A DNA stretch of 64,000 nt, from positions 62,001 to 126,000 of the forward strand of contig CAIQWJ010000052.1 in NCBI GenBank assembly GCA_903875575.1, in the 5' to 3' direction. The notes beneath the pieces were generated by a model. The model made no database searches, was not told where the DNA came from, and saw only the letters and a program-made list of their open reading frames with translations. This document shows positions 1 to 64,000 of this stretch, piece by piece (the stretch's first letter is position 1; every line of letters begins with the position of its first letter). The DNA is from an uncultured Acidobacteriia bacterium. Its GTDB lineage: Bacteria > Acidobacteriota > Terriglobia > Bryobacterales > Bryobacteraceae. The position numbers were made by a program, and so were the translations under genes.

Positions 1-346
1 CGGCGGTGACGAGGGCGTCCTGGAGGTTGGGGTCGTCGGAGTAGACGCGGTCCTGAGAGATGTCGAAGTGGGCGAGGGCCATGATGTTTTCGCAGATGGT
101 GGGGACGGTGCGGAGACGCCAGGCCTGGCTGATGGCGGCGGTGGCGAGGAAGGTTTCGGTATCGCCTACCGGGGCGAGTTCGGCCATGAAACCGGCGGCA
201 AAGGCGTTGTAGCGTTCGCGATCTTCGGGGGAGAGGATCAGGGTTTTGGCTGTGAGGCCGTGTTTGTACGCGTTGTGACGGGTTTTGGCCTTGGATTCCG
301 GGGTCTTTGGGCCGGGTTTTTGGTGGGTGGATTCAGCGTTCGTCAT
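1..346 (-). CDS. hypothetical protein, 3' end outside window
   Basis: The reading frame is open from an ATG at 346-344 to the window edge, giving about 115 residues without the C-terminus. It begins MTNAESTHQKPGPKTPESKA and continues with a basic, Asn/His/Gly-containing stretch (residues about 20-35, RHNAYKHGLTA). That start is typical of a large, uncharacterised family of small proteins common in Acidobacteria and Planctomycetes; I recognise the pattern but know no function. No membrane segment or signal peptide is visible. The frame on the opposite strand has unnaturally Gly-rich composition and is a shadow. Confidence 0.6.
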   Translation of the reverse strand, partial: MTNAESTHQKPGPKTPESKAKTRHNAYKHGLTAKTLILSPEDRERYNAFAAGFMAELAPVGDTETFLATAAISQAWRLRTVPTICENIMALAHFDISQDRVYSDDPNLQDALVTA

Positions 347-479
347 GCTTAGGGTTTAGCATGCGCTGGGGATGGGGTTTTGGCGAAAATTTATTATATT
401 GCTGATTTCAGGGTAGATATAGTTACAAAATCGACAATACCGTTATCTGTCAACTCTTGATTGGGCACAATGTTCCGAC

Positions 480-713
480 GTGGAAAGTGTTCCTGGCCGG
501 GTAGGCGGAGTGTGGGTTCTGCGCGATACGCGGATGCCCGTCTCCGTCATTTTCCAAAATCTCGAATATGGCTCCAGTATTGAGGAGATCATCGAGAATT
601 ACGGTGTGACCCGCGCCCAGATTCAGGCTGTCCTCGATTTTGCGGCGCAGAGCGCCGCACCGCCTTCCTTGCCGCCCGATCCGGCGCGTGCCACAGATGC
701 GCATACTCTTTGA
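480..713 (+). CDS. DUF433-type antitoxin
   Basis: The protein is small and soluble, with the hallmarks of DUF433, the antitoxin half of a VapB-like toxin-antitoxin pair: VGGVWVLRDTRMPVS (degenerate form of the usual G-GTR-PVS motif), then SIEEIIENYGVTRAQIQAVLDFAA, a helix-turn-helix-like end shown here only in part by SIEEIIENYGVTR. The earliest ATG/GTG/TTG start in frame is GTG at 480. However, the frame is open back to 423, and the codons just before 480 read LDWAQCSD, which looks like the normal N-terminus of this family. The true start is therefore uncertain, possibly CTG at 447. The expected toxin gene begins at 697 but is cut short. Confidence 0.7.
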   Translation: MESVPGRVGGVWVLRDTRMPVSVIFQNLEYGSSIEEIIENYGVTRAQIQAVLDFAAQSAAPPSLPPDPARATDAHTL

Positions 714-804
714 CAAGAGCGCTGGGCAACTCACCCTGGCAACTCGTAGTTCTGCATCTCGGCGAAATCAGGTACGGGGCGGAGTGCATCACGCAGCCTC
801 ATGA
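697..804 (+). pseudogene. truncated PIN-like (DUF5615-type) toxin start
   Basis: An ATG at 697 overlaps the end of the DUF433 antitoxin gene, where the partner toxin normally starts. The first residues, MRILFDKSAG, match the typical opening of DUF5615-like PIN-fold toxins (family knowledge). After about ten codons the resemblance ends, and the frame closes after 35 codons at 802-804. The short repeat GGCAACTC around 725-746 may mark the break. I read this as the 5' stub of a toxin gene lost by deletion; a chance ORF is possible. Confidence 0.45.
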
Positions 805-946
805 TTGAGTTGACATGCGCCTGGAGGACCTGCAGCCGTTCACGCGGAGTCAACGAAAGCATCCAGCGGATCAGGGAGACGTCCCCGCCGCTGGCCGCCT
901 CCTGCGCCGATGCAGATATCGCGTCGCCGCTATTTACCGGATCCAT
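731..946 (-). CDS. small hypothetical protein (orphan partner-type gene)
   Basis: The gene encodes 71 residues from ATG 946, with AGGAG just upstream although only one base away; a TTG at 970 is an alternative start. The centre reads LIRWMLSLTPRERLQVLQAH followed by a basic, helical tail. I associate this type of small protein with genes placed directly before a nucleotidyltransferase-like gene in Acidobacteria and related soil bacteria. Here no such partner follows: the gene runs tail to tail into the toxin stub on the other strand, overlapping it at 731-804. Function unknown. Confidence 0.5.
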   Translation of the reverse strand: MDPVNSGDAISASAQEAASGGDVSLIRWMLSLTPRERLQVLQAHVNSIMRLRDALRPVPDFAEMQNYELPG

Positions 947-1011
947 GCTCCTGAGTTTACTGCCTGGCAATAGATCCTGGATTTGACGCTACCGACCCAA
1001 CCTGACGCCGC

Positions 1012-1752
1012 TCAAAGCACCCAGCCCTCAAGCCACGAGCGCGATATCGCTTTCCATGTTTCGTTGAAGTAGAGGCCCGTGGCCGTCAGGCCCACAGCAA
1101 TGACGAGAAAGGCCGCCACCAGGAAGTGTTTCATGATCCGATTCCGTTTCCAGTCCCAGAGAAACATGAGAAGGATGAGGAGCAGATTGCCTCCCTCGTA
1201 GAACAGGTAAGTGCCGGGAAAGGTAGTTGGTGCGGGCAGAAAGAGGCTCACTAACCGGGAAAAGCCGGCGTCGCTGATGCAGATGGTGGCCAGAATGAGC
1301 ACGCGTCGATGGGCGGCGGAGTTGCGACGCAGGAGAATGCCCCAGGTCAGCAGCACGGCCATACAAATGACTCCGCTGAAGGCGATGGAAAGGAATTGAG
1401 GAGGGAGCGTACCTGGAGTCTTCAGGTTCAGGGCCTGCCAACTGAGTTCGGACCAGGGGGCGATCACGACGATAAGAGCGGCGTAGCCGGCCGCAAACCA
1501 GCCGAAACGACGATGGAAGCGGACGTTGCCCGTTTCGACCATGAGAACAAGCGCGGTAGCGATGAGCAGCCAGAGCGTGGTGGCGATGGCATGTACGTGG
1601 ACGATCCGGGGAACGGGCGGCTGCTCGTGGAGATAGTTGTGGAGATCAAAGCCGAAGCCGACGCCCACGAAGAGCCAGAAGATTGCAAGCCACACCAGCG
1701 CGGCCCGGCGATCGTCACGCGCTGGCCAGGATGCGGTCGTATGGATTTGCAT
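1012..1752 (-). CDS. polytopic membrane protein of unknown function
   Basis: 246 residues from ATG 1752. The sequence has about seven hydrophobic segments, beginning after a short polar N-terminus: ALVWLAIFWLFVGVGFG (residues about 17-33), then IATTLWLLIATALVLMV, a segment around AAGYAALIVVIAP, one around FSGVICMAVLLTWGILL, and a C-terminal hydrophobic helix before a short WLEGWVL tail. Conserved-looking histidines lie in the first loops (LHNYLHEQ, IVHVHAIAT). This resembles uncharacterised seven-helix proteins of soil bacteria; I cannot name a function. It is divergent from the DinB-like gene at 1837. The frame is open further upstream, but that extension is low-complexity and lacks support. 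Confidence 0.7.
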   Translation of the reverse strand: MQIHTTASWPARDDRRAALVWLAIFWLFVGVGFGFDLHNYLHEQPPVPRIVHVHAIATTLWLLIATALVLMVETGNVRFHRRFGWFAAGYAALIVVIAPWSELSWQALNLKTPGTLPPQFLSIAFSGVICMAVLLTWGILLRRNSAAHRRVLILATICISDAGFSRLVSLFLPAPTTFPGTYLFYEGGNLLLILLMFLWDWKRNRIMKHFLVAAFLVIAVGLTATGLYFNETWKAISRSWLEGWVL

Positions 1753-1836
1753 AGGAGCGATCATACTACGTGCAATGGCTCTGACATTTTGCGACCAGCA
1801 TTCAAGGTTACTCTGATTCCAGGGAGGTATCTGATC

Positions 1837-2293
1837 ATGAAGAACCTGTTCGATGCGACGGTGGCGAATGAAGTGAAGACCCGGCTGGGTAAACTGGGGC
1901 CGCAAAATGAGAGGCACTGGGGCAAGATGACGGCGGCGCAGATGCTGGCGCATTGCTCGGTGAGTATGCAGTGGGCGGTGGGAGAAACGGTGCCCGACAA
2001 GATCGCGCTGCCCATGCGTCTGGTGGGGCGACTGGTGAAGCCGATGGTGTTTCGGAACGAAGATCCGCTGCGGAAGAATTCGCCGACGGCCCCCCAGTCT
2101 GGTTGTGACGGACGAGCGGGATCTGGGGAAGGAGCGGGATCGGCTCGCTGGACTGATTGACAGATTTGCGGCGGGAGGGGCGGCGGGGTGCACGAGGAAT
2201 CCGCATAGTTTCTTTGGGAAGCTGACGCCGGAGGAGTGGGCGATGTTGACGTACAAACATCTGGACCATCATTTGCGGCAGTTCGGGGTGTGA
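1837..2293 (+). pseudogene. DUF1569/DinB-like protein, frameshifted
   Basis: An AGGGAGG ribosome-binding site at 1821-1827 precedes ATG 1837. The first 85 or so codons read MKNLFDATVANEVKTRLGKL and continue with HWGKMTAAQMLAHCSVSM, the metal-site-like start of DinB/DUF1569 proteins. The frame is broken at a run of six C (2090-2095). Dropping one C gives SPTAPSLVVTDERDLGKE and a normal C-terminus with FGKLTPEEWAMLTYKHLDHH, ending at 2293. The restored protein would be about 151 residues. Family function is unknown, with a four-helix bundle and His-containing metal site by analogy to DinB. Either a real inactivating or phase-variable frameshift or a sequence error explains this. Confidence 0.75.
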
Positions 2294-2401
2294 ACGCCGC
2301 AAGTTTCGGGTACAACATCAAACGATTCCGTTGCCGGAACGACGCTGGCCGTCGGACAAATAGGTAAGATCCGGGCTCATCGTATGGGTCTGGAATCGGT
2401 C

Positions 2402-2578
2402 ATGGCCCTGAGCGACGAACGAAAACAGCAAATTCGCGAAGAAGAGATCGAGCGAATACGTGTACGCAACGAGTTGCGCGGCGTCAGTAGTCCGCTTAGG
2501 GTATTCGTATTTTGGGGCGTTGTGATCGCGAAAGCTGTTTTGCTCTGGGCCGTGGTGAGCAGTTCCCACAATCATTGA
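2402..2578 (+). CDS. small single-span membrane protein
   Basis: 58 residues from ATG 2402. An upstream ATG at 2384 is in frame, but the sequence MALSDERKQQIREEEIERIR fits a recurring acidobacterial small-protein start, so the later ATG is preferred. A charged, helical N-terminal half is followed by one hydrophobic segment, VFVFWGVVIAKAVLLWAVV, and a short SSSHNH tail, giving a predicted cytoplasmic N-terminus and a C-terminal membrane anchor. No function can be assigned. It lies alone between the DinB-like gene and the ankyrin gene, convergent with the latter. Confidence 0.55.
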   Translation: MALSDERKQQIREEEIERIRVRNELRGVSSPLRVFVFWGVVIAKAVLLWAVVSSSHNH

Positions 2579-2603
2579 TCCGGATTGTCTCGCAAAGCAG
2601 GAG

Positions 2604-3410
2604 CTAAGCTGCGCGCGACAACGCTTTGATGGCCGCCGGCTTGTTCCATTTGCGGGCGGTGTCGAGGGGTGTCAGGCCGGCGGAGTCCGTGGCGTCGGGA
2701 TCGGCACCGAGTTCCACGAGGGTTCGGACTGCGTTGGCGTAGCCGAGGAAGGCCGCTTTGTGAAGCGCAGTCTGGCCGGCGGGGTCGCGCGAATTCACGT
2801 TCCAGCCGGATGCGGCAAGGTAGCGCAAAGCCGGGATGAGGTGCTCAAAGTGCCAGTCACAGCTTGCGTGGAGAATGGACGTTCCCAGATTGGGATCGGC
2901 TCCTGCTTTGAGGAGTTGATCGGCAACCTGAAAGTGAGCGGTGTGGCCGACGGCCATCAGGAGCGGCGTGGCATGACGCCAGATTGAGTTCACGGCGTGC
3001 GGGTTTGCGAGATCGCGCACTGCGGTCAGCATGTCGGGTTCGGGAAGACGCGAGGCGGAGGCGAGCCAGAGGTCGGTCATGCCGGTGGGGTGCGGTGTGG
3101 CGGGTTGGGATTCGCGAAGGAGGTCGGCGGCGGGTTGCAGCCCGCAAAAGGCCGCGAGTTCATAGGGGGTCATGTCGAGAGAGGTGGAGCGGAGGCGCGG
3201 GTCGGCCCCATGGCGGAGTAAGGCGCGGACGGTTTCGACGTGACCGGCGTGTTTGGGGGCGGTGACGCGGAATTCGAGGGTGCGGCCGAGCGGGGTTTGA
3301 CGCCATGTGGTTGGGGCGATTTGGTTGGGGTCTGCACCGGCGGTGAGAAGGCGGTCTACTTCGGGGGCGTTGCCGGCAAAGCAGGCGTTGTGGAGGAGTT
3401 GCCACTTCAC
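2604..3410 (-). CDS. ankyrin-repeat protein
   Basis: 268 residues from a likely GTG start at 3410 (reading VKWQLLHNACFAG). Several ankyrin repeats are visible. The repeat consensus recurs as LLTAGADPN (residues about 23-31), LLRHGADPR (about 70-78), LLKAGADPN and LVELGADPD, with TPL/ALHKAAFLG starts between them. Ankyrin arrays mediate protein-protein contacts; the partner is unknown. No signal peptide is seen from the chosen start. The frame continues open far upstream with no further ankyrin-like sequence, and it would overlap the divergent gene at 3530, so the short form is preferred. Confidence 0.75.
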   Translation of the reverse strand: MKWQLLHNACFAGNAPEVDRLLTAGADPNQIAPTTWRQTPLGRTLEFRVTAPKHAGHVETVRALLRHGADPRLRSTSLDMTPYELAAFCGLQPAADLLRESQPATPHPTGMTDLWLASASRLPEPDMLTAVRDLANPHAVNSIWRHATPLLMAVGHTAHFQVADQLLKAGADPNLGTSILHASCDWHFEHLIPALRYLAASGWNVNSRDPAGQTALHKAAFLGYANAVRTLVELGADPDATDSAGLTPLDTARKWNKPAAIKALSRAA

Positions 3411-3529
3411 GGGAACCAGAATAACCTGGGGGTGGGCAGTCGGCGGGGAGGTTGAGCCGCTGGTTCGGGCTCCGGATCTGAGCTGATTCCGTGAGCATCG
3501 TACAATTTCAGTCTGACGAGCGCGAAATA

Positions 3530-4873
3530 ATGAGCCATCCCACCCAACTCCATCGTGAAGCAATCCAGCCGGTCTGTATGGACGTGCTGGAGGCGTTCGA
3601 TTCGTTTCGACTGGAGACGCGATCGGCAACGCTGGACGGGTCTGCACCGTTGCGCGCGGTGCAGGGCTGCCGGCCATTTCTCGACGGCAATGAAGCCGGG
3701 CTGCATTTACAGTTTCGCTATCCGGCGATGCTGGTATGCCGGGAGGGGCAGGCAAAGCTCCGCCTGAGCGAGAAGGGCAGAAACGCCGCGACCAAAGACT
3801 ACGCGGCCCGGGTGGAAGAGTTGGTGGCCGCAGGTCATCTGACCGCCGACGGCTACTGGCACCGGCAATTGCAGATGGGCTTTGTCACACAGGAGGGCGA
3901 GACGCTTCGGGTGTGGACAGGGTACCTTGTCAAGCCCGCTTCCGATGTTTGGATTCTGGTATCTACGGCGTACAACCGCCGCTGCATGGTGGACGTGCGC
4001 GAGTACATTCTGAGCGATACCTCGGCATTCGTGCCGCTCTTTGTGGAACTGGACCTCAGCACGCTGAGCCACGAAGAGACGTGGCTCGATACGGAACTGG
4101 CGACATTGACCGCGTTGCGTCCGAATGTCAGGGTGCAGATTCGATCGCTTCGGGAAGATCCTGAGCCGGGGCAGAGATTTGTCGACTTCTTCAGCGCGGA
4201 GTCGCTGGAGCGGCGTGCGACGACGAAGGTCTCGGGAGACTACCGCCAAAAGACGGCACACCTGCCGGATGAAGAGACACCCGGGGCTGGCGCGGTTTGC
4301 GGTTTTGCGTATTGCGGGGGCCAGCCCCATCTGCTTTCCGCGGGACGGTTCGAGCGGTTTCTGACGGCCGGCGGCATGGCGGAGAACGACCCGGCCGGTC
4401 GCACGCTGGAGTACGGCGTGACGCATGCTTTATACGATCTGCACTTCCGTTGGGCCGGCGTGAGTCTCCGCGTCATTTCAAGGCCATCCAAAGAAGACGT
4501 GGACAGACTGATGGAGGAATGGTCGGAGTTGTATGGCACCGATCCGGCGGAGAGGATACGGTTTTGGTCAAACTACATGATGCCCTCGCGCGGGCCGCAG
4601 CGCGGGGAGCCGTACCTGACGCTGAGTGGCTGGGTTCTGGCGCGCACGCCGCCGGGCTGGAGCAGCATTCTGGACGCTTATTCTTTTCCCGATATCCAGG
4701 GGATGCGGGGCGTGATCGCTCACGACACATATCCTGGGGCGTTGCCGCAGTTTCAGTTCTGCGCGCCGGGGGAGTTTCGAATGGCCGCGGGAACGCCTGT
4801 AGGACGGAACCTGCCGGTACCGAGGTCTCTTCTGCAGGCTGGATATCGGAACGTCTCCCGTTGCATTCGGTGA
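3530..4873 (+). CDS. unrecognised 447-residue protein, possibly duplicated domain
   Basis: ATG 3530 is chosen over an in-frame GTG at 3491. The protein is soluble, with no signal peptide or membrane helix. Two segments look weakly alike: about residues 120-170 (TGYLVKPASDVWILV followed by an acidic, beta-rich stretch) and about 365-420 (SGWVLARTPPGWSSIL then HDTYPGALPQFQF and GTPVGRNLPVPRS). The second resembles uncharacterised proteins of the DUF6065 type (from memory, unverified). A 51-residue acidic peptide is encoded 78 bases downstream in the same direction. Function unknown. Confidence 0.6.
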   Translation: MSHPTQLHREAIQPVCMDVLEAFDSFRLETRSATLDGSAPLRAVQGCRPFLDGNEAGLHLQFRYPAMLVCREGQAKLRLSEKGRNAATKDYAARVEELVAAGHLTADGYWHRQLQMGFVTQEGETLRVWTGYLVKPASDVWILVSTAYNRRCMVDVREYILSDTSAFVPLFVELDLSTLSHEETWLDTELATLTALRPNVRVQIRSLREDPEPGQRFVDFFSAESLERRATTKVSGDYRQKTAHLPDEETPGAGAVCGFAYCGGQPHLLSAGRFERFLTAGGMAENDPAGRTLEYGVTHALYDLHFRWAGVSLRVISRPSKEDVDRLMEEWSELYGTDPAERIRFWSNYMMPSRGPQRGEPYLTLSGWVLARTPPGWSSILDAYSFPDIQGMRGVIAHDTYPGALPQFQFCAPGEFRMAAGTPVGRNLPVPRSLLQAGYRNVSRCIR

Positions 4874-4951
4874 ATTGCCGTGTCGGTCAGGTTGGCGGAA
4901 GAATGAGGTAGAATCTCTGTGAAGGCATTCCGCCTCATGGAGGATCAGACG

Positions 4952-5107
4952 ATGGCTGACCAGGTAAAGCAGACCGATAACGCGACAGAAGATTCTATTC
5001 CCGCTTCCGAAAACGGCGCTCTGGAGGGTGCCGAGTTACTGCCGGACGATGCCGATGGAGTTGCCGGCGCGGGCCAGGCATGGAATCATAACCAGGGCGC
5101 CGCGTAG
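4952..5107 (+). CDS. small acidic peptide, possible precursor peptide
   Basis: 51 residues from ATG 4952, chosen because GGAGG (4939-4943) lies eight bases before it; in-frame ATG 4937 and GTG 4919 are poorer. The N-terminal two thirds are acidic and hydrophilic. The end contains ELLPDDADGVAGAG followed by QAWNHNQGAA. The LLPDDADGVAGAG part resembles double-glycine type leaders (LSDEELDAVAGG-like) of secreted peptides; this is resemblance only. The gene sits 78 bases after the unrecognised protein and 220 bases before motA. It may equally be a short hypothetical protein. Confidence 0.5.
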   Translation: MADQVKQTDNATEDSIPASENGALEGAELLPDDADGVAGAGQAWNHNQGAA

Positions 5108-5327
5108 TAGACTTCGGCGCAAGACGTGCCGAGTCAGTATTCATAGTGTGTGGCATATAGGTGCGTCGCCGGGAACAGTGGGGACAGGATCGCTGGCCGT
5201 GCAGGCGTTTCACGTTTAGGGGATCGCTCAACGGCGGGGATCAGGCCTTGCCTGACGTTCGGTGTCGTCGTCTCTGCCGGGTTCCCTCGATTTTTCAGCT
5301 GCCTGGCCGATTAGTTAGCTTAGACCT

Positions 5328-6233
5328 ATGTCAGCGATTCTTGGTATCGTGCTGGTGTTTGTGGCTGTTATCGGTGGATTCCTCCTCGAAGACGGCAAGC
5401 CGCTGGTACTGGCGCAGCCAAGTGAGTTGATCATCATTGTGGGTGCGGCGATCGGGACGATGCTGGCGGCGAATCCGCTGACGGTGATTGCGACCATCCT
5501 CAAGAGCGTTGGTGGCGTGCTGGCCGGCAATCCGTACAACAAGGCGTACTACCTGGAAAGCCTGAAGATGCTGTATGAGATCTTTCAGTTTGCGCGGCGG
5601 AGCGGGCTGGCGAAGCTGGAAGGCGAGGTGGAGAATCCCGAGAAGAGCCAGACGTTTTCGAAGTATCCAAAGATGCTGCGGGACGTTCACATGCTGCATT
5701 TCATTTGCGACACGCTGCGGATGTCGACTTCCGGGGTGGTGACGGCGTACGATCTGGATGCGATTCTGGAAAACGATATTGAAGTGCATCATCAGGAGGA
5801 AATGATCCCGGTGGCGGCGCTGATCACGATTGCCGATGCGCTGCCAGGGCTGGGGATTGTGGCGGCTGTGCTGGGCGTGGTGATCACGATGGGGGCGCTG
5901 AGCGGACCGCCGGACCAGATTGGAAAAAAGGTGGGGGCGGCGCTGGTGGGCACGTTTCTGGGGATTCTGTTTTCGTATGGGGTGGTGTCGCCGATCGCAA
6001 ACAACGTGGAGAAGATTGTGAATGCGAACACGCAGTTCCACGAAGTGCTGCGGGCGGGAATGGTGGCGTTCGCGAAAGGCATGGTGCCTGCAATTGCCGT
6101 GGAGTATGCGCGGAGGGCGGTGCCGCATAAGGTCAGGCCAACCTTCCGGGAGGTGGAGGCGGCGTGTAAGGGCGCTAAGGTGGCGGGGCTTCAGGACGCA
6201 GGTCAGGCGGCTGCGGCCGCGAAGACGGGCTGA
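5328..6233 (+). CDS. motA: flagellar motor stator protein MotA
   Basis: 301 residues, the usual MotA length. It has two N-terminal membrane helices (MSAILGIVLVFVAVIGGFLL and IIIVGAAIGTMLAANPLTVI), a large cytoplasmic loop and two C-terminal helices. The two prolines important for motor function are present in IADALPGLGIVAAVLG and YGVVSPIA. MotA with MotB forms the proton-conducting stator of the flagellar motor in the inner membrane. No motB gene follows; only a seven-codon start with a ribosome-binding site is found at 6289. It could work with a MotB encoded elsewhere, or belong to a gliding or exporter-type stator. Confidence 0.93.
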   Translation: MSAILGIVLVFVAVIGGFLLEDGKPLVLAQPSELIIIVGAAIGTMLAANPLTVIATILKSVGGVLAGNPYNKAYYLESLKMLYEIFQFARRSGLAKLEGEVENPEKSQTFSKYPKMLRDVHMLHFICDTLRMSTSGVVTAYDLDAILENDIEVHHQEEMIPVAALITIADALPGLGIVAAVLGVVITMGALSGPPDQIGKKVGAALVGTFLGILFSYGVVSPIANNVEKIVNANTQFHEVLRAGMVAFAKGMVPAIAVEYARRAVPHKVRPTFREVEAACKGAKVAGLQDAGQAAAAAKTG

Positions 6234-6288
6234 CTGGCCCCTGCCCTGCTGGATTGCGGCATGGATGCCTTGTCCTGAGGAAACATCG

Positions 6289-6312
6289 GTGGCAAAAGAG
6301 GCACGCAAGTAG
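6289..6312 (+). pseudogene. possible motB start remnant
   Basis: Downstream of motA, GAGG (6277-6280) is followed eight bases later by GTG GCA AAA GAG GCA CGC AAG TAG, that is V-A-K-E-A-R-K-stop. Basic starts of this kind are usual for MotB, which should follow here. Nothing downstream resembles MotB before the convergent glcD gene at 6369. I interpret it cautiously as the stub of a deleted motB; chance is a real alternative for so short a sequence. Confidence 0.2.
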
Positions 6313-6368
6313 CGGTGGATCGCTCCCTGATTACGGAATGGGAGTCACTTGCAATGCAACTGCCTCCG

Positions 6369-7820
6369 CTATATCTCGTTCCCCGCCGTCAACGGCCGCT
6401 GCCGAATCTCCATACACCCGCACCCAGTCGGCAGCATCTTCCCCGGATTAAACCGGCACTCCGGATCGAACAACGCCTTCAGCCGCGCCATGCAATCCAG
6501 CGACTCCGCCGAAAACAGCCGCCCCATCATCTCGTTCTTCTCCATCCCGACCCCATGCTCCCCGGTGATCGACCCACCCACCGAAATGCACCACGCCAGA
6601 ATCTCCTCGCCCGCCGCTCTCGCCTTCTCCAGTTCGCCTTCTACATGCGAATTGAAAAGGATAATCGGATGCATGTTCCCGTCGCCCGCATGGAAGATAT
6701 TGCTGATACTGAGCCCGGAATCCTTCGCTACTTCCGCAATCCGCCGCAGCGTCGGCGCAATCTGCGTGCGCGGCACCACCCCATCCTGCACGTAATACGA
6801 CGGACTGACCCGACCCACCGCGCCGAACGCGTTCTTGCGGCCCTTCCACAACAAATCCCGCTCCTCAGCCGTCTTCGCGACGCGCACTTCCCGCACACCG
6901 CACTTCAGGCACGCCTCGCGAATCTGCTCTACCTGCTCTTCCACAGCCTCGGTCAAACCTTCCAGTTCGATCAGCAGCACCGCCGCGGCGTCCTTCGGAT
7001 ACCCGGCGTGTGTCGCGTCCTCCACCATGCGGAGCATCTCGCCGTCCAGCATCTCCACCGCCACCGGCGTGATCGCCTGCGCCGTGATCTCCGCCACCGT
7101 ATCGGCGGCGTCTGAGGCGGCATTGCAAATCGCCAGAATCGTCTTCACCCGCTCCGGCTGGCGCATCAACCGCACCACAATCTTCGTGGTCAGCGCCATC
7201 GTGCCTTCCGATCCCGTCAGCAGCCCGATCAAATCGTAGCCCGGCCCATCCGCGCTCGTCGTGTGAATAGAACCATCAGGCAGCACGTACTCCAGCCCCA
7301 GAATGTGATTCGTTGTCACCCCGTAAGCCAGCGTATGTGGACCGCCCGCATTCTCAGCCACATTGCCGCCGATCGTGCAGGCCCGCTGGCTCGAAGGATC
7401 GGGCGCATAAAAGTAACCGAACGGAGCCACAGCCACCGAGATATCCAGATTCACCACCCCGGGCTCCACCGTGGCGCGCTCGTTCGCAATGTCGATCTCG
7501 ACAATGCGATTCATCCGCGCAAAGCCGACCATGATGCCGCCCGCGCGCGGAATCGCCCCGCCACTCAGTCCGGTGCCGGCGCCGCGACCCACCAGCGGCA
7601 ACTTGTACTCGGCGGCAATCCTGACGATTTCGGAGACTTCTTTGGTGGTGCGGGGGAAGACAACAATCTCAGGCCGCGATTTATCCACACTGCCGTCGTA
7701 TTCATACAGCGCGAGGTCATCGGCGCGGTCGAGCACGCCCTTCTCGCCAACGACGTCGAAGAGTCTGAGCCGGGCTTCCGCGGGGATCGTGCGGCGTTCG
7801 TAAGTAGCGGTCTCGCTCAA
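6369..7820 (-). CDS. glcD: FAD-linked glycolate oxidase subunit GlcD
   Basis: 483 residues, full length for the GlcD/D-lactate dehydrogenase family. The N-terminal FAD-binding (PCMH) domain shows PLVGRGAGTGLSGGAIP (residues about 75-91) and TIGGNVAENAGGPHTLAYG. The C-terminal FAD-oxidase domain shows HAGDGNMHP and GSITGEHGVGMEK. The enzyme oxidises glycolate (or another 2-hydroxy acid) to glyoxylate, feeding electrons to the respiratory chain with GlcE and GlcF. Neither of those genes is adjacent; a TlpA-like gene lies six bases upstream on the same strand. The closely related D-lactate dehydrogenases cannot be excluded by sequence alone. Confidence 0.88.
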   Translation of the reverse strand: MSETATYERRTIPAEARLRLFDVVGEKGVLDRADDLALYEYDGSVDKSRPEIVVFPRTTKEVSEIVRIAAEYKLPLVGRGAGTGLSGGAIPRAGGIMVGFARMNRIVEIDIANERATVEPGVVNLDISVAVAPFGYFYAPDPSSQRACTIGGNVAENAGGPHTLAYGVTTNHILGLEYVLPDGSIHTTSADGPGYDLIGLLTGSEGTMALTTKIVVRLMRQPERVKTILAICNAASDAADTVAEITAQAITPVAVEMLDGEMLRMVEDATHAGYPKDAAAVLLIELEGLTEAVEEQVEQIREACLKCGVREVRVAKTAEERDLLWKGRKNAFGAVGRVSPSYYVQDGVVPRTQIAPTLRRIAEVAKDSGLSISNIFHAGDGNMHPIILFNSHVEGELEKARAAGEEILAWCISVGGSITGEHGVGMEKNEMMGRLFSAESLDCMARLKALFDPECRFNPGKMLPTGCGCMEIRQRPLTAGNEI

Positions 7821-7826
7821 GTCAGC

Positions 7827-8339
7827 CTACAGATGAGACGACAGATCCTGAATCATCTGCGGCGAAGACCAGGGCTGCGAAGAAATAAATTTTTCGATGA
7901 CCTTGCCGTTGCGGTCAATCAGATAGCTCTCCGGGTACTGCACGGTTCCGTAGGAGAGATTGATCTTCTCTTCGGGATCGCGGGCTGTCGGATAGGCCAG
8001 CGGCGAACGCGCCAGGAAGTCCTTATAGAGCTTTTCGTCCTTGTCGACGCTGACGCCGAGCACCACCAGCCCCTTGGGGCCGAGTTGCCGCGCCATTTGA
8101 TTGAGGCTGGGAATCTCTTCAATGCAGGTGCCACACCACGTGGCCCAGAAATTCAGCAGCAGCACTTTGCCGCCGAAGTCTTTGACCGTGACGGTCTTGC
8201 CGGCGTCGGTCGTAATGGTGAAATCTGGCGCCGAATCACCGGCGTTGATGATGGTTTCGTGCAGCTGATTGTAGAGAGCGCCGCAGAACGCGATCAGCAT
8301 CAGCGCGAGTGCGGCCTGGAGGATTCGGTCGGCTTTCAT
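7827..8339 (-). CDS. TlpA/ResA-type thiol-disulfide oxidoreductase
   Basis: 170 residues. An uncleaved signal anchor (ILQAALALMLIAFCGALY, about residues 6-23) places a thioredoxin fold outside the cytoplasmic membrane. The redox site is WATWCGTCIEEIP, a CxxC motif at about residues 69-72, and YPESYLIDRNGKV carries the cis-proline-region pattern of the fold. Such proteins reduce disulfides in periplasmic apo-cytochromes or other partners. It ends six bases before glcD starts, on the same strand, so the two are probably cotranscribed. The specific partner is unknown. Confidence 0.85.
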   Translation of the reverse strand: MKADRILQAALALMLIAFCGALYNQLHETIINAGDSAPDFTITTDAGKTVTVKDFGGKVLLLNFWATWCGTCIEEIPSLNQMARQLGPKGLVVLGVSVDKDEKLYKDFLARSPLAYPTARDPEEKINLSYGTVQYPESYLIDRNGKVIEKFISSQPWSSPQMIQDLSSHL

Positions 8340-8351
8340 CGGAGTACCCTT

Positions 8352-8357
8352 TATAAT
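8352..8357 (+). promoter_or_regulatory. candidate -10 box for the pterin operon
   Basis: A perfect TATAAT lies 35 bases before the first pterin gene start (8393), in the gap between divergent genes. No good -35 hexamer is seen at the right spacing. The reverse strand reads ATTATA here, so the same site could serve the divergent TlpA gene. Confidence 0.35.
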
Positions 8358-8392
8358 TCTATTGGATCGTGCACGATGGCGCTCTGAACGAA

Positions 8393-8809
8393 ATGATCAT
8401 TTCCAAAAAAGTCGAATTCTCGGCATCTCACATCTGCCGCTCACCGAAACTGAGCGACGCGGAGAACGAACGAATTTACGGGGCAGCGGCGAACCCGCTC
8501 AGCCACGGGCATAACTACATCGTGGAGGTCGCCATTGAGGGCGAACCTGAGCCCGTGACAGGCATGATTCTGGACCTCAAGCGCCTAAAAGAGGTCCTGG
8601 AGGAAAGGGTCCTGTCGGTATACGACCACCGACTGCTCAACCGCGAGATCGCTGTCTTCGAGACCCTGGTGCCGACCGTGGAAAACATCGCCATCGATAT
8701 CTGGAATCGCCTTAAAGGCCATATCGACCCCACCGGGCGCGCCCGCCTGTACTCCGTGCGCGTGCACGAAACGAATGAGTTGTTTGTGGAATACCGGGGC
8801 GGGCGGTAA
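8393..8809 (+). CDS. 6-pyruvoyl-tetrahydropterin synthase-like paralog A (Cys-less)
   Basis: 138 residues from ATG 8393 (a GTG at 8369 is also in frame). Tunnel-fold family member. The zinc ligands are present: His13 in FSASH, His38 and His40 in SHGHNY. The Asp78-His79 dyad is present in VYDHRLLN, and the pterin-anchoring Glu in VHETNELFVEY. The catalytic Cys expected in the YGKCNNP motif is missing: this protein reads YGAAANP, with Ala32 at the Cys position. It overlaps the next gene by one base, and folE follows. Family reactions act on 7,8-dihydroneopterin triphosphate, to 6-pyruvoyl- or 6-carboxytetrahydropterin. Alone it should be inactive or altered. Confidence 0.85.
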   Translation: MIISKKVEFSASHICRSPKLSDAENERIYGAAANPLSHGHNYIVEVAIEGEPEPVTGMILDLKRLKEVLEERVLSVYDHRLLNREIAVFETLVPTVENIAIDIWNRLKGHIDPTGRARLYSVRVHETNELFVEYRGGR

Positions 8810-9234
8810 TGGTCCACCTTTCCCGCAAATACGGGTTTTACGCCGCACACCGTCTGCACTCCCACCAGCTCAGCGACGCCGAGAACCGCGCCGTCTACGG
8901 AAAGTGCAATAATCCGAACGGACACGGGCATAATTATGAGGTGGAAATCACGGTGTTTGGCCCTGTGGACGGCGTGACCGGCCGGGCCGTGGATCTGGCG
9001 GTGCTGGACTCGCTGGCAGCGCGGGAGATTCTCGAGCCATTCCGCTATCGCAATCTGAATGAAGAGGTTGCGGCTTTCAAATCCGGGGTACCCACCACGG
9101 AGAACCTCACTTTTGAGATAGACCGAAGGCTGCGCAACGCCTGGAGTGAAACATTTCCCACGGGCTTGCCGAAGCTCGAAAAAATCCGCATCTGGGAGAC
9201 GGAACGAAACATCTGTGAAGTTGGCGGCCTATGA
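8809..9234 (+). CDS. 6-pyruvoyl-tetrahydropterin synthase-like paralog B (Asp-His-less)
   Basis: 141 residues. The zinc ligands His14 (FYAAH), His39 and His41 (GHGHNY) are present, and the catalytic Cys33 sits in the textbook motif [14 protein letters not shown]. The Asp-His dyad is lost: the region aligned to LDHKNLN reads FRYRNLN, so Arg79-Tyr80 replace Asp-His. The pterin Glu appears kept in IWETERN. The gene starts within the stop of paralog A (TAATG) and overlaps folE by four bases, so all three are tightly coupled. Together with paralog A it supplies a full set of catalytic residues. Confidence 0.88.
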
Positions 9235-9818
9235 ACCGAAAACGAGCTGTGGTGAAAGTAATGCCTGCGAAGCCAATCGCCCCGCTGATCAGCGGCGTGC
9301 TGGAGGCGATCGGCGAAAACCCGGCGCGCGACGGCCTGCAGCGCACTCCTGAGCGCGTGGAAAAGGCGCTGCGTTTCCTGACCAGCGGTTACACCGAAGA
9401 TGTAGCCAAGGTCGTCAACGGTGCCATCTACGAAGTGAAGTACGACGAGATGGTGATCGTGAAAGACATCGAGTTTTACAGCATGTGCGAGCACCATATG
9501 CTGCCGTTTTTCGGCAAGATGCACATCGCGTATATCGCCCGGAATAAGGTCATCGGGCTGAGCAAACTGCCGCGAATCGTGGACATCTTCGCGCGCCGCC
9601 TCCAGATCCAGGAACGCCTGACGCAGGAAGTGGCGCAGTGCATTCAGGACATGCTCGACCCGCTCGGCGTGGGCGTGATCGCCGAGGCGCAGCATTTCTG
9701 CATGATGATGCGCGGCGTGGAAAAGCAGCACTCCGGCACCGTGACCAGCACGATGCTGGGCGCGTTCCGCAAGAACAAAGAGACCCGGAACGAGTTTCTG
9801 TCGCTGGTACGAAAGTAA
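9231..9818 (+). CDS. folE: GTP cyclohydrolase I
   Basis: 195 residues, normal length for type I GTP cyclohydrolase, with start ATG 9231 overlapping the previous stop. Zinc-site motifs are clear: [18 protein letters not shown] (Cys and His ligands, residues about 84-101) and [15 protein letters not shown] (second Cys ligand). The enzyme converts GTP to 7,8-dihydroneopterin triphosphate in the cytoplasm. Its position behind two pterin-synthase paralogs suggests a dedicated route to a tetrahydropterin or 6-carboxytetrahydropterin (queuosine type) rather than folate alone; no queC, queE or folB is adjacent. Confidence 0.96.
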
Positions 9819-9822
9819 GGCC

Positions 9823-10971
9823 TCAGCGGGCAGCAAGCGCTTCCGCAGGCTCTGCGGCCTTCGTCACAACTGGCGCGGCCTTCCGCCGCCGTCCGTACCA
9901 CCAGATCAGAATTCCGCTCACGAACAGCACAGGTGTCAGCAGCCCCGCCACAGCGGACAGTGCCCGAAACGGCAGACCGCCCCACTCGTCGTAATGCAGA
10001 CCAGCCATCGCCTGAACGAACCGGTTGGAGCCGGAGCGGTCGGCATACTTATCCACCAGTTGCACCTGCGCCTTGCCGCGCGAGATATAAACGACATTGT
10101 TGCCAAGCGATCGGAAATCACCCGGACGCCACATGCGAACCGTCACGGTGCCATTCCCGTCCGGCATACGAATCTCCCGGACAAGCCCGTCCGGCAGCGC
10201 ATTGTGTGCCGCAGCCATCAGATCGGCAAACCCGGCCTGCGCCGGTGCTTCCGCCTGCTTCTCTTTCTTAGCCGTCTTCGGCGCTTTCACAGGCCGGACA
10301 TCCTCCGGCGCTCCGGCGACTGCCGTTAGCATCCCTTTCATGGTCTGCGGATAGCAGAGCCACAAACCTGTATATGCCTCCACCGCCAGCAGGCACGCCG
10401 CGATGATCCCGACGGCCCGATGCAGTTCCCTCGGCGTCCGCTTTGAGAAACGCGGTGTTATCGCAAAGGCCGTCCGCAGATTCGGCTTCGTCAGCAGCCA
10501 CACGAGAAGCCCTGTAATGCCACTCACCAGCATCGCGATCCCGATCGCGCCCGCCCAGCTCCGTCCCGTGTTTCCGTTCAGAAGATTGTGGTGCAGGTCG
10601 ACGGCCCAGTCCATCCATGCGAGGTTGACCGTTCCGAGCACGCGGCCCGCACACGCATCATAGATCACGTGCTGGTAGATCGTCGGGGTTCCGGTGATCA
10701 TGCGGAAGTGATAGCGCGTGTCGTCACCATAGGGGCCGTACACCCGATTGATCGCAGTATGCGTTGTAGCCGTCACGTCCTGCGCCGCGCGGTTCCAGTC
10801 CGTATTGACGCAGTTGCCAATCTGCGGCGATGCGGGTGAGAGCCAGCCGGCAATCTGAGGACGCAACGCCACCACGCCCCCCGTGAAGCCCATCAGACTG
10901 ATAAAGACTCCGGTTATCAACCCGAGCCACAAGTGGGCGAAGACCACGACTTTCCGCAATGAAGACTTCAT
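9823..10971 (-). CDS. PepSY-associated transmembrane protein
   Basis: 382 residues. Four membrane segments in the PepSY-TM (PiuB-like) arrangement: an N-terminal one in VVVFAHLWLGLITGVFISLM, one around AGAIGIAMLVSGITGLLVWL, one around AVGIIAACLLAVEAYTGLWL, and a C-terminal one in LSAVAGLLTPVLFVSGILIW followed by a basic YGRRRKAAP tail. Periplasmic PepSY-like regions lie between. Family members are linked to iron or siderophore handling and membrane reductase activity, but the biochemical role is unproven. It is convergent with folE (four-base gap). No iron-box operator was recognised in the 130 bases upstream. Confidence 0.85.
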   Translation of the reverse strand: MKSSLRKVVVFAHLWLGLITGVFISLMGFTGGVVALRPQIAGWLSPASPQIGNCVNTDWNRAAQDVTATTHTAINRVYGPYGDDTRYHFRMITGTPTIYQHVIYDACAGRVLGTVNLAWMDWAVDLHHNLLNGNTGRSWAGAIGIAMLVSGITGLLVWLLTKPNLRTAFAITPRFSKRTPRELHRAVGIIAACLLAVEAYTGLWLCYPQTMKGMLTAVAGAPEDVRPVKAPKTAKKEKQAEAPAQAGFADLMAAAHNALPDGLVREIRMPDGNGTVTVRMWRPGDFRSLGNNVVYISRGKAQVQLVDKYADRSGSNRFVQAMAGLHYDEWGGLPFRALSAVAGLLTPVLFVSGILIWWYGRRRKAAPVVTKAAEPAEALAAR

Positions 10972-11103
10972 CGTGTCAAACTATCAGCGCCTTGTTGATT
11001 CCCGGTTACAATCACCCGTTGTTTGTGTGAATTTGTCAATGAGGCGGAACCATGGCACCTGGCGTCCGTCTATCACTGCACCATGGCCGCTATATTAGTG
11101 AAG

Positions 11104-11913
11104 ATGCGCATTTCCCGTACCATCGCTGGGTTGGCCCTGTTGGCCGGAGCCGTTACCACTCAGGCCTCCATGATTCCGCTGTCTCATCTTGAAGCTGCCA
11201 CGGTGGCGATCTTTCAGGACTACACTACAAAATTCGAACAGCAGGTCTCTTTGGCATTCACCAACAGCGGCAAACTGTGGATCGATGACGACCACACCTC
11301 CCGGCACAAAGACTTCGACGCCGGCAAGCCGATCGTGCAGGCTCGCGAGAACGCGGACATCCACAACGGGAGCATCCACCACTACTCCGGCACCATCCGT
11401 GTTCCCGGCGCAACTATCGAGCATGTCCGCCACGTCATGGAAGACTATCCTTCCTACACGAGCTACTTTAAGCCCGACGTAGCCCGCGGCACCGGCGTGC
11501 TGCAGCCCGACAGCAAGCCGAACGACGATCATTACAAATCGCGCCTGTTTCTGACGGAATCCACCATTTGGGTGGACGTCGCCTATGACGCGCAATACGA
11601 CAGCCACTTCATGCGGCTGGACGCCAATCGCTGGGTGTCCCGCTCCACTACGCTGAGCATTCGCGAACTGCTGGACGCGAAAAAGCTCGACGGCGGGCTG
11701 TTTCCTGAAGGCGAAGACCACGGCTTTCTGTGGCGCACCAACAACTACTGGTTTGCGCGCGAACGCGATGGCGGACTGGATCTCCAGGTGGACAGCATGA
11801 CGCTTTCCCGTACCACGCCCATCGGCTTCGGCTGGTGGGGCAACAAGCGCACCCACGATGCGGTGGACAAGATGCTGCGCGATACCAAGGCCGCCATCGA
11901 AAGCGTCCGCTGA
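11104..11913 (+). CDS. secreted START/SRPBCC-like protein
   Basis: 269 residues from ATG 11104, chosen because it gives a clean signal peptide (ISRTIAGLALLAGAVTTQA). The mature part contains VPGATIEHVRHVMEDYPSYT (about residues 103-122), a segment typical of START-like lipid-binding folds in which a substrate-entry helix precedes a beta-sheet, and it ends with a long helix (DAVDKMLRDTKAAIESV). It probably binds a hydrophobic ligand or acts in the periplasm. No catalytic motif is seen. The gene stands alone between divergent PepSY and the tandem TPR genes. Confidence 0.6.
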   Translation: MRISRTIAGLALLAGAVTTQASMIPLSHLEAATVAIFQDYTTKFEQQVSLAFTNSGKLWIDDDHTSRHKDFDAGKPIVQARENADIHNGSIHHYSGTIRVPGATIEHVRHVMEDYPSYTSYFKPDVARGTGVLQPDSKPNDDHYKSRLFLTESTIWVDVAYDAQYDSHFMRLDANRWVSRSTTLSIRELLDAKKLDGGLFPEGEDHGFLWRTNNYWFARERDGGLDLQVDSMTLSRTTPIGFGWWGNKRTHDAVDKMLRDTKAAIESVR

Positions 11914-12000
11914 GCCCACCGCGGGCCCAAAGCATTTTCCTCGTCAGTTTGTGTCATAATTAGGGCACAATTTTTTCCTTATGCAGGGGGGAGGATGGCT

Positions 12001-13266
12001 ATGAAACTCGCATTTCGGTTTCTTCTGGCAATCGCAATCAGTCTTGGCTGCGCGTTGGCCCAGAAAGGGGGTGGCACCACAACAGGTGGCACCACCGGCG
12101 GAACAACAGGTGGCACCACAACAGGTGGCAGCACCGGCGGAACAACAACCGGCGGCACAACGGGCAGCACGACCGGCACCGGCACTACGAATAATCCAAC
12201 CGCGCTTCCCGCACAGACGCCCACACCCGCCACTGCGACTCCGGCACCTCCCCGGCAGATCTATCTTTCCGGCACCGTCATGGTCGACGATGGCTCGCCG
12301 CTTCCAGGCGGCGTCAATATCCAAACGGTCTGCGGCACCCAGCAGCGAAATGTCGCGCACACCAGTCAGTCGGGCGATTTCGGATTCCAGTGGTATTCCA
12401 CCTCCGGGACTGTGTTTGAAGATGCCTCGCAAAACGGTTTGCCTGGCAACAACTCCGGTCTCATGAGTTCCACTTCGACCAACAGCTCGAGCAGCCAGAG
12501 TGGAAGCAGCCGCATTAGCGATCCGCTTTCTGGTTGCGATTTGCGGGCTGAAGCTTCCGGTTACACCTCCTCTCGAGTCAGTCTGTCGAATCGCTCGCAA
12601 TTCGAGGATTTCGATATCGGCACCATCGTGCTGCACCGGATCAACGGCCACGAAGGAACATCGGTCAGTTCCCTCTCTCTGAAGGCTCCCAGGGAAGCAG
12701 TGAAGAGCTTCGAGAAGGGCACCGAACTGACCAGGGCGAATAAGACCGCCGAAGCCGCCGTGAGCTACCGCAAAGCGGTGACGGTGTATCCGCAATATGC
12801 CGATGCGTGGCTGGCGCTCGGCCTGGCGGAAGGCAAACTCGGTAATCAGGATACATCCCGCGACGCCTTCGAACACGCCATGACGCTCGATGACAAGCTG
12901 GCCGGCCCGTGGCAGGAACTGGGCTACATGGCGTCTGACCAATCGAAGTGGGCGGACGCGGCGCGCTATCTGGATACGGCGGTTCGGCTGGACCCGATCG
13001 GATCGCCGAAGGCCTGGTACTTCAACGCACTGGCAAACTACAACCTGGGCAAGTTCGACATCTCCGAGCGCAGTGTGCGGAACGAGATGAAGCTCGACAA
13101 GAACCCGCAGGCACAGTTTCTGCTGGGTATCGTCCTGATCGCAAAAAAGGATCTGCAGGGCGGGGCGGATGCGCTGCGGAATTTCATTGCAGCAGCACCG
13201 AACGCCAACAATATCCAGATGGCGAAGGAACAATTGAGCCAGGTGGAGAGCCGCCTTGGCCGCTAG
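12001..13266 (+). CDS. secreted TPR protein with Thr/Gly linker, paralog 1
   Basis: 421 residues. ATG 12001 is chosen over ATG 11995 because GGGGGGAGG ends at 11994, six bases before it. Signal peptide LAFRFLLAIAISLGCALAQ; then a Thr/Gly-rich low-complexity linker (residues about 22-65, repeats of GGTT and TGG); a beta-rich region opening with IYLSGTVMVDDGSPLPGGVN, resembling a carboxypeptidase-regulatory-like domain; and a C-terminal TPR region (about 225-415, e.g. YPQYADAWLALGLAEGKLGN). It probably works in the periplasm or at the surface as a scaffold. The next gene is a diverged copy, starting inside its last codons. Confidence 0.75.
   Translation: MKLAFRFLLAIAISLGCALAQKGGGTTTGGTTGGTTGGTTTGGSTGGTTTGGTTGSTTGTGTTNNPTALPAQTPTPATATPAPPRQIYLSGTVMVDDGSPLPGGVNIQTVCGTQQRNVAHTSQSGDFGFQWYSTSGTVFEDASQNGLPGNNSGLMSSTSTNSSSSQSGSSRISDPLSGCDLRAEASGYTSSRVSLSNRSQFEDFDIGTIVLHRINGHEGTSVSSLSLKAPREAVKSFEKGTELTRANKTAEAAVSYRKAVTVYPQYADAWLALGLAEGKLGNQDTSRDAFEHAMTLDDKLAGPWQELGYMASDQSKWADAARYLDTAVRLDPIGSPKAWYFNALANYNLGKFDISERSVRNEMKLDKNPQAQFLLGIVLIAKKDLQGGADALRNFIAAAPNANNIQMAKEQLSQVESRLGR
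12067..12185 (+). repeat. degenerate GGTGGCACCACA-type coding microsatellite
   Basis: Imperfect units of the type GGTGGCACCACAACA and ACCGGCGGAACA repeat about eight times and encode the Thr/Gly linker of the TPR protein. Such arrays change length readily by slippage in units that preserve frame. Confidence 0.7.
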
Positions 13267-14437
13267 ACTGGCAAGGCTGCCGGTGATGGCGATGGCGATC
13301 ACGGTCTGCGCGTGGGGGCAGGCCAGTTCGACTACCACGACAACCACAACCTCGTCGACCACTACTTCCACAACCGCCGCTGCAACCACTACTTCCGCGA
13401 CTGCTGCGCCGGTGACCATGGGACCTCTTACCGTTGGCACCAGACCGATTTTTCTTTCGGGCCGGATCATCACGGATAATGGTTTGCCGCTGCCGGGCAG
13501 CATCGACATTCAATCGGTCTGCGCGGGATTGCGGCGAACGATGGCCCGCGCGAATGCCGAGGGCGTGTTCAGCTTCCAGTGGTCGACTACCGCGAACTCT
13601 TACGGGGACGCCTCGCAGATGGTGCGCGCGACGGGCGGCACAAGAGCGGGCTCTCTGACGGGCTCGCAGAACGGCAACCGCGGGCTGGATCCGATCGCGA
13701 GCTGCGAACTGCTGGCAGAGTATCCGGGCTATGCATCGAGCCGCGTGAGTCTTTACGACCGGGCGGGACAGGACACCTGGGATGTGGGCGTTATCGTAAT
13801 GCACATGATTGCGGCCGGCGAAGGCCACACCGTGAGTCTGCTCTCGCTCAAGGCTCCAAAGGACGCGAAGAAGTATTTTGAGAAGGCCACCAATCTTTCG
13901 GCGTCCAACAAACCGGCCGAGGCGATGGATGCGTTCGCCAGCGCGGTGGCGAGCTATCCGGAGTTTGCCGATGCGTGGCTGAGCATGGGCAGAATCCAGT
14001 GGGACATGGGCGACCACGAGGCGGCGCGCGGGTCTTTTAGGCGGGCGATGACACTGGACAACAAGCTCGTCGGTCCATGGCAGGAATTGGGCTTCCTGGC
14101 GTGCGACGACGCGCGCTGGGAAGATGCTGTTCAGTATCTGGATCAGGCGGTGCGACTGGACCCTGTCAATGCAAATGGCCTGTACTACGACGCGTTGGCG
14201 AATTACAACCTGCAGCGGTACGATCATGCGGAGCGCAGCGTGCGGGCTGCGCTGAAACTCGATGGCGCGAAAAATCCGCGAGGGCAGTTTCTGCTGGGTC
14301 TTGTACTGATCGGCCGCAAAGACCCGGTGAGCGCGATTGAGGCGTTGCGGAACTACATTGCAACGGCTCCGGAAAAAGTGGACCTCACGCTGGCGCGGAA
14401 ACAACTGGCGCGGCTGGAGACCACGCTGCACCGATAG
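13256..14437 (+). CDS. secreted TPR protein, paralog 2
   Basis: 393 residues from TTG 13256, overlapping the previous stop by 11 bases with GGTGGAG upstream; this start gives a full signal peptide (LARLPVMAMAITVCAWGQA), whereas ATG 13286 would cut it. After a Ser/Thr/Ala-rich linker comes IFLSGRIITDNGLPLPGSID, parallel to paralog 1, and a TPR region (YPEFADAWLSMGRIQWDMG; DDARWEDAVQYLDQAVRLDP). The order of elements equals that of the upstream gene, so this is a tandem duplication. The overlap suggests coupled translation and joint function. Role unknown. Confidence 0.75.
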   Translation: MAARLARLPVMAMAITVCAWGQASSTTTTTTTSSTTTSTTAAATTTSATAAPVTMGPLTVGTRPIFLSGRIITDNGLPLPGSIDIQSVCAGLRRTMARANAEGVFSFQWSTTANSYGDASQMVRATGGTRAGSLTGSQNGNRGLDPIASCELLAEYPGYASSRVSLYDRAGQDTWDVGVIVMHMIAAGEGHTVSLLSLKAPKDAKKYFEKATNLSASNKPAEAMDAFASAVASYPEFADAWLSMGRIQWDMGDHEAARGSFRRAMTLDNKLVGPWQELGFLACDDARWEDAVQYLDQAVRLDPVNANGLYYDALANYNLQRYDHAERSVRAALKLDGAKNPRGQFLLGLVLIGRKDPVSAIEALRNYIATAPEKVDLTLARKQLARLETTLHR

Positions 14438-14491
14438 AACGTTTGTGACGAGTCCCCACGAACATGCGCGGCCTGGTATAGTGGAAGACAG

Positions 14492-14716
14492 ATGAAGCGC
14501 AGACTTCCAGTGAAGATCGAGCCGGTGGTGGCTCCCGAAATCATCGAGAGCGCACGCCAGTCCCTGAGCATGGAACGGCCAGCCCGCGCGGCGAAATGCG
14601 TCGTCTGCGGCGACCAGGCCAGCGTGGACCCGACCGAGCAGCTTTGCTGGGTCTGCCGTCGCCTGAAGATCAGCGCGTGGCGCGACGCCGATCATCAGCT
14701 GCCCGCGCAGGAATAG
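14492..14716 (+). CDS. small zinc-ribbon protein
   Basis: 74 residues with two Cys pairs, CVVCGDQ (Cys36, Cys39) and CWVCRRL (Cys52, Cys55), 12 residues apart, typical of a small zinc-ribbon. The N-terminus is basic (MKRRLPVKIEP). No further domain. It could bind nucleic acid or be structural only. It follows the TPR pair by 54 bases in the same direction but has its own possible promoter region. Confidence 0.6.
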   Translation: MKRRLPVKIEPVVAPEIIESARQSLSMERPARAAKCVVCGDQASVDPTEQLCWVCRRLKISAWRDADHQLPAQE

Positions 14717-15408
14717 CTCGGCTCGCCCCGGGCGTCACCGCCAGGAGTCCCTGCCTTGGTCTCCGACCATTGCACGCTTTCGGCCACTTCCTGATCGGCT
14801 GGAGTATCCCTTAATCCGATATTGCTCAGCCGGATCAGCTTCGTCGGCTTTCCATCCTAAACACGGCCATTGACGGAATCGCGAACCGGTGCGGTTCTGT
14901 ATTCACAAGCGCCACACAGAGGCGTCTGCCACCAAACCAGTGAGGTGCGGGCAATTATTTTTCTGTGCCGCTCCTTACATTCGCAGTCCGGTACGTTGCT
15001 GGTTCTGCGGAGGATGGTCGCACTGGCAGGCAGTCAGTTGGCCGGTGTTGTGAAAAAGCTGCTGACGGCGTCGGGTTTTCAGCGGGGTCAGAATGGTTTG
15101 CTGTTCCTCTCAGGAGGAACCTGAATTCCGAAGTTGCGGCGTCAGGCCCGTATGGCAGTAAGGGAATACCTGGCCGCCCCTGAGCGTTGCGCCCGATGGC
15201 AGAGTTTTGAGTACCGCTCCCTCACGGTTACGGCTCGGGAAACGAGTTACGGCGTGGCGCCCACGCCCGACTCGGGGACACTTTCGGGATTCAGGATGAA
15301 TCCTGCCTTCACTGTTCGACTCCGATATGAACCAGATGCACCGAGTCAGGAAACCTGTCCCCCGCATGGGATATTTGGAACTGGAATGATGCGAGGTGAA
15401 GCCGGGCG
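14717..15408. other. 692-base gene-poor stretch, decayed DNA with dispersed repeat
   Basis: No convincing gene on either strand. Open frames here have no start signals or protein-like composition. A stretch near 15178-15260 includes CCGCTCCCTCACGGTTACGG; read on the minus strand it encodes the phrase SRNREGAVL that I recall from many spurious small ORFs in acidobacterial and planctomycete genomes, so it is probably a dispersed intergenic repeat. The rest (14720-15170) looks like decayed coding DNA with no identifiable parent. Confidence 0.4.
15178..15262 (+). repeat. putative dispersed intergenic repeat (RNREGA-type)
   Basis: GC-rich block starting near CCCTGAGCGTTGCGCCCGAT and containing CCGCTCCCTCACGGTTACGG and CGGCTCGGGAAACGAG. 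Recognition is from memory of similar intergenic blocks; only one copy lies in this window, so repetition cannot be shown here. Confidence 0.3.
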
Positions 15409-17001
15409 ATGAGGAGAATTGTGCGCGGGCGATCGGGACTCCTGGGGTTGATTACCTGTGCAGGGCTGCTTGGGCAGTCGGCTGGCGTGGAGGGTGTGGT
15501 TAGTGACTCAGTGACACACATGCCGCTGGCGCGGGTGCATGTGTCGCTGGTTTCGACGACTGCGGGGACCAATCTGGCCGGGACTGACGACGCCTATGGA
15601 GCGGTCAGCGACGAGGCGGGCCGGTATGCCATCGGCAATATGCGGCCGGGGACCTTTGTGGTGCGCGCGAGACGCGCGGGCTACGTTTACTTTGATCCAC
15701 AAAATGTGACTGCCACGCCGACGCTTACGCTGAAGGCCGGGGAGCAGCGCGTCTTCGGGATGGCTGTGGTCCCGGAAGCTTCCATTGCGGGCCGGGTGAC
15801 AGATGAGTTTGGGGACCCGGTGCAGGGTGTCGCGGTGCAGGTGGTTTCAGCGCCTGAGGCGCAGCCCTATGGGCTGTGGACCATGCGGGCCGAGACGGAT
15901 GACCGGGGTGAATACCGGATCAGCGGCTTGCCGGGGAAGTTCTATGTGGAGGCGTCGATACCTCCACTTCAGACCAGCGGGACGCCGGAAATTCGCAGCG
16001 ATGGGAGTTCGACGTCGGCGTATGCGACCACCTATTATCCAGGAGCTTTGGCGCGGGAGCGCGGGAGTGTGGTGGAGGCTGTGGCGGGTCGCACGGTGAC
16101 CGGAATTGATATTCGCGTGGCGCATCGGCGCGAGGTGAAGATCAGCGGGACCGTGAAGGGCGGGAACGCGACAGCGCGGGCTCGTGTGTCGATTCGCGTG
16201 ATCCATGATGGCGGCGAGGCCGAAGATGAAATGGAAGCCGGAGCGGATGGGAGCTTTGCGTTTGCGGGCCTGGCACCGGGTGAGTATCGGCTGTCGGCGG
16301 TGATGCCGAGCGGCGGTGAAGCGCTGAGAAGTCCGGTGGTCAAAGTCACGGTGGAGAACGACGATGCCGTGGTTACGCTGCCGTTGACGAGGGGTGAAGT
16401 GATGGTGGGAAGCCTTGTGGTGGAGGGCGTGGTGCCGGTGACGCTTACGGTGCGATTGACGCCGGAGGAATCCGCGGCCGCACCAGTTCGCGGTGGCGTG
16501 GTTGCCGCGGACGGAGGGTTTCTACTGGACGGAGTTTTGCCTGGCGTGTATCGCGTGGCCGTGGATCCGCTGCCGGGGAATGCGTACATCAAGAGTGTTG
16601 CGCTCGGCGGGGCGGAAGTTCGGAATGGGGAGTTGGATTTGTCGCGCGGTGTGCGGGGTGCGGGGCTGAAGGTGACGGTGAGTGGCAACGGCGGGCAGGT
16701 TTCGGGCGCAATTGCCGATGGGGGCGGGCGACGCGCACTGTTCGTGGTGCTGACCGGGGATGTGGATTCGTTCGCGACGTGGAAGAGCGCGATAGCGGCG
16801 GATGCGAGCTATACGTTTTCCGGCATTAAGCCGGGGAAGTACCGGCTGTTCAGCGTGGACCCGATGTTGTTCGGCGGGCTGCAGAGTTATGAACCGCTGA
16901 AGGCGATTGCGGCGCGGGCGACGGAGATCGAAGTGAAAGAGGGCGATCGGCTGACGCGGGATTTGACGCTGAGCGGGAGGGATGCGGCCAGTGCGAAATA
17001 G
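15409..17001 (+). CDS. secreted carboxypeptidase-regulatory-like protein, paralog 1
   Basis: 530 residues from ATG 15409, GAGGTG eleven bases upstream. Signal peptide (SGLLGLITCAGLLGQSA), then successive beta-sandwich domains with the pattern of carboxypeptidase-regulatory or Cna-B type folds: VEGVVSDSVTHMPLARVHV (residues about 27-45), IAGRVTDEFGDPVQGVAVQ (about 127-145), ISGTVKGGNATARARVSI, FAGLAPGEYRLSAVMP and FSGIKPGKYRLFSVDP near the end. No enzymatic motif. Large secreted proteins of this kind are abundant in Solibacter relatives; binding of polysaccharide or protein is likely but unproven. It overlaps the next paralog by 20 bases. Confidence 0.75.
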   Translation: MRRIVRGRSGLLGLITCAGLLGQSAGVEGVVSDSVTHMPLARVHVSLVSTTAGTNLAGTDDAYGAVSDEAGRYAIGNMRPGTFVVRARRAGYVYFDPQNVTATPTLTLKAGEQRVFGMAVVPEASIAGRVTDEFGDPVQGVAVQVVSAPEAQPYGLWTMRAETDDRGEYRISGLPGKFYVEASIPPLQTSGTPEIRSDGSSTSAYATTYYPGALARERGSVVEAVAGRTVTGIDIRVAHRREVKISGTVKGGNATARARVSIRVIHDGGEAEDEMEAGADGSFAFAGLAPGEYRLSAVMPSGGEALRSPVVKVTVENDDAVVTLPLTRGEVMVGSLVVEGVVPVTLTVRLTPEESAAAPVRGGVVAADGGFLLDGVLPGVYRVAVDPLPGNAYIKSVALGGAEVRNGELDLSRGVRGAGLKVTVSGNGGQVSGAIADGGGRRALFVVLTGDVDSFATWKSAIAADASYTFSGIKPGKYRLFSVDPMLFGGLQSYEPLKAIAARATEIEVKEGDRLTRDLTLSGRDAASAK

Positions 17002-18514
17002 AGCGCTTTGGGCGGGTCTCCTGTCTGGCTGGTGCGCGATGGCGCAGGGTCCGGCGAGTGTTACGGGAGTGGTGGTGGATTCCGTAACCGGGGCGGCGCT
17101 GCCTCGCGTGCATGTAGTTCTGGAAGGCTCGGAAACCGGCGGACTGAAATATGGCGCGATGACAACGGTGGAGGGGCAGTTTTCGATCAGCGGCGTTGCG
17201 GCGGGTTCGTATGTGGTGTCGGAAGAGCGGGTGGGGTTTTCGATGCCTGCTGAAGATGGTTCGGAACTTGTGGTGCGGGCTGGTGAGAAGAGGGACGACC
17301 TGCGCCTGAAGATGTTGCCGGCGGGTGCGATTTCAGGCCGGGTGACGAACGCGGATGGCGAAGCGGTGCAGGGAGTCGTTGTGGTGGCGGAGAGCGCGGG
17401 GGGCAGGATCGCGAGCGGCACCGAGGCGAAGACGGACTCAACCGGACGGTTTCGCATTGGAGGGGTGACGCCGGGGAGTTACAAGGTGAAGACGACGCCG
17501 GAGAATTCGCGTGCGCCGGCGGAGGTTCGCACAGATGGCGCGGTGGAGATGCAGGATGGGGTGACTTACTATCCAGGAGTTGAGTCGTACGGGCAGGGCG
17601 GGCGTGTGGTGGTGACAGCGGGCGGCGAAGCGAGTGGCGCGGATATTCGGCTGACACGGTATCCGGTGGTTGCGGTGAGTGGCCGGGTGGAGGGTGCGCC
17701 GGAGGGTGCGTTCAATCCGCAGTTGTGGATTGCGGGGGATAACGGCGAAGGACGCAGCACGGGTGGCGTCAAGCCGGATGGGGCGTTTCGGCTTTGGCGA
17801 TTGCATCCAGGACGGTATGAGATTGCCGCAATGTGGCAGGGCCCCGGCGGGCAGCGGTTTCTTAGTGTACCGGAGGTGGTGGAGGTGGCGGGCAGCAATG
17901 TGGAAGGTTTGGCGCTGCGAGTGATGCCGCCGGTGGATGTGGCGGGGCGGGTGGAGTTTCAGGAGGATGCGGCGCGGCCCGCGGGGAATGAGATGGCACG
18001 GTTGACGCTGGAGAAGATTGGAATTGGCGGCGCACTGGTGGAAGTGGAAGTCGGGGCCGATGGTGCGTTTCATTTGTCGCAGGTGACGGCGGGGCGGTAT
18101 CGGGTGCGGCCATCGTGGCGCGGGGTTTATGTGGCGTCCATGCGAATGGGAACAGTTGCGATGGAGGGATGGCTGCTGGACTTGTCGCATGGGGTGGGTG
18201 GGGCGTTGACGGTGCGGATGAGTTCGGCGACGGGAGCTTTGGCGGGGACTGTGACGGATGAGAAAGGGCCGGCAGTTGGGGCGCAGGTGCTGCTGACGGC
18301 GGGAGACATGGGGGAGCCGAAGATGGTCAAGGCTGGTGCGGGCGGGCGGTATTCGTTCGAGGGGCTGGCACCGGGGAAGTATGCGGTGGTTGCGGTGCGG
18401 CAGGAGGCCGGGCAGGGTTTCGCGGTGGAGGCTTATGAAGGGTTAACGGAGGGCGTGGAGATTCGGGCAGGGGAGAAAGTGGTTCGGGATCTGAAGCGGG
18501 TGGCGGGGGAGTAA
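16982..18514 (+). CDS. secreted carboxypeptidase-regulatory-like protein, paralog 2
   Basis: 510 residues from ATG 16982, inside the end of the previous gene. N-terminus RALWAGLLSGWCAMAQG is a signal peptide; the mature protein starts VTGVVVDSVTGAALPRVHVV, directly parallel to paralog 1, followed by ISGRVTNADGEAVQGVVVV, VSGRVEGAPEGAFNPQLWI, LAGTVTDEKGPAVGAQVLL and a closing FEGLAPGKYAVVAVRQ. The pair arose by tandem duplication and is translationally coupled. A strong terminator follows at 18536. No catalytic residues are seen; a role in surface binding is inference only. Confidence 0.75.
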   Translation: MRPVRNRALWAGLLSGWCAMAQGPASVTGVVVDSVTGAALPRVHVVLEGSETGGLKYGAMTTVEGQFSISGVAAGSYVVSEERVGFSMPAEDGSELVVRAGEKRDDLRLKMLPAGAISGRVTNADGEAVQGVVVVAESAGGRIASGTEAKTDSTGRFRIGGVTPGSYKVKTTPENSRAPAEVRTDGAVEMQDGVTYYPGVESYGQGGRVVVTAGGEASGADIRLTRYPVVAVSGRVEGAPEGAFNPQLWIAGDNGEGRSTGGVKPDGAFRLWRLHPGRYEIAAMWQGPGGQRFLSVPEVVEVAGSNVEGLALRVMPPVDVAGRVEFQEDAARPAGNEMARLTLEKIGIGGALVEVEVGADGAFHLSQVTAGRYRVRPSWRGVYVASMRMGTVAMEGWLLDLSHGVGGALTVRMSSATGALAGTVTDEKGPAVGAQVLLTAGDMGEPKMVKAGAGGRYSFEGLAPGKYAVVAVRQEAGQGFAVEAYEGLTEGVEIRAGEKVVRDLKRVAGE

Positions 18515-18535
18515 GTGATGTCGCGGGAACAATAG

Positions 18536-18563
18536 AAAAGGGGGCCGGATGGCCCCCTTTTTT
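18536..18563. terminator. bidirectional rho-independent terminator
   Basis: AAAA, then stem GGGGGCC (18540-18546), loop GGAT, stem GGCCCCC (18551-18557) and TTTTTT (18558-18563). The flanking A and T runs let it work for both convergent genes, the carboxypeptidase-regulatory pair (plus) and the TonB receptor (minus, ending 18588). Confidence 0.9.
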
Positions 18564-18587
18564 CTATTTCTGAAGGGAACAGATCCC

Positions 18588-21500
18588 TTAGAAGTTGATG
18601 AACGCACCGATTGTCAGCAGGCGGCGGGAGGAGGACAGATCCGTTCCCGTGCCGGTGATTTTACCGAATGACGTCGAGTTGATGTTCTGATCGCCGATCG
18701 CAAACGTGGGGTGATTAGCGAGGTTTTGAGCGTCGAGCCGAAGCTGAAGGGTAGCGCGTTCGCCGACCTTGGTGATCTTCGACATGCTGAAGTCAAAACT
18801 GGTGATGTGCGGGCCGGAGAAGTAATTGCGCTGGAGGGCACCGAGCGATCCGGCTGTGGCATTGGCAAACGCCTGGCCGGTAAAGGGGGTGGCCCCGTCG
18901 GTAGCCGTACCGCGACCATCGGGTCCAATGGCGGATTGCGCGATAAAGTAGGGCCCGTTCGCCGTCTGGTAGAAGCCAATGATGTTCTGGAGAGCATCAC
19001 CGGAAAGCAGCGGATTGGCGGTGTTGTTGGTGGAACGGCCACCGCGATTCAGAGTGCCGCGGGCACCGGAGGTGATGGAGAACGGCGCGCCGGTCTGGGA
19101 GCCGAAGATGGCGGACATGGTCCAGCCCTCGATGAGGCGGTTCACAAGGAACGATTTCGAGGAAATCGCGTGACCTTTACCGAAGGGCAGATCCCAGGAG
19201 CCATTCATCTTGAAGACTTTGGCTACGTCGAAGCTGGCTTCGCGGGAACGTTCCAGACCGGGATTGTTCATATCGAGGAACGGTTCGAAACCGGCCTGCG
19301 TGTTGCCTGCCGCATCGCTCAGCGCCTTAGACCAGGTAAAGTTGCTCTGGAAACTGAAGCCCTTTGAAAACCGGCGATTCGCTTCCAACTGGAGGCCGTT
19401 GTACGTGCTGTTGCTGTAGTTGGTCATGACGTTCATGCCCTGACCATAAGCGGCGCGGAACGGGGAGGCGTTGTTGCCGAGCAGGCCGTTGGCATAGTAT
19501 GTATTTGCGAGTTCACCCACCTGGCCGGTCTGGATCAGGCCGACAATGGTGGAGTTCGTCAGCAGACCGCCGCTGGCGTAGTTCGTGAGGTAAGGCAGCG
19601 GCACGCTGCCGGCGATGGCGGGGTTGTAGACAGGGTTGAAGCTGCCATTTGCTTTCTGGGCCAGGAACCCGTTGCTCTGAGCGTTCTTGAAATCCGGCAG
19701 GAGAGCGGCAATCTGCACCTGATTGAAGTCGAAAGCGCGGAGCAGCTTGGTGCCGTGGTTCCCGACGTAACGTGCGGCGAAAACGAAGGAGCCAACGGCG
19801 CGTTCCACGCCGATGTTCCACTGCTGCACGTAGGGTGTCACGAGACTCGGATCGATGAAGCCCTGAGCGTTTGACAGACCAAAGGAGGCGACATCGTCAG
19901 CGAAGGTGCGGGGAACCTTGAAAGTCGGAGTCCCGATAGCGGGAACACCGGCGCTCAGGCTTCCGGAAAGTCCGGACGCCGTCACGGATGAGGCACCAGC
20001 GCCGGCGTTGGTGGTAAAAGTATTGCGGATGGCAGTCACCACTTCATCGTTCACGAAGTTGACGGAATAACCGCCGCGGACCGAAGTCCGTCCGTTGCCA
20101 GTCACGTCCCAGGCAAAGCCCAGATTCGGCGCGAAGTTATTCATGTCCTTCTTGTACAGGGAGCGACCCGTATCGCCACCAGCGAAATCAACCGTGGCGT
20201 TGGAGAACACGGTCTGCAGGATGTTATTGTTCTGGAGAACCGGCAGCAGGGCCAAACCATCGCGCTCGTCGAGCGGAGTCTGGTAGTCCCAGCGCACACC
20301 GCCGGTGAGGGTGACGCGACGGCTCAAGCGCCAGTTGTCGCTGACGTAGCCCGCGTAGTTCTTCAGGATCAGGTGAACCAGGGCAGTCTGACCGGCAACG
20401 TAGCCCGAGGTCCGGCTGCTGATGTTGTAGGTTTGGGTATCGCTGGTGACGTAGCCGGCGAGTACGGCCAGCATGGTGTTGGCGGCCGTCAGATCGCTGC
20501 TGCTGATGCCGGGCAACTGAGCCGCGACCAGACCTTTGTTGCCGGTGCCGATTCCGAGGTTATAGGTGGGAGTGATGCCGGCATCGTTGAAGATCTCCAG
20601 GCGCGTGTCCTGATACTGGATACCGAACTGCACGGTGTGTTTTCCGTGAACCCATGTGGAGCTGTCGGAAAAATTATAGGTATTGACGTTGCGGCCCTGG
20701 CGGCGGAAGGTATTCACCGGATTGGTGAAATTGAGACCGCCGATAAAGTACTTCGGGACCGGGGTGTTGTCGGCGAAAAGGACGGGGGCCAGGTTGAAAC
20801 CAAAGCGCAATTCGTTGGTAAGGGACGGCTTTGGATTCCAGCGCCATGCGGTGGAAATCAGTTTTGTGGCCCCGCTGTTGGCGACCTGAGGAATCACGCT
20901 GGTGGAAACGTCGGCATCCGGACGGTCCAGGATGTCGCGGTTCCAAAGGTGAGAGACGGAGATGGAGTTCTTCGCATTGGGAATGAAATCCACTTTGGCT
21001 GTGACGTTGTCGCGGGTTTCGTTATCGCGCCGTACGAAGTTGTAGCCGCCGGTGTTGCGAAGGAGCGTGGCCGTGGAATCGCCGACACTGTTATTGTTTA
21101 TCGCTGAGGCCGGAGCTTCCTGGGCAATCAGTGCGGCGGTGATGGGATCCGGATTGACACCGGCCGTCGTCAGAAGATTCACCTGGCGAACCACACCGCT
21201 GGAGTCCTTATACGTATAGATTCCGTTGCGGGCGTTGGCGGTGAGAATAGTGGCGTTGGAAGCGGCCTGCTGATGATTGCGATAGGCTTCGTAATTGCCG
21301 TAGTAGAAGAGTTTGTTACGGATGATGTGGCCACCGAGCGCGGCACCCGGCTGGTTCTGATTCAGGAAGGGAATGGTACCGCCTGCCAGCTTGTTGAAGT
21401 ATGTATTCGCGGCAAGCGCGCTGTTGCGGTTTGACCAGTAGATCTTGCCGTGGATGTTATTCGTTCCGGATGGCGTAACAAAAGAGATCTGGCCAGCGCC

Positions 21501-22196
21501 GCCCGAACCGGCCGAACCCGTGTTCGACGTGGTTACGGTGACTTCGGCGACCTGGTCCAGAAGGAGCTGATTGGGGAGGAAGTCGCTACCGTTCAGACGG
21601 ATGAAATTATCCTGCACGTTGACGCCGTCGAGCGTCACATTGGTGAATTGGGAGCGGAGCCCGTTGACGCTGGAGGTGCCGCGACCGTTGGAACTGATAC
21701 CTGCCTGGGTGAGCAGAAAACCGAGCGGGCTGCGGTCGAGAACCGGCAGGCGCTGCAATTGCTCGTTGGTCAGCGTATCCGAGACTTCGGCGTTGGTGAC
21801 CTGAACATCCGTGGTCGTTTCGCTGACCTGAATCGATTCGGTTGCCGCGGAGGCAAGTTTGAGCCTGATCTCCGGCACGTTAGCCGTGCGAGCGGTGTCA
21901 GCGGCGATTCCGCTGAGGGTAGCTGTGGCAAAGCCCTTGGCGGCGACGGCAAGATCGTAGGTGCCGGGGTTCACATTTGCGAAGAAAAAGTTGCCATCCG
22001 ACGCGGTCGTGACGGAGTACAAGTCAACTTTCGCGCCTGGCATGCGAAGCCCAACGGAAGCACCCGGAACGACCGCTCCGGAGGGATCCACCACGCTGCC
22101 GCTGACCCGGGCGGCAACCTGAGCATTGATAAATGAAACCGCCAGCAAGCCAATCAGCGTTGCGGCGGCGAGTACCTTCGGGACACGTAATTTCAT
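18588..22196 (-). CDS. TonB-dependent receptor, CarboxypepD_reg type
   Basis: 1202 residues. ATG 22196 is chosen over an upstream in-frame start because AGAGG precedes it and a signal peptide follows (KVLAAATLIGLLAVSFINAQ). Residues about 28-110 form a carboxypeptidase-regulatory-like domain (VSGSVVDPSGAVVPGASVGL, then NVNPGTYDLAVAAKGF). A plug domain follows (SVNGLRSQFTNVTLDGVNVQ, about 190-210), then a long outer-membrane beta-barrel ending in an aromatic residue (LLTIGAFINF). This is the SusC-like or OmpA-like receptor class abundant in Acidobacteria, importing large solutes, probably oligosaccharides. No lipoprotein SusD partner or TonB gene is adjacent. Confidence 0.9.
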   Translation of the reverse strand: MKLRVPKVLAAATLIGLLAVSFINAQVAARVSGSVVDPSGAVVPGASVGLRMPGAKVDLYSVTTASDGNFFFANVNPGTYDLAVAAKGFATATLSGIAADTARTANVPEIRLKLASAATESIQVSETTTDVQVTNAEVSDTLTNEQLQRLPVLDRSPLGFLLTQAGISSNGRGTSSVNGLRSQFTNVTLDGVNVQDNFIRLNGSDFLPNQLLLDQVAEVTVTTSNTGSAGSGGAGQISFVTPSGTNNIHGKIYWSNRNSALAANTYFNKLAGGTIPFLNQNQPGAALGGHIIRNKLFYYGNYEAYRNHQQAASNATILTANARNGIYTYKDSSGVVRQVNLLTTAGVNPDPITAALIAQEAPASAINNNSVGDSTATLLRNTGGYNFVRRDNETRDNVTAKVDFIPNAKNSISVSHLWNRDILDRPDADVSTSVIPQVANSGATKLISTAWRWNPKPSLTNELRFGFNLAPVLFADNTPVPKYFIGGLNFTNPVNTFRRQGRNVNTYNFSDSSTWVHGKHTVQFGIQYQDTRLEIFNDAGITPTYNLGIGTGNKGLVAAQLPGISSSDLTAANTMLAVLAGYVTSDTQTYNISSRTSGYVAGQTALVHLILKNYAGYVSDNWRLSRRVTLTGGVRWDYQTPLDERDGLALLPVLQNNNILQTVFSNATVDFAGGDTGRSLYKKDMNNFAPNLGFAWDVTGNGRTSVRGGYSVNFVNDEVVTAIRNTFTTNAGAGASSVTASGLSGSLSAGVPAIGTPTFKVPRTFADDVASFGLSNAQGFIDPSLVTPYVQQWNIGVERAVGSFVFAARYVGNHGTKLLRAFDFNQVQIAALLPDFKNAQSNGFLAQKANGSFNPVYNPAIAGSVPLPYLTNYASGGLLTNSTIVGLIQTGQVGELANTYYANGLLGNNASPFRAAYGQGMNVMTNYSNSTYNGLQLEANRRFSKGFSFQSNFTWSKALSDAAGNTQAGFEPFLDMNNPGLERSREASFDVAKVFKMNGSWDLPFGKGHAISSKSFLVNRLIEGWTMSAIFGSQTGAPFSITSGARGTLNRGGRSTNNTANPLLSGDALQNIIGFYQTANGPYFIAQSAIGPDGRGTATDGATPFTGQAFANATAGSLGALQRNYFSGPHITSFDFSMSKITKVGERATLQLRLDAQNLANHPTFAIGDQNINSTSFGKITGTGTDLSSSRRLLTIGAFINF

Positions 22197-22538
22197 GCGA
22201 CCTCTTTCACCGTTAATTTTGAATATCGCCCCGTCAGCCAGAAACACAACCTAGGCGTGGTGGCTGAACTTAATAGTATTTTAACCTATGAGGTTTTCGT
22301 AACTCAATTTGGCCTGCTGCGTCTATTTATGGATTGTCCTGCGCGGCTCGACTTCGGGACCGGTTGCGGAGCACGGAGTGGCTGGAACGGGCGATCTGTA
22401 TTTCCTCATGGCGGACGCGGGCGAGCACTCTGGCGGGGGGAAAGGTGGCTTCGGATCTGAAGCGGGTGACGGGGGTGGACACTCGTGGCCGTGACGCAAT
22501 TGCGTCCTGCGTTCCTATGGACTGCAGGTCGCTGTCGC
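22197..22538. other. 342-base intergenic with gene-fragment remnant
   Basis: Upstream region of the TonB receptor (22197-22300, AT-richer, probably its promoter), then GC-rich sequence without a gene. Around 22436-22474 the bases resemble the last codons of the carboxypeptidase-regulatory gene ending at 18514: GATCTGAAGCGGGTG is shared, encoding DLKRV in both. The stretch may be the 3' relic of a lost paralog. Confidence 0.35.
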
Positions 22539-24209
22539 CTATTTGGGTTTGTCCAGCCGGAATCCGGCGAAGAGATATTTTCCCGCAGCGGCAACTCTGG
22601 TAGTAATCAGACCTTGCTCCGCAGCGTTCCGTCTGATCAGATCCGCAACCACGTTCGGTGTCTGGCCAGCGGGAATTTCGCCAGGAAAGAAGAAGAACAG
22701 GCTCAACTCCTCCACGCGGGAAGCGCGAAGGCAGGCCGCAAGGCTCCGATAGACAGTAGCGTCGGCAAAGTCCAGGCTGATGCGGGTTTTGTCGTAGAAG
22801 ATGGCGGTGCCACCAGGCAAGCGATACTCATCGATCGCGGCGGCGTCGTGTACGCGCCGGGCAAAGGTGCGGGGAAGGTCGGTTGTGTGGACGAAATACG
22901 CCAGGGCGCTCCAGTGGTCAAGGTAAATGGCACGGGGGCCGGGAAAAGCCGATTGCCAGGCGTCAAACTCTTCCTGCATGATCACGGAGCCGGGAAAGAC
23001 AATCAGAGGCGGAACCGCGGCAACGAGGTTGGCAACGCTTGCCGCCAGAAGAAGCGGGGGAATCGCGTGCCGCAGACGGCCGCGGGTGCGCGAAACAAGG
23101 CTATCCAGAACGACAAAGGCCGCGAGCAGCACGAATGGGCCGGCGATGTACTCATGGCGCAGCAGGCCGCCGAACGGGTATTTTTGGACGAGCGACGCCG
23201 CCAGCATCTCCAAAACGATGACTCCGGCGAGGAGGATCGCCGAGGCGGAGCTGGCTCGCGATGCGCGCAATCGTGTTGACAGCGACCAGGCGGCTGCCAC
23301 ACCGAGCAGCAGGAGGAACGGGAGAAATACCCCCGTACTCCGGAACTCCAAGGGTGAAAACAAGTTGAAAAAACTTCGGGAGTTCCTCAGGACGAAGGTG
23401 GCCGCCGATTCGCCGGGAGTCTTGCCCAGGTAGAAACTGAAAAGATACCCCTGCGGTGGCTGTAAGCCCGCGTGCAGGAAGTATTCGACTGCGAAAACGG
23501 CGAAGGGGACAGACATTGCAGCTGCGAACGGCCAGCGGGACCCCCTCACGCGGCGGGCGGGCAACATAAGGGATACCAGCGCGCACGCTCCGAGAACAAA
23601 TATGGCGGAGTAGTGAGACGAAACCGCTAAAGAGGAACAGACGGCGAACGTGACGAAAGGCCATTTTTCTGCCCTTTCGGCGGTCGCCGGAAACATTGCG
23701 AGCAGCGACAGAAATGCCAGGAGTGCCAGAAAGACAGCCACCTGGTAGGAGCGTATCTCGACGGAGATGCCGATGGCGTCGGCAGACAGCGCAAAAACGG
23801 CGGCACAGAGCAACTGAACGATGCGGGAGTCGAGAATCTTTCGCGCGATCAGTCCGACGACAATGATGGAGCCGGCTCCGGCGGCGATCGAAAAGGATCG
23901 GTAGACGAGCGGATTTTTCGGTGAGAAATGCGAGAGGCCCCGGAGTAGGAGGAAGAAGAAAGGAGGATGCGCGTTGGTTTGCAGCTCGAAGGCCACGTCC
24001 TCCCATCGCGCGCCGCTGGCGATAAAGATGTGCTGCCATTCGTCGAAATCAATGTATGTCTTCCATCCGATGTAGAGGCGGATGGCGAGTCCTGTCAGTG
24101 TGGTGAGCAGCAGAACGAGCCAGAATACGCGGGAGTTCGCTTCCCGCGGGGCACTCGCGGTGGCGGGCCGATCGGGGGCCGAATCCAGAATGTCCGGTGC
24201 GCGACTCAT
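22539..24209 (-). CDS. glycosyltransferase-like (GT39/ArnT type) membrane protein
   Basis: 556 residues from ATG 24209. The N-terminus is polar, then a first membrane helix (VFWLVLLLTTLTGLAIRLYI) is followed by YIDFDEWQHIFIA, where the FDE acidic pair sits in the first extracytoplasmic loop, the position of the catalytic Asp-Glu in GT-C enzymes. Around ten further hydrophobic segments and a short soluble C-terminus follow. Family members move sugars from polyprenyl phosphates to protein or lipid. Acceptor unknown. It is the first of two such genes in the window, with only weak similarity to the one at 37601. Confidence 0.7.
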   Translation of the reverse strand: MSRAPDILDSAPDRPATASAPREANSRVFWLVLLLTTLTGLAIRLYIGWKTYIDFDEWQHIFIASGARWEDVAFELQTNAHPPFFFLLLRGLSHFSPKNPLVYRSFSIAAGAGSIIVVGLIARKILDSRIVQLLCAAVFALSADAIGISVEIRSYQVAVFLALLAFLSLLAMFPATAERAEKWPFVTFAVCSSLAVSSHYSAIFVLGACALVSLMLPARRVRGSRWPFAAAMSVPFAVFAVEYFLHAGLQPPQGYLFSFYLGKTPGESAATFVLRNSRSFFNLFSPLEFRSTGVFLPFLLLLGVAAAWSLSTRLRASRASSASAILLAGVIVLEMLAASLVQKYPFGGLLRHEYIAGPFVLLAAFVVLDSLVSRTRGRLRHAIPPLLLAASVANLVAAVPPLIVFPGSVIMQEEFDAWQSAFPGPRAIYLDHWSALAYFVHTTDLPRTFARRVHDAAAIDEYRLPGGTAIFYDKTRISLDFADATVYRSLAACLRASRVEELSLFFFFPGEIPAGQTPNVVADLIRRNAAEQGLITTRVAAAGKYLFAGFRLDKPK

Positions 24210-24381
24210 AGGGTGTACCACTATACCGTAAGGGCAGGGAGAAACTCGTGGTTCTCACACGCAAAGTTGGCGGGCAACGCTCCGTTCAGGAATGCGTCAG
24301 GGATTGAGCGGAGATGCGACTGAGAGCGAAGTAGAAGATCGACGGCGGTCGAGGCCGGGGCTGCGCTGGAGGCGTGTGAAG

Positions 24382-24437
24382 GGAATGGGAGGAGTGGAGA
24401 TCCCGCTCCCGTTGCGTGCGGGAGCGGAACCCATTCC
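24382..24437. terminator. nested hairpin after the PEP-CTERM gene
   Basis: Two nested inverted repeats: GGAATGGG (24382-24389) with CCCATTCC (24430-24437), and inside it CCGCTCCCG (24403-24411) with CGGGAGCGG (24419-24427), loop of seven bases. It lies just downstream of the minus-strand PEP-CTERM gene. There is no U-run, so it is terminator-like or an RNA 3'-end stabiliser rather than a classical terminator. Confidence 0.5.
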
Positions 24438-24446
24438 ATGCGGCGG

Positions 24447-25199
24447 TCAGGCGCGGGCTTTGCGACGTCTGATGGATGCAAGAAGAATAAGAATGCCGCC
24501 AGCCGAAAAGAGAGTGCCCGGTTCCGGAGCGGTGGCACCGACGGAGGCGTCCAGCGGAATGTCTTCAGCGTCGCCCGTTCTGATGCCAGAGGCAAAGTGA
24601 AAGTCGACAGTATTCATCCAGACCATGCCGTTGGGAGAGACGTCGCTGACAATGCCGGATTCGAAATTGGTATGGGAACCGTTCGAGACGATCGACTGAT
24701 CGGGAAAGAAATCGACACCTGTCAGCGAAAAATATTCTACGTGCGTCGAGATGAAGTTCCCCGGATCCGACGGCGTGGAGAAGCCGCCGCTGAGGTTCAG
24801 CGAATAGGGGAGGGGGCTCGGCGTGGTACCGAGTGCGACGTTGTTATTCAACTGGATGTACAGCTCGAGAATTCCCGGATTGCCGTCCGTGGAGGTTACC
24901 GTGGCGCTCTCATGAAACGAACTGCTGAAGCCGTTGGTGTTGGACCCGCCGAAAGCGCCCACCAGACTGAAGCTGGTAGAAGTGGCGGAGAAGGTACAAC
25001 TGGTGAACTGGCCAGGATCGAGAACCCCGAGACAGGAGTTCGACATCGTTCCGCTGTTAACGATAAGAGTGTGAGTAGGATCGTACTCGGTCCACGTCAT
25101 TAATGCGCCTGCGTGGGCGGGGGTGGCGACCGCCATCATGGTGACGACGGACAGGGCCGCCAGGGGGAGAAACGGGATTCTCCGGGAACGTATGGTCAC
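24447..25199 (-). CDS. PEP-CTERM sorting-domain protein
   Basis: 250 residues from GTG 25199 with GGAGGA nine bases upstream. Signal peptide (IPFLPLAALSVVTMMAVATPAHA), then a Ser/Thr/Gly-rich beta-type body with two cysteines (NSCLGV, FTSCTFS), and a classical C-terminal PEP-CTERM signal: APEPGTLFSAGGILILLAS followed by the basic tail IRRRKARA. Such proteins are processed by exosortase (EpsH/XrtA) and delivered to the outside, often with exopolysaccharide. No exosortase gene is in the window. Ligand unknown. Confidence 0.9.
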   Translation of the reverse strand: MTIRSRRIPFLPLAALSVVTMMAVATPAHAGALMTWTEYDPTHTLIVNSGTMSNSCLGVLDPGQFTSCTFSATSTSFSLVGAFGGSNTNGFSSSFHESATVTSTDGNPGILELYIQLNNNVALGTTPSPLPYSLNLSGGFSTPSDPGNFISTHVEYFSLTGVDFFPDQSIVSNGSHTNFESGIVSDVSPNGMVWMNTVDFHFASGIRTGDAEDIPLDASVGATAPEPGTLFSAGGILILLASIRRRKARA

Positions 25200-25352
25200 T
25201 TCTGCTCTTCCTCCGATTCGGTTTTCACAACTTTTATATGTGTTAATCGGGCAGGAATTATGTTTCAGGGTGAGCCTGGATTTTTTGTCCGGAAGGACAG
25301 ACCACCGAGATACCGAATTGGCGGACGGTTCCCCTGGCCAGAGGCTATTCGT

Positions 25353-26138
25353 TCACTTGCGCCACAGGCGATTCGGCAACAGATACGTGAACCCGATGAA
25401 TTCTTCCCAATGCGTGGAGGTATTGGTGAAACCGTGATCGAAGCCGCCATCAATCACCAGATTCGGCCTGAGGGGATACGAAAGGGCCCAGAGGTTGCCC
25501 ACCGCATTCGACCTGAGATACGGCTGCGTAAAATGCCAGATCTCGCCAGAGAGGGTGAATCGCTTCAGCGGATGGGAGATAGAGAGAGTCTGGGCCAGCT
25601 GCGCGCGACGAATGCCACCTTCCGTTTGTTCGGTGACGATGAAATTGGCGTCGTAATGGAAGCCTGCGACATCATTGCTGAGCAGCAGCGCGCCGCTCTG
25701 GCGGTTCGTGCCCATATCGAGTTCGGGGGCTGGGCTCTCATACAGGCGACGGACGTAGCTTACCGCGATAGTGGGGCGTGCAAGGTTGGCCGGGAGGAGA
25801 ACGGCCTGCGCGCCCAGCCAGACTTCGCCGGGGTGAATCTGTTTGTCACCGCCATTGCTGTTACTGCTGTGGACGTAGGGTTCATTCTGGACGAAGAATT
25901 CGAGGCGGGATGCGACGGCCAGTTTTGTAACCTGATTCACGCCGATGCGGGTTCCGAATTCGGTAGAGGTGATGGCTCCGAGGCTGCCGGTCTCGAATTG
26001 CAGGTACCCGACCGGGGGCAATGTCGCAGGGGTGGAAACCGTTGGCCGGGCCGGGTTCGCTTCCGGGATGGGGGACTGTGCCGTGAGCCGCAGGGCACAG
26101 AGCAAGAGCCCGCACCAGCTTCGAGTTGAAACTTTCAT
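25353..26138 (-). CDS. putative outer-membrane beta-barrel protein
   Basis: 261 residues from ATG 26138, chosen because it gives a signal peptide (SWCGLLLCALRLTAQS). The rest alternates polar and hydrophobic residues in short strands (YLQFETGSLGAITSTEFGTR; FTLSGEIWHFTQPYLRS) and ends EFIGFTYLLPNRLWRK, consistent with a beta-barrel of the transporter-like family seen next to degradation genes. The last residue is Lys rather than the usual aromatic. Substrate unknown; position between PEP-CTERM and sulfatase genes hints at glycan use. Confidence 0.55.
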   Translation of the reverse strand: MKVSTRSWCGLLLCALRLTAQSPIPEANPARPTVSTPATLPPVGYLQFETGSLGAITSTEFGTRIGVNQVTKLAVASRLEFFVQNEPYVHSSNSNGGDKQIHPGEVWLGAQAVLLPANLARPTIAVSYVRRLYESPAPELDMGTNRQSGALLLSNDVAGFHYDANFIVTEQTEGGIRRAQLAQTLSISHPLKRFTLSGEIWHFTQPYLRSNAVGNLWALSYPLRPNLVIDGGFDHGFTNTSTHWEEFIGFTYLLPNRLWRK

Positions 26139-26201
26139 GGGTTTTATCAGCATAGCCTTTGGCTGTAGCGAACGCAGGAAACCGGGAAGCTGCGACGAAA
26201 A

Positions 26202-27659
26202 TCATTTGGGCGGCGGGCTGGCCGGTGGCGACTGGATGGCGGGACCGAAGCCGCGGCTTTCATCGGGCAGGCTTTGCTTCGTCGTCCTGCGCCATTCTTC
26301 CAGGGGTGGCGCGCCCTGTTGGGCGAAATATCGGGTTAGCTCTTCGTGGAGCGATTGTCGCTGCGTGGCATGGACCGGGTCCGCCAGTACATTCCGCGTC
26401 TCGCGTGGATCCGCCTCCAGATCGTACATCTCCGAGGGCCAGCCTTCGGCGCGTTCCAGGTATTTCAGATTCTTCGTGCGAATTCCCCTGACATGGGCGT
26501 ATTCGAAATACAGGCGGTCCCGCCAGCGCGGCGTCAGCCCTCGCACAAAACCGGCGTAGCTCCTGCCAACTCGCTTCGGGTCCGCCGGCGCCGATATCCC
26601 CAGATAGTCCAGAATCGTGGGGAAGTAGTCGTAGGAAGACACCAGTGGATCAGGGGTGCGACCTGCGGGAATGCGTCCTGGATGGTTCCAGATGAGCGGT
26701 ACCCGGAGCGACTCCTCATACAGGTTGAAGGGAATGGTGCCGTTGCCCTTGCCCCACACGCCGTGGTGGCCGGCATTCCAGCCCTGATCCGCCGTGAAGA
26801 TCACGAGCGTATCTTCGCGGAGCCCCAGTTCCTGCAGGCGAGTGAGAATTCGCCCGACGTTGTGATCCGCTCCCGTGATCAGGGCGGAATAGGCAAGCTT
26901 CGGCTCGCGCTTTCCGAAAAGCGATTTCAAGGCCGGATTCTGGGCCGCGCTCATGGGTTCATCCGGGAAGCAGGAAAACTTCGAATCGGCGTAGGGCTCG
27001 CGGTAAGCTTCCGGCTGAAAATCGTAGGGCGTGTGCGGTGCGTAGAACGGCACAAGAAGATAAAAAGGCTGATCATGGGTCTGGCGGTTGAGAAACTCGA
27101 TCGCGAGATCGCCGACGATATCGGTCTTGAAGCCGGCGATCTGATGGCGATCGCCATTCACGACAAATTCAGGATTCCGATAGGTGCCGCCCCCGCCCGG
27201 AACTGTGGCCCAGTAGTCAAAGCCTTCCTGCGCTTTGTCGTCATCTCCCATGTGCCACTTGCCGCACATACCGAGACGGTAGCCGTTCCGTGCCAGCACC
27301 TGGGTGTAGGTCAGATGCCCCTGCAGCCAGCGGCGACTGGTGGGGCCGAAGCTGTCTTCCGGGATGATCCAGTCCTGCACGCCGTGGGTGGAGGGGAGTT
27401 TGCCTGTGAGATAAGTCATGCGACTGGGCGAACAGACAGGGGTGCAGGCGAAGGCGTTGAGGAAACGGGTGCCACCCTCCGCGAGACTGTCAATGTTGGG
27501 AGTCACGAGATCACGGCAACCGTAGGCACCGGTCGCCCACGAGCCATGGTCGTCTGTCATGAACATGACGACGTTTGGCCGGCGCGGGCGACGACGCGCG
27601 TTTTGTAACAAAGGTGCGGCCGCCGCGGAGGAAAGGAGTTCTCTTCTGGTTAAGGGCAT
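26202..27659 (-). CDS. sulfatase (arylsulfatase family)
   Basis: 485 residues. N-terminus MPLTRRELLSSAAAAPLL carries a twin-arginine-like signal. The sulfatase metal site is seen in NVVMFMTDDHGSW (Asp-Asp), and the formylglycine site in CSPSRMTYLTG (CxPxR, residues about 76-86), with the further GKWHMGDD and the C-terminal DQGWNAGHHGVWGKG metal-binding stretch. It hydrolyses sulfate esters of carbohydrates or aryl compounds, after Cys-to-formylglycine modification by an enzyme encoded elsewhere. Length and order are normal. Divergent from the GntR regulator at 27781. Confidence 0.92.
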   Translation of the reverse strand: MPLTRRELLSSAAAAPLLQNARRRPRRPNVVMFMTDDHGSWATGAYGCRDLVTPNIDSLAEGGTRFLNAFACTPVCSPSRMTYLTGKLPSTHGVQDWIIPEDSFGPTSRRWLQGHLTYTQVLARNGYRLGMCGKWHMGDDDKAQEGFDYWATVPGGGGTYRNPEFVVNGDRHQIAGFKTDIVGDLAIEFLNRQTHDQPFYLLVPFYAPHTPYDFQPEAYREPYADSKFSCFPDEPMSAAQNPALKSLFGKREPKLAYSALITGADHNVGRILTRLQELGLREDTLVIFTADQGWNAGHHGVWGKGNGTIPFNLYEESLRVPLIWNHPGRIPAGRTPDPLVSSYDYFPTILDYLGISAPADPKRVGRSYAGFVRGLTPRWRDRLYFEYAHVRGIRTKNLKYLERAEGWPSEMYDLEADPRETRNVLADPVHATQRQSLHEELTRYFAQQGAPPLEEWRRTTKQSLPDESRGFGPAIQSPPASPPPK

Positions 27660-27755
27660 GCAAAAGACCGATCATAGCGGAATTTCGCGGTTCGCGGCAG
27701 TGACGACGCAGCCTGGAAACATTTCGGAACTTGACGACTCCGGGAAAAGTGTGTC

Positions 27756-27777
27756 GTGTATTAACAGACTAGTACAC
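27756..27777. promoter_or_regulatory. palindromic operator-like site before the GntR gene
   Basis: GTGTATTA, six bases, TAGTACAC: arms match at seven of eight positions. It ends three bases before the GntR start codon, so protein bound here would block transcription or initiation. TTGACG lies at 27731-27736, a plausible -35. YtrA-type GntR regulators usually bind such sites to control their own ABC operon. Confidence 0.5.
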
Positions 27778-27780
27778 TTC

Positions 27781-28197
27781 ATGCTCCTTCGCATCAACCA
27801 GTCATCCGGCATTCCCCTCTATCAGCAGTTGATGGAGCAGGTGAAGCATGCCGTGGAGACCGGCGCGCTGCGGGCGGGCGACCAGTTGCCCACGATTCGC
27901 AAGCTTTCCGAAGATCTGGTGATGAATCCGAACACCGTGGCCCGTGCCTATCGCGAACTGGAACACGAGGGGATTATCGAGCTGAGGCATGGGTCGGGGG
28001 CGTTCATCAGCAGTCTGGCGGGTTGGAAGGGCGCGTGGAAATCGGGGCTGACAAAGAAAGCGCAGGCGATTGTGCAGGCGGCGGTGGAGAAGTTGGTCGC
28101 ACAGGGGCTGAGCGCGGAAGAGATTCGGCGGCTGGTGGAAAGTGAACTGGCGCAGGTGGCGGATGGGAAGAGTCTGGCAGGGAGCGAGCATGAGTGA
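27781..28197 (+). CDS. GntR-family (YtrA-type) transcriptional regulator
   Basis: 138 residues from ATG 27781; no clear Shine-Dalgarno is seen in front, so leaderless translation is possible. Winged-helix domain: IPLYQQLMEQVKHAVETGAL, LPTIRKLSEDLVMNPNTVAR (recognition helix) and YRELEHEGIIELRHGSGAF, residues about 9-80. A short helical C-terminus (about 80-138) without a ligand-binding domain places it in the YtrA group, which represses adjacent ABC genes. It overlaps the ATPase gene by eight bases and is preceded by a palindrome at 27756. Confidence 0.93.
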   Translation: MLLRINQSSGIPLYQQLMEQVKHAVETGALRAGDQLPTIRKLSEDLVMNPNTVARAYRELEHEGIIELRHGSGAFISSLAGWKGAWKSGLTKKAQAIVQAAVEKLVAQGLSAEEIRRLVESELAQVADGKSLAGSEHE

Positions 28198-29098
28198 TTT
28201 TGCGATTGAAGCGAACGGATTGCGGAAGTCTTTCAAAGGCCGGGCGGCGCTCGATGGCCTTGACCTGCGGGTGCCCGCGGGGAGTATCTACGGATTTCTG
28301 GGCCGCAACGGGGCAGGGAAAACCACCACGATTAAAGTACTGATGGGGATGCTGCGGGCCGATGGCGGGGCGGCGCGGGTGTTTGGGCTGGACGTGAACG
28401 ATCCGCAAAAATGCCAGGAGGCGCGGAAACGGATCGGCTTCGTGACGGAGGGCAAGGATCTGTATCCATACATGACGGTGGAGCAGATCATCCGGTTCAC
28501 GCGGCCGTTCTTTCCCAGGTGGCGGGACGATCTGGAGCGTCGCTATCTCAAGATGTTCGATCTGCCGCCGTGCAAGAAAGTCAGCGCGCTTTCGAAGGGC
28601 ATGCAATCGAAGCTGATGCTCCTGCTGGGGATTTGCCATGGTGCGGAGTTGCTGATTCTGGACGAGCCGACGGACGGACTGGATCCGGCGGCGGTGGAAG
28701 ACGTGCTGCGCGAACTGGTGGCGATTGCAGGAGCGCAGGGGACGACGATTTTCTTCTCGTCGCACCAGTTGACGGAAGTGGAGCAGATTGCGGACAGTAT
28801 CTGCATTATCGATAAAGGCCGCGCGGTTGTGGCAGGCGTGCTGGACGATCTGAAGGCGCAGTACCAGCGGTTCCGTGTGGTGACGGAGAACGGCTTGCCC
28901 TCGGGCATGCGCTGGGTTTCAGGTGTGGAGCAGGTGCGGCAGGAGGGCCGCGCTTTGTCGATTCTGGCGAGCGGGAATCTGGAGGCTGTGACGGCGCAGC
29001 TTGAGTTGTTGCCGGGGGCGAGTGTGGAGCGGTTCCCCGTCGGGTTGAAAGAGATTTTTCTGGAACACGTCAGGAGCGACGAAAATGCTCTGGTATAA
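28190..29098 (+). CDS. ABC transporter ATP-binding protein
   Basis: 302 residues from ATG 28190. Walker A GRNGAGKTTTIKV (about residues 37-49), Q-loop region FVTEGKD, ABC signature degenerate (ALSKGMQSKL instead of LSGGQ), Walker B LLILDEPTDGLDP, switch His in FFSSHQLTEVE. It pairs with the two permeases that follow; its stop overlaps the first permease start (29085). YtrB-like exporters of this kind respond to cell-envelope stress or antimicrobial peptides in other bacteria; here the substrate is unknown. Confidence 0.93.
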   Translation: MSDFAIEANGLRKSFKGRAALDGLDLRVPAGSIYGFLGRNGAGKTTTIKVLMGMLRADGGAARVFGLDVNDPQKCQEARKRIGFVTEGKDLYPYMTVEQIIRFTRPFFPRWRDDLERRYLKMFDLPPCKKVSALSKGMQSKLMLLLGICHGAELLILDEPTDGLDPAAVEDVLRELVAIAGAQGTTIFFSSHQLTEVEQIADSICIIDKGRAVVAGVLDDLKAQYQRFRVVTENGLPSGMRWVSGVEQVRQEGRALSILASGNLEAVTAQLELLPGASVERFPVGLKEIFLEHVRSDENALV

Positions 29099-29774
29099 GG
29101 CGTGGCTGGAAACGCGCTGGCGGATGGCTCTGATTGCAGCCGTGCTGGCGTTTGTTCTGTTTCAGGTGGCAACGCATAGTCAGAAGTCGATGGACGGAGT
29201 GGCGATGCTGACGTCGCTGCAGTTTATGTGGATGATTATTCCGCTGTCGATGGCGGGTTCCGGAGTGAGGACGGAGAATCCTTTTCGCGCGGCGAAGGGG
29301 ATTCAGGGGTCGATCTATTACACGATGTCGCTGCCGGTGAGTCGGCTGCAACTGCTGGCGGTACGGGCGGGTGTGGGACTGGCGGAGACAGGATTGCTGA
29401 TTGCGGTGGGGATCGGGATGGCGGCGGCAGCGTTTCCGGCGGTGCGGATGATTCCGGTGAATGAGGCCGCCTCGTATGTGATGACGATTTTTGTCTGCGG
29501 GCTTTCGGGGTTCGGAATTTCGACGCTTTATGCCACGTTTCTGGATCAGCAATGGCAGGCGATGGCGTCCATGCTGACATTCTTTCTGGCGCGGGGAACG
29601 ATTTTCGGGCTGGACGGAGCCAGGTGGTCTCGTTTCGACTTTTTTCGTGTGATGGGTGAGGCTTCGCCGCTGGTGACGCATGGAATGCCGTGGGTGGCAA
29701 TGGGCGTATCGCTGATTGTGGCGGCGATTTGTTTTGCGGGAGCGGTGAAAGTAGAAGAGGCGCGGCAGTATTAA
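29085..29774 (+). CDS. ABC-2 type permease, first copy
   Basis: 229 residues, six hydrophobic segments, beginning MLWYKAWLETRWRMALIAAV. Small one-domain permease of the ABC-2 type. It overlaps the ATPase by 14 bases. The following gene at 29789 is clearly homologous (shared MLW-KAW-ETR start, LDQQWQ and EARQY end), so this is a duplicated permease pair likely forming a heterodimer with two ATPase copies. Confidence 0.82.
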   Translation: MLWYKAWLETRWRMALIAAVLAFVLFQVATHSQKSMDGVAMLTSLQFMWMIIPLSMAGSGVRTENPFRAAKGIQGSIYYTMSLPVSRLQLLAVRAGVGLAETGLLIAVGIGMAAAAFPAVRMIPVNEAASYVMTIFVCGLSGFGISTLYATFLDQQWQAMASMLTFFLARGTIFGLDGARWSRFDFFRVMGEASPLVTHGMPWVAMGVSLIVAAICFAGAVKVEEARQY

Positions 29775-29788
29775 CGGATTGGGGACAA

Positions 29789-30463
29789 ATGATGAGAATG
29801 CTTTGGCACAAGGCGTGGATTGAGACCCGATTCCGGACACTGCTGCCGACTTTCATGATCCTTTTCATGCTCTTTCAGTTGCATGTCAAGGGGCTGCTGC
29901 AGATCACAAACGTCAGGCTGATGGCGTCGCTGCCAGTGTTCTGGCTGATTGCGCCGCTGGTGCTGGCGGGATGCGGAATCTACACCGAAGCGCCGTTTCG
30001 GGCGGTGAAGGGGATAGAGGGCTCGATGTACTTCACCCTTGCGCTGCCGGTGAGCCGCCGGCTGTTGTTGGGGATGCGGGCTGCCTTCGGGATGCTGGAG
30101 ACCGGTGTCTTCATCGCGGTGGTCTGCGGAATGGCGGCTCTGGCGTTTCCGGAGGTGCGGGCGAGCGTCTCCCTGACGGATGGCTTAAAGTACTGGGCCG
30201 CGGTCCTGGTGTGCAGTACGGCCATTTATGGACTCTCGACGCTGTTTTCGACGTTTCTGGATCAACAGTGGCAGGTACTGGCGACGGTGGCGACGACGTT
30301 TGCCGTGCGTATGTTAACCGGAGATGACGGATTTGCGGCGATGGGCAGCTCTTCGCCCGTGATGACGCATGCAATGCCGTGGACCGCGATGGGGATTTCC
30401 GCGGCATTTGGGCTGGTTTGTCTGGCGGCGGCGGTGAAGGTTGTGGAAGCCCGGCAGTATTGA
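29789..30463 (+). CDS. ABC-2 type permease, second copy
   Basis: 224 residues from ATG 29789 after GGGGAC. Similar plan to the first permease: MLWHKAWIETRFRTLLPTFM start, STFLDQQWQVLATVATTFAV in the middle and VKVVEARQY at the end. About six membrane segments. It lies 14 bases after the first permease. The TIGR03435 gene begins only 16 bases later, so the operon probably continues into that family. Confidence 0.82.
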   Translation: MMRMLWHKAWIETRFRTLLPTFMILFMLFQLHVKGLLQITNVRLMASLPVFWLIAPLVLAGCGIYTEAPFRAVKGIEGSMYFTLALPVSRRLLLGMRAAFGMLETGVFIAVVCGMAALAFPEVRASVSLTDGLKYWAAVLVCSTAIYGLSTLFSTFLDQQWQVLATVATTFAVRMLTGDDGFAAMGSSSPVMTHAMPWTAMGISAAFGLVCLAAAVKVVEARQY

Positions 30464-30479
30464 GTTTTGCGAACCCACG

Positions 30480-31430
30480 ATGCGGTTTTTGCGTAGGAAT
30501 AAAGGATTGAAGAAATTCACCATTGCGATGTTGCTCACGGCGGTGGCCGTTTTTGGACAGGCCCGGCCGGCGTTTGAAGTGGCAACGGTGCGGCCCTCAG
30601 CACCGCCGGATGAAGCGCGGTTTGAGGCCGCGGTGGCGGCGAGCGGGAAGTCGCCGCTGGGGGTGAACGTCGGGGCGCGGCGGGCCGAGTATCGGTATAT
30701 GTCGCTGAAGAGCCTGATTGCGACGGCTTATGGGGTGAAGGCATATCAGATATCGGGGCCGGAGTGGCTGGGTGAACAGCGTTTCGATGTGGTAGCTGCG
30801 CTGCCCGAAGGTGCGGCCAAAGCCGACGCAGTGAAGATGTTGCAAACGCTCCTGGAAGAGCGGTTCCGGCTGACGACGCATCGCATGACAACGGAACGCC
30901 CTGTGCTGGCGTTGGTAGCTGCCGGTAAGGGCGAGACCAGAATGAAGACGTCGGTTTCGAAGCCGGTGGCGATTGACGCGACGTCTCCCATGAAGCCGGG
31001 CGAAACGCTGGTGGACAAAGGCGACGGGCCGATGATTTTGCGGGTGGATGCGGCGACCGGGCGGCAGGTAGTGGATATGGGGCTGCTCGGCCGGATGGCG
31101 TCCCGGATGAATCCGGCGAGGCAGTCGCTGGAGATCGAGTTTCGAATGGTGACGATGCCGGGTCTGGCTCAGTTGCTGACGCAGCTTTTCACATCGCTGG
31201 GCAGCCTGACGGATGGGTTGGTGGTGGTGGACCAGACAGGGCTTGCCGGGAACTACGATTTATCGCTGCAAGTGTCGATGGAAGACGCAATAGGGGATGG
31301 GTCTGAGCCGCCGGGGCCGGGCGCGTTGGTGGAGGCGGTGCAGACGGCAGGGCTGAGGATGGTTGCCGGTTACGCAACGGTGGAGCAGTTGGTGGTGGAT
31401 GACGCAGAGAGGATGCCACCGGACAATTAA
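30480..31430 (+). CDS. TIGR03435 family protein, copy 1
   Basis: 316 residues from ATG 30480. Signal peptide (FTIAMLLTAVAVFGQA), then the family body: FEVATVRPSAPPDEA, YMSLKSLIATAYGVKAYQIS, GPEWLGEQRFDVVAALPEGA, LQTLLEERFRLTTHRMT and a C-terminal GNYDLSLQVS. TIGR03435 is a large paralogous family first noted in Solibacter usitatus, with no known function. Predicted extracytoplasmic. It is 16 bases behind the ABC permease and three bases before copy 2. Domain order is normal; the central part (about 160-215) varies most. Confidence 0.85.
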   Translation: MRFLRRNKGLKKFTIAMLLTAVAVFGQARPAFEVATVRPSAPPDEARFEAAVAASGKSPLGVNVGARRAEYRYMSLKSLIATAYGVKAYQISGPEWLGEQRFDVVAALPEGAAKADAVKMLQTLLEERFRLTTHRMTTERPVLALVAAGKGETRMKTSVSKPVAIDATSPMKPGETLVDKGDGPMILRVDAATGRQVVDMGLLGRMASRMNPARQSLEIEFRMVTMPGLAQLLTQLFTSLGSLTDGLVVVDQTGLAGNYDLSLQVSMEDAIGDGSEPPGPGALVEAVQTAGLRMVAGYATVEQLVVDDAERMPPDN

Positions 31431-31433
31431 ACT

Positions 31434-32432
31434 ATGCGAACAATACTCAGGAATTTGGGGCTCGGACTGACGTTGACCGCGGTGGCGGCGTTCGGCCAGA
31501 CGAAGCCGGCGTTTGAGGTAGCCTCGGTCAGAATCGGGACGCAGCCGGATGCCACCAAAATGATGGCGGCCATGCAGGGCGGCGGCAAGGCACCCATCGG
31601 GGTGAATGTGGGGCCGCACCGCGCGGAATACCAGTTCATGGACCTGAAAAGCCTGATCGCGAATGCCTACGGGGTGAAAACTTACCAGGTCACCGGGCCG
31701 GACTGGCTGACAACGCAGCGTTTCGACATTGTGGCGACCCTGCCGGATGGCGCATCGAAGGACGATGCGCCAAAGATGCTGCAGGCGCTGCTGGAAGACC
31801 GCTTCAAACTGGCGGTGCATCGCACGAACGCGGAACATCCGGTGCTCGCGCTGGTGGCCGGCAAGAGCACGTCATCGAAAATGAAGCCTTCCACTGAAAG
31901 GCCGGTGGCGATTGACGAAGCCGCGCCGCTGCAACAGGGTGAGACGCTGCTGAACCAGGGCGACGGGCCGATGATCATGAAGATGGATGCAGCAGCTGGC
32001 GGGGCCACCATCAACATGGGCGTCAATGGCAAGGTGGTTTTTAAAATGAATCCTGCCACGCAGGCGGTTCATCTGGACTTCAGTATGGTCACGATGAAGG
32101 GGTTTGCCGATTTGCTGACGCAATTATTCGGTCAGTTCGGCGGCGCCGCTGGTGGCCGCACGGTGGTGGACATGTCTGAGATCAAGGGGAACTATGAGGT
32201 TTCGCTGGAGATCTCGCTGATGGACATGATGAATGTAGCAAGGCAGGGCGGAGATATTGGCGGTGGCGGACCTGGCGGCGGAGGCGCGCCGATGGTGGCG
32301 TCAGACCCGGCTGGCGGGGCCGCAACGCTGACGGATGCGGTGCAGTCGCTGGGAATGAAACTGGTTTCGAGCAAGGCGATGGTGGAGCAGTTGGTGGTGG
32401 ACCACGCGGAGAAGACTCCGACGGAGAATTAG
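31434..32432 (+). CDS. TIGR03435 family protein, copy 2
   Basis: 332 residues. Starts with NLGLGLTLTAVAAFGQT as signal peptide; family motifs FEVASVRIGTQPDATK, YQFMDLKSLIANAYGVKTYQ, VTGPDWLTTQRFDIVATLPD, LQALLEDRFKLAVHR and GNYEVSLEISLMDM are present. A Gly-rich linker (GGDIGGGGPGGGGAP, residues about 270-285) separates the final segment, LTDAVQSLGMKLVSSKAMVE. Closest in sequence to copy 3. Arranged head to tail with the neighbours, likely in one transcript. Function unknown. Confidence 0.85.
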   Translation: MRTILRNLGLGLTLTAVAAFGQTKPAFEVASVRIGTQPDATKMMAAMQGGGKAPIGVNVGPHRAEYQFMDLKSLIANAYGVKTYQVTGPDWLTTQRFDIVATLPDGASKDDAPKMLQALLEDRFKLAVHRTNAEHPVLALVAGKSTSSKMKPSTERPVAIDEAAPLQQGETLLNQGDGPMIMKMDAAAGGATINMGVNGKVVFKMNPATQAVHLDFSMVTMKGFADLLTQLFGQFGGAAGGRTVVDMSEIKGNYEVSLEISLMDMMNVARQGGDIGGGGPGGGGAPMVASDPAGGAATLTDAVQSLGMKLVSSKAMVEQLVVDHAEKTPTEN

Positions 32433-32450
32433 TTGTTAAGGAAGAGAGCT

Positions 32451-33464
32451 ATGCAAACAACGTTTAGAAATTTCACGCTGGGCCTGGTTTTGACGGCAGT
32501 GGCGGCTTTTGGTCAGGCGAAAAAGCCGGCCTTTGAGGTGGCGACGATCAGGCCTTCGGCACCGCTGGATGTCCAAAAGATGGCAGCCGTCATGCAAAGT
32601 GGCGGTAAGCTGCCGATCGGCGCCACTATTACTGCGAAGCGCGCCGAGTACTTATATCTGGATTTGAGGTCGCTGATGATGTACGCCTACGGGGTGAAGC
32701 CGTACCAGATTACGGGACCGGACTGGCTGGCGACAAATAAATTCGATATTGTGGCGACGCTGCCGGAAGGGTCAACGAAAGAAGACGCAGCGAAGATGCT
32801 GCAGACGCTGCTGGAAGACCGGTTCAAGCTGACGGTGCATCGCACGAGCGCAGAGCATCCGGTGACGGGGTTGGTTGTAGGCAAGGGCGGTCCGAAGCTG
32901 AAGACATCGGCCGGTACGCCGGTGGCTATCGACGAGAGCGCGCCGCTGGGTCCCGGTGAGCAGAAGATGGACTCGCCGGACGGACCGATGCGGATGAAGA
33001 TGGATATGACGAACGGAAGCGCGGTCATCGACATGGGCGTGAAGGGCAAGATGTCGTACAAAATGAATCCGGCGACGCAGTCTCTGCACATGGATTTCAG
33101 CATGGTGACGATGGATGGATTTGCGGACATGGTGACGCAGATCATGACCTCGATGGCGCAGGGCCAGCCCGTGCGGCAGATTGTCAATATGACCGATATC
33201 AAGGGCAACTACGACGCGTCGCTGGAGATCGGGCTACAGGAAATCATTGCGATGATCAAGTCCTCCGGGATGGACATTCCGGGGCTGCCGTCGGGCGGTG
33301 GCGGCGCGAACGGCGGTACAGTGTCCGCGGCGTCCGATCCGGGTGCAGGCGGGACTTCGCTGACCGATGCGGCGTCTTCCATGGGCTTGAAACTGGAAGC
33401 GCGTAAAGCGATGGTGGACCAGTTGATTATCGACCACGTGGAGAAGATGCCTACGGATAACTAG
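32451..33464 (+). CDS. TIGR03435 family protein, copy 3
   Basis: 337 residues from ATG 32451 with AGGAAGAGAG upstream; an in-frame start at 32433 is less likely. Signal peptide NFTLGLVLTAVAAFGQA, then FEVATIRPSAPLDVQK, YLDLRSLMMYAYGVKPYQIT, GPDWLATNKFDIVATLPEGS, LQTLLEDRFKLTVHR, GNYDASLEIGL and a Gly/Ser linker (LPSGGGGANGG). Ends with VDQLIIDHVEKMPTDN, almost the same tail as copies 1 and 2 (EQLVVDxAE). The three are a recent-looking tandem expansion. Confidence 0.85.
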   Translation: MQTTFRNFTLGLVLTAVAAFGQAKKPAFEVATIRPSAPLDVQKMAAVMQSGGKLPIGATITAKRAEYLYLDLRSLMMYAYGVKPYQITGPDWLATNKFDIVATLPEGSTKEDAAKMLQTLLEDRFKLTVHRTSAEHPVTGLVVGKGGPKLKTSAGTPVAIDESAPLGPGEQKMDSPDGPMRMKMDMTNGSAVIDMGVKGKMSYKMNPATQSLHMDFSMVTMDGFADMVTQIMTSMAQGQPVRQIVNMTDIKGNYDASLEIGLQEIIAMIKSSGMDIPGLPSGGGGANGGTVSAASDPGAGGTSLTDAASSMGLKLEARKAMVDQLIIDHVEKMPTDN

Positions 33465-33470
33465 GGCGGC

Positions 33471-33971
33471 TTACTTCACCTGGTCGTGGAGTTGGCGCAG
33501 CGATGCGTCGTCGGGAGTGGGGCCGTGGAATGTCCAGCGGATGGTGCCATCAGTGCCGAGAAGCACTAAGTAGGCATCATCGGGAGTCTGGAATTTCACG
33601 GCCGTTTTTGTTTCTTTTTCGTGTTCGGTCACGATCAGGTAATGGTCGTAATCTTCCTTCGGGACGCCGGCTTTGATACCGCTTTTCGCCATGCCACGGA
33701 CCAGTCTGGGTGCGTCTTCGAGGAAAATGACGGTGTAACGATCCAGCGCGGCGTTGGCCTTAAACTCTGTTTCGAGACGTTTCGCCCAATCGGTGCAATG
33801 GGGGCCGGACCCGTGGGTGAAGCCTGCGATCAGGAGCGTCTGGTGTCCCTGAAACGCTGCCGGGACGGTGAGTTTGCGGCCGGAGAGGGCTTCTGCTTCG
33901 AAACCCGGGAACGGCGATTGACCGTACAGCGAAGAAAGCGCCAAAAAGAAGAGAGCAACGCGGCGGGTCAT
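33471..33971 (-). CDS. secreted thioredoxin-fold protein with a single Cys
   Basis: 166 residues with a signal peptide (RRVALFFLALSSLYGQS). The body looks like a thioredoxin/peroxiredoxin fold: FEAEALSGRKLTVPAAFQGH, LLIAGFTHGSGPHCTDWAKR (only one Cys, about residue 60, where CxxC would be), and a C-terminal DAYLVLLGTDGTIRWTFHG. With one Cys it cannot form the usual active-site disulfide, so peroxiredoxin-like or non-redox use is possible. Convergent with TIGR03435 copy 3 (six-base gap), and last of a minus-strand trio. Confidence 0.6.
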   Translation of the reverse strand: MTRRVALFFLALSSLYGQSPFPGFEAEALSGRKLTVPAAFQGHQTLLIAGFTHGSGPHCTDWAKRLETEFKANAALDRYTVIFLEDAPRLVRGMAKSGIKAGVPKEDYDHYLIVTEHEKETKTAVKFQTPDDAYLVLLGTDGTIRWTFHGPTPDDASLRQLHDQVK

Positions 33972-33980
33972 GCTCTCAGT

Positions 33981-34682
33981 CTATTTCACGGCTTGCTCCG
34001 TTGCGTCGCGGCGGACCAGCCGCGGGGGACCGTCGGGGTCTTCTGTCTTCGGTGTGGTGGGCACTGAAGTGGGCGGAGGCGCAATTACGGCAACAGTGGA
34101 ATCCCGCTTCAGAGCCGTGAGTTCGCGCATCTTCCGGGTCTCGTCGATCAACTGGCGAACGAGTTTGTCCGCCACGTCCGCCATGGCACTGCGGAACTTG
34201 CCGCCGCCTGACTCCTGCGTACTCGACCAGATGATATCGCCCTCGCGATTGACCAGGCGCACGGAGCCGGTGGCCTCATGGCGGCGATCCTGCACGTGGC
34301 TGCTTTCGCTATCGGAGACGCCGATGCCACGGGAGTTATTAGACGAGGAACCTGCATTGAGAGCCCGCGAACTGGAGCCTTCGGTTGCATTGGCATGGAT
34401 GCCGATGGCATCGCTGGTGCTGTGGTCTTCGGTGAAGATGATGTCGTCGCCCGAACCTTTGATGACGGCGTCGGCGCGGGCTTCGTTCTCGGTGAGAGTA
34501 AAGAGGCCGGAGTTCTGGATGGCGGAGATCAGCATGTCGCGGAACTGATCGGAAGTCTTGCCGCCGCCGAGTTGGTCGACGTAGATACGTCGAACGTCGG
34601 CGAGGGCGAGTTGCGGGGGGCGGGATTCGACGGCCTGCGCGGCTGTCGACAGGAGAAACAAAAGCAGCGGGAGGAGCTTCAT
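33981..34682 (-). CDS. secreted hypothetical protein
   Basis: 233 residues. Signal peptide LLPLLLFLLSTAAQAVE; then LALADVRRIYVDQLGGGKTS and FRDMLISAIQNSGLFTLTEN, a pattern seen in periplasmic proteins related to CsgG or other ligand-handling proteins (mixed alpha/beta). Ser-rich centre (about 105-130), then ATGSVRLVNREGDIIWSSTQ, and a Pro-rich C-terminal tail. I do not recognise the family with confidence. It overlaps its upstream neighbour by four bases (ATGA), so the two are coupled. Confidence 0.55.
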   Translation of the reverse strand: MKLLPLLLFLLSTAAQAVESRPPQLALADVRRIYVDQLGGGKTSDQFRDMLISAIQNSGLFTLTENEARADAVIKGSGDDIIFTEDHSTSDAIGIHANATEGSSSRALNAGSSSNNSRGIGVSDSESSHVQDRRHEATGSVRLVNREGDIIWSSTQESGGGKFRSAMADVADKLVRQLIDETRKMRELTALKRDSTVAVIAPPPTSVPTTPKTEDPDGPPRLVRRDATEQAVK

Positions 34683-35131
34683 CCCTTGCCTGCTTTCCGC
34701 GCTTCTTCATCCTGATATTCGACGCGGCGGCCGGTGCGGGCTTCGAGGGAGACAAGAAGTTGCCGAATGTCGCTCTTGCCGACTTCAAGCACGACAGCCT
34801 GCTGTTTGCCATCGGCATCGGCGTAACCAATAGTCAGGAAATGAGACCGCCGTTTCGCGATGAGGAAGATCGGAGAAATGAGGATCGCCTCGAGGTAGCG
34901 GCGGTCGACCTTGAGACCGTATTCGATATTGCTGACATCGGACCAGGCGACGGAGATAGCCTTGCCCTTGATATTGAGAGACAGGGCGGCCTGGTCGCGC
35001 ACATCGATTTCAGCGCTGGAATGACTGGGGACGCCGGCGACGGTTCCACCTACATAGAGAACCCGTTCACCGGGGCCTCCCGCCTGAAGCAGAGACGAGA
35101 GAGCCAATAGAACCGCGAGGGTTCGTTGCAT
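34679..35131 (-). CDS. secreted hypothetical protein
   Basis: 150 residues with signal peptide (MQRTLAVLLALSSLLQAGG). The rest is a small, beta-rich domain: VLYVGGTVAGVPSHSSAEI, ALSLNIKGKAISVAWSDVSN and FLTIGYADADGKQQAVVLEV, reminiscent of PH-like or lipid-associated beta-sheets, ending in a basic helix. First gene of the minus-strand trio ending at 33471. The 182-base gap to the divergent TPR gene should hold promoters for both. Confidence 0.55.
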   Translation of the reverse strand: MQRTLAVLLALSSLLQAGGPGERVLYVGGTVAGVPSHSSAEIDVRDQAALSLNIKGKAISVAWSDVSNIEYGLKVDRRYLEAILISPIFLIAKRRSHFLTIGYADADGKQQAVVLEVGKSDIRQLLVSLEARTGRRVEYQDEEARKAGKG

Positions 35132-35313
35132 GGATGTTGAATAACATGATTGGGCGGCGCTTGTATATATCCCTTACTTTGGTACGGGAAAACTGGTTCG
35201 AAATGGAACGGAAATGTTCGGAATTGATACAATTCAAGGCCCGATGGGAATATGGCGACGTTTTCGCCATCGTGTGAGATGAACTGCGGGGTATTCGCGG
35301 TTCGGGGGTCCAA

Positions 35314-37578
35314 ATGAATATTCGCCCGATAGTCATAATTAGCTTTTTGGCATTACTGGCAGTGCCAGTCCACGGCCTGGCCCAGACCGATCTGGAGACT
35401 CAATTCAAAGCCGGCACGGCGGCCGTGGATAAAGGGGATTTCTCCACAGGCATTCGGATTTTCACCGGCATCATTGACGGGCGCAAGGATATTCCCGGGG
35501 CCTATCACGTCCGCGGCGTTGCCTACTATCAGGCGGGCGACTATGATCGGGCGATTTCGGATCTGTCGGAGGCGCTCCGGATGTACGCCGACGACGCCGA
35601 CTTCAAAACCCAAAAACTTGCGGCGCTGCGGAGCCTGGGGCTGAGTTACTTCGAGGCGGACCAACCGGGGAAGGCTTATTCTCAGTTCGACGCGGCCCTG
35701 AAGCTGGACCCGAAAGAGGCCGCGTACCTTCACCTGCGGGCTCAGGCGGCTTATGCGATGGGTGAATACGAGAAGGCGGTGGCCGATCAGGATCAGGCGA
35801 TCGCAATGGACGGTTTGCTGAAGCGATTGCCTTTCGAGCGCGAGATGGCAAAACTGAACGGGGAAATCTATCGCCATCCCGAAGATGCGAAGGCCCGGTA
35901 CCAAAGGGCGATGGCCTCGTTTGCGAAGTTCAGAAGCCTGAACGGGACGAAACAACTGTTCCGTGCGTCGCCTGAGCTCACAGCGGCCATTGCGGACCTG
36001 GACCGTGCAACGTCGCTCGATGCGAAGTACGCGGAAGCATGGGTGCAGCGCGGCATGGCGGAAGAGATCGATACGACGGGGATGCATGTTGGCCCGGTGG
36101 ATGAGGCAATGCCGTTCTACGACAAGGCGATCGCCGCAAATCCGAATCTGGGGGAAGCGTATTTGCGACGGGGCCTGCTGCTCTCAAAGAAGATGTTTGC
36201 GAAAGGCGACGAGAAAGCAAGGGCGGCGGCGGATCTGACGAAGGCTGTCGCACTCGGCGTGAAGAACGCGGAGGGATATATGGCGCTGGGAGACCTCAGT
36301 GAAAGCCGGGGAGACCATGCACAGGCGTTGTCGAACTATTCAGCCGCCATCGCGATCGATCCGAAAGATGCGAAGCCGCTGGAGCATCGCGCGGAGGCGT
36401 ACGAGGATAACAAAGACTGGGTGCACGCGACAGAAGACCGAACCCGGATTGTGGCGCTGAAACCGGACGACACCGAGGCGTTGGCGCACCGGGCCAAGAC
36501 GTATGAAAGCGCGGGACGTTTCGCGGAAGCTGCGCAGGACTGGACGATGGTGATTGCGAAGGACCCGTCTGGCATGAACTATTCGCGGCGGGCGGACGGA
36601 TACGTTGCGGGCAAGGATTATGCGCGGGCTTTTGCGGACTACAGCAAAGCGATCGAACTGGAACCGGATGACGCGGACTATTATCTGGGGCGCGCCCGCG
36701 CGTATCGTTTGAGTAATGACAGTGCGAAGGCGCTGGCGGATTACCGGAAAGCCCATGAGGTGGATGCGACGGTGCCGCAGATTTCCCCCGATCTTTCGAA
36801 CGCGGCGGCGGTGGATGCGAATCGGGGCAATATCGGCCGGATCGCGGGGCGATATACGAAAGCCATCGGGAAGTTGAGCGAGGCCAGCGCGGCTGTGGAG
36901 AAAGACAAGAAGGAAATAAGCGACATGGCGGCGGCCTTCCTGCGGAATGCGAATGAAACCGAGGACGAGAAGCTGGCACGATTGACCAAAGCGGTGGACG
37001 ATGGCTCCGCGAAGGCCGCCGACTACACCACGCGGGGCACGCTCAATCTGAAGAAACGCAACACCGCCGCGGCGATGGGGGACTACAACAAAGCTCTGGA
37101 ACTGGATGGGAAACAGACGGAAGCCTTGTTCTACCGGGGTTTCATTCGGGGGGCCAATGGCGAGTTCGACGCGGCCATCGCAGATCTGGATCGCTTCATC
37201 GCGTTGCAGCCGGACGTGGCGAACGGTTTCTTTTATCGGGGCAACGCCTATTTCGGCAAGAAAGACACGGAGCGTGCCCTGGCCGATTACAACAAGGCCA
37301 TATCGCTCACCGACAAAGACGATTCGTTCTTCGTCAAGCGGGGCGACGTATACGCCGCGGGCAGCAGTTTCGATAAAGCTCTGGCCGATTACGACAAGGC
37401 CGTGGCCCTGAACGCGAAGAATGGCGAGGCCTGGTACAAGCGGGGTAACGTTCGTCTGGTACGCCGGGACTACGATGGCGCGGTGGCGGATTATGACAAA
37501 GCAATCGAGATGCTGCCGACTCTGGCGCAGGCGAAGACCAACCGGGATATGGCGCTCCGGATGAAAGCGGCGAAATAG
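35314..37578 (+). CDS. large secreted TPR protein
   Basis: 754 residues with signal peptide (PIVIISFLALLAVPVHGLAQ). Practically the whole mature chain is tetratricopeptide repeats, 34 residues each: YYQAGDYDRAISDLSEALRM (about 68-87), YAMGEYEKAVADQDQAIAMD, YVAGKDYARAFADYSKAIEL (about 430-450), and four clean C-terminal units such as FGKKDTERALADYNKAISL. There are roughly 14-16 units with a less regular middle (about 500-560). It is a scaffold for protein assembly in the periplasm or at the surface. No other domain is seen. The glycosyltransferase-like gene follows after 22 bases. Confidence 0.85.
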   Translation: MNIRPIVIISFLALLAVPVHGLAQTDLETQFKAGTAAVDKGDFSTGIRIFTGIIDGRKDIPGAYHVRGVAYYQAGDYDRAISDLSEALRMYADDADFKTQKLAALRSLGLSYFEADQPGKAYSQFDAALKLDPKEAAYLHLRAQAAYAMGEYEKAVADQDQAIAMDGLLKRLPFEREMAKLNGEIYRHPEDAKARYQRAMASFAKFRSLNGTKQLFRASPELTAAIADLDRATSLDAKYAEAWVQRGMAEEIDTTGMHVGPVDEAMPFYDKAIAANPNLGEAYLRRGLLLSKKMFAKGDEKARAAADLTKAVALGVKNAEGYMALGDLSESRGDHAQALSNYSAAIAIDPKDAKPLEHRAEAYEDNKDWVHATEDRTRIVALKPDDTEALAHRAKTYESAGRFAEAAQDWTMVIAKDPSGMNYSRRADGYVAGKDYARAFADYSKAIELEPDDADYYLGRARAYRLSNDSAKALADYRKAHEVDATVPQISPDLSNAAAVDANRGNIGRIAGRYTKAIGKLSEASAAVEKDKKEISDMAAAFLRNANETEDEKLARLTKAVDDGSAKAADYTTRGTLNLKKRNTAAAMGDYNKALELDGKQTEALFYRGFIRGANGEFDAAIADLDRFIALQPDVANGFFYRGNAYFGKKDTERALADYNKAISLTDKDDSFFVKRGDVYAAGSSFDKALADYDKAVALNAKNGEAWYKRGNVRLVRRDYDGAVADYDKAIEMLPTLAQAKTNRDMALRMKAAK

Positions 37579-37600
37579 GTCAAGCGCCGGTGACAGAAGA

Positions 37601-39061
37601 GTGGCCTCAGTGCCGCTCTATAATGAACGCTTGCCGAACCGTTCCATCCGGCAGTTCTTCGCGGCGCTATTCGCGATCACTCTGCTGCTCAGACTCTGCC
37701 ATTCGCACCTGCTGTGGCCCGATGAGGATTATCATCTGGCGGCAGCAATGCAGTTGCTGCGCGGGAAGATTCCTTATCGCGATTTCTGGTATGACAAGCC
37801 GCCGCTGGCCGCGCTGACCTACGCACTGGTGGGCGCGCCAACCGGGTGGGCTCTGCGTGTGTTCGATGCCGTCTGGATTCTGGCGATTTGCGTGGTGGCA
37901 TTCCGGCTGGCGCGGGATCTGTTCGGCGAAATGACCGGGTTAATTGCTGCGGGGCTGCTGGCTTTCTTTCTGAACTTCGATCTTCCTGGCGGGATCATTC
38001 CGATCGCGCCGGATTTCTTCATGGTGCTGCCGCATCTGCTGGCCGTCTGGTGCATCTGGCGGGAGAAGCCGCTGGCGGCCGGCGGGTGGTGCGGGATTGC
38101 CTTTCTTTTTAACCCGAAGGGTGTGTTTGTACTGGCGGCGTGCGGGTTGTTGGCGTGGCGCAGCGTGCCTGCGCTGTTGATGGGTTTTCTGATCCCGAAT
38201 GCGATTGCTCTGGCAACGCTCTACGCGCAGGGTGCTGGTGCAGCTTACGTGGAGCAGGTTTGGAAGTGGGGGACTGTGTATGCGAAGACTCCGCCGGCGG
38301 CTTCAACGGTTGGCGAGGGCCTGCGTCGCACGCTGGATTGGTTTGGGTTTCATGCCGCGCTTGTGCTGGGGTGCATCTGGTGCTGGTGGAAGGGACGATC
38401 TCGGGAGACGCGAATGCTGGCGTTGTGGGCGGTCGTTTCGTTTGTTGGCGTGGCGTCCGGGGCGCGGTTTTCGAATCGATATTTCCTGGAGTTGCTGCCG
38501 GTCCTGGCAGTGGCGGCGGCACATGGGGCTGGGCTGGCATTCGGTGAGGTCTCGCGCCGTCGGGTGGTGACCGCGTTTGTAGTGATTGCACTCGCTGTGC
38601 CAATGGTACGTTTCGGGGGCCGGTATGTGGTTCTTGCCGGCGATCTGGTTTCCGCGAAGGAGAGCCGGTGGAGCGATGCCGCGATGGATCGCGACAGCCG
38701 TGCCGTCAGCGACTGGCTTGCGGCGCATCACAAGGCCGGAGACACGCTGTTTGTGTGGGGGTATCGGCCGGACGCGTTCGCTTACACGCGGATGCCGATG
38801 GCTTCGAAGTTTTGGGATTCACAGCCGCTGACGGGCGTACCGGCGGATCGGCACCTGACGGAGAGCGTTTCATTGATTCCGGAGTGGGCGGCGGCGAATC
38901 GTCGCGAACTGGTTTCATCGCGACCGGTATTTGTGGTGGATGGGTTGAGCCGCCTGAATCCAAAACTTGCGATGGATCGGTTTCCAGAACTCACGGCGTG
39001 GCTTGCAGAGTACGAAGTGGTTCAGAGCACGGACCTGAGTCGGGTCTACCGGCGACGTTAG
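37601..39061 (+). CDS. GT39-like membrane glycosyltransferase
   Basis: 486 residues from GTG 37601. First helix FFAALFAITLLLRLCHSHLL leads to the acidic loop motif WPDEDYHLAAAM (Asp-Glu-Asp), as in GT-C fold enzymes with a DxE-type catalytic acid; a second loop motif is YRDFWYDKPPLAALTYALVG, typical of PMT/ArnT (YxxxxYDKPP). About ten more hydrophobic segments and a 100-residue soluble C-terminus (VFVVDGLSRLNPKLAMDRFP). It is predicted to transfer a sugar from polyprenyl phosphate. It probably shares a transcript with the TPR protein. Confidence 0.8.
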   Translation: MASVPLYNERLPNRSIRQFFAALFAITLLLRLCHSHLLWPDEDYHLAAAMQLLRGKIPYRDFWYDKPPLAALTYALVGAPTGWALRVFDAVWILAICVVAFRLARDLFGEMTGLIAAGLLAFFLNFDLPGGIIPIAPDFFMVLPHLLAVWCIWREKPLAAGGWCGIAFLFNPKGVFVLAACGLLAWRSVPALLMGFLIPNAIALATLYAQGAGAAYVEQVWKWGTVYAKTPPAASTVGEGLRRTLDWFGFHAALVLGCIWCWWKGRSRETRMLALWAVVSFVGVASGARFSNRYFLELLPVLAVAAAHGAGLAFGEVSRRRVVTAFVVIALAVPMVRFGGRYVVLAGDLVSAKESRWSDAAMDRDSRAVSDWLAAHHKAGDTLFVWGYRPDAFAYTRMPMASKFWDSQPLTGVPADRHLTESVSLIPEWAAANRRELVSSRPVFVVDGLSRLNPKLAMDRFPELTAWLAEYEVVQSTDLSRVYRRR

Positions 39062-39078
39062 CCTTGTAAACTCGAAAA

Positions 39079-39924
39079 ATGACAACGCCCCTGGTGGATT
39101 CGAACTGGCTGCTGGCGCACTACGGTGACTCCAATATCCGCGTGGTGGACGCGCGATTCATCCTGACCAAACCGGAAGCGGGACGAGCCGCGTTTGAAGG
39201 CGGACATATTCCGGGAGCCGTGTTCGTCGACCTGGAACACGATCTGAGCGCCGGGGTGCGGGCGGACCGGGTCGGCGGCAGACATCCGCTGCCATCGGTC
39301 GCGCAACTGGAAGCGCTGTTCTCCCGCCTTGGGATTTCCAATGAACATCACGTCGTGGCATATGACGACCCCGGAACCGGCGGCGGCTTCTACGCGCCGC
39401 ACCTTTGGTGGATGCTGCGGTATATGGGACACGACAAAGTGAGCGTGCTGGACGGTGGTTTTCCTGCCTGGGTGGCGTCGGGGGGAGCCATCGAGACTGA
39501 CGCACGGAGTTATGAGGCGGCCGTATTTCATGCCAGGCCGCGACCGGAGATGCTGGTGGATGCCGACTATGTCCAGGGTCGAAGGGCCGGTGCGGTGCTT
39601 GTGGACTCTCGCGCGGGAGAACGATTCCGGGGCGAGGTGGAACCGCTGGACTGGAAGGCTGGCCACATTCCTGGCGCGATCAATAGGAACTGGGCGGAGG
39701 GGATGCAGGACGGGCGCTGGAAAGCCGCCGAGGCGCAGGCGGAACGGTTTGAGTCAGTGCGCAACGGCGGGGAAGTCATTGTCTACTGCGGCAGCGGCGT
39801 CAGCGCGGCGGGGAACCTGATCGCCCTGGAAATAGCGGGCGTACACGGAGCGAAACTGTATGCCGGGAGCTGGTCGGACTGGATCAGCGACGACTCCCGC
39901 CCTGTCGCTACCGGCGGCGAGTAG
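39079..39924 (+). CDS. sulfurtransferase (two rhodanese domains)
   Basis: 281 residues. Two rhodanese domains: the first opens TTPLVDSNWLLAHYGDSNIR and lacks an active Cys, and the second has VIVYCGSGVSAAGN with the catalytic Cys237 in the CGSGV(T/S)A loop, which is more like mercaptopyruvate sulfurtransferases than thiosulfate ones. The conserved ELAS-like GHIPGAVFVDLEHDL motif is present. It transfers sulfur from 3-mercaptopyruvate or thiosulfate to a thiophilic acceptor in the cytoplasm. First gene of the operon running to 43035. Confidence 0.9.
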   Translation: MTTPLVDSNWLLAHYGDSNIRVVDARFILTKPEAGRAAFEGGHIPGAVFVDLEHDLSAGVRADRVGGRHPLPSVAQLEALFSRLGISNEHHVVAYDDPGTGGGFYAPHLWWMLRYMGHDKVSVLDGGFPAWVASGGAIETDARSYEAAVFHARPRPEMLVDADYVQGRRAGAVLVDSRAGERFRGEVEPLDWKAGHIPGAINRNWAEGMQDGRWKAAEAQAERFESVRNGGEVIVYCGSGVSAAGNLIALEIAGVHGAKLYAGSWSDWISDDSRPVATGGE

Positions 39925-39994
39925 CACCAGGCTGGTTACAGGACCGGGCAAAGACACGTCACGGTGTTATGATTGCCATTCCGCGTCAAAAAAT

Positions 39995-40786
39995 ATGGAC
40001 TCGCTTCAGGGGAAAGTCGTCATTGTAACGGGCGCGTCGGAAGGCATCGGCGCGGCGCTGGTGACATCCCTTCGAAAGCGCGGCGCAAAGCTGGCCCTGG
40101 TGGCGCGGACAGAAGCAAAATTACGGGCCCTGGCCACTGCTGATGACCTTGTCATTCCATTCGATTTGACGCTCGATGCAGGCCGCGCCGACGTGGTGGA
40201 ACGGACCGCAGCGCACTTCGGACGCGTGGACGCGCTGATTAATAATGCGGGGCGAGGTTCGTATTACAGCCCGACGGAATCGCCGGTCGCCGACTCGCGA
40301 AATCTGTTCGAATTGAATTTCTTCGCGCCCATGCATCTGGCGCAGGCGGCAACGCCCTGGCTAAAAAAGACGCGGGGCACCATTGTGAACGTGAGTTCCA
40401 TCGCCGGGCAGATCAGCCTGCCGTGGCTGCCGATCTATTCCGCCAGCAAATTTGCGCTGACTTCTTTATCTTCCACGCAACGAATGGAGCTGGCACGTCA
40501 CGGTGTGAACGTGCTCACCGTATTCCCCGGTTATGTGGATACAGGCTTTCAGGCGCATGCTAATGGATCGGTGCCGCCAGCCACAGTAGTGAAGGGCAAA
40601 CAGTTCGCGGTGACTGCGGCGGAATGCGCGGAGGCGATCGTCCGGGGCATGGAGCAGAGGCGCCGTATGGTAGTCACGCCGCTGATCGGGTGGCCTTTGG
40701 TGGTGCTGGCGCGTTTGTTCCCGGCACTGACCGAATCGCGCCTGGGCAGCGTTAAGCTGGGCGAAACAAATCTGGAGACGATGTGA
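39995..40786 (+). CDS. short-chain dehydrogenase/reductase
   Basis: 263 residues from ATG 39995 (the frame is open upstream but overlaps the sulfurtransferase). Nucleotide-binding TGASEGIGAAL (residues about 12-22), NNAGRG motif, catalytic Ser in NVSSIAG and YSASK dyad (Tyr-Lys). Classical SDR with preference unclear between NADH and NADPH; the residues after the second strand (ARTEAKLRAL) suggest NADPH. Substrate not predictable. One base separates its stop from aroK. Confidence 0.9.
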   Translation: MDSLQGKVVIVTGASEGIGAALVTSLRKRGAKLALVARTEAKLRALATADDLVIPFDLTLDAGRADVVERTAAHFGRVDALINNAGRGSYYSPTESPVADSRNLFELNFFAPMHLAQAATPWLKKTRGTIVNVSSIAGQISLPWLPIYSASKFALTSLSSTQRMELARHGVNVLTVFPGYVDTGFQAHANGSVPPATVVKGKQFAVTAAECAEAIVRGMEQRRRMVVTPLIGWPLVVLARLFPALTESRLGSVKLGETNLETM

Positions 40787-40787
40787 A

Positions 40788-41315
40788 ATGCATCTGAAGC
40801 TGAAGCGCACCCCCGGTATCTATATTACGGGCTTCATGGGTTCGGGCAAGACCACGGTGGGGCGTATGGTGGCCGATTTACTCGGCTGGGATTTCGTGGA
40901 TCTGGATACCGATATTGAAGCGCGCGAGCACGAGACGGTGGCGAATATCTTTGCCACCAGGGGCGAGACGGAATTCCGCCGTATTGAGAGCGAGGCGATA
41001 CGGCGCTGGCTGAATAAGATCGAGCGCGGGCAGCCAACGGTGATTTCGCTGGGCGGCGGTGCCTTCGTACAGCCGAACAATTACGAAATGCTGGGAAATA
41101 ACGGGATTTCTGTGTGGCTGGATTGTTCGCTCGACGTAGTGGAGTCGCGCATTGAGAATACCGACGAGCGTCCGCTGGCGCGGGATCGCGAGGCGTTCCG
41201 AAAGCTTTATGCCGAGCGGAAGGTGCTTTACGGGCGCGCGGATTACCGGGTGGATGGCGACCTGGACGCAGCCGACGCAGCCAAAGCTGTGGTCGGCCTG
41301 CCGCTCTGGAAGTAA
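40788..41315 (+). CDS. aroK: shikimate kinase
   Basis: 175 residues. Walker A GFMGSGKTTVGRM (residues about 15-27), the shikimate-binding DLDTDIE (Asp) and RIESEAIRRW, a GGGAF substrate loop (VISLGGGAFV) and the lid Arg in DERPLARD. It phosphorylates shikimate at the 3-hydroxyl in the aromatic amino acid pathway. Other aro genes are not adjacent; here it sits between an SDR and a glycerate kinase with gaps of one and five bases. Confidence 0.95.
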   Translation: MHLKLKRTPGIYITGFMGSGKTTVGRMVADLLGWDFVDLDTDIEAREHETVANIFATRGETEFRRIESEAIRRWLNKIERGQPTVISLGGGAFVQPNNYEMLGNNGISVWLDCSLDVVESRIENTDERPLARDREAFRKLYAERKVLYGRADYRVDGDLDAADAAKAVVGLPLWK

Positions 41316-41320
41316 GCAAT

Positions 41321-42613
41321 ATGCGGCGAACTTTGCGACGTGACGCGCTGGCAATTTTCAAGGCCGGCGTCGCTGCGGCGAATCCGGCGGCAATGGTGGA
41401 AGCAGCATTGCGTTCGCGGAAAGATCTGAACAGTTACCAACGCATTTTCGTCGTCGGCGCAGGCAAGGCCAGCGGCACTATGGCGCGGGCTGCGGAACGG
41501 GTTCTGGGTCGGAAGATTGCGGCCGGCTGCGTCGCAGTGAAAGACGGGGATCCCGCAAAAACGAAACGCATTGAGTTGCGGCCTTGCGGGCATCCTTTGC
41601 CCGATGAGCGTGGCGTGGCAGCGGCTGAGCGCATTGTGGAATTGTGCGAGGGCGCGGGGGCGGGTGACCTCGTAATCTGCCTGCTCTCCGGCGGCGCTTC
41701 GGCGCTGTTACCAGCACCTGCCGCACCCATTACTCTGGCGGAGAAACAAGAGACCACGAAGCTGCTGCTAGCCTGCGGAGCCACGATTCACCAGATGAAC
41801 GCGGTTCGGAAGCATATTTCCGCCGTAAAGGGCGGTCGCCTCGCGAAGGTGGCGGCACCGGCGCACATATTGAGCCTGATCTTGTCGGACGTGGTAGGTG
41901 ATCAACTGGACGTGATCGGTTCGGGCCCCACGGCACCGGATGCGTCAGCATTTGCCGATGCGCTGGCCGTGCTGGATCGGTTCGGCCTGCGCAAGCGGGT
42001 TCCGCGTAGTGTGCGGGAGAAACTGGAGCGGGGTTCGGCGGCGGATGAGACGCCCAAGCCCGGAGATCCGTTGTTCAGCCGCGTGGACAACGCAATTGTA
42101 GGGAGCAACCAGAAGTCGCTGGAAGCTGCTGCGGCCGCGGCGAAGGCGCTGGGGTATCGGACCCTGATTCTGGCAAGCACCATAGAAGGCGAAACCCGCG
42201 ATGTGGCGCGACTGCACGCGGCGATCGCGCGGCAGATTCGGGTCAGCGGGCAACCCGTGCGGCCACCAGTCTGCATTGTTTCCGGCGGCGAGACGACCGT
42301 CACAATACGCGGCGAAGGCAAAGGCGGACGAAACCAGGAGTTCGCGCTCGCGGCGGCACTGGATCTCACTGGTTTGAAGGATGTCCTGGTTCTCAGCGCA
42401 GGGACCGATGGCACTGACGGGCCTACCGATGCCGCAGGTGCCGTTGCCGACGGCGAGACTTGCGCACGGGCCGGGATGGATGCGGCGCAGGCCGCGCTGG
42501 CAAAGAACGATTCGTATCCGTTCTTCGAAAGTCTGGGGGATCTCGTCAAGACCGGCCCCACAGGCACGAACGTGATGGATCTGCATCTGGTGCTGGTGGG
42601 ACGCCCGTCATGA
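41321..42613 (+). CDS. glycerate 2-kinase (MOFRL family)
   Basis: 430 residues, typical of the GckA/TtuD glycerate kinase family. N-terminal half with IFVVGAGKASGTMARAAERV and DLVICLLSGGASALLPAP, HKHISAVKGGRLAK-like nucleotide region (VRKHISAVKGGRLA), then SDVVGDQLDVIGSGPTAPD. C-terminal MOFRL motif GGRNQEFALAAALDL and SAGTDGTDGPTDAAG. It phosphorylates D-glycerate to 2-phosphoglycerate, linking the glyoxylate/serine routes to glycolysis; glcD, which would supply glyoxylate, is 34 kb away. Overlaps the VOC gene by four bases. Confidence 0.93.
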   Translation: MRRTLRRDALAIFKAGVAAANPAAMVEAALRSRKDLNSYQRIFVVGAGKASGTMARAAERVLGRKIAAGCVAVKDGDPAKTKRIELRPCGHPLPDERGVAAAERIVELCEGAGAGDLVICLLSGGASALLPAPAAPITLAEKQETTKLLLACGATIHQMNAVRKHISAVKGGRLAKVAAPAHILSLILSDVVGDQLDVIGSGPTAPDASAFADALAVLDRFGLRKRVPRSVREKLERGSAADETPKPGDPLFSRVDNAIVGSNQKSLEAAAAAAKALGYRTLILASTIEGETRDVARLHAAIARQIRVSGQPVRPPVCIVSGGETTVTIRGEGKGGRNQEFALAAALDLTGLKDVLVLSAGTDGTDGPTDAAGAVADGETCARAGMDAAQAALAKNDSYPFFESLGDLVKTGPTGTNVMDLHLVLVGRPS

Positions 42614-43035
42614 AGAGCGCGGTCACCTTCCTGACCTTCAACGGGAACTGTCGCCAGGCGATGGAGTTCTACCGGGATTGTTTCGGGGCATCGCTGTTCC
42701 TGCTGCCGGTTACGGACGCTCCTGTCGATGCGGCGTGGAAAGCCTTGGCTGGAGACAGGATTCTGCACGCAACACTTTCGAAAGGCGACACGATCCTAAT
42801 GGCAGCGGATTCTCATCCGGCAGCGTCATTTCAGCCGGGGAATAATATCTCGGTCTTCGTACACTGCGAAAACGCGGAAGAACTGAAGCGGCTATTCAGC
42901 GCCTTCGCGGCCGGCGGGACGGTCACGGTGCCGCCACAGGACATGTTCTGGGGCGCGCGGTTCGGCGAAGTGACCGACCGGTTTGGCGTGCACTGGATGT
43001 TTTCGTTTGCCTTGCCCGCGACCGACCAAAACTGA
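42610..43035 (+). CDS. VOC-family (PhnB/glyoxalase-like) protein
   Basis: 141 residues from ATG 42610. Opens MKSAVTFLTFNGNCRQAMEF with YRDCFGASL, followed by ILHATLSKGDTILMAAD and the C-terminal FWGARFGEVTDRFGVHWMFS, the standard PhnB-like paired beta-alpha-beta-beta-beta units. The family binds metals or small ligands; the exact function is not known. Last gene of the sulfurtransferase-to-VOC operon. Confidence 0.85.
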   Translation: MKSAVTFLTFNGNCRQAMEFYRDCFGASLFLLPVTDAPVDAAWKALAGDRILHATLSKGDTILMAADSHPAASFQPGNNISVFVHCENAEELKRLFSAFAAGGTVTVPPQDMFWGARFGEVTDRFGVHWMFSFALPATDQN

Positions 43036-43036
43036 C

Positions 43037-43486
43037 TCAGGCCGCGTCGGCGCGGAGTTCCAGGACGTAGTAACGGCAATGTCCGGGCCCGATGTTTTTG
43101 AAATTGTGCATTTCGTTGGAGGCGAAGTATGAGACGGAGCCCGCGGTGGCGCGGTCGAGCTTGCCGTTGACGCTGGATTCGATGGTGCCTTCCACGATCA
43201 CGATGATTTCCTCGTGGACATGCTGGTGCGGCGGGTGCGAGATTTCGCCTGGCCCGAGCACGGTCTCATGCATTTCCATATTGAAGCCTTGATGAGTGGT
43301 GCCGATGAAAAAGCGGCGGCCCCGTTTCTTGTCGTCCCCGTTATAAGGAATGTCTTCGGTGTGATACAGCTTCGAAGGCAGCAGGGCGGGTTTGGCCGGC
43401 GCAGCCGGGGTGTTGATCTGCTGCGCGTTGGCGGCGGTGGCGAGCGCGGGGAGTAAGACGGCGAGGTCTCTGCGGGAAATGCTCAT
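43037..43486 (-). CDS. exported cupin protein
   Basis: 149 residues from ATG 43486, with a Tat-like start (MSISRRDLAVLLPALATAAN). One cupin_2 domain: metal ligands in HPPHQHVHEEIIVIVEGTIE (three His and Glu, residues about 88-107), second motif YFASNEMHNFKN. Probably a metal-binding periplasmic enzyme or sensor; the activity cannot be named. Convergent with the VOC gene (one-base gap). The Tat-type signal resembles that of the beta-helix protein at 43589 but they are divergent. Confidence 0.8.
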   Translation of the reverse strand: MSISRRDLAVLLPALATAANAQQINTPAAPAKPALLPSKLYHTEDIPYNGDDKKRGRRFFIGTTHQGFNMEMHETVLGPGEISHPPHQHVHEEIIVIVEGTIESSVNGKLDRATAGSVSYFASNEMHNFKNIGPGHCRYYVLELRADAA

Positions 43487-43588
43487 GGGAATGCGGCTGG
43501 CTCCTGAATAGCCAGTGTATATCGGGGCGAGCGGTTTGCAGCGGATAAACTGCCGGATGACAAATATGTCTACAATGGAGATCCTCGA

Positions 43589-46003
43589 ATGAGTTCCGTT
43601 ACCAGACGTCGCGCTCTGCAAACGCTGTCCGGAGTGGCAGCCTCCCTGACCATCACTCCGGCCCGCGCCGACTCGGCGGTGGAGCTCTTCGTGAGTCCGA
43701 CTGGGCGCGATTCGAACCCCGGCACCAAATCCCGCCCGCTGAAGACCTTCGCCGCCGCACAAATCGCGGCCCGCAAAGTCAAGGCGAAAGGGTCCCTGAC
43801 GGTATGGTTTCGCGCCGGTGTTTACTATTTGCCGGACACCATCGTTTTCACCACGGACGATTCCGGCAGTCAACTCAATCCGGTTACCTTCGCCGCGTTT
43901 CCCGGTGAAGAAGCCGTCATCAGCGGTGGCTCGAAACTATCACTCAACTGGCGACCCTACCGGGACGGCATCATTCAGGCACAGGTCCCTGCCGGTCTCA
44001 GAACAGATCAGATCTTCCTCAACGGACAGCGGCAGATCCTTGCACGCTATCCCAACTACGATCCAAAGGCGGAGTACTTTGACGGCTGGTCTCCCGATGC
44101 CTTCAGCAAAGAGCGCGCAGCCCGCTGGGCGGACCCCACGGGCGGTTTTATCCACGCCATGCACCGCTCCCTCTGGGGCGATTTCCACTATGTGATCACC
44201 GGCAAAAACCCCGCGGGCGAGCTCGCGTACGAAGGCGGCTGGCAGAATAATCGCCGCATGGGGATGCATGATAAGTATCGTTTCGTCGAGAATATCTTCG
44301 AGGAACTGGACTCCCCGGGCGAGTGGTTTCTAAACGAAAAGACCTCCACCCTTTACTTCTATCCGCCGCCCGGCACCGATCTCCGCAGTTCCGCGATCGA
44401 AGCGGTCCGCCTCCGCCATCTCATCGAGTTCCGCAGCACAGAGCAGAACCCCGTGAAGTGGCTCAACCTCCGCGGCTTCACCTTCCGGCATACGATGCGG
44501 ACGTTCATGGATAACAAAGAGCCCTTGCTCCGCAGCGACTGGACCACCTATCGCGGCGGCGCTCTGTTTTTCAACGGCGCGGAGGATTGCAACGTGGAAG
44601 ACTGCTTCCTGGATCAACCCGGCGGTAACGCGGTCTTTGTGAATATGTACAACCGACGGCTTGCCGTTCGGCGCTGCCACATTGCCAAAGCCGGTGCCAA
44701 CGGCGTGGCGTTTGTGGGCGATCCCAAAGCCGTGCGCAACCCTTTGTTCGAATATGAACAGCGGCAGAGTCTGCATGATATCGATCTGACGCCAGGACCG
44801 AAGACGAACAACTACCCGGCCAATTGCATTGTGGACGATTGTCTCATCTATCTCACAGGCCGCGTTGAGAAACAGACCGCCGGCGTGCAGATTTCCATGT
44901 CGAGCGGCATCACCGTGCGGCACTGTTCTATTTATGACGTTCCCCGCGCGGGCATCAATATATCGGAAGGCACCTGGGGCGGACACATCGTGGAATTCTG
45001 CGACGTTTTCGATACGGTAAAAGAAACCGGCGACCACGGGTCCTTCAATTCATGGGGACGCGACCGTTACTGGGGCCTGAAAGACATCGACCTGAACACC
45101 GTAACCACCGGTGACAATCGGAACCTGCCGCTTGCCGATGTTATTGAGCCCGTCACACTGCGGAACAGTCGCTGGCGCTGCGATCACGGCTGGGATATCG
45201 ATCTGGACGATGGTTCGTCGAATTATCACATCTATAACAATCTGGCCCTGAATGGCGGCATCAAGAACCGCGAAGGTTTTTTCCGGACGGTGGAAAACAA
45301 TGTCATGGTGGGCAACTCATTCCATCCGCATGTCTGGTACGGCAACAGCGAAGATGTTTTCCGGCGCAATATCGTCTTCACCGCGTACAAGCCGATCCGC
45401 GTGAACCCGCCCTGGGGCAAAGAGTGCGACTACAATTTACTCCATTCTGCCGGCACGGCGGACCCGCAGCCTGCGGCCGCTCTTCAGAAACTAAGTGGTA
45501 GAGACACAAACTCGATGGAGGCGGATGCTCTGTTCATCAATCCGTCCGTCGGCGACTACCGCGTGCGCGAAACTTCGCCTGCGCTGAAACTCGGCTTCGT
45601 GAATTTCCCCATGGATCAATTTGGCGTCCAGACGCCAGGGTTGAAGACAATCGCCCGGACGCCGCAATTGCCGGGCAACCCGGGCACGAATACGGCGCTA
45701 TCGCCTTCGCAGCGTGACGCGCGCCCCGTTATCTGGCGTGGGGCCTCCCTGAAGAATGTCACGGGCCCGGGCGAGATTTCGGCTTCCGGACTTTCGGGTG
45801 AGGCCGGAGTCCTGGTGCTCTCCGTTCCGCCACAAAGCCAGGCTGCCGCGCTCGGATTGCATGCAGGTGATGTGATCCTCAGGATCGGCACCCGGAACAC
45901 CGACAGCGTAGAGGATTTGTTGCGTCTTTCGGTACCGCAGGCCGCTGGCACCCTGATCGTGTTTCGCGACCAGCACGAAGTTACGCTGGCCCCTCTCAAG
46001 TAA
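43589..46003 (+). CDS. Tat-exported right-handed beta-helix protein with C-terminal PDZ
   Basis: 804 residues. Twin-arginine signal (VTRRRALQTLSGVAASL). Mature start VELFVSPTGRDSNPGTKSRP is the usual opening of pectate-lyase-like beta-helix proteins; a long parallel beta-helix follows (FFNGAEDCNVEDCFLDQPGG, VRRCHIAKAGANGVAFVGD, VRHCSIYDVPRAGINISEGT, to about residue 640). The last 75 residues form a PDZ domain (GVLVLSVPPQSQAAALGLHA, DVILRIGTRNTDSVEDLLRL). It is likely a secreted polysaccharide lyase or hydrolase; the catalytic residues cannot be pinned down. The PDZ fusion is uncommon. Confidence 0.8.
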   Translation: MSSVTRRRALQTLSGVAASLTITPARADSAVELFVSPTGRDSNPGTKSRPLKTFAAAQIAARKVKAKGSLTVWFRAGVYYLPDTIVFTTDDSGSQLNPVTFAAFPGEEAVISGGSKLSLNWRPYRDGIIQAQVPAGLRTDQIFLNGQRQILARYPNYDPKAEYFDGWSPDAFSKERAARWADPTGGFIHAMHRSLWGDFHYVITGKNPAGELAYEGGWQNNRRMGMHDKYRFVENIFEELDSPGEWFLNEKTSTLYFYPPPGTDLRSSAIEAVRLRHLIEFRSTEQNPVKWLNLRGFTFRHTMRTFMDNKEPLLRSDWTTYRGGALFFNGAEDCNVEDCFLDQPGGNAVFVNMYNRRLAVRRCHIAKAGANGVAFVGDPKAVRNPLFEYEQRQSLHDIDLTPGPKTNNYPANCIVDDCLIYLTGRVEKQTAGVQISMSSGITVRHCSIYDVPRAGINISEGTWGGHIVEFCDVFDTVKETGDHGSFNSWGRDRYWGLKDIDLNTVTTGDNRNLPLADVIEPVTLRNSRWRCDHGWDIDLDDGSSNYHIYNNLALNGGIKNREGFFRTVENNVMVGNSFHPHVWYGNSEDVFRRNIVFTAYKPIRVNPPWGKECDYNLLHSAGTADPQPAAALQKLSGRDTNSMEADALFINPSVGDYRVRETSPALKLGFVNFPMDQFGVQTPGLKTIARTPQLPGNPGTNTALSPSQRDARPVIWRGASLKNVTGPGEISASGLSGEAGVLVLSVPPQSQAAALGLHAGDVILRIGTRNTDSVEDLLRLSVPQAAGTLIVFRDQHEVTLAPLK

Positions 46004-46020
46004 CTTCGCCGGGGTCGCCT

Positions 46021-46300
46021 GCAATCGAGTGCCGAAGACGCGAGTCCGGGGTGGCGACCGTGTCGCACAAAGGTGCCACGCTCGCCACGCTGGGACCGGG
46101 AGATTACTTCGGAGAGGTTGCCCTGATCGATGGCGGCCCCCCGCTCGGCCACCGTGACCGCTGCGACCAACCTCGCTTGTTACGTGCTCACGTTCTGGGA
46201 ATTCCGCCCGTAGGTGGAACGCAATGGCGCAATCGGCTGGAAGCTTCTGCAGGCGCTGGCGAAACGGTTACGGGCAACCGAACCAGTTGAAACGAAGTAG
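46021..46300 (+). pseudogene. cyclic-nucleotide-binding domain gene remnant
   Basis: Reading from 46051: VATVSHKGATLATLGPGDYF then GEVALIDGG is an unmistakable phosphate-binding cassette of a cNMP-binding domain. At a run of six C (46137-46142) the frame shifts. Dropping one C restores PRSATVTAATNLACYVLTFW, then after an in-frame TAG (46211-46213) VERNGAIGWKLLQALAKRLR. There is no N-terminal part and no start. At least two lesions plus truncation make this a relic; one alone could be a sequence error. It lies in the gap behind the beta-helix gene. Confidence 0.75.
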
Positions 46301-46345
46301 CCTTCGGCAGCCGGTGGCAGGGCCGCCGCGCCGACGGATCACCCC

Positions 46346-46395
46346 CCCGGAACAATAACCAGCCTGTGGGTTCATGGCCTGGTTATTGTTCCGGG
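46346..46395. terminator. 17-bp perfect inverted repeat
   Basis: Left arm CCCGGAACAATAACCAG (46346-46362), right arm CTGGTTATTGTTCCGGG (46379-46395), 16-base loop. It lies between the cNMP relic and the convergent gene ending at 46413. Short T-tract after the right arm (CTTTA) is weak. Either a bidirectional terminator or a small inverted-repeat element. Confidence 0.55.
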
Positions 46396-46412
46396 CTTTA
46401 TGGAGAATGCTG

Positions 46413-46889
46413 CTACTGCCGTTCCATGACCAGCGTGGCCTTGGAAGACTTACCGTCATCTCCGGTGTAAGTCACCGATTGCGTCAACGTTTTTCCATCG
46501 GCGCTCAGCACGGTGTGGGTGGCTCTGACCACCTTCCCGTTCAGTGTGGAAGTGCCGTCGGTGGTGTTGGCGTCAACCCGCTTGGTTACCACGATCGCTC
46601 CCGCACCCGCAGCCGGAGCCCCCTCGGTATAAGTGACAGTCCCGCCCTTCAGTGGGGACATGTATTTGGAAGCAGTCGCTTTTCCGGTACCGTCAGTGCT
46701 CTTCACGGTCACCACACGATTGTCGCCCTGCTCCGCTATAACCACCGTCTGGTCTTTTATTTCGTGCCCTTTGGCAAACGTCGATTTCGCCACGTTCAGC
46801 TTCCAGGTTCCGACGAATCCATCGGCGGCCTGGAGTAATCCAACACCCAAACAGCTCAACACGGCGAAACAGAATACTCGTCTTTTCAT
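46413..46889 (-). CDS. secreted hypothetical protein, lipocalin-like
   Basis: 158 residues with signal peptide (RVFCFAVLSCLGVGLLQA). Mature start ADGFVGTWKLNVAKSTFAKG contains the GTWKLN pattern common in small secreted calycin-like beta-barrels of Acidobacteria; the rest is beta-rich (TVVIAEQGDNRVVTVKSTDG; VTYTGDDGKSSKATLVMERQ). It may bind a small hydrophobic ligand. No operon partner. Upstream (46890-47028) is a 139-base gap before the antiporter gene ends. Confidence 0.6.
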   Translation of the reverse strand: MKRRVFCFAVLSCLGVGLLQAADGFVGTWKLNVAKSTFAKGHEIKDQTVVIAEQGDNRVVTVKSTDGTGKATASKYMSPLKGGTVTYTEGAPAAGAGAIVVTKRVDANTTDGTSTLNGKVVRATHTVLSADGKTLTQSVTYTGDDGKSSKATLVMERQ

Positions 46890-47028
46890 TTGCTTTTCCC
46901 CATCCAGTTAGTAGTCCGGAGTCCGCACAGGCCCTTCGGCTCGGATGACTATATCACAAAGAACGCCCAAACACACGCCTGGTCGCAGGTTCTCTGAGCG
47001 GACTGAAACCGGGCGGATTGCCGCCGTT

Positions 47029-48369
47029 TTATGCGTTATCGGCGGCCCGAAGGTCGTTACGCGTTGAGCTTTCCAATCTGGTGGCGAAAGCCGACACACT
47101 GTAGGCTTCCCACGCGTTACTGCCGCGCAGCAGACGCCGCAGGATGGGCGTGGTCATGTAGGTGGTAACCACCGCCATGAACACCAGCATAAAGAAGACC
47201 GACTTCGGAATGATGCCGAGATCGTAACCGATATTGATGACGATCAGTTCCATCAGAGCGCGCGTGTTCATCAGGACGCCCACGATGGAAGCTTCACGCA
47301 TCGGCATGCCATTGGCGCGCGCTGCCAGGGTGCAGCCACCGAACTTGCCGATAATTGCGGCAACCAGCACAAGGCCGCAGAACATCCACAGCGTACCGCC
47401 CGTCATTTCGCCAACGTCGGTCCGCAGCCCCGTATAGGTGAAGAAGATCGGCAGAAAGAAGGCGGTGACGAAATCGTTGAGGCTGCTCTTCAGGGCCTCC
47501 CGGAATTCATGCTGGTCATACAGGATCGCTCCCATCATGAAGCCGCCAAAAATAGAGAAGATGCCGATCTTATTCGTGGCCGCAGCGGAAAGAAAAATCA
47601 GAATTAACACGATTGCGAGGGTATCGAGCGAGATGCGTCCGTTGTTTTCTTTGAGCTTCCTTGCGGTCCAGCGGATGAGTTGCGGGCGGACCACCAGGGC
47701 CATAATGAGGCCGTAAGCGATCAGGCTGCCCACCATGATTGCCATATTCACGGGGTCAAGCGTGGAGCGTACGATAGCAGTGACGAACGCGAGAATTGTC
47801 CAGCCGACAACATCGTCCATTGCGGCCGCGGAAATGGTGAGCGAGCCGACCAGCGTACGGTTGATGTTCAGCTCAATCATGATGCGGCCCAGGATTGGGA
47901 TCGCCGTGATGGACATCGCGGTGGCCATGAAAAGAGAAAAATTGAGCCAGCTGCCGGAGAGCCCGAGCTGGTCATGCATGACTTTGCCAAGTCCGAAGCC
48001 CAGCGCAAAGGGCAGGATGATGCCAGCGGCGGAAACCGAAGTCGCGGTGCGTTTGTTGCCGAACAAGTGACCGAAATCAAACTCCAGGCCGATCAGGAAC
48101 ATCAAGAGGATCAGGCCGAGTTGACTGAAGATGGAAAACACCTGGCCAATGCCGGGGTTGAAGACCGCATGAAAAACATCGGGGAAGACTCTGCCAAGAA
48201 GCGAAGGTCCGAGGATGAGGCCCGCCGCAATCTCTCCGCAGACCACCGGCTGACCGAGACGCTTGAAGAGGTTTCCCGCAAGCCGCGCAGCCCCCATGAT
48301 CACGACCAGCTGGATGATCACCAGAAGTAAAACTTCTTCAATCTTCGCGTTAACGGGCGATGAGTTCAT
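47029..48369 (-). CDS. CPA2-family cation:proton antiporter (Kef-type)
   Basis: 446 residues, about twelve membrane segments. Typical motifs: VVCGEIAAGLILGPSLLG (residues about 37-54), MFLIGLEFDFGHLF, TAMSITAIPILGRIMIEL and the acidic pair AMDDVVGW in helix 5/6, as in monovalent cation:proton antiporters 2. No C-terminal TrkA-N or USP domain, so it is the short form. It exchanges Na+ or K+ for H+ at the inner membrane; ion preference cannot be read. The C-terminal about 40 residues are hydrophilic. Confidence 0.92.
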   Translation of the reverse strand: MNSSPVNAKIEEVLLLVIIQLVVIMGAARLAGNLFKRLGQPVVCGEIAAGLILGPSLLGRVFPDVFHAVFNPGIGQVFSIFSQLGLILLMFLIGLEFDFGHLFGNKRTATSVSAAGIILPFALGFGLGKVMHDQLGLSGSWLNFSLFMATAMSITAIPILGRIMIELNINRTLVGSLTISAAAMDDVVGWTILAFVTAIVRSTLDPVNMAIMVGSLIAYGLIMALVVRPQLIRWTARKLKENNGRISLDTLAIVLILIFLSAAATNKIGIFSIFGGFMMGAILYDQHEFREALKSSLNDFVTAFFLPIFFTYTGLRTDVGEMTGGTLWMFCGLVLVAAIIGKFGGCTLAARANGMPMREASIVGVLMNTRALMELIVINIGYDLGIIPKSVFFMLVFMAVVTTYMTTPILRRLLRGSNAWEAYSVSAFATRLESSTRNDLRAADNA

Positions 48370-48462
48370 GTCGTTATTCGTGATTGCGGCACAACCGCTT
48401 CATTCTATGCCAGGCAGCGAGGTCTGGTTGTTTGCTGGCCGCAGTCTGGAAATGAACGACAG

Positions 48463-49230
48463 TTATTTTGCCGGAAGGTAGTCTGCCGGCACCTGGAACA
48501 ATGAGGGATCCGGCGGTGTCCGGCTGACGTTCAGGAGTTCGTAAGTGGTGGTGCCAAAGCGCGGGTCGGAGCTGACGCTTTTTATCAGCAGATTCAGATC
48601 CGATGAGAACCACCGTTCAGTGACGCTGCGCAACTCGCGGTCGTTGCCGATGGCACCGATGGGAATTGTGACCGTGGTACGCGTGCCGCGCGCCGTCACC
48701 CCGTTGACCGTCGTTGTACCGAGATTTTCCACGAAGTCGTTCTGTCCTCTCGAAGACGGGGGCGCTATCGACACCGTTGAGCCTATCTGGGGTTGTGTCA
48801 TCGCGTTGCCGCGACTGATTGTCGCGGTGCCACCCACCATGGCGGCCTTTACGGCCGTCTTTTTCGCCGGGTCCAGCAGATAGTTCACACCGGCAACGGG
48901 ATCATAGATGGCAATAAGATTTGAGGAGGCGAAACTGCCAATAGAACTCGAAGCGCGCATTTCACCCGTTCGGACGCGTCCCTCGGCGTCCCGATACTCA
49001 GGCATTGTGGCAGTCATATCGACCTGGTTGCCATTGAGCAGCGAGTCATGCGTCCGCACAGACGCCGTCGCCGAAAAGGGTTTGGCCGCCTCGGTTGGGG
49101 GCAATGGCAGGCTGTCCTGGTTCAGCGTTCTTCCGCCACTACTGATAGCGAAGAACTGAAACGCCCCGGACTGAGCCCGTAACACCGCCGACAATACCAG
49201 CCCCGCGACAAACAAGTATCTTCGATCCAT
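48463..49230 (-). CDS. secreted protein of the ECF sigma operon
   Basis: 255 residues with signal peptide (RYLFVAGLVLSAVLRAQSG). Body with many Ser/Thr/Ala: FSATASVRTHDSLLNGNQVD, RRTRTTV-like basic patch, LIAIYDPVAGVNYLLDPAKK, ERWFSSDLNLLIKSVSSDPR and TTYELLNVSRTPPDPSLFQV. The pattern of 'outer-membrane lipoprotein-sorting' type proteins (LolA/RseB-like) fits in the last 100 residues. It ends a sigma/anti-sigma operon with a 15-base gap, in the position of RseB, so it may sense the signal. This is inference. Confidence 0.6.
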   Translation of the reverse strand: MDRRYLFVAGLVLSAVLRAQSGAFQFFAISSGGRTLNQDSLPLPPTEAAKPFSATASVRTHDSLLNGNQVDMTATMPEYRDAEGRVRTGEMRASSSIGSFASSNLIAIYDPVAGVNYLLDPAKKTAVKAAMVGGTATISRGNAMTQPQIGSTVSIAPPSSRGQNDFVENLGTTTVNGVTARGTRTTVTIPIGAIGNDRELRSVTERWFSSDLNLLIKSVSSDPRFGTTTYELLNVSRTPPDPSLFQVPADYLPAK

Positions 49231-49245
49231 AAAAATCAGTCTCCT

Positions 49246-49827
49246 TTAATTCAACCGGACGTCGCCAAGAACCCGGACCGCATGCGCGCGTCCGTCTTCG
49301 CCCACCAAAACATCGGCCGGAACAATCACGTTCGGATCGCCGGCGACTCTGTATCCCGCCGCAATCAGGTTTGCCACGGGAATATTCATGCGCAAGACTG
49401 TCCTGTTCTCCCGCGGATCCAGGGGTGGCAAATACGGAATCCCGACAAACTGCATCGCGCCGGGACTCGCGGGCTGCTCCGGGTGCGAGATCACGACCAC
49501 GACCAACGCGCAGAGAGCCATCGCAGCGGCCATTGCCAGTATCAGGCGGATCATGACTGGCTGGCGAACCGGTGAGAGCCTTGACCGCAGGCGCTCTCTC
49601 TCGTCCGTCGGCACCGGAGCCTTCGCCTCCAGTTGCCTCCCCCAATCGGTCAACCCGCTGTCGATAGCGGTAAACCGTACAAGTTCCGCGCGACAGTCCG
49701 GACAAAGTTCCAGGTGCCCGCCGAGCCACCCGGCTTGTTCCGCAGACAGATCGCCATCCACGAATCCAGGCAGCAATCCGTGTGCGCGACCGCATTCCGG
49801 TTTGGACAGTTCCACAACTTCTTTCAT
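49246..49827 (-). CDS. zinc-type anti-sigma factor
   Basis: 193 residues from ATG 49827, with AGGA upstream, overlapping the sigma gene stop (ATGA). N-terminal cytoplasmic zf-HC2 domain: CGRAHGLLPGFVDGDLSAE and HLELCPDCRAEL, with the HxxxCxxC zinc motif. One membrane helix, IRLILAMAAAMALCALVVVV (about residues 102-121), and a periplasmic C-terminal part. It is predicted to hold the ECF sigma factor inactive at the membrane until a signal arrives. Confidence 0.88.
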   Translation of the reverse strand: MKEVVELSKPECGRAHGLLPGFVDGDLSAEQAGWLGGHLELCPDCRAELVRFTAIDSGLTDWGRQLEAKAPVPTDERERLRSRLSPVRQPVMIRLILAMAAAMALCALVVVVISHPEQPASPGAMQFVGIPYLPPLDPRENRTVLRMNIPVANLIAAGYRVAGDPNVIVPADVLVGEDGRAHAVRVLGDVRLN

Positions 49828-50399
49828 GAAAGTTCCTCGTTCAGGCGCGCCGTCGCACGATGCAACAGTGCACCTGCACTCGCCGTTTCGATGCCTAAAA
49901 TTGCCGCGATCTCCCGATACCGCAGGCCGGACGACCGCAGCAAAATACATTCACGCTGCTGCTGCGGCAGACCGTTGATAGCCCCGCCGAGGCGCCTGCT
50001 GCGTTCTTCATCGAGAACGGAATGTTCCGGACTGCAGCGGGGATCCACAATACCGCCCTCCCGCACCATCGCGTCGTCCAGTTGCACAGTTCGCTGACGG
50101 TGCGCGCTCCTCCGCTGATCGCGCAGATAGTTGCGCGCAACCTGAAATATCCAACCAGGGAGATTCGAGCGGTCTCCGTCTTTTTCGAGATGACGATAAA
50201 GCCGCAGGAAGGTTTCCTGCACAGCGTCGTCGGCATCGGCCGGTTTCGTGCCTGCGCAGAGAAGGTATCGCCGAAGCGGAACGCTCAATTCGTCGAACCA
50301 GCGCAGCGCTTCGTCGCGAGGCTGGTCCGCCGATGCCGACCGAGTCATGTTCGCGGTGCTCACATCCGGCTTCAGGTAGAGATCCATCTCAGCAGCCAT
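49824..50399 (-). CDS. ECF RNA polymerase sigma factor
   Basis: 191 residues. Region 2 contains FDELSVPLRRYLLCAGTKPA, DADDAVQETFLRLYRHLEKD and GWIFQVARNYLRDQRR; region 4 contains LPQQQRECILLRSSGLRYRE and IAAILGIETASAGALLHRAT. Standard ECF length. Start could also be ATG at 50348. Coupled by a four-base overlap to the anti-sigma gene, followed by the secreted protein gene. It should direct its own operon; promoter -35/-10 were not identified with certainty upstream. Confidence 0.93.
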   Translation of the reverse strand: MAAEMDLYLKPDVSTANMTRSASADQPRDEALRWFDELSVPLRRYLLCAGTKPADADDAVQETFLRLYRHLEKDGDRSNLPGWIFQVARNYLRDQRRSAHRQRTVQLDDAMVREGGIVDPRCSPEHSVLDEERSRRLGGAINGLPQQQRECILLRSSGLRYREIAAILGIETASAGALLHRATARLNEELS

Positions 50400-50523
50400 C
50401 TTCTCAATTCAGACAACGATTGAGTGGGGCTATTTATTGCGGTGGAGGAAAATATTTTTCGCTTTTGCGATGAGTGCCACGTACTGATTAAAGGGAAGGA
50501 GGCCGATTGTCTTCCCTGCGCGC

Positions 50524-50709
50524 CTACCCGTGGCCGAGCTTCATGATCCAGCCAATACCGAACAGCGCCACAATAAAGCATCCGAAGCAGTAAGCCCCGT
50601 AATGCACGCGCTCATTCTGCGTCTTCTTCGACGTGATACCCATCACCACCGAAACAAAGAGCGAGAACAGGAACGCGGCCTCAAAATGCGAGAGATTGAT
50701 CTTCGGCAT
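50524..50709 (-). CDS. small two-span membrane protein
   Basis: 61 residues. AAFLFSLFVSVVMGITSKKT and HYGAYCFGCFIVALFGIGWI are hydrophobic segments around a short charged loop (KKTQNERVH). It follows the DUF6677-type gene by six bases on the minus strand and is probably cotranscribed. Function unknown. An upstream gap (50400-50523) contains the ECF sigma leader on the same strand. Confidence 0.55.
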   Translation of the reverse strand: MPKINLSHFEAAFLFSLFVSVVMGITSKKTQNERVHYGAYCFGCFIVALFGIGWIMKLGHG

Positions 50710-50715
50710 GGGTAA

Positions 50716-51165
50716 TTAATCCTTCTTGCCCGCTACGATTTCGTAGGCGTCCACCATCGCGAGAATGTTCAGCAGACCGGCCGTGACCAGAAACTTGGTG
50801 CCGTAATCGTGAACGTCGCCCGCCATATCCGGCTGCGAGTAGCCGAACATGCTGGCCAGTATGTAAATTCCGCCCGCCGCAAGGTTGCAGACGAAGCCGC
50901 CATAGTTGATGAGCGACGTGAGATAGTCCGTACCCTTCTCCGGCGTAAACATCATCCCGCTCATGGACAGACCAAACAGGAACATCAGCACAACTGACGC
51001 GAAAATCAGCGCGCCGCGGCCCAGTTTCTTCTGCATGATGTGCCCGGCACCGGGGATGAGCCACGCGGCGATCACCGGCAGCAGCCACACCTGCAGCGGC
51101 GGCATGGGAACATCGGCTTCGGCCTGTGAATCCAGGGTCTGGCTGTTATTGACGCTATCGCTCAT
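50716..51165 (-). CDS. DUF6677-type membrane protein
   Basis: 149 residues with four hydrophobic segments. The start VWLLPVIAAWLIPGAGHIMQ with KKLGRGALIFASVVLMFLFG is like the TM2-domain-related DUF6677 proteins of Acidobacteria (recalled, not verified). C-terminus basic (EIVAGKKD). N-terminal 25 residues are polar and Ser/Asp-rich, probably cytoplasmic. Function unknown; followed by the 61-residue membrane protein. Confidence 0.65.
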   Translation of the reverse strand: MSDSVNNSQTLDSQAEADVPMPPLQVWLLPVIAAWLIPGAGHIMQKKLGRGALIFASVVLMFLFGLSMSGMMFTPEKGTDYLTSLINYGGFVCNLAAGGIYILASMFGYSQPDMAGDVHDYGTKFLVTAGLLNILAMVDAYEIVAGKKD

Positions 51166-51208
51166 ATAAGGGGTTGGGGCACGGTGTTCCTGAGACCCAT
51201 TTACTACT

Positions 51209-52075
51209 TTACCGCTCGCCCCACTTTAGTTTCTGACGCAGCACATCGAAGAACGTCTTCTCCGGAGCCTGGACAAGCAGAACTTCGGATTTCGACGCAG
51301 TACATTCCACGATGTCGATCGGGTTCAGTGCACCGCCCACCTGCCCATCCACCGTGAGGAACGAGTCCTCATCCTCCTTCATGTGATTCAGCACCCGGAT
51401 CGGCATATCGGAAGGAATGATGAGCGGCCGGTTGGTCAGGGTATGAGGGCAGATCGGGGTGATGCAGACGGCTGCGACAGTCGGGAAAATAATCGGCCCG
51501 CCCGCCGCCAACGAATAGGCCGTGGAACCCGTCGGAGTGGAGACGATCAGACCGTCAGCCTTGTATTCGCAGACAAACGTGTCGCCAGCCCACACTTCGA
51601 GATCGACAATACGGGCGATGGAGGACTTGGCGATGACCACGTCATTGAGAGCCTCATATTCCGCGATCACCCTGCCTTCGCGCCGAACAGCGACGTGCAG
51701 AAGATTGCGACGCGTCAGGTGATACTCCCCCGTGAGTGCGCGCTCCAGTTCCGGGAACAGGTCGCCAATCGGAATGGAAGTCAGGAAGCCGAGGCCGCCC
51801 AGATTGACGGCGAGCAGCGGGATGGGTCGGCCAGCAACGGCGCGGGCAGCGGAAAGCAGCGTTCCATCGCCGCCGAGCACGATGGCGAGATCGCAGCCAT
51901 CCGGGACATCCGCGCGCTGCAGACCCGCGTTGATACCGGCGTAAGTGGCCGCAACGTCGTCCAGACGAACTGTGATGCCGCGAACAGCCAGCCACGCGAG
52001 CAGTTCTGGCACAAGCCGGATGGCGGCGGGGGCATTCGGCTTCGCGAAGATGCCGATGGTCTTAGCGGCGGGCAT
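51209..52075 (-). CDS. nadK: NAD kinase
   Basis: 288 residues. ATP/NAD site GGDGTLLSAARAVAG (residues about 69-83), the ND motif in EALNDVVIAKSS, and GSTAYSLAAGGPII (about 180-193), all standard for NadK. It phosphorylates NAD+ to NADP+ in the cytoplasm. Starts within the last 14 bases of tlyA, the arrangement common to tlyA-nadK pairs. recN, often next, is not present here; the following gene on the strand is the DUF6677-type membrane protein. Confidence 0.95.
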   Translation of the reverse strand: MPAAKTIGIFAKPNAPAAIRLVPELLAWLAVRGITVRLDDVAATYAGINAGLQRADVPDGCDLAIVLGGDGTLLSAARAVAGRPIPLLAVNLGGLGFLTSIPIGDLFPELERALTGEYHLTRRNLLHVAVRREGRVIAEYEALNDVVIAKSSIARIVDLEVWAGDTFVCEYKADGLIVSTPTGSTAYSLAAGGPIIFPTVAAVCITPICPHTLTNRPLIIPSDMPIRVLNHMKEDEDSFLTVDGQVGGALNPIDIVECTASKSEVLLVQAPEKTFFDVLRQKLKWGER

Positions 52076-52799
52076 AAAGCAGGAACTCCTTGTTGCCTTC
52101 GGCGCCGGTGATGGGGCTATCGATGATCAAAGTGGTGAAATTTGATTCTTCCACACACGACTTCACCCGCTCGCAGGAGGCAACGTGGAGCGCGGGGTCG
52201 CGCACGATTCCGCCTTCTCCCACTTCCGACCGGCGCACCTCAAACTGCGGCTTCACCAGAATCACCATGCGGCCCGTTTCCGGCTTCAGCACGCGCACGA
52301 TGGCGGGGATGATCTGGGTGACGGAGATGAAACTGACGTCGCAAACAGCGAGGCCGACCGCTTCGCCAAGGTCCGTGAGTTGCAGGTTGCGGGCGTTGAA
52401 GCCTTCATGGAGGACAACACGCGGATCGCCGCGAAGCCGCCAGTCGATCTGGCCCGTTCCGGTATCGACGGCGTGGACGCGGGCGGCGCCGTGTTGCAGC
52501 AGGCAGTCTGTAAACCCGCCGGTGGAGGTACCGATATCCGCACAGACCGCACCCGCAACGTCGATGCCGAAGTGCTCGAGCGCGCCATGTAACTTCAGAC
52601 CGCCACGACTGACATAGGGCAGCTTTTCGCGGGCTTCCACGCGCGCCCCCGCGGGTACGATGTGCCCGGCTTTATCGACCCGCTGACCATTGACCTGGAC
52701 ATCGCCAGCCATAATCAGCGCGCGGGCCTTTTCCGTAGATTCAGCGAGACCGTAATCGACCAGCCATTGATCCAGGCGAAGTTTCTTTACTTTGTCCAT
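52062..52799 (-). CDS. tlyA: TlyA-family rRNA methyltransferase
   Basis: 245 residues from ATG 52799. N-terminal S4 RNA-binding domain (LRLDQWLVDYGLAESTEKAR, VQVNGQRVDKAG, residues about 6-50) and an FtsJ-type methyltransferase fold with the SAM loop CADIGTSTGGFTDCLLQHGA (about 80-99). TlyA 2'-O-methylates C1409 of 16S and, in long forms, C1920 of 23S rRNA; some homologs are called hemolysins. It overlaps nadK by 14 bases. A longer N-terminal start at 52841 would run into ispA and adds no domain. Confidence 0.92.
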   Translation of the reverse strand: MDKVKKLRLDQWLVDYGLAESTEKARALIMAGDVQVNGQRVDKAGHIVPAGARVEAREKLPYVSRGGLKLHGALEHFGIDVAGAVCADIGTSTGGFTDCLLQHGAARVHAVDTGTGQIDWRLRGDPRVVLHEGFNARNLQLTDLGEAVGLAVCDVSFISVTQIIPAIVRVLKPETGRMVILVKPQFEVRRSEVGEGGIVRDPALHVASCERVKSCVEESNFTTLIIDSPITGAEGNKEFLLYARR

Positions 52800-52821
52800 G
52801 GGGCTGCCCGAAACTCGCAGC

Positions 52822-53715
52822 CTATGACTTCCGCTGGACAATCAGGTCCGCGATTTCATGCAGACGCTGCGCGCCTTCGCCGAACGAAGACAGCGATTCA
52901 TGCGCCAGCCTGCATTGTTCGCTCGCCATCTCGCGCGAGCGCTCCAGGCCATAGACAGCGGGAAACGTAATCTTCCCCTGCGCCGCGTCTTTGCCCGCAG
53001 TCTTCCCCAAAGCTTCGGAGGATTCTTCCACATCGAGGATGTCATCCACAATCTGGAACGCCAGACCGACGTGCTCGCCGTAATTGGAAAGCGCCTCGAT
53101 CTGCTGCGCGTCGCCGCCCGCCGCAATGCCGCCCATGCGGACGCTGGCACGCAGCAGGGCTCCCGTCTTGGCGCGATGGATGCTGTCCAGCAATTCCGCA
53201 GTAGGATGCTGGCGTTCGCCTTCGATATCGGTCACCTGCCCGCCGATCATGCCATCCACCGTGCCGGAGGCAAAAGAAAGTTCGCGAATCAGTGAAACGA
53301 CACGGCCGGGCTCTGCAAACTGAATCGTAGTGAGCGTCTGGATGGCCAGCGTGAACAGGGCGTCGCCAGCCAGAATCGCCATCGCTTCGCCATAGACTTT
53401 GTGGCAGGTGGGCTTGCCGCGGCGGAAATCGTCATTATCAAGCGCGGGCAGATCGTCGTGGATCAGCGAATACGTATGAATCATCTCCAGCGAGCACGCC
53501 GCATGAATCACGGCGTCGGAATCTTCCTGCACGCCAGTCACCGCGGTTGCCGCCGACATGCAGAGAATCGGCCGGATGCGCTTGCCCCCGGCGAACAGGC
53601 TGTGACGCATGGCCCGGTGGATGGTGGCGGGATGCTCGATTTCAGGCGGGGTCAGGCGGTCCAGCGCGGCGTCCACCTGACGCTGGCGCTCGATAAGAAA
53701 TTCCTTCAGGGTCAT
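52822..53715 (-). CDS. ispA: farnesyl/geranyl diphosphate synthase (IspA)
   Basis: 297 residues. First aspartate-rich motif DDLPALDNDD (about residues 88-97) and second in QIVDDILDVEE, both flanked as in polyprenyl synthetases; KRIRPILCMSAATAV matches the N-terminal basic/IPP region. It condenses IPP with DMAPP/GPP to farnesyl diphosphate. xseB is five bases upstream. dxs, commonly between ispA and tlyA, is absent here. Confidence 0.93.
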   Translation of the reverse strand: MTLKEFLIERQRQVDAALDRLTPPEIEHPATIHRAMRHSLFAGGKRIRPILCMSAATAVTGVQEDSDAVIHAACSLEMIHTYSLIHDDLPALDNDDFRRGKPTCHKVYGEAMAILAGDALFTLAIQTLTTIQFAEPGRVVSLIRELSFASGTVDGMIGGQVTDIEGERQHPTAELLDSIHRAKTGALLRASVRMGGIAAGGDAQQIEALSNYGEHVGLAFQIVDDILDVEESSEALGKTAGKDAAQGKITFPAVYGLERSREMASEQCRLAHESLSSFGEGAQRLHEIADLIVQRKS

Positions 53716-53719
53716 GTTT

Positions 53720-53959
53720 CTACTTTTCAGGGCCGAAGGGTTCGGGCTGGTAGCCGCCTTCTTTGCGGATCAACTGCTCCACGCGCATTTCGGCCTCTTC
53801 CAGTTGCTTTCGGCAGGTTTCGCTGAGCTGCATGCCGCGTGAGAATAGATCGAGCGAGCGGTCCAGCGGGAGATCGCCCGATTCGAGTTCTTTTACGACT
53901 TTCTCTAATTCGTCGAGCGAGGTTTCGAAATTCCCCGCGTTTTGTTCAGATGCGGCCAT
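53720..53959 (-). CDS. xseB: exodeoxyribonuclease VII small subunit
   Basis: 79 residues. The body NFETSLDELEKVVKELESGD then LPLDRSLDLFSRGMQLSETC matches XseB exactly, a two-helix subunit that binds XseA. Exonuclease VII degrades single-stranded DNA. xseA is not in the window. First gene of the minus-strand nadK-tlyA-ispA-xseB run, its start about 190 bases from the divergent fluoride-responsive gene. Confidence 0.95.
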   Translation of the reverse strand: MAASEQNAGNFETSLDELEKVVKELESGDLPLDRSLDLFSRGMQLSETCRKQLEEAEMRVEQLIRKEGGYQPEPFGPEK

Positions 53960-54078
53960 CGGTTCATTCTAACGTGGGGGTGGCGGGTGGGAGTGGAACG
54001 AGGGAGTCAGGCCGCAGCGCCAGCGGCGCGAATTTGTTACGATCAAAGAAGTAACTGTCCGGTTCCGATAAAACTGAA

Positions 54079-54151
54079 GGCGATGGGGTTCGCCTGAAAC
54101 GCCTGCCGGGCTCGAAGCCGGGCGGCTGATGACTCCTGATCCATAAGGAGT
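54079..54151 (+). promoter_or_regulatory. fluoride riboswitch (crcB motif) with expression platform
   Basis: Aptamer consensus present: GGCGATGGGGTTCGCC (54079-54094), where GGCGA pairs with TCGCC, then TGAAAC, a stem near 54101-54126 (GCC/GGC outer pair, GGCT/AGCC inner pair with an internal mismatch) and CTGATGACTCCT (54126-54137). ACTCCT (54132-54137) can pair with AGGAGT (54146-54151), which covers the ribosome-binding site just before ATG 54153. This predicts fluoride-induced translation of the downstream ClC-type gene. Length and order fit the known class. Confidence 0.92.
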
Positions 54152-54152
54152 A

Positions 54153-55931
54153 ATGCGCCCAATCGTGCCAGCAACCGTCCGTTCGCTTCCCAAAAACCAG
54201 CGGCCCACAGCGCTTTCCGAGAATCTCAACGAGCATTTCCGGATTGCGCGACACGTTTTTCTGGTGGCCGCGCCGGTCGGCGTGATCGTCGGCGCAGCGA
54301 TTGCGGCATACGATTTCGTTGTCAACACGCTCCTCTGGGAACACTTTTCGCACTGGCTGACGCCGTGGCAATTGTGTCTGCTGCCGATTGCCGGGATGGC
54401 GCTGACTGGCTTGATTCTGACCGTCTTCAAAGTTCCGTCGTCCTCCATGGCGGATGAAATCGTGCTGGCCTATCACCGTCCGGAGGCGGGTATCGCTTTC
54501 GAATCGGCGTTGCCGAAACTGGCGGCCTCCATCACGACGATGGGTTTTGGCGCGAGCGCGGGCATGGAAGGCGCAAGCAAGTGGCTGGGAGGCACAATCG
54601 GCCTCTTCATCCAGAGACGAATCAACCGGATCGCTTTCCTGAAACCCCTGCACGGCAGGGGTGAGACAACAATGCTCGCCGGGGCGGCGGCCGGAATCAG
54701 CGCGATTTTTCGCGCCCCTCTGACAGGGGCGATCATGGGGATCGAATCGCCCTATAAGCACGATCTGGCGCATGAATCGCTGATTCACGGCCTGGTGGCG
54801 GCGGCTACCAGCTATGCGACCTTCATCGTATTCCGGCCTTCACGTCCATACTTTCCGATCCGGTTCGTGTATCACCTGAACTTTCGCGATCTGCTGATTT
54901 GCGTGCCGCTGGGCCTGGCCGGAGGCCTGGCGTCGCACCTGTTTCTCGGCTGTCTGGCGCGCATTAAGAAGACATGGGGGCGCTCGTCTGCACCGAGAGT
55001 ACTGAAGCTTGTGGGCGGCGGCGTTATCGTCAGCGCGATCGCGCTGACCACGATTTATCTGACGGGCGCGCCGGTGACGCTGCAGGCTGGCCTGCCGATC
55101 GCAAATAATCTTCTGAATGGCAAGTATCTGCTGGCCGGTTGCCTGATCGTGTTTGCAGCGAAGTTACTCGCCACTGCATTCACGTTCGGCAGCGGCGGAG
55201 TGGGTGGACTCTTCGTTCCCTCCGCCACGATCGGCGCGGCGCTGGGCGCGGCCTTCGACGCGGCGTTTCATCCGAGCCAGCCTGGCCTCTTCACCCTGAT
55301 CGGCATCGCGGCATTTACCGGCGCAAGTTACAACAGCCTGCTCTTCGCCGCGGTGTTCGTGGCGGAAGCGACCGGGAGTCCCGCCCTGGTAGTGCCGTCG
55401 CTGATTGCTTCTTCCACCGCGTTCCTGCTGGCTTCCGGGATCTCAAATTCGGAATCGCAAAAAACCCGCCGTGTAACCGACGATGCGCTGCTTGGCGAAA
55501 TGCCGATCCGGAACTGGATGACGACCACCATTGTCGCGGCCACGCCGGACCAAACCCTCGCGGAGTTCGTGGACCGCTACGTGGCTGAGCATTGGTTCCG
55601 GGAGCTTCCGGTCATCGGCAAGAAGGGCGTTTTCCTCGGCATGGTCTCCATGAAATCGCTCGCGACAGTTCCGCGGGACCAATGGGATAGGACTCCGGTG
55701 GCGAACTTAATCGATCGCGGAGCCCGGACCATCTGCGGCGCGCACTCCATGGCCGCGGCCGGGAAGGAACTCGCGCTCGGGCACAGCAACTATCTGCCTG
55801 TAGTGGACCCCGCCACGGATCAACTGGTGGGAATGCTCTCATCGAGCGATATGATCCGCGCCCGGAGGCACGCGAATGAAGTTCTGGAAACAGGCCCGAA
55901 CCCGGCAACAGAGAAGCAGCCACATGAATAA
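54153..55931 (+). CDS. CLC-type fluoride/chloride channel or antiporter with CBS domains
   Basis: 592 residues, about ten to twelve membrane segments. CLC motifs: SMADEIVLAYHRPEAGIAFE, GFGASAGMEGASKWLGG (equivalent of GREGP with the gating Glu), and FTGASYNSLLFAAVFVAEAT. C-terminal two CBS domains (about residues 445-585: NWMTTTIVAATPDQTLAEFV, TICGAHSMAAAGKELALGHS). Behind a fluoride riboswitch it most likely exports fluoride (CLC-F type). The GSGIP selectivity motif is not seen in the usual form, which would fit CLC-F. Start ATG has a Shine-Dalgarno only two bases away. Confidence 0.85.
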   Translation: MRPIVPATVRSLPKNQRPTALSENLNEHFRIARHVFLVAAPVGVIVGAAIAAYDFVVNTLLWEHFSHWLTPWQLCLLPIAGMALTGLILTVFKVPSSSMADEIVLAYHRPEAGIAFESALPKLAASITTMGFGASAGMEGASKWLGGTIGLFIQRRINRIAFLKPLHGRGETTMLAGAAAGISAIFRAPLTGAIMGIESPYKHDLAHESLIHGLVAAATSYATFIVFRPSRPYFPIRFVYHLNFRDLLICVPLGLAGGLASHLFLGCLARIKKTWGRSSAPRVLKLVGGGVIVSAIALTTIYLTGAPVTLQAGLPIANNLLNGKYLLAGCLIVFAAKLLATAFTFGSGGVGGLFVPSATIGAALGAAFDAAFHPSQPGLFTLIGIAAFTGASYNSLLFAAVFVAEATGSPALVVPSLIASSTAFLLASGISNSESQKTRRVTDDALLGEMPIRNWMTTTIVAATPDQTLAEFVDRYVAEHWFRELPVIGKKGVFLGMVSMKSLATVPRDQWDRTPVANLIDRGARTICGAHSMAAAGKELALGHSNYLPVVDPATDQLVGMLSSSDMIRARRHANEVLETGPNPATEKQPHE

Positions 55932-56240
55932 TGGATCCTTTCATTCCATCTCAGCCCGGAAGATTTACAGGAAGCGGGAAGATAAGCAGAAGGCTTCCAA
56001 CTGGTGGGGACGGTTGCAGGAAAAACCGCTTTCCACCTGCCAGGTGCGCGCCTCGCTGCAAGGCGGGCATCATGCACGCGGCTGTCCGGGGCACACCGGG
56101 TTCGCAACCGATGCGAAGTCGGCCTCGTTTGACAATGCCGAGATACCTCTGCACACCATGCCCGTCTATGTTGAATTGCTGACGCCAATGCGTATTCCGG
56201 AGCAGTTTATCCGCGAACAGGCGAAGCAGCTTCCACAATC
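55932..56240. other. 309 bases without a supported gene
   Basis: After the CLC gene, a frame from ATG 55924 stays open to 56325 but has a shapeless Ser/Arg/Gln/His-rich composition, overlaps the next gene and shows no motif; I do not call it. Residues such as IPEQFIREQAKQLPQS near its end look protein-like but are not recognised. No hairpin or promoter stands out. Confidence 0.4.
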
Positions 56241-56696
56241 ATGCAAATCACTAAACCTTTCGAAAACACCATCGTGGTGGCAAGAAGCTTTGCCGCATCC
56301 CGGCAGGCTGTCTTTTCCGCACTGACCTCGCCCGCCGAAGTGCCCCTGTGGTTCACACCCGCGCGGATGTCTCTGGCCGGCTATGAAGCGGACGTCAGAA
56401 CCGGCGGGAGCTACCGTTACACCTTCGAGCGGCGCAACGGCATGAGACTGGAGATGCGCGGCGTCTATGAAGAGGTAGTGGCCCCGCTTCGCTGGGTTTA
56501 CACGGAAACCTATGATTTTTCACCCATCCAACTGCTCGTGACGAACACTCTGGACGACGCCGACGGGCAGACTCTGCTGACCCAGACGATTCGTTACGCC
56601 ACAACGAAAGCACGTGACGACGATTTCGACGCCGTTGCGGAAAGTGCGGCGGATCTGTACGGGAAACTGGACCGCTATCTGAAATCCGGCGGGTAG
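56241..56696 (+). CDS. SRPBCC/AHSA1-domain protein
   Basis: 151 residues. ENTIVVARSFAASRQAVFSA, LTSPAEVPLWFTPA and the beta-stretch YEADVRTGGSYRYTFERRNG and LRWVYTETYDFSPIQLLV are the usual AHSA1/polyketide-cyclase-like START fold. Members bind hydrophobic ligands or assist chaperones; nothing specific can be said. An ArsR-type regulator usually precedes such genes, but none is found here. The lipoprotein gene follows after 73 bases. Confidence 0.85.
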   Translation: MQITKPFENTIVVARSFAASRQAVFSALTSPAEVPLWFTPARMSLAGYEADVRTGGSYRYTFERRNGMRLEMRGVYEEVVAPLRWVYTETYDFSPIQLLVTNTLDDADGQTLLTQTIRYATTKARDDDFDAVAESAADLYGKLDRYLKSGG

Positions 56697-56769
56697 CTTC
56701 TGCAGATTGGAGTTCGAAGTGCACTGGCAGGTGAGAAGTCCAAACCAAACGCACTCGAAGGAACCAATC

Positions 56770-57066
56770 ATGAAGCTATCGTCTTACAAAGATCTCCCCT
56801 ACTATGTTGCAGCCGCCGCAGGCCTGATGCTGGCTGGATGTTCGCAGACCACTCCCGTCGTGGAGAAGCCGGAAACACAGGCTGCGCCCGCGCCCGCAAC
56901 CCCAGCGCCTGCTATGCCTGCAACTCCCAGCACGACCTCGTCGGAGAAAACTTCGACCACCACCACAGATACCCATTCGGAATCGCCATCGGCGGATAAC
57001 CCGAATGGCAGCGGCTCGCAGACCACCACCACCCATTCCACAAACAGCGAAAAGAAGACTCAGTAG
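56770..57066 (+). CDS. small Thr/Ser-rich lipoprotein
   Basis: 98 residues from ATG 56770 with AAGGA eight bases upstream. Lipobox AAGLMLAGC (Cys at about residue 24) marks a lipoprotein. The mature part is almost entirely Ala/Pro then Ser/Thr/Asp/Glu (e.g. SSEKTSTTTTDTHSESPSAD), i.e. disordered. Probably a spacer- or wall-associated lipoprotein; function unknown. Confidence 0.7.
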   Translation: MKLSSYKDLPYYVAAAAGLMLAGCSQTTPVVEKPETQAAPAPATPAPAMPATPSTTSSEKTSTTTTDTHSESPSADNPNGSGSQTTTTHSTNSEKKTQ

Positions 57067-57118
57067 AGCCGCTCGCCGGAGTGACGATACCTGGTCGAGT
57101 GACCACGGGCGGCCACAG

Positions 57119-57307
57119 CTACGCCCGTGAGTTGTCGAATTCCTGCCGCAGGATGGAAATCAGATCATCGTCATCGATGTCGGAATCATTGGCGAGGGCC
57201 TGACGCCTGGATTCCAGCGCGGCATGGTCAGTCTGCGGGATCTTCGATTTCAGCTCCTCCAGGAAGTTGTCAATTTTCGGGTGGATGTTGGCATATCTAT
57301 GTGTCAT
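57119..57307 (-). CDS. small hypothetical protein
   Basis: 62 residues from ATG 57307 (ATG 57316 also possible). MTHRYANIHPKIDNFLEELK and an acidic stretch (DSDIDDDDLISILRQEFDN) make it a short helical protein without membrane segment. It lies antisense between the lipoprotein gene and the stress-protein gene, so promoters of all three are close together. No recognisable family. Confidence 0.4.
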   Translation of the reverse strand: MTHRYANIHPKIDNFLEELKSKIPQTDHAALESRRQALANDSDIDDDDLISILRQEFDNSRA

Positions 57308-57415
57308 CAGTTCCATGATGATGCATTTCGCATTCCGAATGCCCCGTGACGGCCGAGCCCCAGCCAATCGGCCCCGAACATGCACCGCAGGTACCGGAAG
57401 AGGAGAGAAAACAAA

Positions 57416-57988
57416 ATGTCATCGAATACAGCTGTTTACGGCTTATATAAGAATCGCGCGGCAATAGACGATGCGGTGGATGCACTGCGACACGGCAGTT
57501 TCCGGAACACGGACATTTCCGTGCTTTTTCCGGAGAACCAGGGTTCGAAAGACTTCGCCATCGATAAGGGCACCAAGGCACCGGAAGGCGCGGTAACCGG
57601 TGGCAGTTCCGGCGCTCTGCTCGGTGGCGCACTGGGCTGGCTGGCCGGAATCGGTCTTCTGGCGATTCCCGGAATTGGTCCTTTCATCGTGGCGGGTCCC
57701 ATTGTCGCCATGCTGGCGGGAGCGGGCGTCGGTGGTGCCGTCGGCGGCATTGTCGGCGCGCTCATCGGCATGGGCATGCCTGAGTATGAGGCGAAGCGCT
57801 ACGAAGGGCGCATCAAAGAAGGCGGCATTCTGCTTTCGGTGCATTGCGATAGCCCGGAGTGGGTGACGCGGGCGAAGGAAGTGCTGAAGAATACCGGTGC
57901 GGATGACATTTCGTCGGCTGGCGAAGCCTCGGCGGATTTCCAGGTTTCCGACAAGCCATCCCACCGAATCAACGCGCAGGGCGCGTAA
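57416..57988 (+). CDS. YflT-like general stress protein
   Basis: 190 residues from ATG 57416 with AGGAGAG upstream. N-terminal half AVYGLYKNRAAIDDAVDALR and ISVLFPENQGSKDFAIDKGT is like the YflT/heat-induced stress domain; the middle is two hydrophobic Gly-rich segments (GGALGWLAGIGLLAIPGIGP, AGVGGAVGGIVGALIGMGMP). C-terminal half: ILLSVHCDSPEWVTRAKEVL. It probably sits in the membrane under stress; the exact role is unknown. Paired with a DUF883-like gene 12 bases downstream. Confidence 0.8.
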   Translation: MSSNTAVYGLYKNRAAIDDAVDALRHGSFRNTDISVLFPENQGSKDFAIDKGTKAPEGAVTGGSSGALLGGALGWLAGIGLLAIPGIGPFIVAGPIVAMLAGAGVGGAVGGIVGALIGMGMPEYEAKRYEGRIKEGGILLSVHCDSPEWVTRAKEVLKNTGADDISSAGEASADFQVSDKPSHRINAQGA

Positions 57989-58000
57989 AGAGGAAAGAAC

Positions 58001-58321
58001 ATGAATAATATGAAAGCGTTTGAAGAACGGGTAGACAGTATGCGGATGAATACTGCGGAGAAACTGGAATCCGCGGCCGACTCAGTGCGCGCCGCAGGAA
58101 CGGAAAGCGCGAAGTCGATCGGCGACCTCGCAAACGGAGCGGGCCAGAAACTGGATGCCACGGCTGGCCAGGTTCGCGCGTTTCGGCAGACCGATCTGCT
58201 CGCCGGTTTGGTCCAGACGGTGCGCAGGAATCCGATGGGAAGCCTCGTGATCGCGAGCGCCGTGGGACTGATAGCCGGCTTCTCATTTCGCGGGGCGTGC
58301 CGTCGCGAAGTGAAGGCATAA
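58001..58321 (+). CDS. DUF883/ElaB-like membrane-anchored protein
   Basis: 106 residues. A long charged helix (AFEERVDSMRMNTAEKLESA, DLANGAGQKLDATAGQVRAF) and one C-terminal membrane segment (MGSLVIASAVGLIAGFSFRG), as in ElaB/YqjD/DUF883 proteins associated with ribosomes at the membrane in stationary phase. It follows the YflT-like gene by 12 bases, so both are probably in one stress operon. Confidence 0.75.
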   Translation: MNNMKAFEERVDSMRMNTAEKLESAADSVRAAGTESAKSIGDLANGAGQKLDATAGQVRAFRQTDLLAGLVQTVRRNPMGSLVIASAVGLIAGFSFRGACRREVKA

Positions 58322-58475
58322 ACTCACGCATCGCGGCGAGTTCTGCCACGGGCGGGTAGCACATTGCTGCGGTGATCCTTACAGATCCCGCAGCATTTTT
58401 TTTGAGATGCATCACAAGCACAGAGAAACACCGGTCCAATATCTGCTGAAATGAAACGGGAGAGATTTCCGGTTC

Positions 58476-58919
58476 ATGTCCTCAGAAACAGCAACTGCCA
58501 CCGCACCCGCCAATCCATTCGGCGGCGCGATTCCCATCCTGCGCGTGGAGAGCCTCCGCGCCGCGCTCCATTACTACGTCGAATCCCTGGGATTCAACAT
58601 CGTCTGGGAACACAAGGAACTTTTTGCATGCGTCTCGCGGCAGCAATGCAGAATTTTCCTCAGTCAGGGCGACCAGGGCAATACCGGCGGATGGGTCTGG
58701 ATCGGCGTTGCCGATGCATCCACACTCGAGGCCGAATATCGCGCAAGCGGCGCGAAGATCCGCCACCGGCCCACGAATTATCCGTGGGCCTTTGAGATGC
58801 AGGTCGAGGATCCGGATGGCAACGTACTGCGCTTCGGCTCCGATCCGAAGGCAGACGAGCCATACGGAGACTGGCTGGATGAGAACGGTCGCCTGTGGCC
58901 GTCAAAACCGGATGCGTAG
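58476..58919 (+). CDS. VOC-family (glyoxalase/bleomycin-resistance-like) protein
   Basis: 147 residues. Core GAIPILRVESLRAALHYYVE, SLGFNIVWEHKELFACVSRQ, IFLSQGDQGNTGGWVWIGVA, and EMQVEDPDGNVLRFGSDPKA with the usual metal/ligand acidic residues of glyoxalase-like folds. Substrate unknown; such proteins can bind bleomycin-type drugs or catalyse ring openings. The first 15 residues (Thr/Ala-rich) are extra. Convergent with the BON gene. Confidence 0.82.
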   Translation: MSSETATATAPANPFGGAIPILRVESLRAALHYYVESLGFNIVWEHKELFACVSRQQCRIFLSQGDQGNTGGWVWIGVADASTLEAEYRASGAKIRHRPTNYPWAFEMQVEDPDGNVLRFGSDPKADEPYGDWLDENGRLWPSKPDA

Positions 58920-58922
58920 ATC

Positions 58923-59468
58923 TTAGTTCGAAGAAGCCTTCTGATTCTTCACCTGAAGCTCATTCACAACCTGCTGAACATTCGGCACTCCGCCCGCGAT
59001 TTGCGCCACCTGCGCGCGCAGTGCCTGTGAGTTCACCGTACCCGAGAGCGTCACTACGCCGCTTTGAACCTTGTAGTCAACGAACTTCTTCATGTCATTC
59101 TGAATCAGCGCGGCATCGAGATTATTGCCGATACCTTTATCGAGTGCGGAGTTCACATCCTTCGCATCCTTTTCGTCGCCGACCGGCACCACCACAATCT
59201 GGTTCGCCACTACCTGACCGCCCGCCATAGACGAAGCGAGCGATTCCGCCTGGAGTTTATCGTTATTCACGGCGACATGCCCGCTGAGGGTCACGACACC
59301 TTTATCACGATCCTGAGAGACCGAGACATCCTTCAATCCGGCGTTTTCAAGGGAATGCCGGATGTTATCGGTCACATCGACGGATTTCGTGGGTGACGAA
59401 GCGCAGCCAATCAGGGCGGCGGCGCAGACAACGGTCAGGAGGGTGGTGCAGCAATGGAGTGGCTTCAT
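58923..59468 (-). CDS. BON-domain lipoprotein
   Basis: 181 residues from ATG 59468. Lipobox CAAALIGCASS (Cys at about 22). Two BON domains: DNIRHSLENAGLKDVSVSQD, VVTLSGHVAVNNDKLQAESL (about 33-80) and DAALIQNDMKKFVDYKVQSG, VVTLSGTVNSQALRAQVAQI (about 113-155). Resembles OsmY-type periplasmic stress proteins that bind phospholipids. Convergent with the VOC gene (three-base gap). The STAS gene at 59686 is divergent. Confidence 0.88.
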   Translation of the reverse strand: MKPLHCCTTLLTVVCAAALIGCASSPTKSVDVTDNIRHSLENAGLKDVSVSQDRDKGVVTLSGHVAVNNDKLQAESLASSMAGGQVVANQIVVVPVGDEKDAKDVNSALDKGIGNNLDAALIQNDMKKFVDYKVQSGVVTLSGTVNSQALRAQVAQIAGGVPNVQQVVNELQVKNQKASSN

Positions 59469-59685
59469 GGCAAGCCAGATTGCAGGCTGCGGGCCGCGGC
59501 AGGCGCATTGACAAATAAGGCTCACCAGGCCCGGTCGTGTCACCAAAGTGGCTACCGGCGGTCACATGACCCGAGATGGTCGCACTCCCGAATCCGGCTT
59601 TCGTCAACCCGGACGAACTGCTAAGATAAAATCTTTTACTCCGCCGCTTTTTGATTCGGGTCCACACCGGATTCAGGTCCACACC

Positions 59686-60957
59686 ATGGAAATGGAACGC
59701 ACAGAACGAGACGGGTATCTGGAACTGCTGTTTCACGGCCGTCTGGACGCTTACTGGTCGCAACACCTCGGTGAGGCCGTGGGTGAAGTGCTTCGCGAAG
59801 GCCGCCATTCGGTTCGGCTGAACATGTCGGTGACCGAGTACATCAGTTCCGCCGGCGTTGGAGAGTTGGTCAAGCTCTACAAACAGTTCGCGGAAGTCAA
59901 CGGCAGTTTCGGCGTCATTGAACCTTCGAAGCGCGTGCGGCAGGTGATCGAGATGGTGGGCCTGGCGCCCACACTGCTGGGAACGGAGGCCGCGCCGGCA
60001 GTGGCTCCGCCCGTGCCCGAGGCCCGGCCCGAACCGCAGGTGGGGCGTCTCGTCAGCGGCAACACGGCGTATGAAATCCATGAGTGTGTCGCCGGTGCCG
60101 CTCTCAGTTGCACGGTCGTCGGCGAGCCGAATCGACTGCGCGCCGCCACGTATTCCGACCGCGACTGCCACACGATCGAAGTGAAACGCAACCGTATTGC
60201 GCTCGGCCTGGGTGCCTTTGGCGGTGACTTCACGGAATGCGCGGATCGCTTCGGCGAGTTTCTGACAGTGGCGGGAGCGGCGGCCTGCCAGCCGACCGAT
60301 GGAGCAAACTATCCCGACTACATGCTGGCCACTTCCAGCTTCATTCCACGCATGACCGCGTTGTACGGACTGGCATGCGATGGCGATTTCGCCAAACTGG
60401 TTCGCTTTGAAAGCGCCCCCGGCAAAGGCCCATCGCCGCTGAGCGGCATTCTGGAAACGTGCGCCGATGTGGCGCAGGCCGAAACGGCCGGCTTTGTGAT
60501 TGTGGCCGAAACCGCGGGCCTGATGGGCGTTCAACTGAAGCGGTCTCCCGTGAGCAAGGGCGCGCCAGGTACAGATCTGTTTGCTTTTCCCGACGTGCGC
60601 TCGTGGCTGTCGTTTTCACCGGAGCATTGCTTCCCCCGCGCGCTGGCCGTCATTGTAGGAATCGTTTCGCGAAACCCAGGGGCCGCGCTTGCGCCGTTCG
60701 TCAGGCCTCTCACGAAGGCCTCAAAACTCCAGGGCCACATCCATGCGGCCGCCTTTGGCTATCGTCCGCTGCAAAAAGGGCGAATTGAACTGGAGTCCTC
60801 CGTACGCGGATTGTTCGACGCGGGCGACCCCCTCGGCGTGCTTCATCTACTTGCGGACGACCGGCATATTTCCGGCGGCGGCGAAAGCGAATTGCTGCGC
60901 GGAGCCTGCTGGATCGGCCCGGTCACCAGTCTCCGGGGCGCGGAGGAAATCCAATGA
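59686..60957 (+). CDS. STAS-domain protein with Cys-rich C-terminal domain
   Basis: 423 residues from ATG 59686. Residues 1-100 are a STAS (anti-anti-sigma type) domain: GYLELLFHGRLDAYWSQHLG and the loop TEYISSAGVGELVKLY, where Ser54/Ser55 match the phosphorylatable serine of SpoIIAA-like proteins. A Pro-rich linker (about 104-120) joins a domain of about 300 residues of unknown type with nine or so Cys (e.g. IHECVAGAALSC, DRDCHTIEV, FTECADRF, ACQPTDG). The stop overlaps the permease start (ATGA), so it is translated together with the ABC transporter. It may regulate the transporter by phospho-switching; this is inference. Confidence 0.8.
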   Translation: MEMERTERDGYLELLFHGRLDAYWSQHLGEAVGEVLREGRHSVRLNMSVTEYISSAGVGELVKLYKQFAEVNGSFGVIEPSKRVRQVIEMVGLAPTLLGTEAAPAVAPPVPEARPEPQVGRLVSGNTAYEIHECVAGAALSCTVVGEPNRLRAATYSDRDCHTIEVKRNRIALGLGAFGGDFTECADRFGEFLTVAGAAACQPTDGANYPDYMLATSSFIPRMTALYGLACDGDFAKLVRFESAPGKGPSPLSGILETCADVAQAETAGFVIVAETAGLMGVQLKRSPVSKGAPGTDLFAFPDVRSWLSFSPEHCFPRALAVIVGIVSRNPGAALAPFVRPLTKASKLQGHIHAAAFGYRPLQKGRIELESSVRGLFDAGDPLGVLHLLADDRHISGGGESELLRGACWIGPVTSLRGAEEIQ

Positions 60958-61889
60958 GCCTGCTGATCGGTGCCTTGTCCCTGGGTCTGATTCTGTCGCT
61001 GCTGGCGCTGGGCGTCTTCATGAGCTTCCGCGTTTTCGGCTACGCCGATCTCACCGCGGAAGGCTCGCTCACACTCGGCGGCGCGGTAGCCGCTGTGCTG
61101 CTGGTGGCCGGCTGGCAGCCGGTGGCGGCCACTCTCGCAGGGGCTCTGGCCGGTGCGCTGGCCGGTGCGTTTACCGGCGTCCTGATTACGCGCTTCAACG
61201 TGGCGCGCCTGCTGGCCGGCATCCTGACCATGACTTCGCTTTATTCCATCAATCTGCGGATCATGGCAAAAAGCGTCATCCCGCTTGCGAATGAGAGATC
61301 GCTGGTTTCTCAATCCGAGCACCTGGGGCTGCGGATCTTTGGTGCGCCCGCCATTTCCATCGCCGGCTGGACCGTCACCGTCCGCGACCTCGGCCTCTTG
61401 ATCCTCATGGTAGTTTTCGTGGCATTAGTAGCCGCGGTGCTGCTGGTTTTTCTGCGGACGAACCTGGGGGCCGCGTTGCGGGCGACAGGCGAGAACCCGC
61501 AGATGATGCGCGCACTCGGAACCGATGACCGCCTGATGGTGACGTTTGGCCTGGCGCTTTCGAATGGTCTGGTTGCGCTCTCCGGCGCACTGCTCGCCCA
61601 GTATCAGGGTTTCGCCGACGTGCAGATGGGAATCGGCATGCTGGCGTGGGGTCTGGCGAGCGTGATTATCGGCGAGGCGCTGGTAGGTTCCGCGCCGATG
61701 GGTTTCACGCTGACAGGGGCGGTGATGGGCTCGCTATTGTTCCGATTAATGGTGGCGCTGGCCCTGCGCTGGGGTCTGAATCCGAATGACCTGAAGCTGA
61801 TCACGGCGGGCATTGTGCTCGCGGCTTTCCTCCTGCCGAGGGCGATGGAAAGCTTCCGCTCGAAGAAGAGGATGCCTGCCCATGCTTGA
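60954..61889 (+). CDS. ABC transporter permease (COG4120 type)
   Basis: 311 residues, nine or so membrane segments: SLLIGALSLGLILSLLALGV, ADLTAEGSLTLGGAVAAVLL, VARLLAGILTMTSLYSINLR and later FGLALSNGLVALSGALLAQY. Corresponds to the membrane part of the uncharacterised ABC system with TrpX/YtfT-like permease and COG2984 binding protein. Starts within the STAS gene's stop and overlaps the ATPase gene by eight bases. Confidence 0.85.
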   Translation: MSLLIGALSLGLILSLLALGVFMSFRVFGYADLTAEGSLTLGGAVAAVLLVAGWQPVAATLAGALAGALAGAFTGVLITRFNVARLLAGILTMTSLYSINLRIMAKSVIPLANERSLVSQSEHLGLRIFGAPAISIAGWTVTVRDLGLLILMVVFVALVAAVLLVFLRTNLGAALRATGENPQMMRALGTDDRLMVTFGLALSNGLVALSGALLAQYQGFADVQMGIGMLAWGLASVIIGEALVGSAPMGFTLTGAVMGSLLFRLMVALALRWGLNPNDLKLITAGIVLAAFLLPRAMESFRSKKRMPAHA

Positions 61890-62694
61890 GATCCGCGGCA
61901 TCCGCAAGACTTTCAATCCGGGCACGCCGAATGAAGTGCGTGCCTTGCAGGGCGTATCTTTGTCGCTGCCGGAAGGCGGCTTCACCGTGATCATCGGGAC
62001 CAACGGTTCGGGTAAATCGACGTTGCTGAACGCGGTGGCGGGCAGCTTCTTCCCGGACGAAGGCACCATTCACATCGCGGGCAATGACGTCACGCACTGG
62101 CCGGAACACAAACGCGCCAGTCTGGTGGGCCGCGTTTTTCAGGACCCTTTCAAGGGCACGGCACCGGGCCTTTCCATTGCGGAAAACCTGGCGCTGGCCT
62201 CATTGCGTGGGCAAAGTCGTGGCCTGGGCAAGGCGCTGAACGCGGGCTTGCGGAGTCAGATTCGCGATACCATCGCCGGACTCAATATGGGGCTGGAAGA
62301 TCGTATCGATAACGCGATGGGCAGTCTTTCCGGCGGCCAGCGACAGGCCCTGACGCTCCTGATGGCCACGTGGCTGAAACCGCGCCTGCTTCTGCTCGAT
62401 GAGCCCACGGCCGCGCTCGATCCCAAGAGTGCCGACAAAGTCACCACACTGGCGGGCGAGATTGTAGCCCGCGACAAGCTGACCACGTTCATGGTGACCC
62501 ACTCCATGCAGCAGGCGGCGGCATTCGGGGACCGTCTGATCATGATGCATCGCGGCCAGCCAATTTACGATATCTCCGGCGATGACAAGAAGCGCGTTCG
62601 CCCGGTGGAACTGCTGGAGAAATTCGAAGAACTGCGGCGTTCGGAACTCCTCGACGAAGCCGCCGCCGAAATGCTGGAGCGCAGCTATGTTTAG
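61882..62694 (+). CDS. ABC transporter ATP-binding protein
   Basis: 270 residues from ATG 61882 (an in-frame start at 61813 is inside the permease). Walker A IIGTNGSGKSTLLNAVAG (residues about 36-53), signature LSGGQRQALTLLMA, Walker B LLLLDEPTAALDP, H-loop VTHSMQQA. The ATPase is complete and belongs to the COG1101 type. It overlaps the next gene (62687) by eight bases. Confidence 0.93.
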   Translation: MLEIRGIRKTFNPGTPNEVRALQGVSLSLPEGGFTVIIGTNGSGKSTLLNAVAGSFFPDEGTIHIAGNDVTHWPEHKRASLVGRVFQDPFKGTAPGLSIAENLALASLRGQSRGLGKALNAGLRSQIRDTIAGLNMGLEDRIDNAMGSLSGGQRQALTLLMATWLKPRLLLLDEPTAALDPKSADKVTTLAGEIVARDKLTTFMVTHSMQQAAAFGDRLIMMHRGQPIYDISGDDKKRVRPVELLEKFEELRRSELLDEAAAEMLERSYV

Positions 62695-63733
62695 CCAAAT
62701 GGTGAAGCGACTGGGCCTGGGGACGGTCCTGATCGTGCTGGCCGCGGCGTGTCTGCTCCTTTCCGACTGGCAACAGCGCGCGGGGCACTCCGGACGGATC
62801 ACGCAGATCGCCATCTTTCAATTCAATTCCGTCAAGCTGCTCGAAGACGGCGTACACGGCTTACAGGCACGCCTGAAAGAAAAGGGCATCGCCGAAGGGC
62901 CCAACTACCACTTCGAACTGTTCAACGCGCACGATGAGATGGCCACGGCCAACGCGATTGCCCGCGAACTGGTCTCGGGGAAATACGATTACGTTTTCAC
63001 CGTCAGCACGAACTGCCTCCAGGTAGTGGCCAACGCCAACAAAGACGGTCGCGTGAAGCATATCTTCGGCGTAGTGGCGGACCCAATGGCGGCCAAGGTC
63101 GGCATCATCCCCGGCGATCCGCTGGGGCATCCGAAACACCTGGTCGGAATTGGCAGTCTCATGCCGGTGGATGAAATTATGGACGCCGCGCGGAAGTTCA
63201 ATCCGCGTCTGAAGAAGTTCGGCCTGCCCTGGAATCCCTCGCAGGCGAATTCGGAAAAGTATGCGCAGATGGCGCGCGTCGTGGCGAAGCAGATGGGCGT
63301 GGAGTTGATGGAAGGGTCTGTCGAGAACACGACCATGGTGGGTCAGGTGACCGGATCTCTGGTAGCGCGCGGTGCCGATGCCATTCTCGCGCTGGGCGAT
63401 CTCACCGTGGCGGTTGCGATTGATTCGGTGGTAGCGGAAGCGCGCAAGGGCGGGATTCCGGTGCTTTCCATCATGACCGACGCGGTGCCGCATGGAGCGC
63501 TGTTCGCGGCAGGCTCGGATTATTTTCAGATTGGGAAACAGATGGGCGATATGGGGGCACTGGCGATTGGCGGCGAGCCGATCGCGAAGATCAAACTGCT
63601 CTACAGCGTCCCGAAGACCTACTCGGTGAACCTGCTGGCACGCGAGGGCCTGAAGGAAGATTGGCGCATTCCGGACGATCTGATCGCGAAGGCCACTGTG
63701 GTGATCGATAAAACCGGGACTCATAAGAAGTAG
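62687..63733 (+). CDS. ABC transporter substrate-binding protein (COG2984 type)
   Basis: 348 residues from ATG 62687 (GGAG seven bases before); ATG 62699 also possible. N-terminal anchor VKRLGLGTVLIVLAAACLLL with no clear lipobox beyond AAACL (unusual order). Body: IAIFQFNSVKLLEDGVHGLQ, DYVFTVSTNCLQVVANANKD, LVGIGSLMPVDEIMDAARKF and GADAILALGDLTVAVAIDSV, typical periplasmic binding protein of the TrpX/COG2984 type. Ligand is unknown (aromatic amino acids in some relatives). Last of the four-gene STAS-ABC operon. Confidence 0.88.
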   Translation: MFSQMVKRLGLGTVLIVLAAACLLLSDWQQRAGHSGRITQIAIFQFNSVKLLEDGVHGLQARLKEKGIAEGPNYHFELFNAHDEMATANAIARELVSGKYDYVFTVSTNCLQVVANANKDGRVKHIFGVVADPMAAKVGIIPGDPLGHPKHLVGIGSLMPVDEIMDAARKFNPRLKKFGLPWNPSQANSEKYAQMARVVAKQMGVELMEGSVENTTMVGQVTGSLVARGADAILALGDLTVAVAIDSVVAEARKGGIPVLSIMTDAVPHGALFAAGSDYFQIGKQMGDMGALAIGGEPIAKIKLLYSVPKTYSVNLLAREGLKEDWRIPDDLIAKATVVIDKTGTHKK

Positions 63734-63779
63734 TCTGCGAGACCTGCACGGTTTGCACTTTCACGCGTCTTGTATTGCA

Positions 63780-64000
63780 ATGAAGCGCCTGATAACGATG
63801 CTGGTGGTGGCGTCCGTCTCAGCCTCCGCGCAGTCGTTCGAGGTAGCGAGCATTCGCCCGCATCGTGACGGCAGCGACGTCGCAACAATTGAGGCCCCGG
63901 GACGTCTGGATGCCACCCTCACGCTGAAATACATGATTGAACTCGCTTACGATCTCGCGCCCAATCAGATCTCCGGCGGCCCCGATTGGCTGGATAAAAC
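63780..64000 (+). CDS. TIGR03435 family protein, copy 4, 3' end outside window
   Basis: ATG 63780; 73 residues visible before the window edge. Signal peptide KRLITMLVVASVSASAQ, then FEVASIRPHRDGSDVATIE, LDATLTLKYMIELAYDLAPN and ISGGPDWLDK, the N-terminal half of the TIGR03435 body, more diverged than the three copies at 30480-33464. It lies 46 bases after the substrate-binding protein gene on the same strand, so it might share its transcript. Confidence 0.85.
   Translation, partial: MKRLITMLVVASVSASAQSFEVASIRPHRDGSDVATIEAPGRLDATLTLKYMIELAYDLAPNQISGGPDWLDK

Follow-up and report, generated by a model that had tools for sequence, protein, structure and literature searches.

The window analysed here, a stretch of 64,000 nucleotides from the genome of an uncultured Acidobacteriia bacterium, carries a compact plus-strand operon in which two paralogous genes of the 6-pyruvoyl-tetrahydropterin synthase (PTPS) family, termed A and B, are followed by folE (Table 1). 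The TAA stop codon of A shares one nucleotide with the ATG of B, and the stop codon of B shares four nucleotides with the ATG of folE. Upstream of A, at 6369-8339 on the minus strand, there are a divergent FAD-linked oxidase and a thioredoxin-like protein, and the ORF listing of loci L092 and L099 has similar-looking neighbours at the same place. Two adjacent plus-strand ORFs of the window (11995-13266 and 13256-14437) also look like tandem paralogs: both have a Thr-rich N-terminal stretch of low complexity, and their C-terminal halves are alike.

Table 1. Genes of the operon and codons of the active-site positions in the window
Feature	Position	Strand	Remarks
Paralog A, PTPS-family T-fold protein	8393-8809	+	catalytic Cys absent, Asp-His present; proposed Asp-His donor
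Paralog B, PTPS-II-type (CxxxxxHGH)	8809-9234	+	zinc His, Cys and Glu present, Asp-His absent; proposed catalytic half
folE, GTP cyclohydrolase I	9231-9818	+	TIGR00063 250.9 bits (cut-off 181.6); also PF01227
Ala32 codon of A	8486-8488	+	column of rat Cys42; context YGAAANP
Asp78-His79 codons of A	8624-8629	+	equivalent to rat Asp88-His89; context YDHRLLN
Cys33 codon of B	8905-8907	+	equivalent to rat Cys42
Arg79-Tyr80 codons of B	9043-9048	+	replace rat Asp88-His89; context FRYRNLN

Both proteins were translated and aligned to rat PTPS, and the alignment columns were numbered by anchoring on rat Cys42, the other columns being His23, His48, His50, Asp88, His89, Glu107 and Glu133. Around these columns A and B are free of gaps against rat and human PTPS. 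An earlier sequence-only reading of this DNA had described a reciprocal arrangement, with Ala32 and Asp78-His79 in A against Cys33 and Arg79-Tyr80 in B, and had stated that the three zinc-binding His and the pterin Glu are kept in both copies. Translation and alignment confirmed the first point and the alignment columns bore out the second, each protein having all three zinc His and the two Glu; the ORFs, coordinates and residue numbers given for A and B were all correct.

The assignment of both proteins to the PTPS family is given by the PF01242 profile (110.7 bits for A and 87.2 bits for B, cut-off 22.4), and their closest solved structures are rat and human PTPS (for A, rat PTPS 1b66). Neither protein reaches the cut-off of TIGR00039 (125.5; A 79.0, B 63.2 bits), for which the Poribacteria fusion L132 as a whole scores 157.3 bits, or that of the PTPS-I (QueD) model TIGR03367 (89.25; A 63.9, B 42.1 bits). 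In PMC5041015 the classes are told apart by the motifs CxxxxxHGH (PTPS-II), ExxHGH (PTPS-III) and CxxxHGH (PTPS-I). The PTPS-II motif is present in B, where the Cys spacing is five, unlike PTPS-I, and is broken in A by the Ala at the Cys position; the PTPS-III motif is also missing from A, which reads PLSHGH with Pro at the Glu position. The three zinc-binding His of PTPS-II (HHH) are found in both chains. A complete Cys/Asp/His triad is found in neither A nor B, and the pair together has all three residues. Fused relatives, L131, L040, L041 and L047 among them, have two T-fold domains with complementary residues in one chain, the window genes being separate. A third PTPS-family gene of the source genome lies elsewhere and is a QueD-type copy, L001 (G000:C2:3706-4068), with Cys and Asp-His in one chain; it reads CENVHGH and so has both the C-x3-HGH and the E-x2-HGH motif, as in a PTPS-I/III hybrid by the definition of PMC5041015.

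The data set consisted of 353 sequences, that is 352 loci and the window, with L002, L003, L004 and L154 excluded as repeats of the window. PTPS domains were cut out with one profile, giving 657 domain hits, from which 19 covering less than 95 of the 143 columns were removed. The 288 pairs were reduced to 253 distinct tandem pairs (195 two-gene and 58 fused) and the 62 singles to 56, where distinct means not letter-identical; close relatives remain among the 253 pairs. Any departure from Asp-His was counted as its loss. Genomes of the same family had a match to B in 142 of 150 cases, with two matches in all but one of those, and genomes of the same class had a match to A in 212 of 250; the named close relatives are Bryobacterales/Bryobacteraceae MAGs. 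The phylum-wide draw gave matches in 102 of 199 genomes, weak ones such as QueD included.

Of 34 stand-alone ORFs shorter than 240 residues and flanked on either side by 600 bases or more, 26 carry both Cys and Asp-His. The eight incomplete ones are L042, L048, L050 and L053, which belong to pairs on different contigs, L190 and L192, which are A genes beside a fragmentary B, and two odd proteins, L055 and the second copy in L045. This second copy (genome G064, L045 6470-6974) is strongly altered, reading EYYSIYPHGH, and LHYT in the region of Asp-His; a complete copy is about 1.1 kb away. The assemblies of L190 (1922-2217), L192 (520-681) and L120 (3428-3756) show B only as fragments beyond residues 42 to 57, through either a deletion or an assembly fault. 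In a tree of all domains the B chains cluster with support 0.85, five singles included; the A chains of two-gene pairs and those of fusions fall in different groups, so the tree does not show a single origin of A.

The distribution of the catalytic residues over the 253 distinct pairs is given in Table 2. B retains the zinc His and the Cys in 253 of 253 pairs and Glu133 in 252, the exception being an alignment gap at that position in L332. Asp-His is departed from in 103 B chains, and A is intact there in all 103. Neither residue is left in 36 of these, only Asp in 38 and only His in 29; one residue thus survives in 67, of which 10 have Glu for Asp, and some of these B chains may still be functional. 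No pair among the 253 is without Asp-His in A and B alike, or without Cys in A and B alike, and whenever the Cys is absent from a single copy, that copy is the first gene, by 190 to 0. As judged from these sequences, the reciprocal loss is more than chance. The sequence-only reading had asked whether A and B always occur side by side with reciprocal losses, and had counted relatives complete in both copies as evidence against it. Such relatives do exist (49 of 253), yet no pair breaks the reciprocity.

Table 2. Catalytic residues in the 253 distinct A/B pairs
First copy (A)	Second copy (B)	Pairs
without Cys	without Asp-His	92
without Cys	with both	74
with Cys and Asp-His	with Cys and Asp-His	49
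with both	without Asp-His	11
without either	with both	24
without Asp-His only	with both	3

Loss events were counted for the two-gene pairs, which were unselected by residue, on trees built with FastTree from no more than 143 columns. Asp-His was lost from A in 0 of 195 pairs and from B in 84, in about 33-39 events; the Cys was lost from A in 136 of 195 pairs, in 3 events, and from B never. At the rate of B, 22-26 losses of Asp-His would be expected in A and none was observed (Poisson P of 4e-10 to 7e-12, approximate). Among the 136 two-gene pairs with a Cys-less A, the Asp-His of A and the Cys, three His and two Glu of B are invariant (136/136). When the 134 columns of the same pairs were ranked by entropy, the A Cys column came 98th, B Asp 80th and B His 77th. 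The A Cys position is occupied by Ala in 85 pairs, Glu in 21, Asp in 10, Ser in 9 and others in the rest, and B has 24 different dipeptides other than Asp-His.

The entropies were also contrasted between the chains. Among positions conserved in B but relaxed in A, the top nine include rat positions 24, 41 and 42, with Cys42 third; for the opposite contrast, conserved in A but relaxed in B, the top nine take in 71-73, 88, 89 and 114, Asp88 and His89 being eighth and ninth, behind for example Trp114, the Lys at 73 and Leu72. The two chains thus divide the constraint in the way expected of a shared site, and this goes beyond the triad. The dN/dS ratios were 0.03-0.10 for A (five comparisons) and 0.08-0.21 for B (six comparisons), which are rough values as dS exceeded 1. 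A simple order of events in which the site of A dies first and B is then freed was also considered, and the rates do not show it: B lost Asp-His 29-39 times per 62.1 of tree length beside a Cys-less A and 9 times per 21.9 beside an A with Cys, which is no clear difference in rate.

Pairs in other arrangements were found as well. In Poribacteria both halves lie in one protein of about 277 residues (27 distinct fusions), the A half often having FGAAANP and YDHK and the B half FGKCNNP and often FDYK. Asp-His is present in the A half of 27/27 of these fusions and lost from the B half of 16/27. Of 84 Poribacteria genomes 78 were matched, and 68 have exactly two PTPS-domain matches. Fusions with reciprocal loss also occur in Acidobacteriota (G005, G124 and G013). 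In G005, which is 100% complete, and in the Poribacteria G534 and G535 the reciprocal fusion is the sole PTPS-family match; the fusions of G124 and G013 show stronger decay, and these genomes have further PTPS-family matches. The two genes lie on different contigs in G176, G055, G098 and G192, where A has lost a zinc His, the Cys and Glu133 and has kept Asp-His. B has lost the His of Asp-His in G176, G055 and G098 and both Asp and His in G192, with the rest of its set intact; a third PTPS-family match is present in G176. In the adjacent pair of G156, A is without Cys and one zinc His and has Asp-His, and B keeps zinc His and Cys, has no Asp-His and shows a shorter, QueD-like Cys spacing.

Not every pair follows one simple rule. 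The fusions of Armatimonadota have an A half without Asp-His in 27 of 28 cases and without Cys in 24 of 28; all 28 carry Cys and Asp-His in the B half. As their A is without Asp-His, a composite A/B triad is impossible and a B/B site must serve there; this A half looks non-catalytic from its residues. The same fusions (L124, L127, L134, L138, L323-L352) have Trp at the A Cys position in 15 of 27 cases, and AD, DQ, DG and others in place of DH. Where A is without Asp-His, B has 0 losses of Asp-His against 4.6-5.8 expected (P 0.003-0.01), a weak result as all 27 pairs are Armatimonadota fusions. Pairs complete in both copies occur in Acidobacteriaceae, for example Acidipila (L106) and Silvibacterium (L117), and in Granulicella (L107) only the His of B is gone. 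Of the 136 two-gene pairs with a Cys-less A, 63 have a B that carries Cys and Asp-His and could work alone. From the residues present, sharing between A and B is possible in such pairs too, and looks compulsory only where B is without Asp-His (103 of 253 pairs, and fewer if Glu-His or single survivors work). In Phycisphaerae/Planctomycetota (L136, L140, L142, L143, L147 and L149-L153) a complete C-terminal PTPS domain is preceded by an N-terminal part which matches the profile weakly and which is perhaps a further stage of A decay.

The sequence-only reading had placed the pair in a dedicated pterin route, and the survey supports a pterin operon: folE follows A and B on their own strand in 188 of the 195 two-gene pairs and in 41 of the 58 fused pairs, and is upstream in one fused pair. 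Sepiapterin reductase is a short-chain dehydrogenase (SDR). A search of the 1.8 kb downstream gave a short-chain dehydrogenase homologue for 36 of the 58 fused pairs and 14 of the 195 two-gene pairs, many loci being too short to show one; three of the four query proteins of this search were taken from these same loci. The homologue lies mostly at the distance expected behind folE, and directly behind the PTPS gene in at least six fused cases. The best matches of the dehydrogenases near folE are general SDR models; the sepiapterin reductase model TIGR01500 gives 41.7 bits for L041 (cut-off 206.55) and for the others is absent among the 25 matches listed. Biopterin synthesis proceeds by GTP cyclohydrolase I, PTPS and sepiapterin reductase (PMC5041015). 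Of 20 genomes searched, 5 have a biopterin-dependent hydroxylase (PF00351) and 6 have FolB, the source genome giving a match to neither, and 18 have pterin-carbinolamine dehydratase, the source genome included. The product of A and B is likely to be 6-pyruvoyl-tetrahydropterin.

From the observed sequences, reciprocal losses, operon and fusions, we infer that A and B would assemble physically, share residues in space and catalyse one reaction as the two halves of a single 6-pyruvoyl-tetrahydropterin synthase made from one operon with folE. The two chains would co-assemble into a mixed T-fold oligomer in which chain B gives the zinc-binding His, the catalytic Cys and Glu133, which we take to anchor the pterin, and the neighbouring A chain lends Asp-His, thus completing an inter-subunit triad; we give this reading a probability of roughly 0.77. 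The sites centred on A would be dead for the PTPS reaction as they have no Cys. FolE would convert GTP to dihydroneopterin triphosphate, which the A/B enzyme would turn into 6-pyruvoyl-tetrahydropterin for a biopterin-like cofactor. In rat PTPS, Asp88-His89 is probably contributed from the opposite trimer. The site at a subunit interface with Cys and an Asp-His pair, taken as background by the sequence-only reading, agrees with the title of Burgisser 1995, in which the words "intersubunit catalytic triad" stand. That reading had also proposed an obligate composite site. The composite site is strongly supported by the 103 of 103 altered B chains facing an intact A, by the fusions and by the four separated pairs, but sharing may not be obligate everywhere, given the 63 of 136 two-gene pairs and the 49 of 253 pairs described above.

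The losses may also be read with B as the whole enzyme, a homo-oligomer in which other residues replace Asp-His and A is a scaffold or regulator. The absence of the A Cys from 190 of 253 pairs, the Armatimonadota fusions with their degenerate A (Asp-His missing in 27/28, Cys in 24/28) and complete B, and the single residue left in 67 of 103 altered B chains would all suit such an enzyme. A mere scaffold, however, would not hold exactly Asp-His, which is invariant in A through the 195 two-gene pairs and the 27 Poribacteria fusions, the A Cys column being among the more variable ones of A; and the 24 different dipeptides seen in B show no common substitute for Asp-His. We regard B acting alone as unlikely.

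Slightly less probable still is a pair of separate homo-oligomeric enzymes, B of the biopterin type and A a synthase of the folate type (PTPS-III-like) or of another kind. The missing FolB match of the source genome and the Glu at the Cys position in 21 of 136 A chains are in line with this, and a Cys-to-Glu change alters the product of the malarial enzyme, as reported in PMC2229834. Yet the Glu of the PTPS-III motif ExxHGH (PMC5041015) is present in only 2 of 190 Cys-less A chains, the residues in place of the Cys (Ala, Glu, Asp, Ser and others) vary as they would under drift, and a B without Asp-His would still be incomplete. With its Cys and Glu motifs L001 could serve folate, and may serve both queuosine and folate in this genome without a FolB match. 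That the reciprocal loss in the window is a coincidence in a decaying duplicate, with one gene on its way out, is very improbable: although B is in pieces in L190, L192 and L120, the pair is kept in the same-family genomes (142 of 150 matched, two matches in all but one), dN/dS is low in both A and B, and the losses are site-specific and never overlap.

With the composite A/B enzyme as the preferred reading, the sister proteins probably work in many bacteria only when assembled together, to judge from their residues. With somewhat less confidence than for the shared site itself, we consider it probable that this is a widespread form of PTPS in which duplication turned a homomeric inter-subunit site into an entrenched two-chain enzyme, A becoming a pure "Asp-His donor" and the Asp-His of B decaying repeatedly; Armatimonadota would have gone another way, A being degenerate there and B complete. 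Together with these Armatimonadota fusions, the overlapping genes, the separated genes and the other fusions would form a natural series for following how symmetric enzymes turn into obligate heteromers with subunits that can no longer be parted. The losses recur, come in degrees and are spread richly over the phylogeny, from pairs complete in both copies through those with one or both halves lost to fused and separated ones, which makes this question directly testable. If A and B share one site, the name "6-pyruvoyl-tetrahydropterin synthase" for either gene as a stand-alone enzyme would be wrong for many genomes, and A or B expressed alone should look dead where B is without Asp-His.

The two-chain or split form of PTPS is apparently undescribed so far: searches of openly licensed papers, some of them aimed at Acidobacteria and Poribacteria, brought up no account of a PTPS with two chains or of a bimodular one. 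The QueD-type L001 (PTPS-I) is like A and B in its PF01242 domain and has Cys and Asp-His in one chain, and differs in the C-x3-HGH spacing and in being a single gene elsewhere in the genome. The AlphaFold2 model of the Poribacteria fusion L131 as a single chain (pLDDT 94.3, pTM 0.89) matches urate oxidase and GTP cyclohydrolase IB in structure comparison when both domains are taken together; these have 9% and 6% identity and another chemistry, and the comparison is with this fused relative and not with the split window genes. Bimodular QueF is absent among the 50 structure matches listed for the L131 model, which excludes nothing. In bimodular QueF of the E. coli/Vibrio type, according to PMC5372742, duplication has left the Cys and Glu to one T-fold domain and the QueF motif to its partner, with an interdomain site as the result, and site residues distributed over a pair of T-fold domains are thus known already; QueF is another enzyme with other residues and is one chain, in contrast to the two genes of the window and of 195 of the 253 pairs. 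The rat and human PTPS-II (1b66, 3i2b) are members of the same family in which the columns of zinc His, Cys, Asp-His and Glu align one to one with A and B. PTPS is described as a hexamer of identical subunits in PMC7546909 and PMC10767420, whereas in A and B the same residues are split over two chains, or over the two halves of one.
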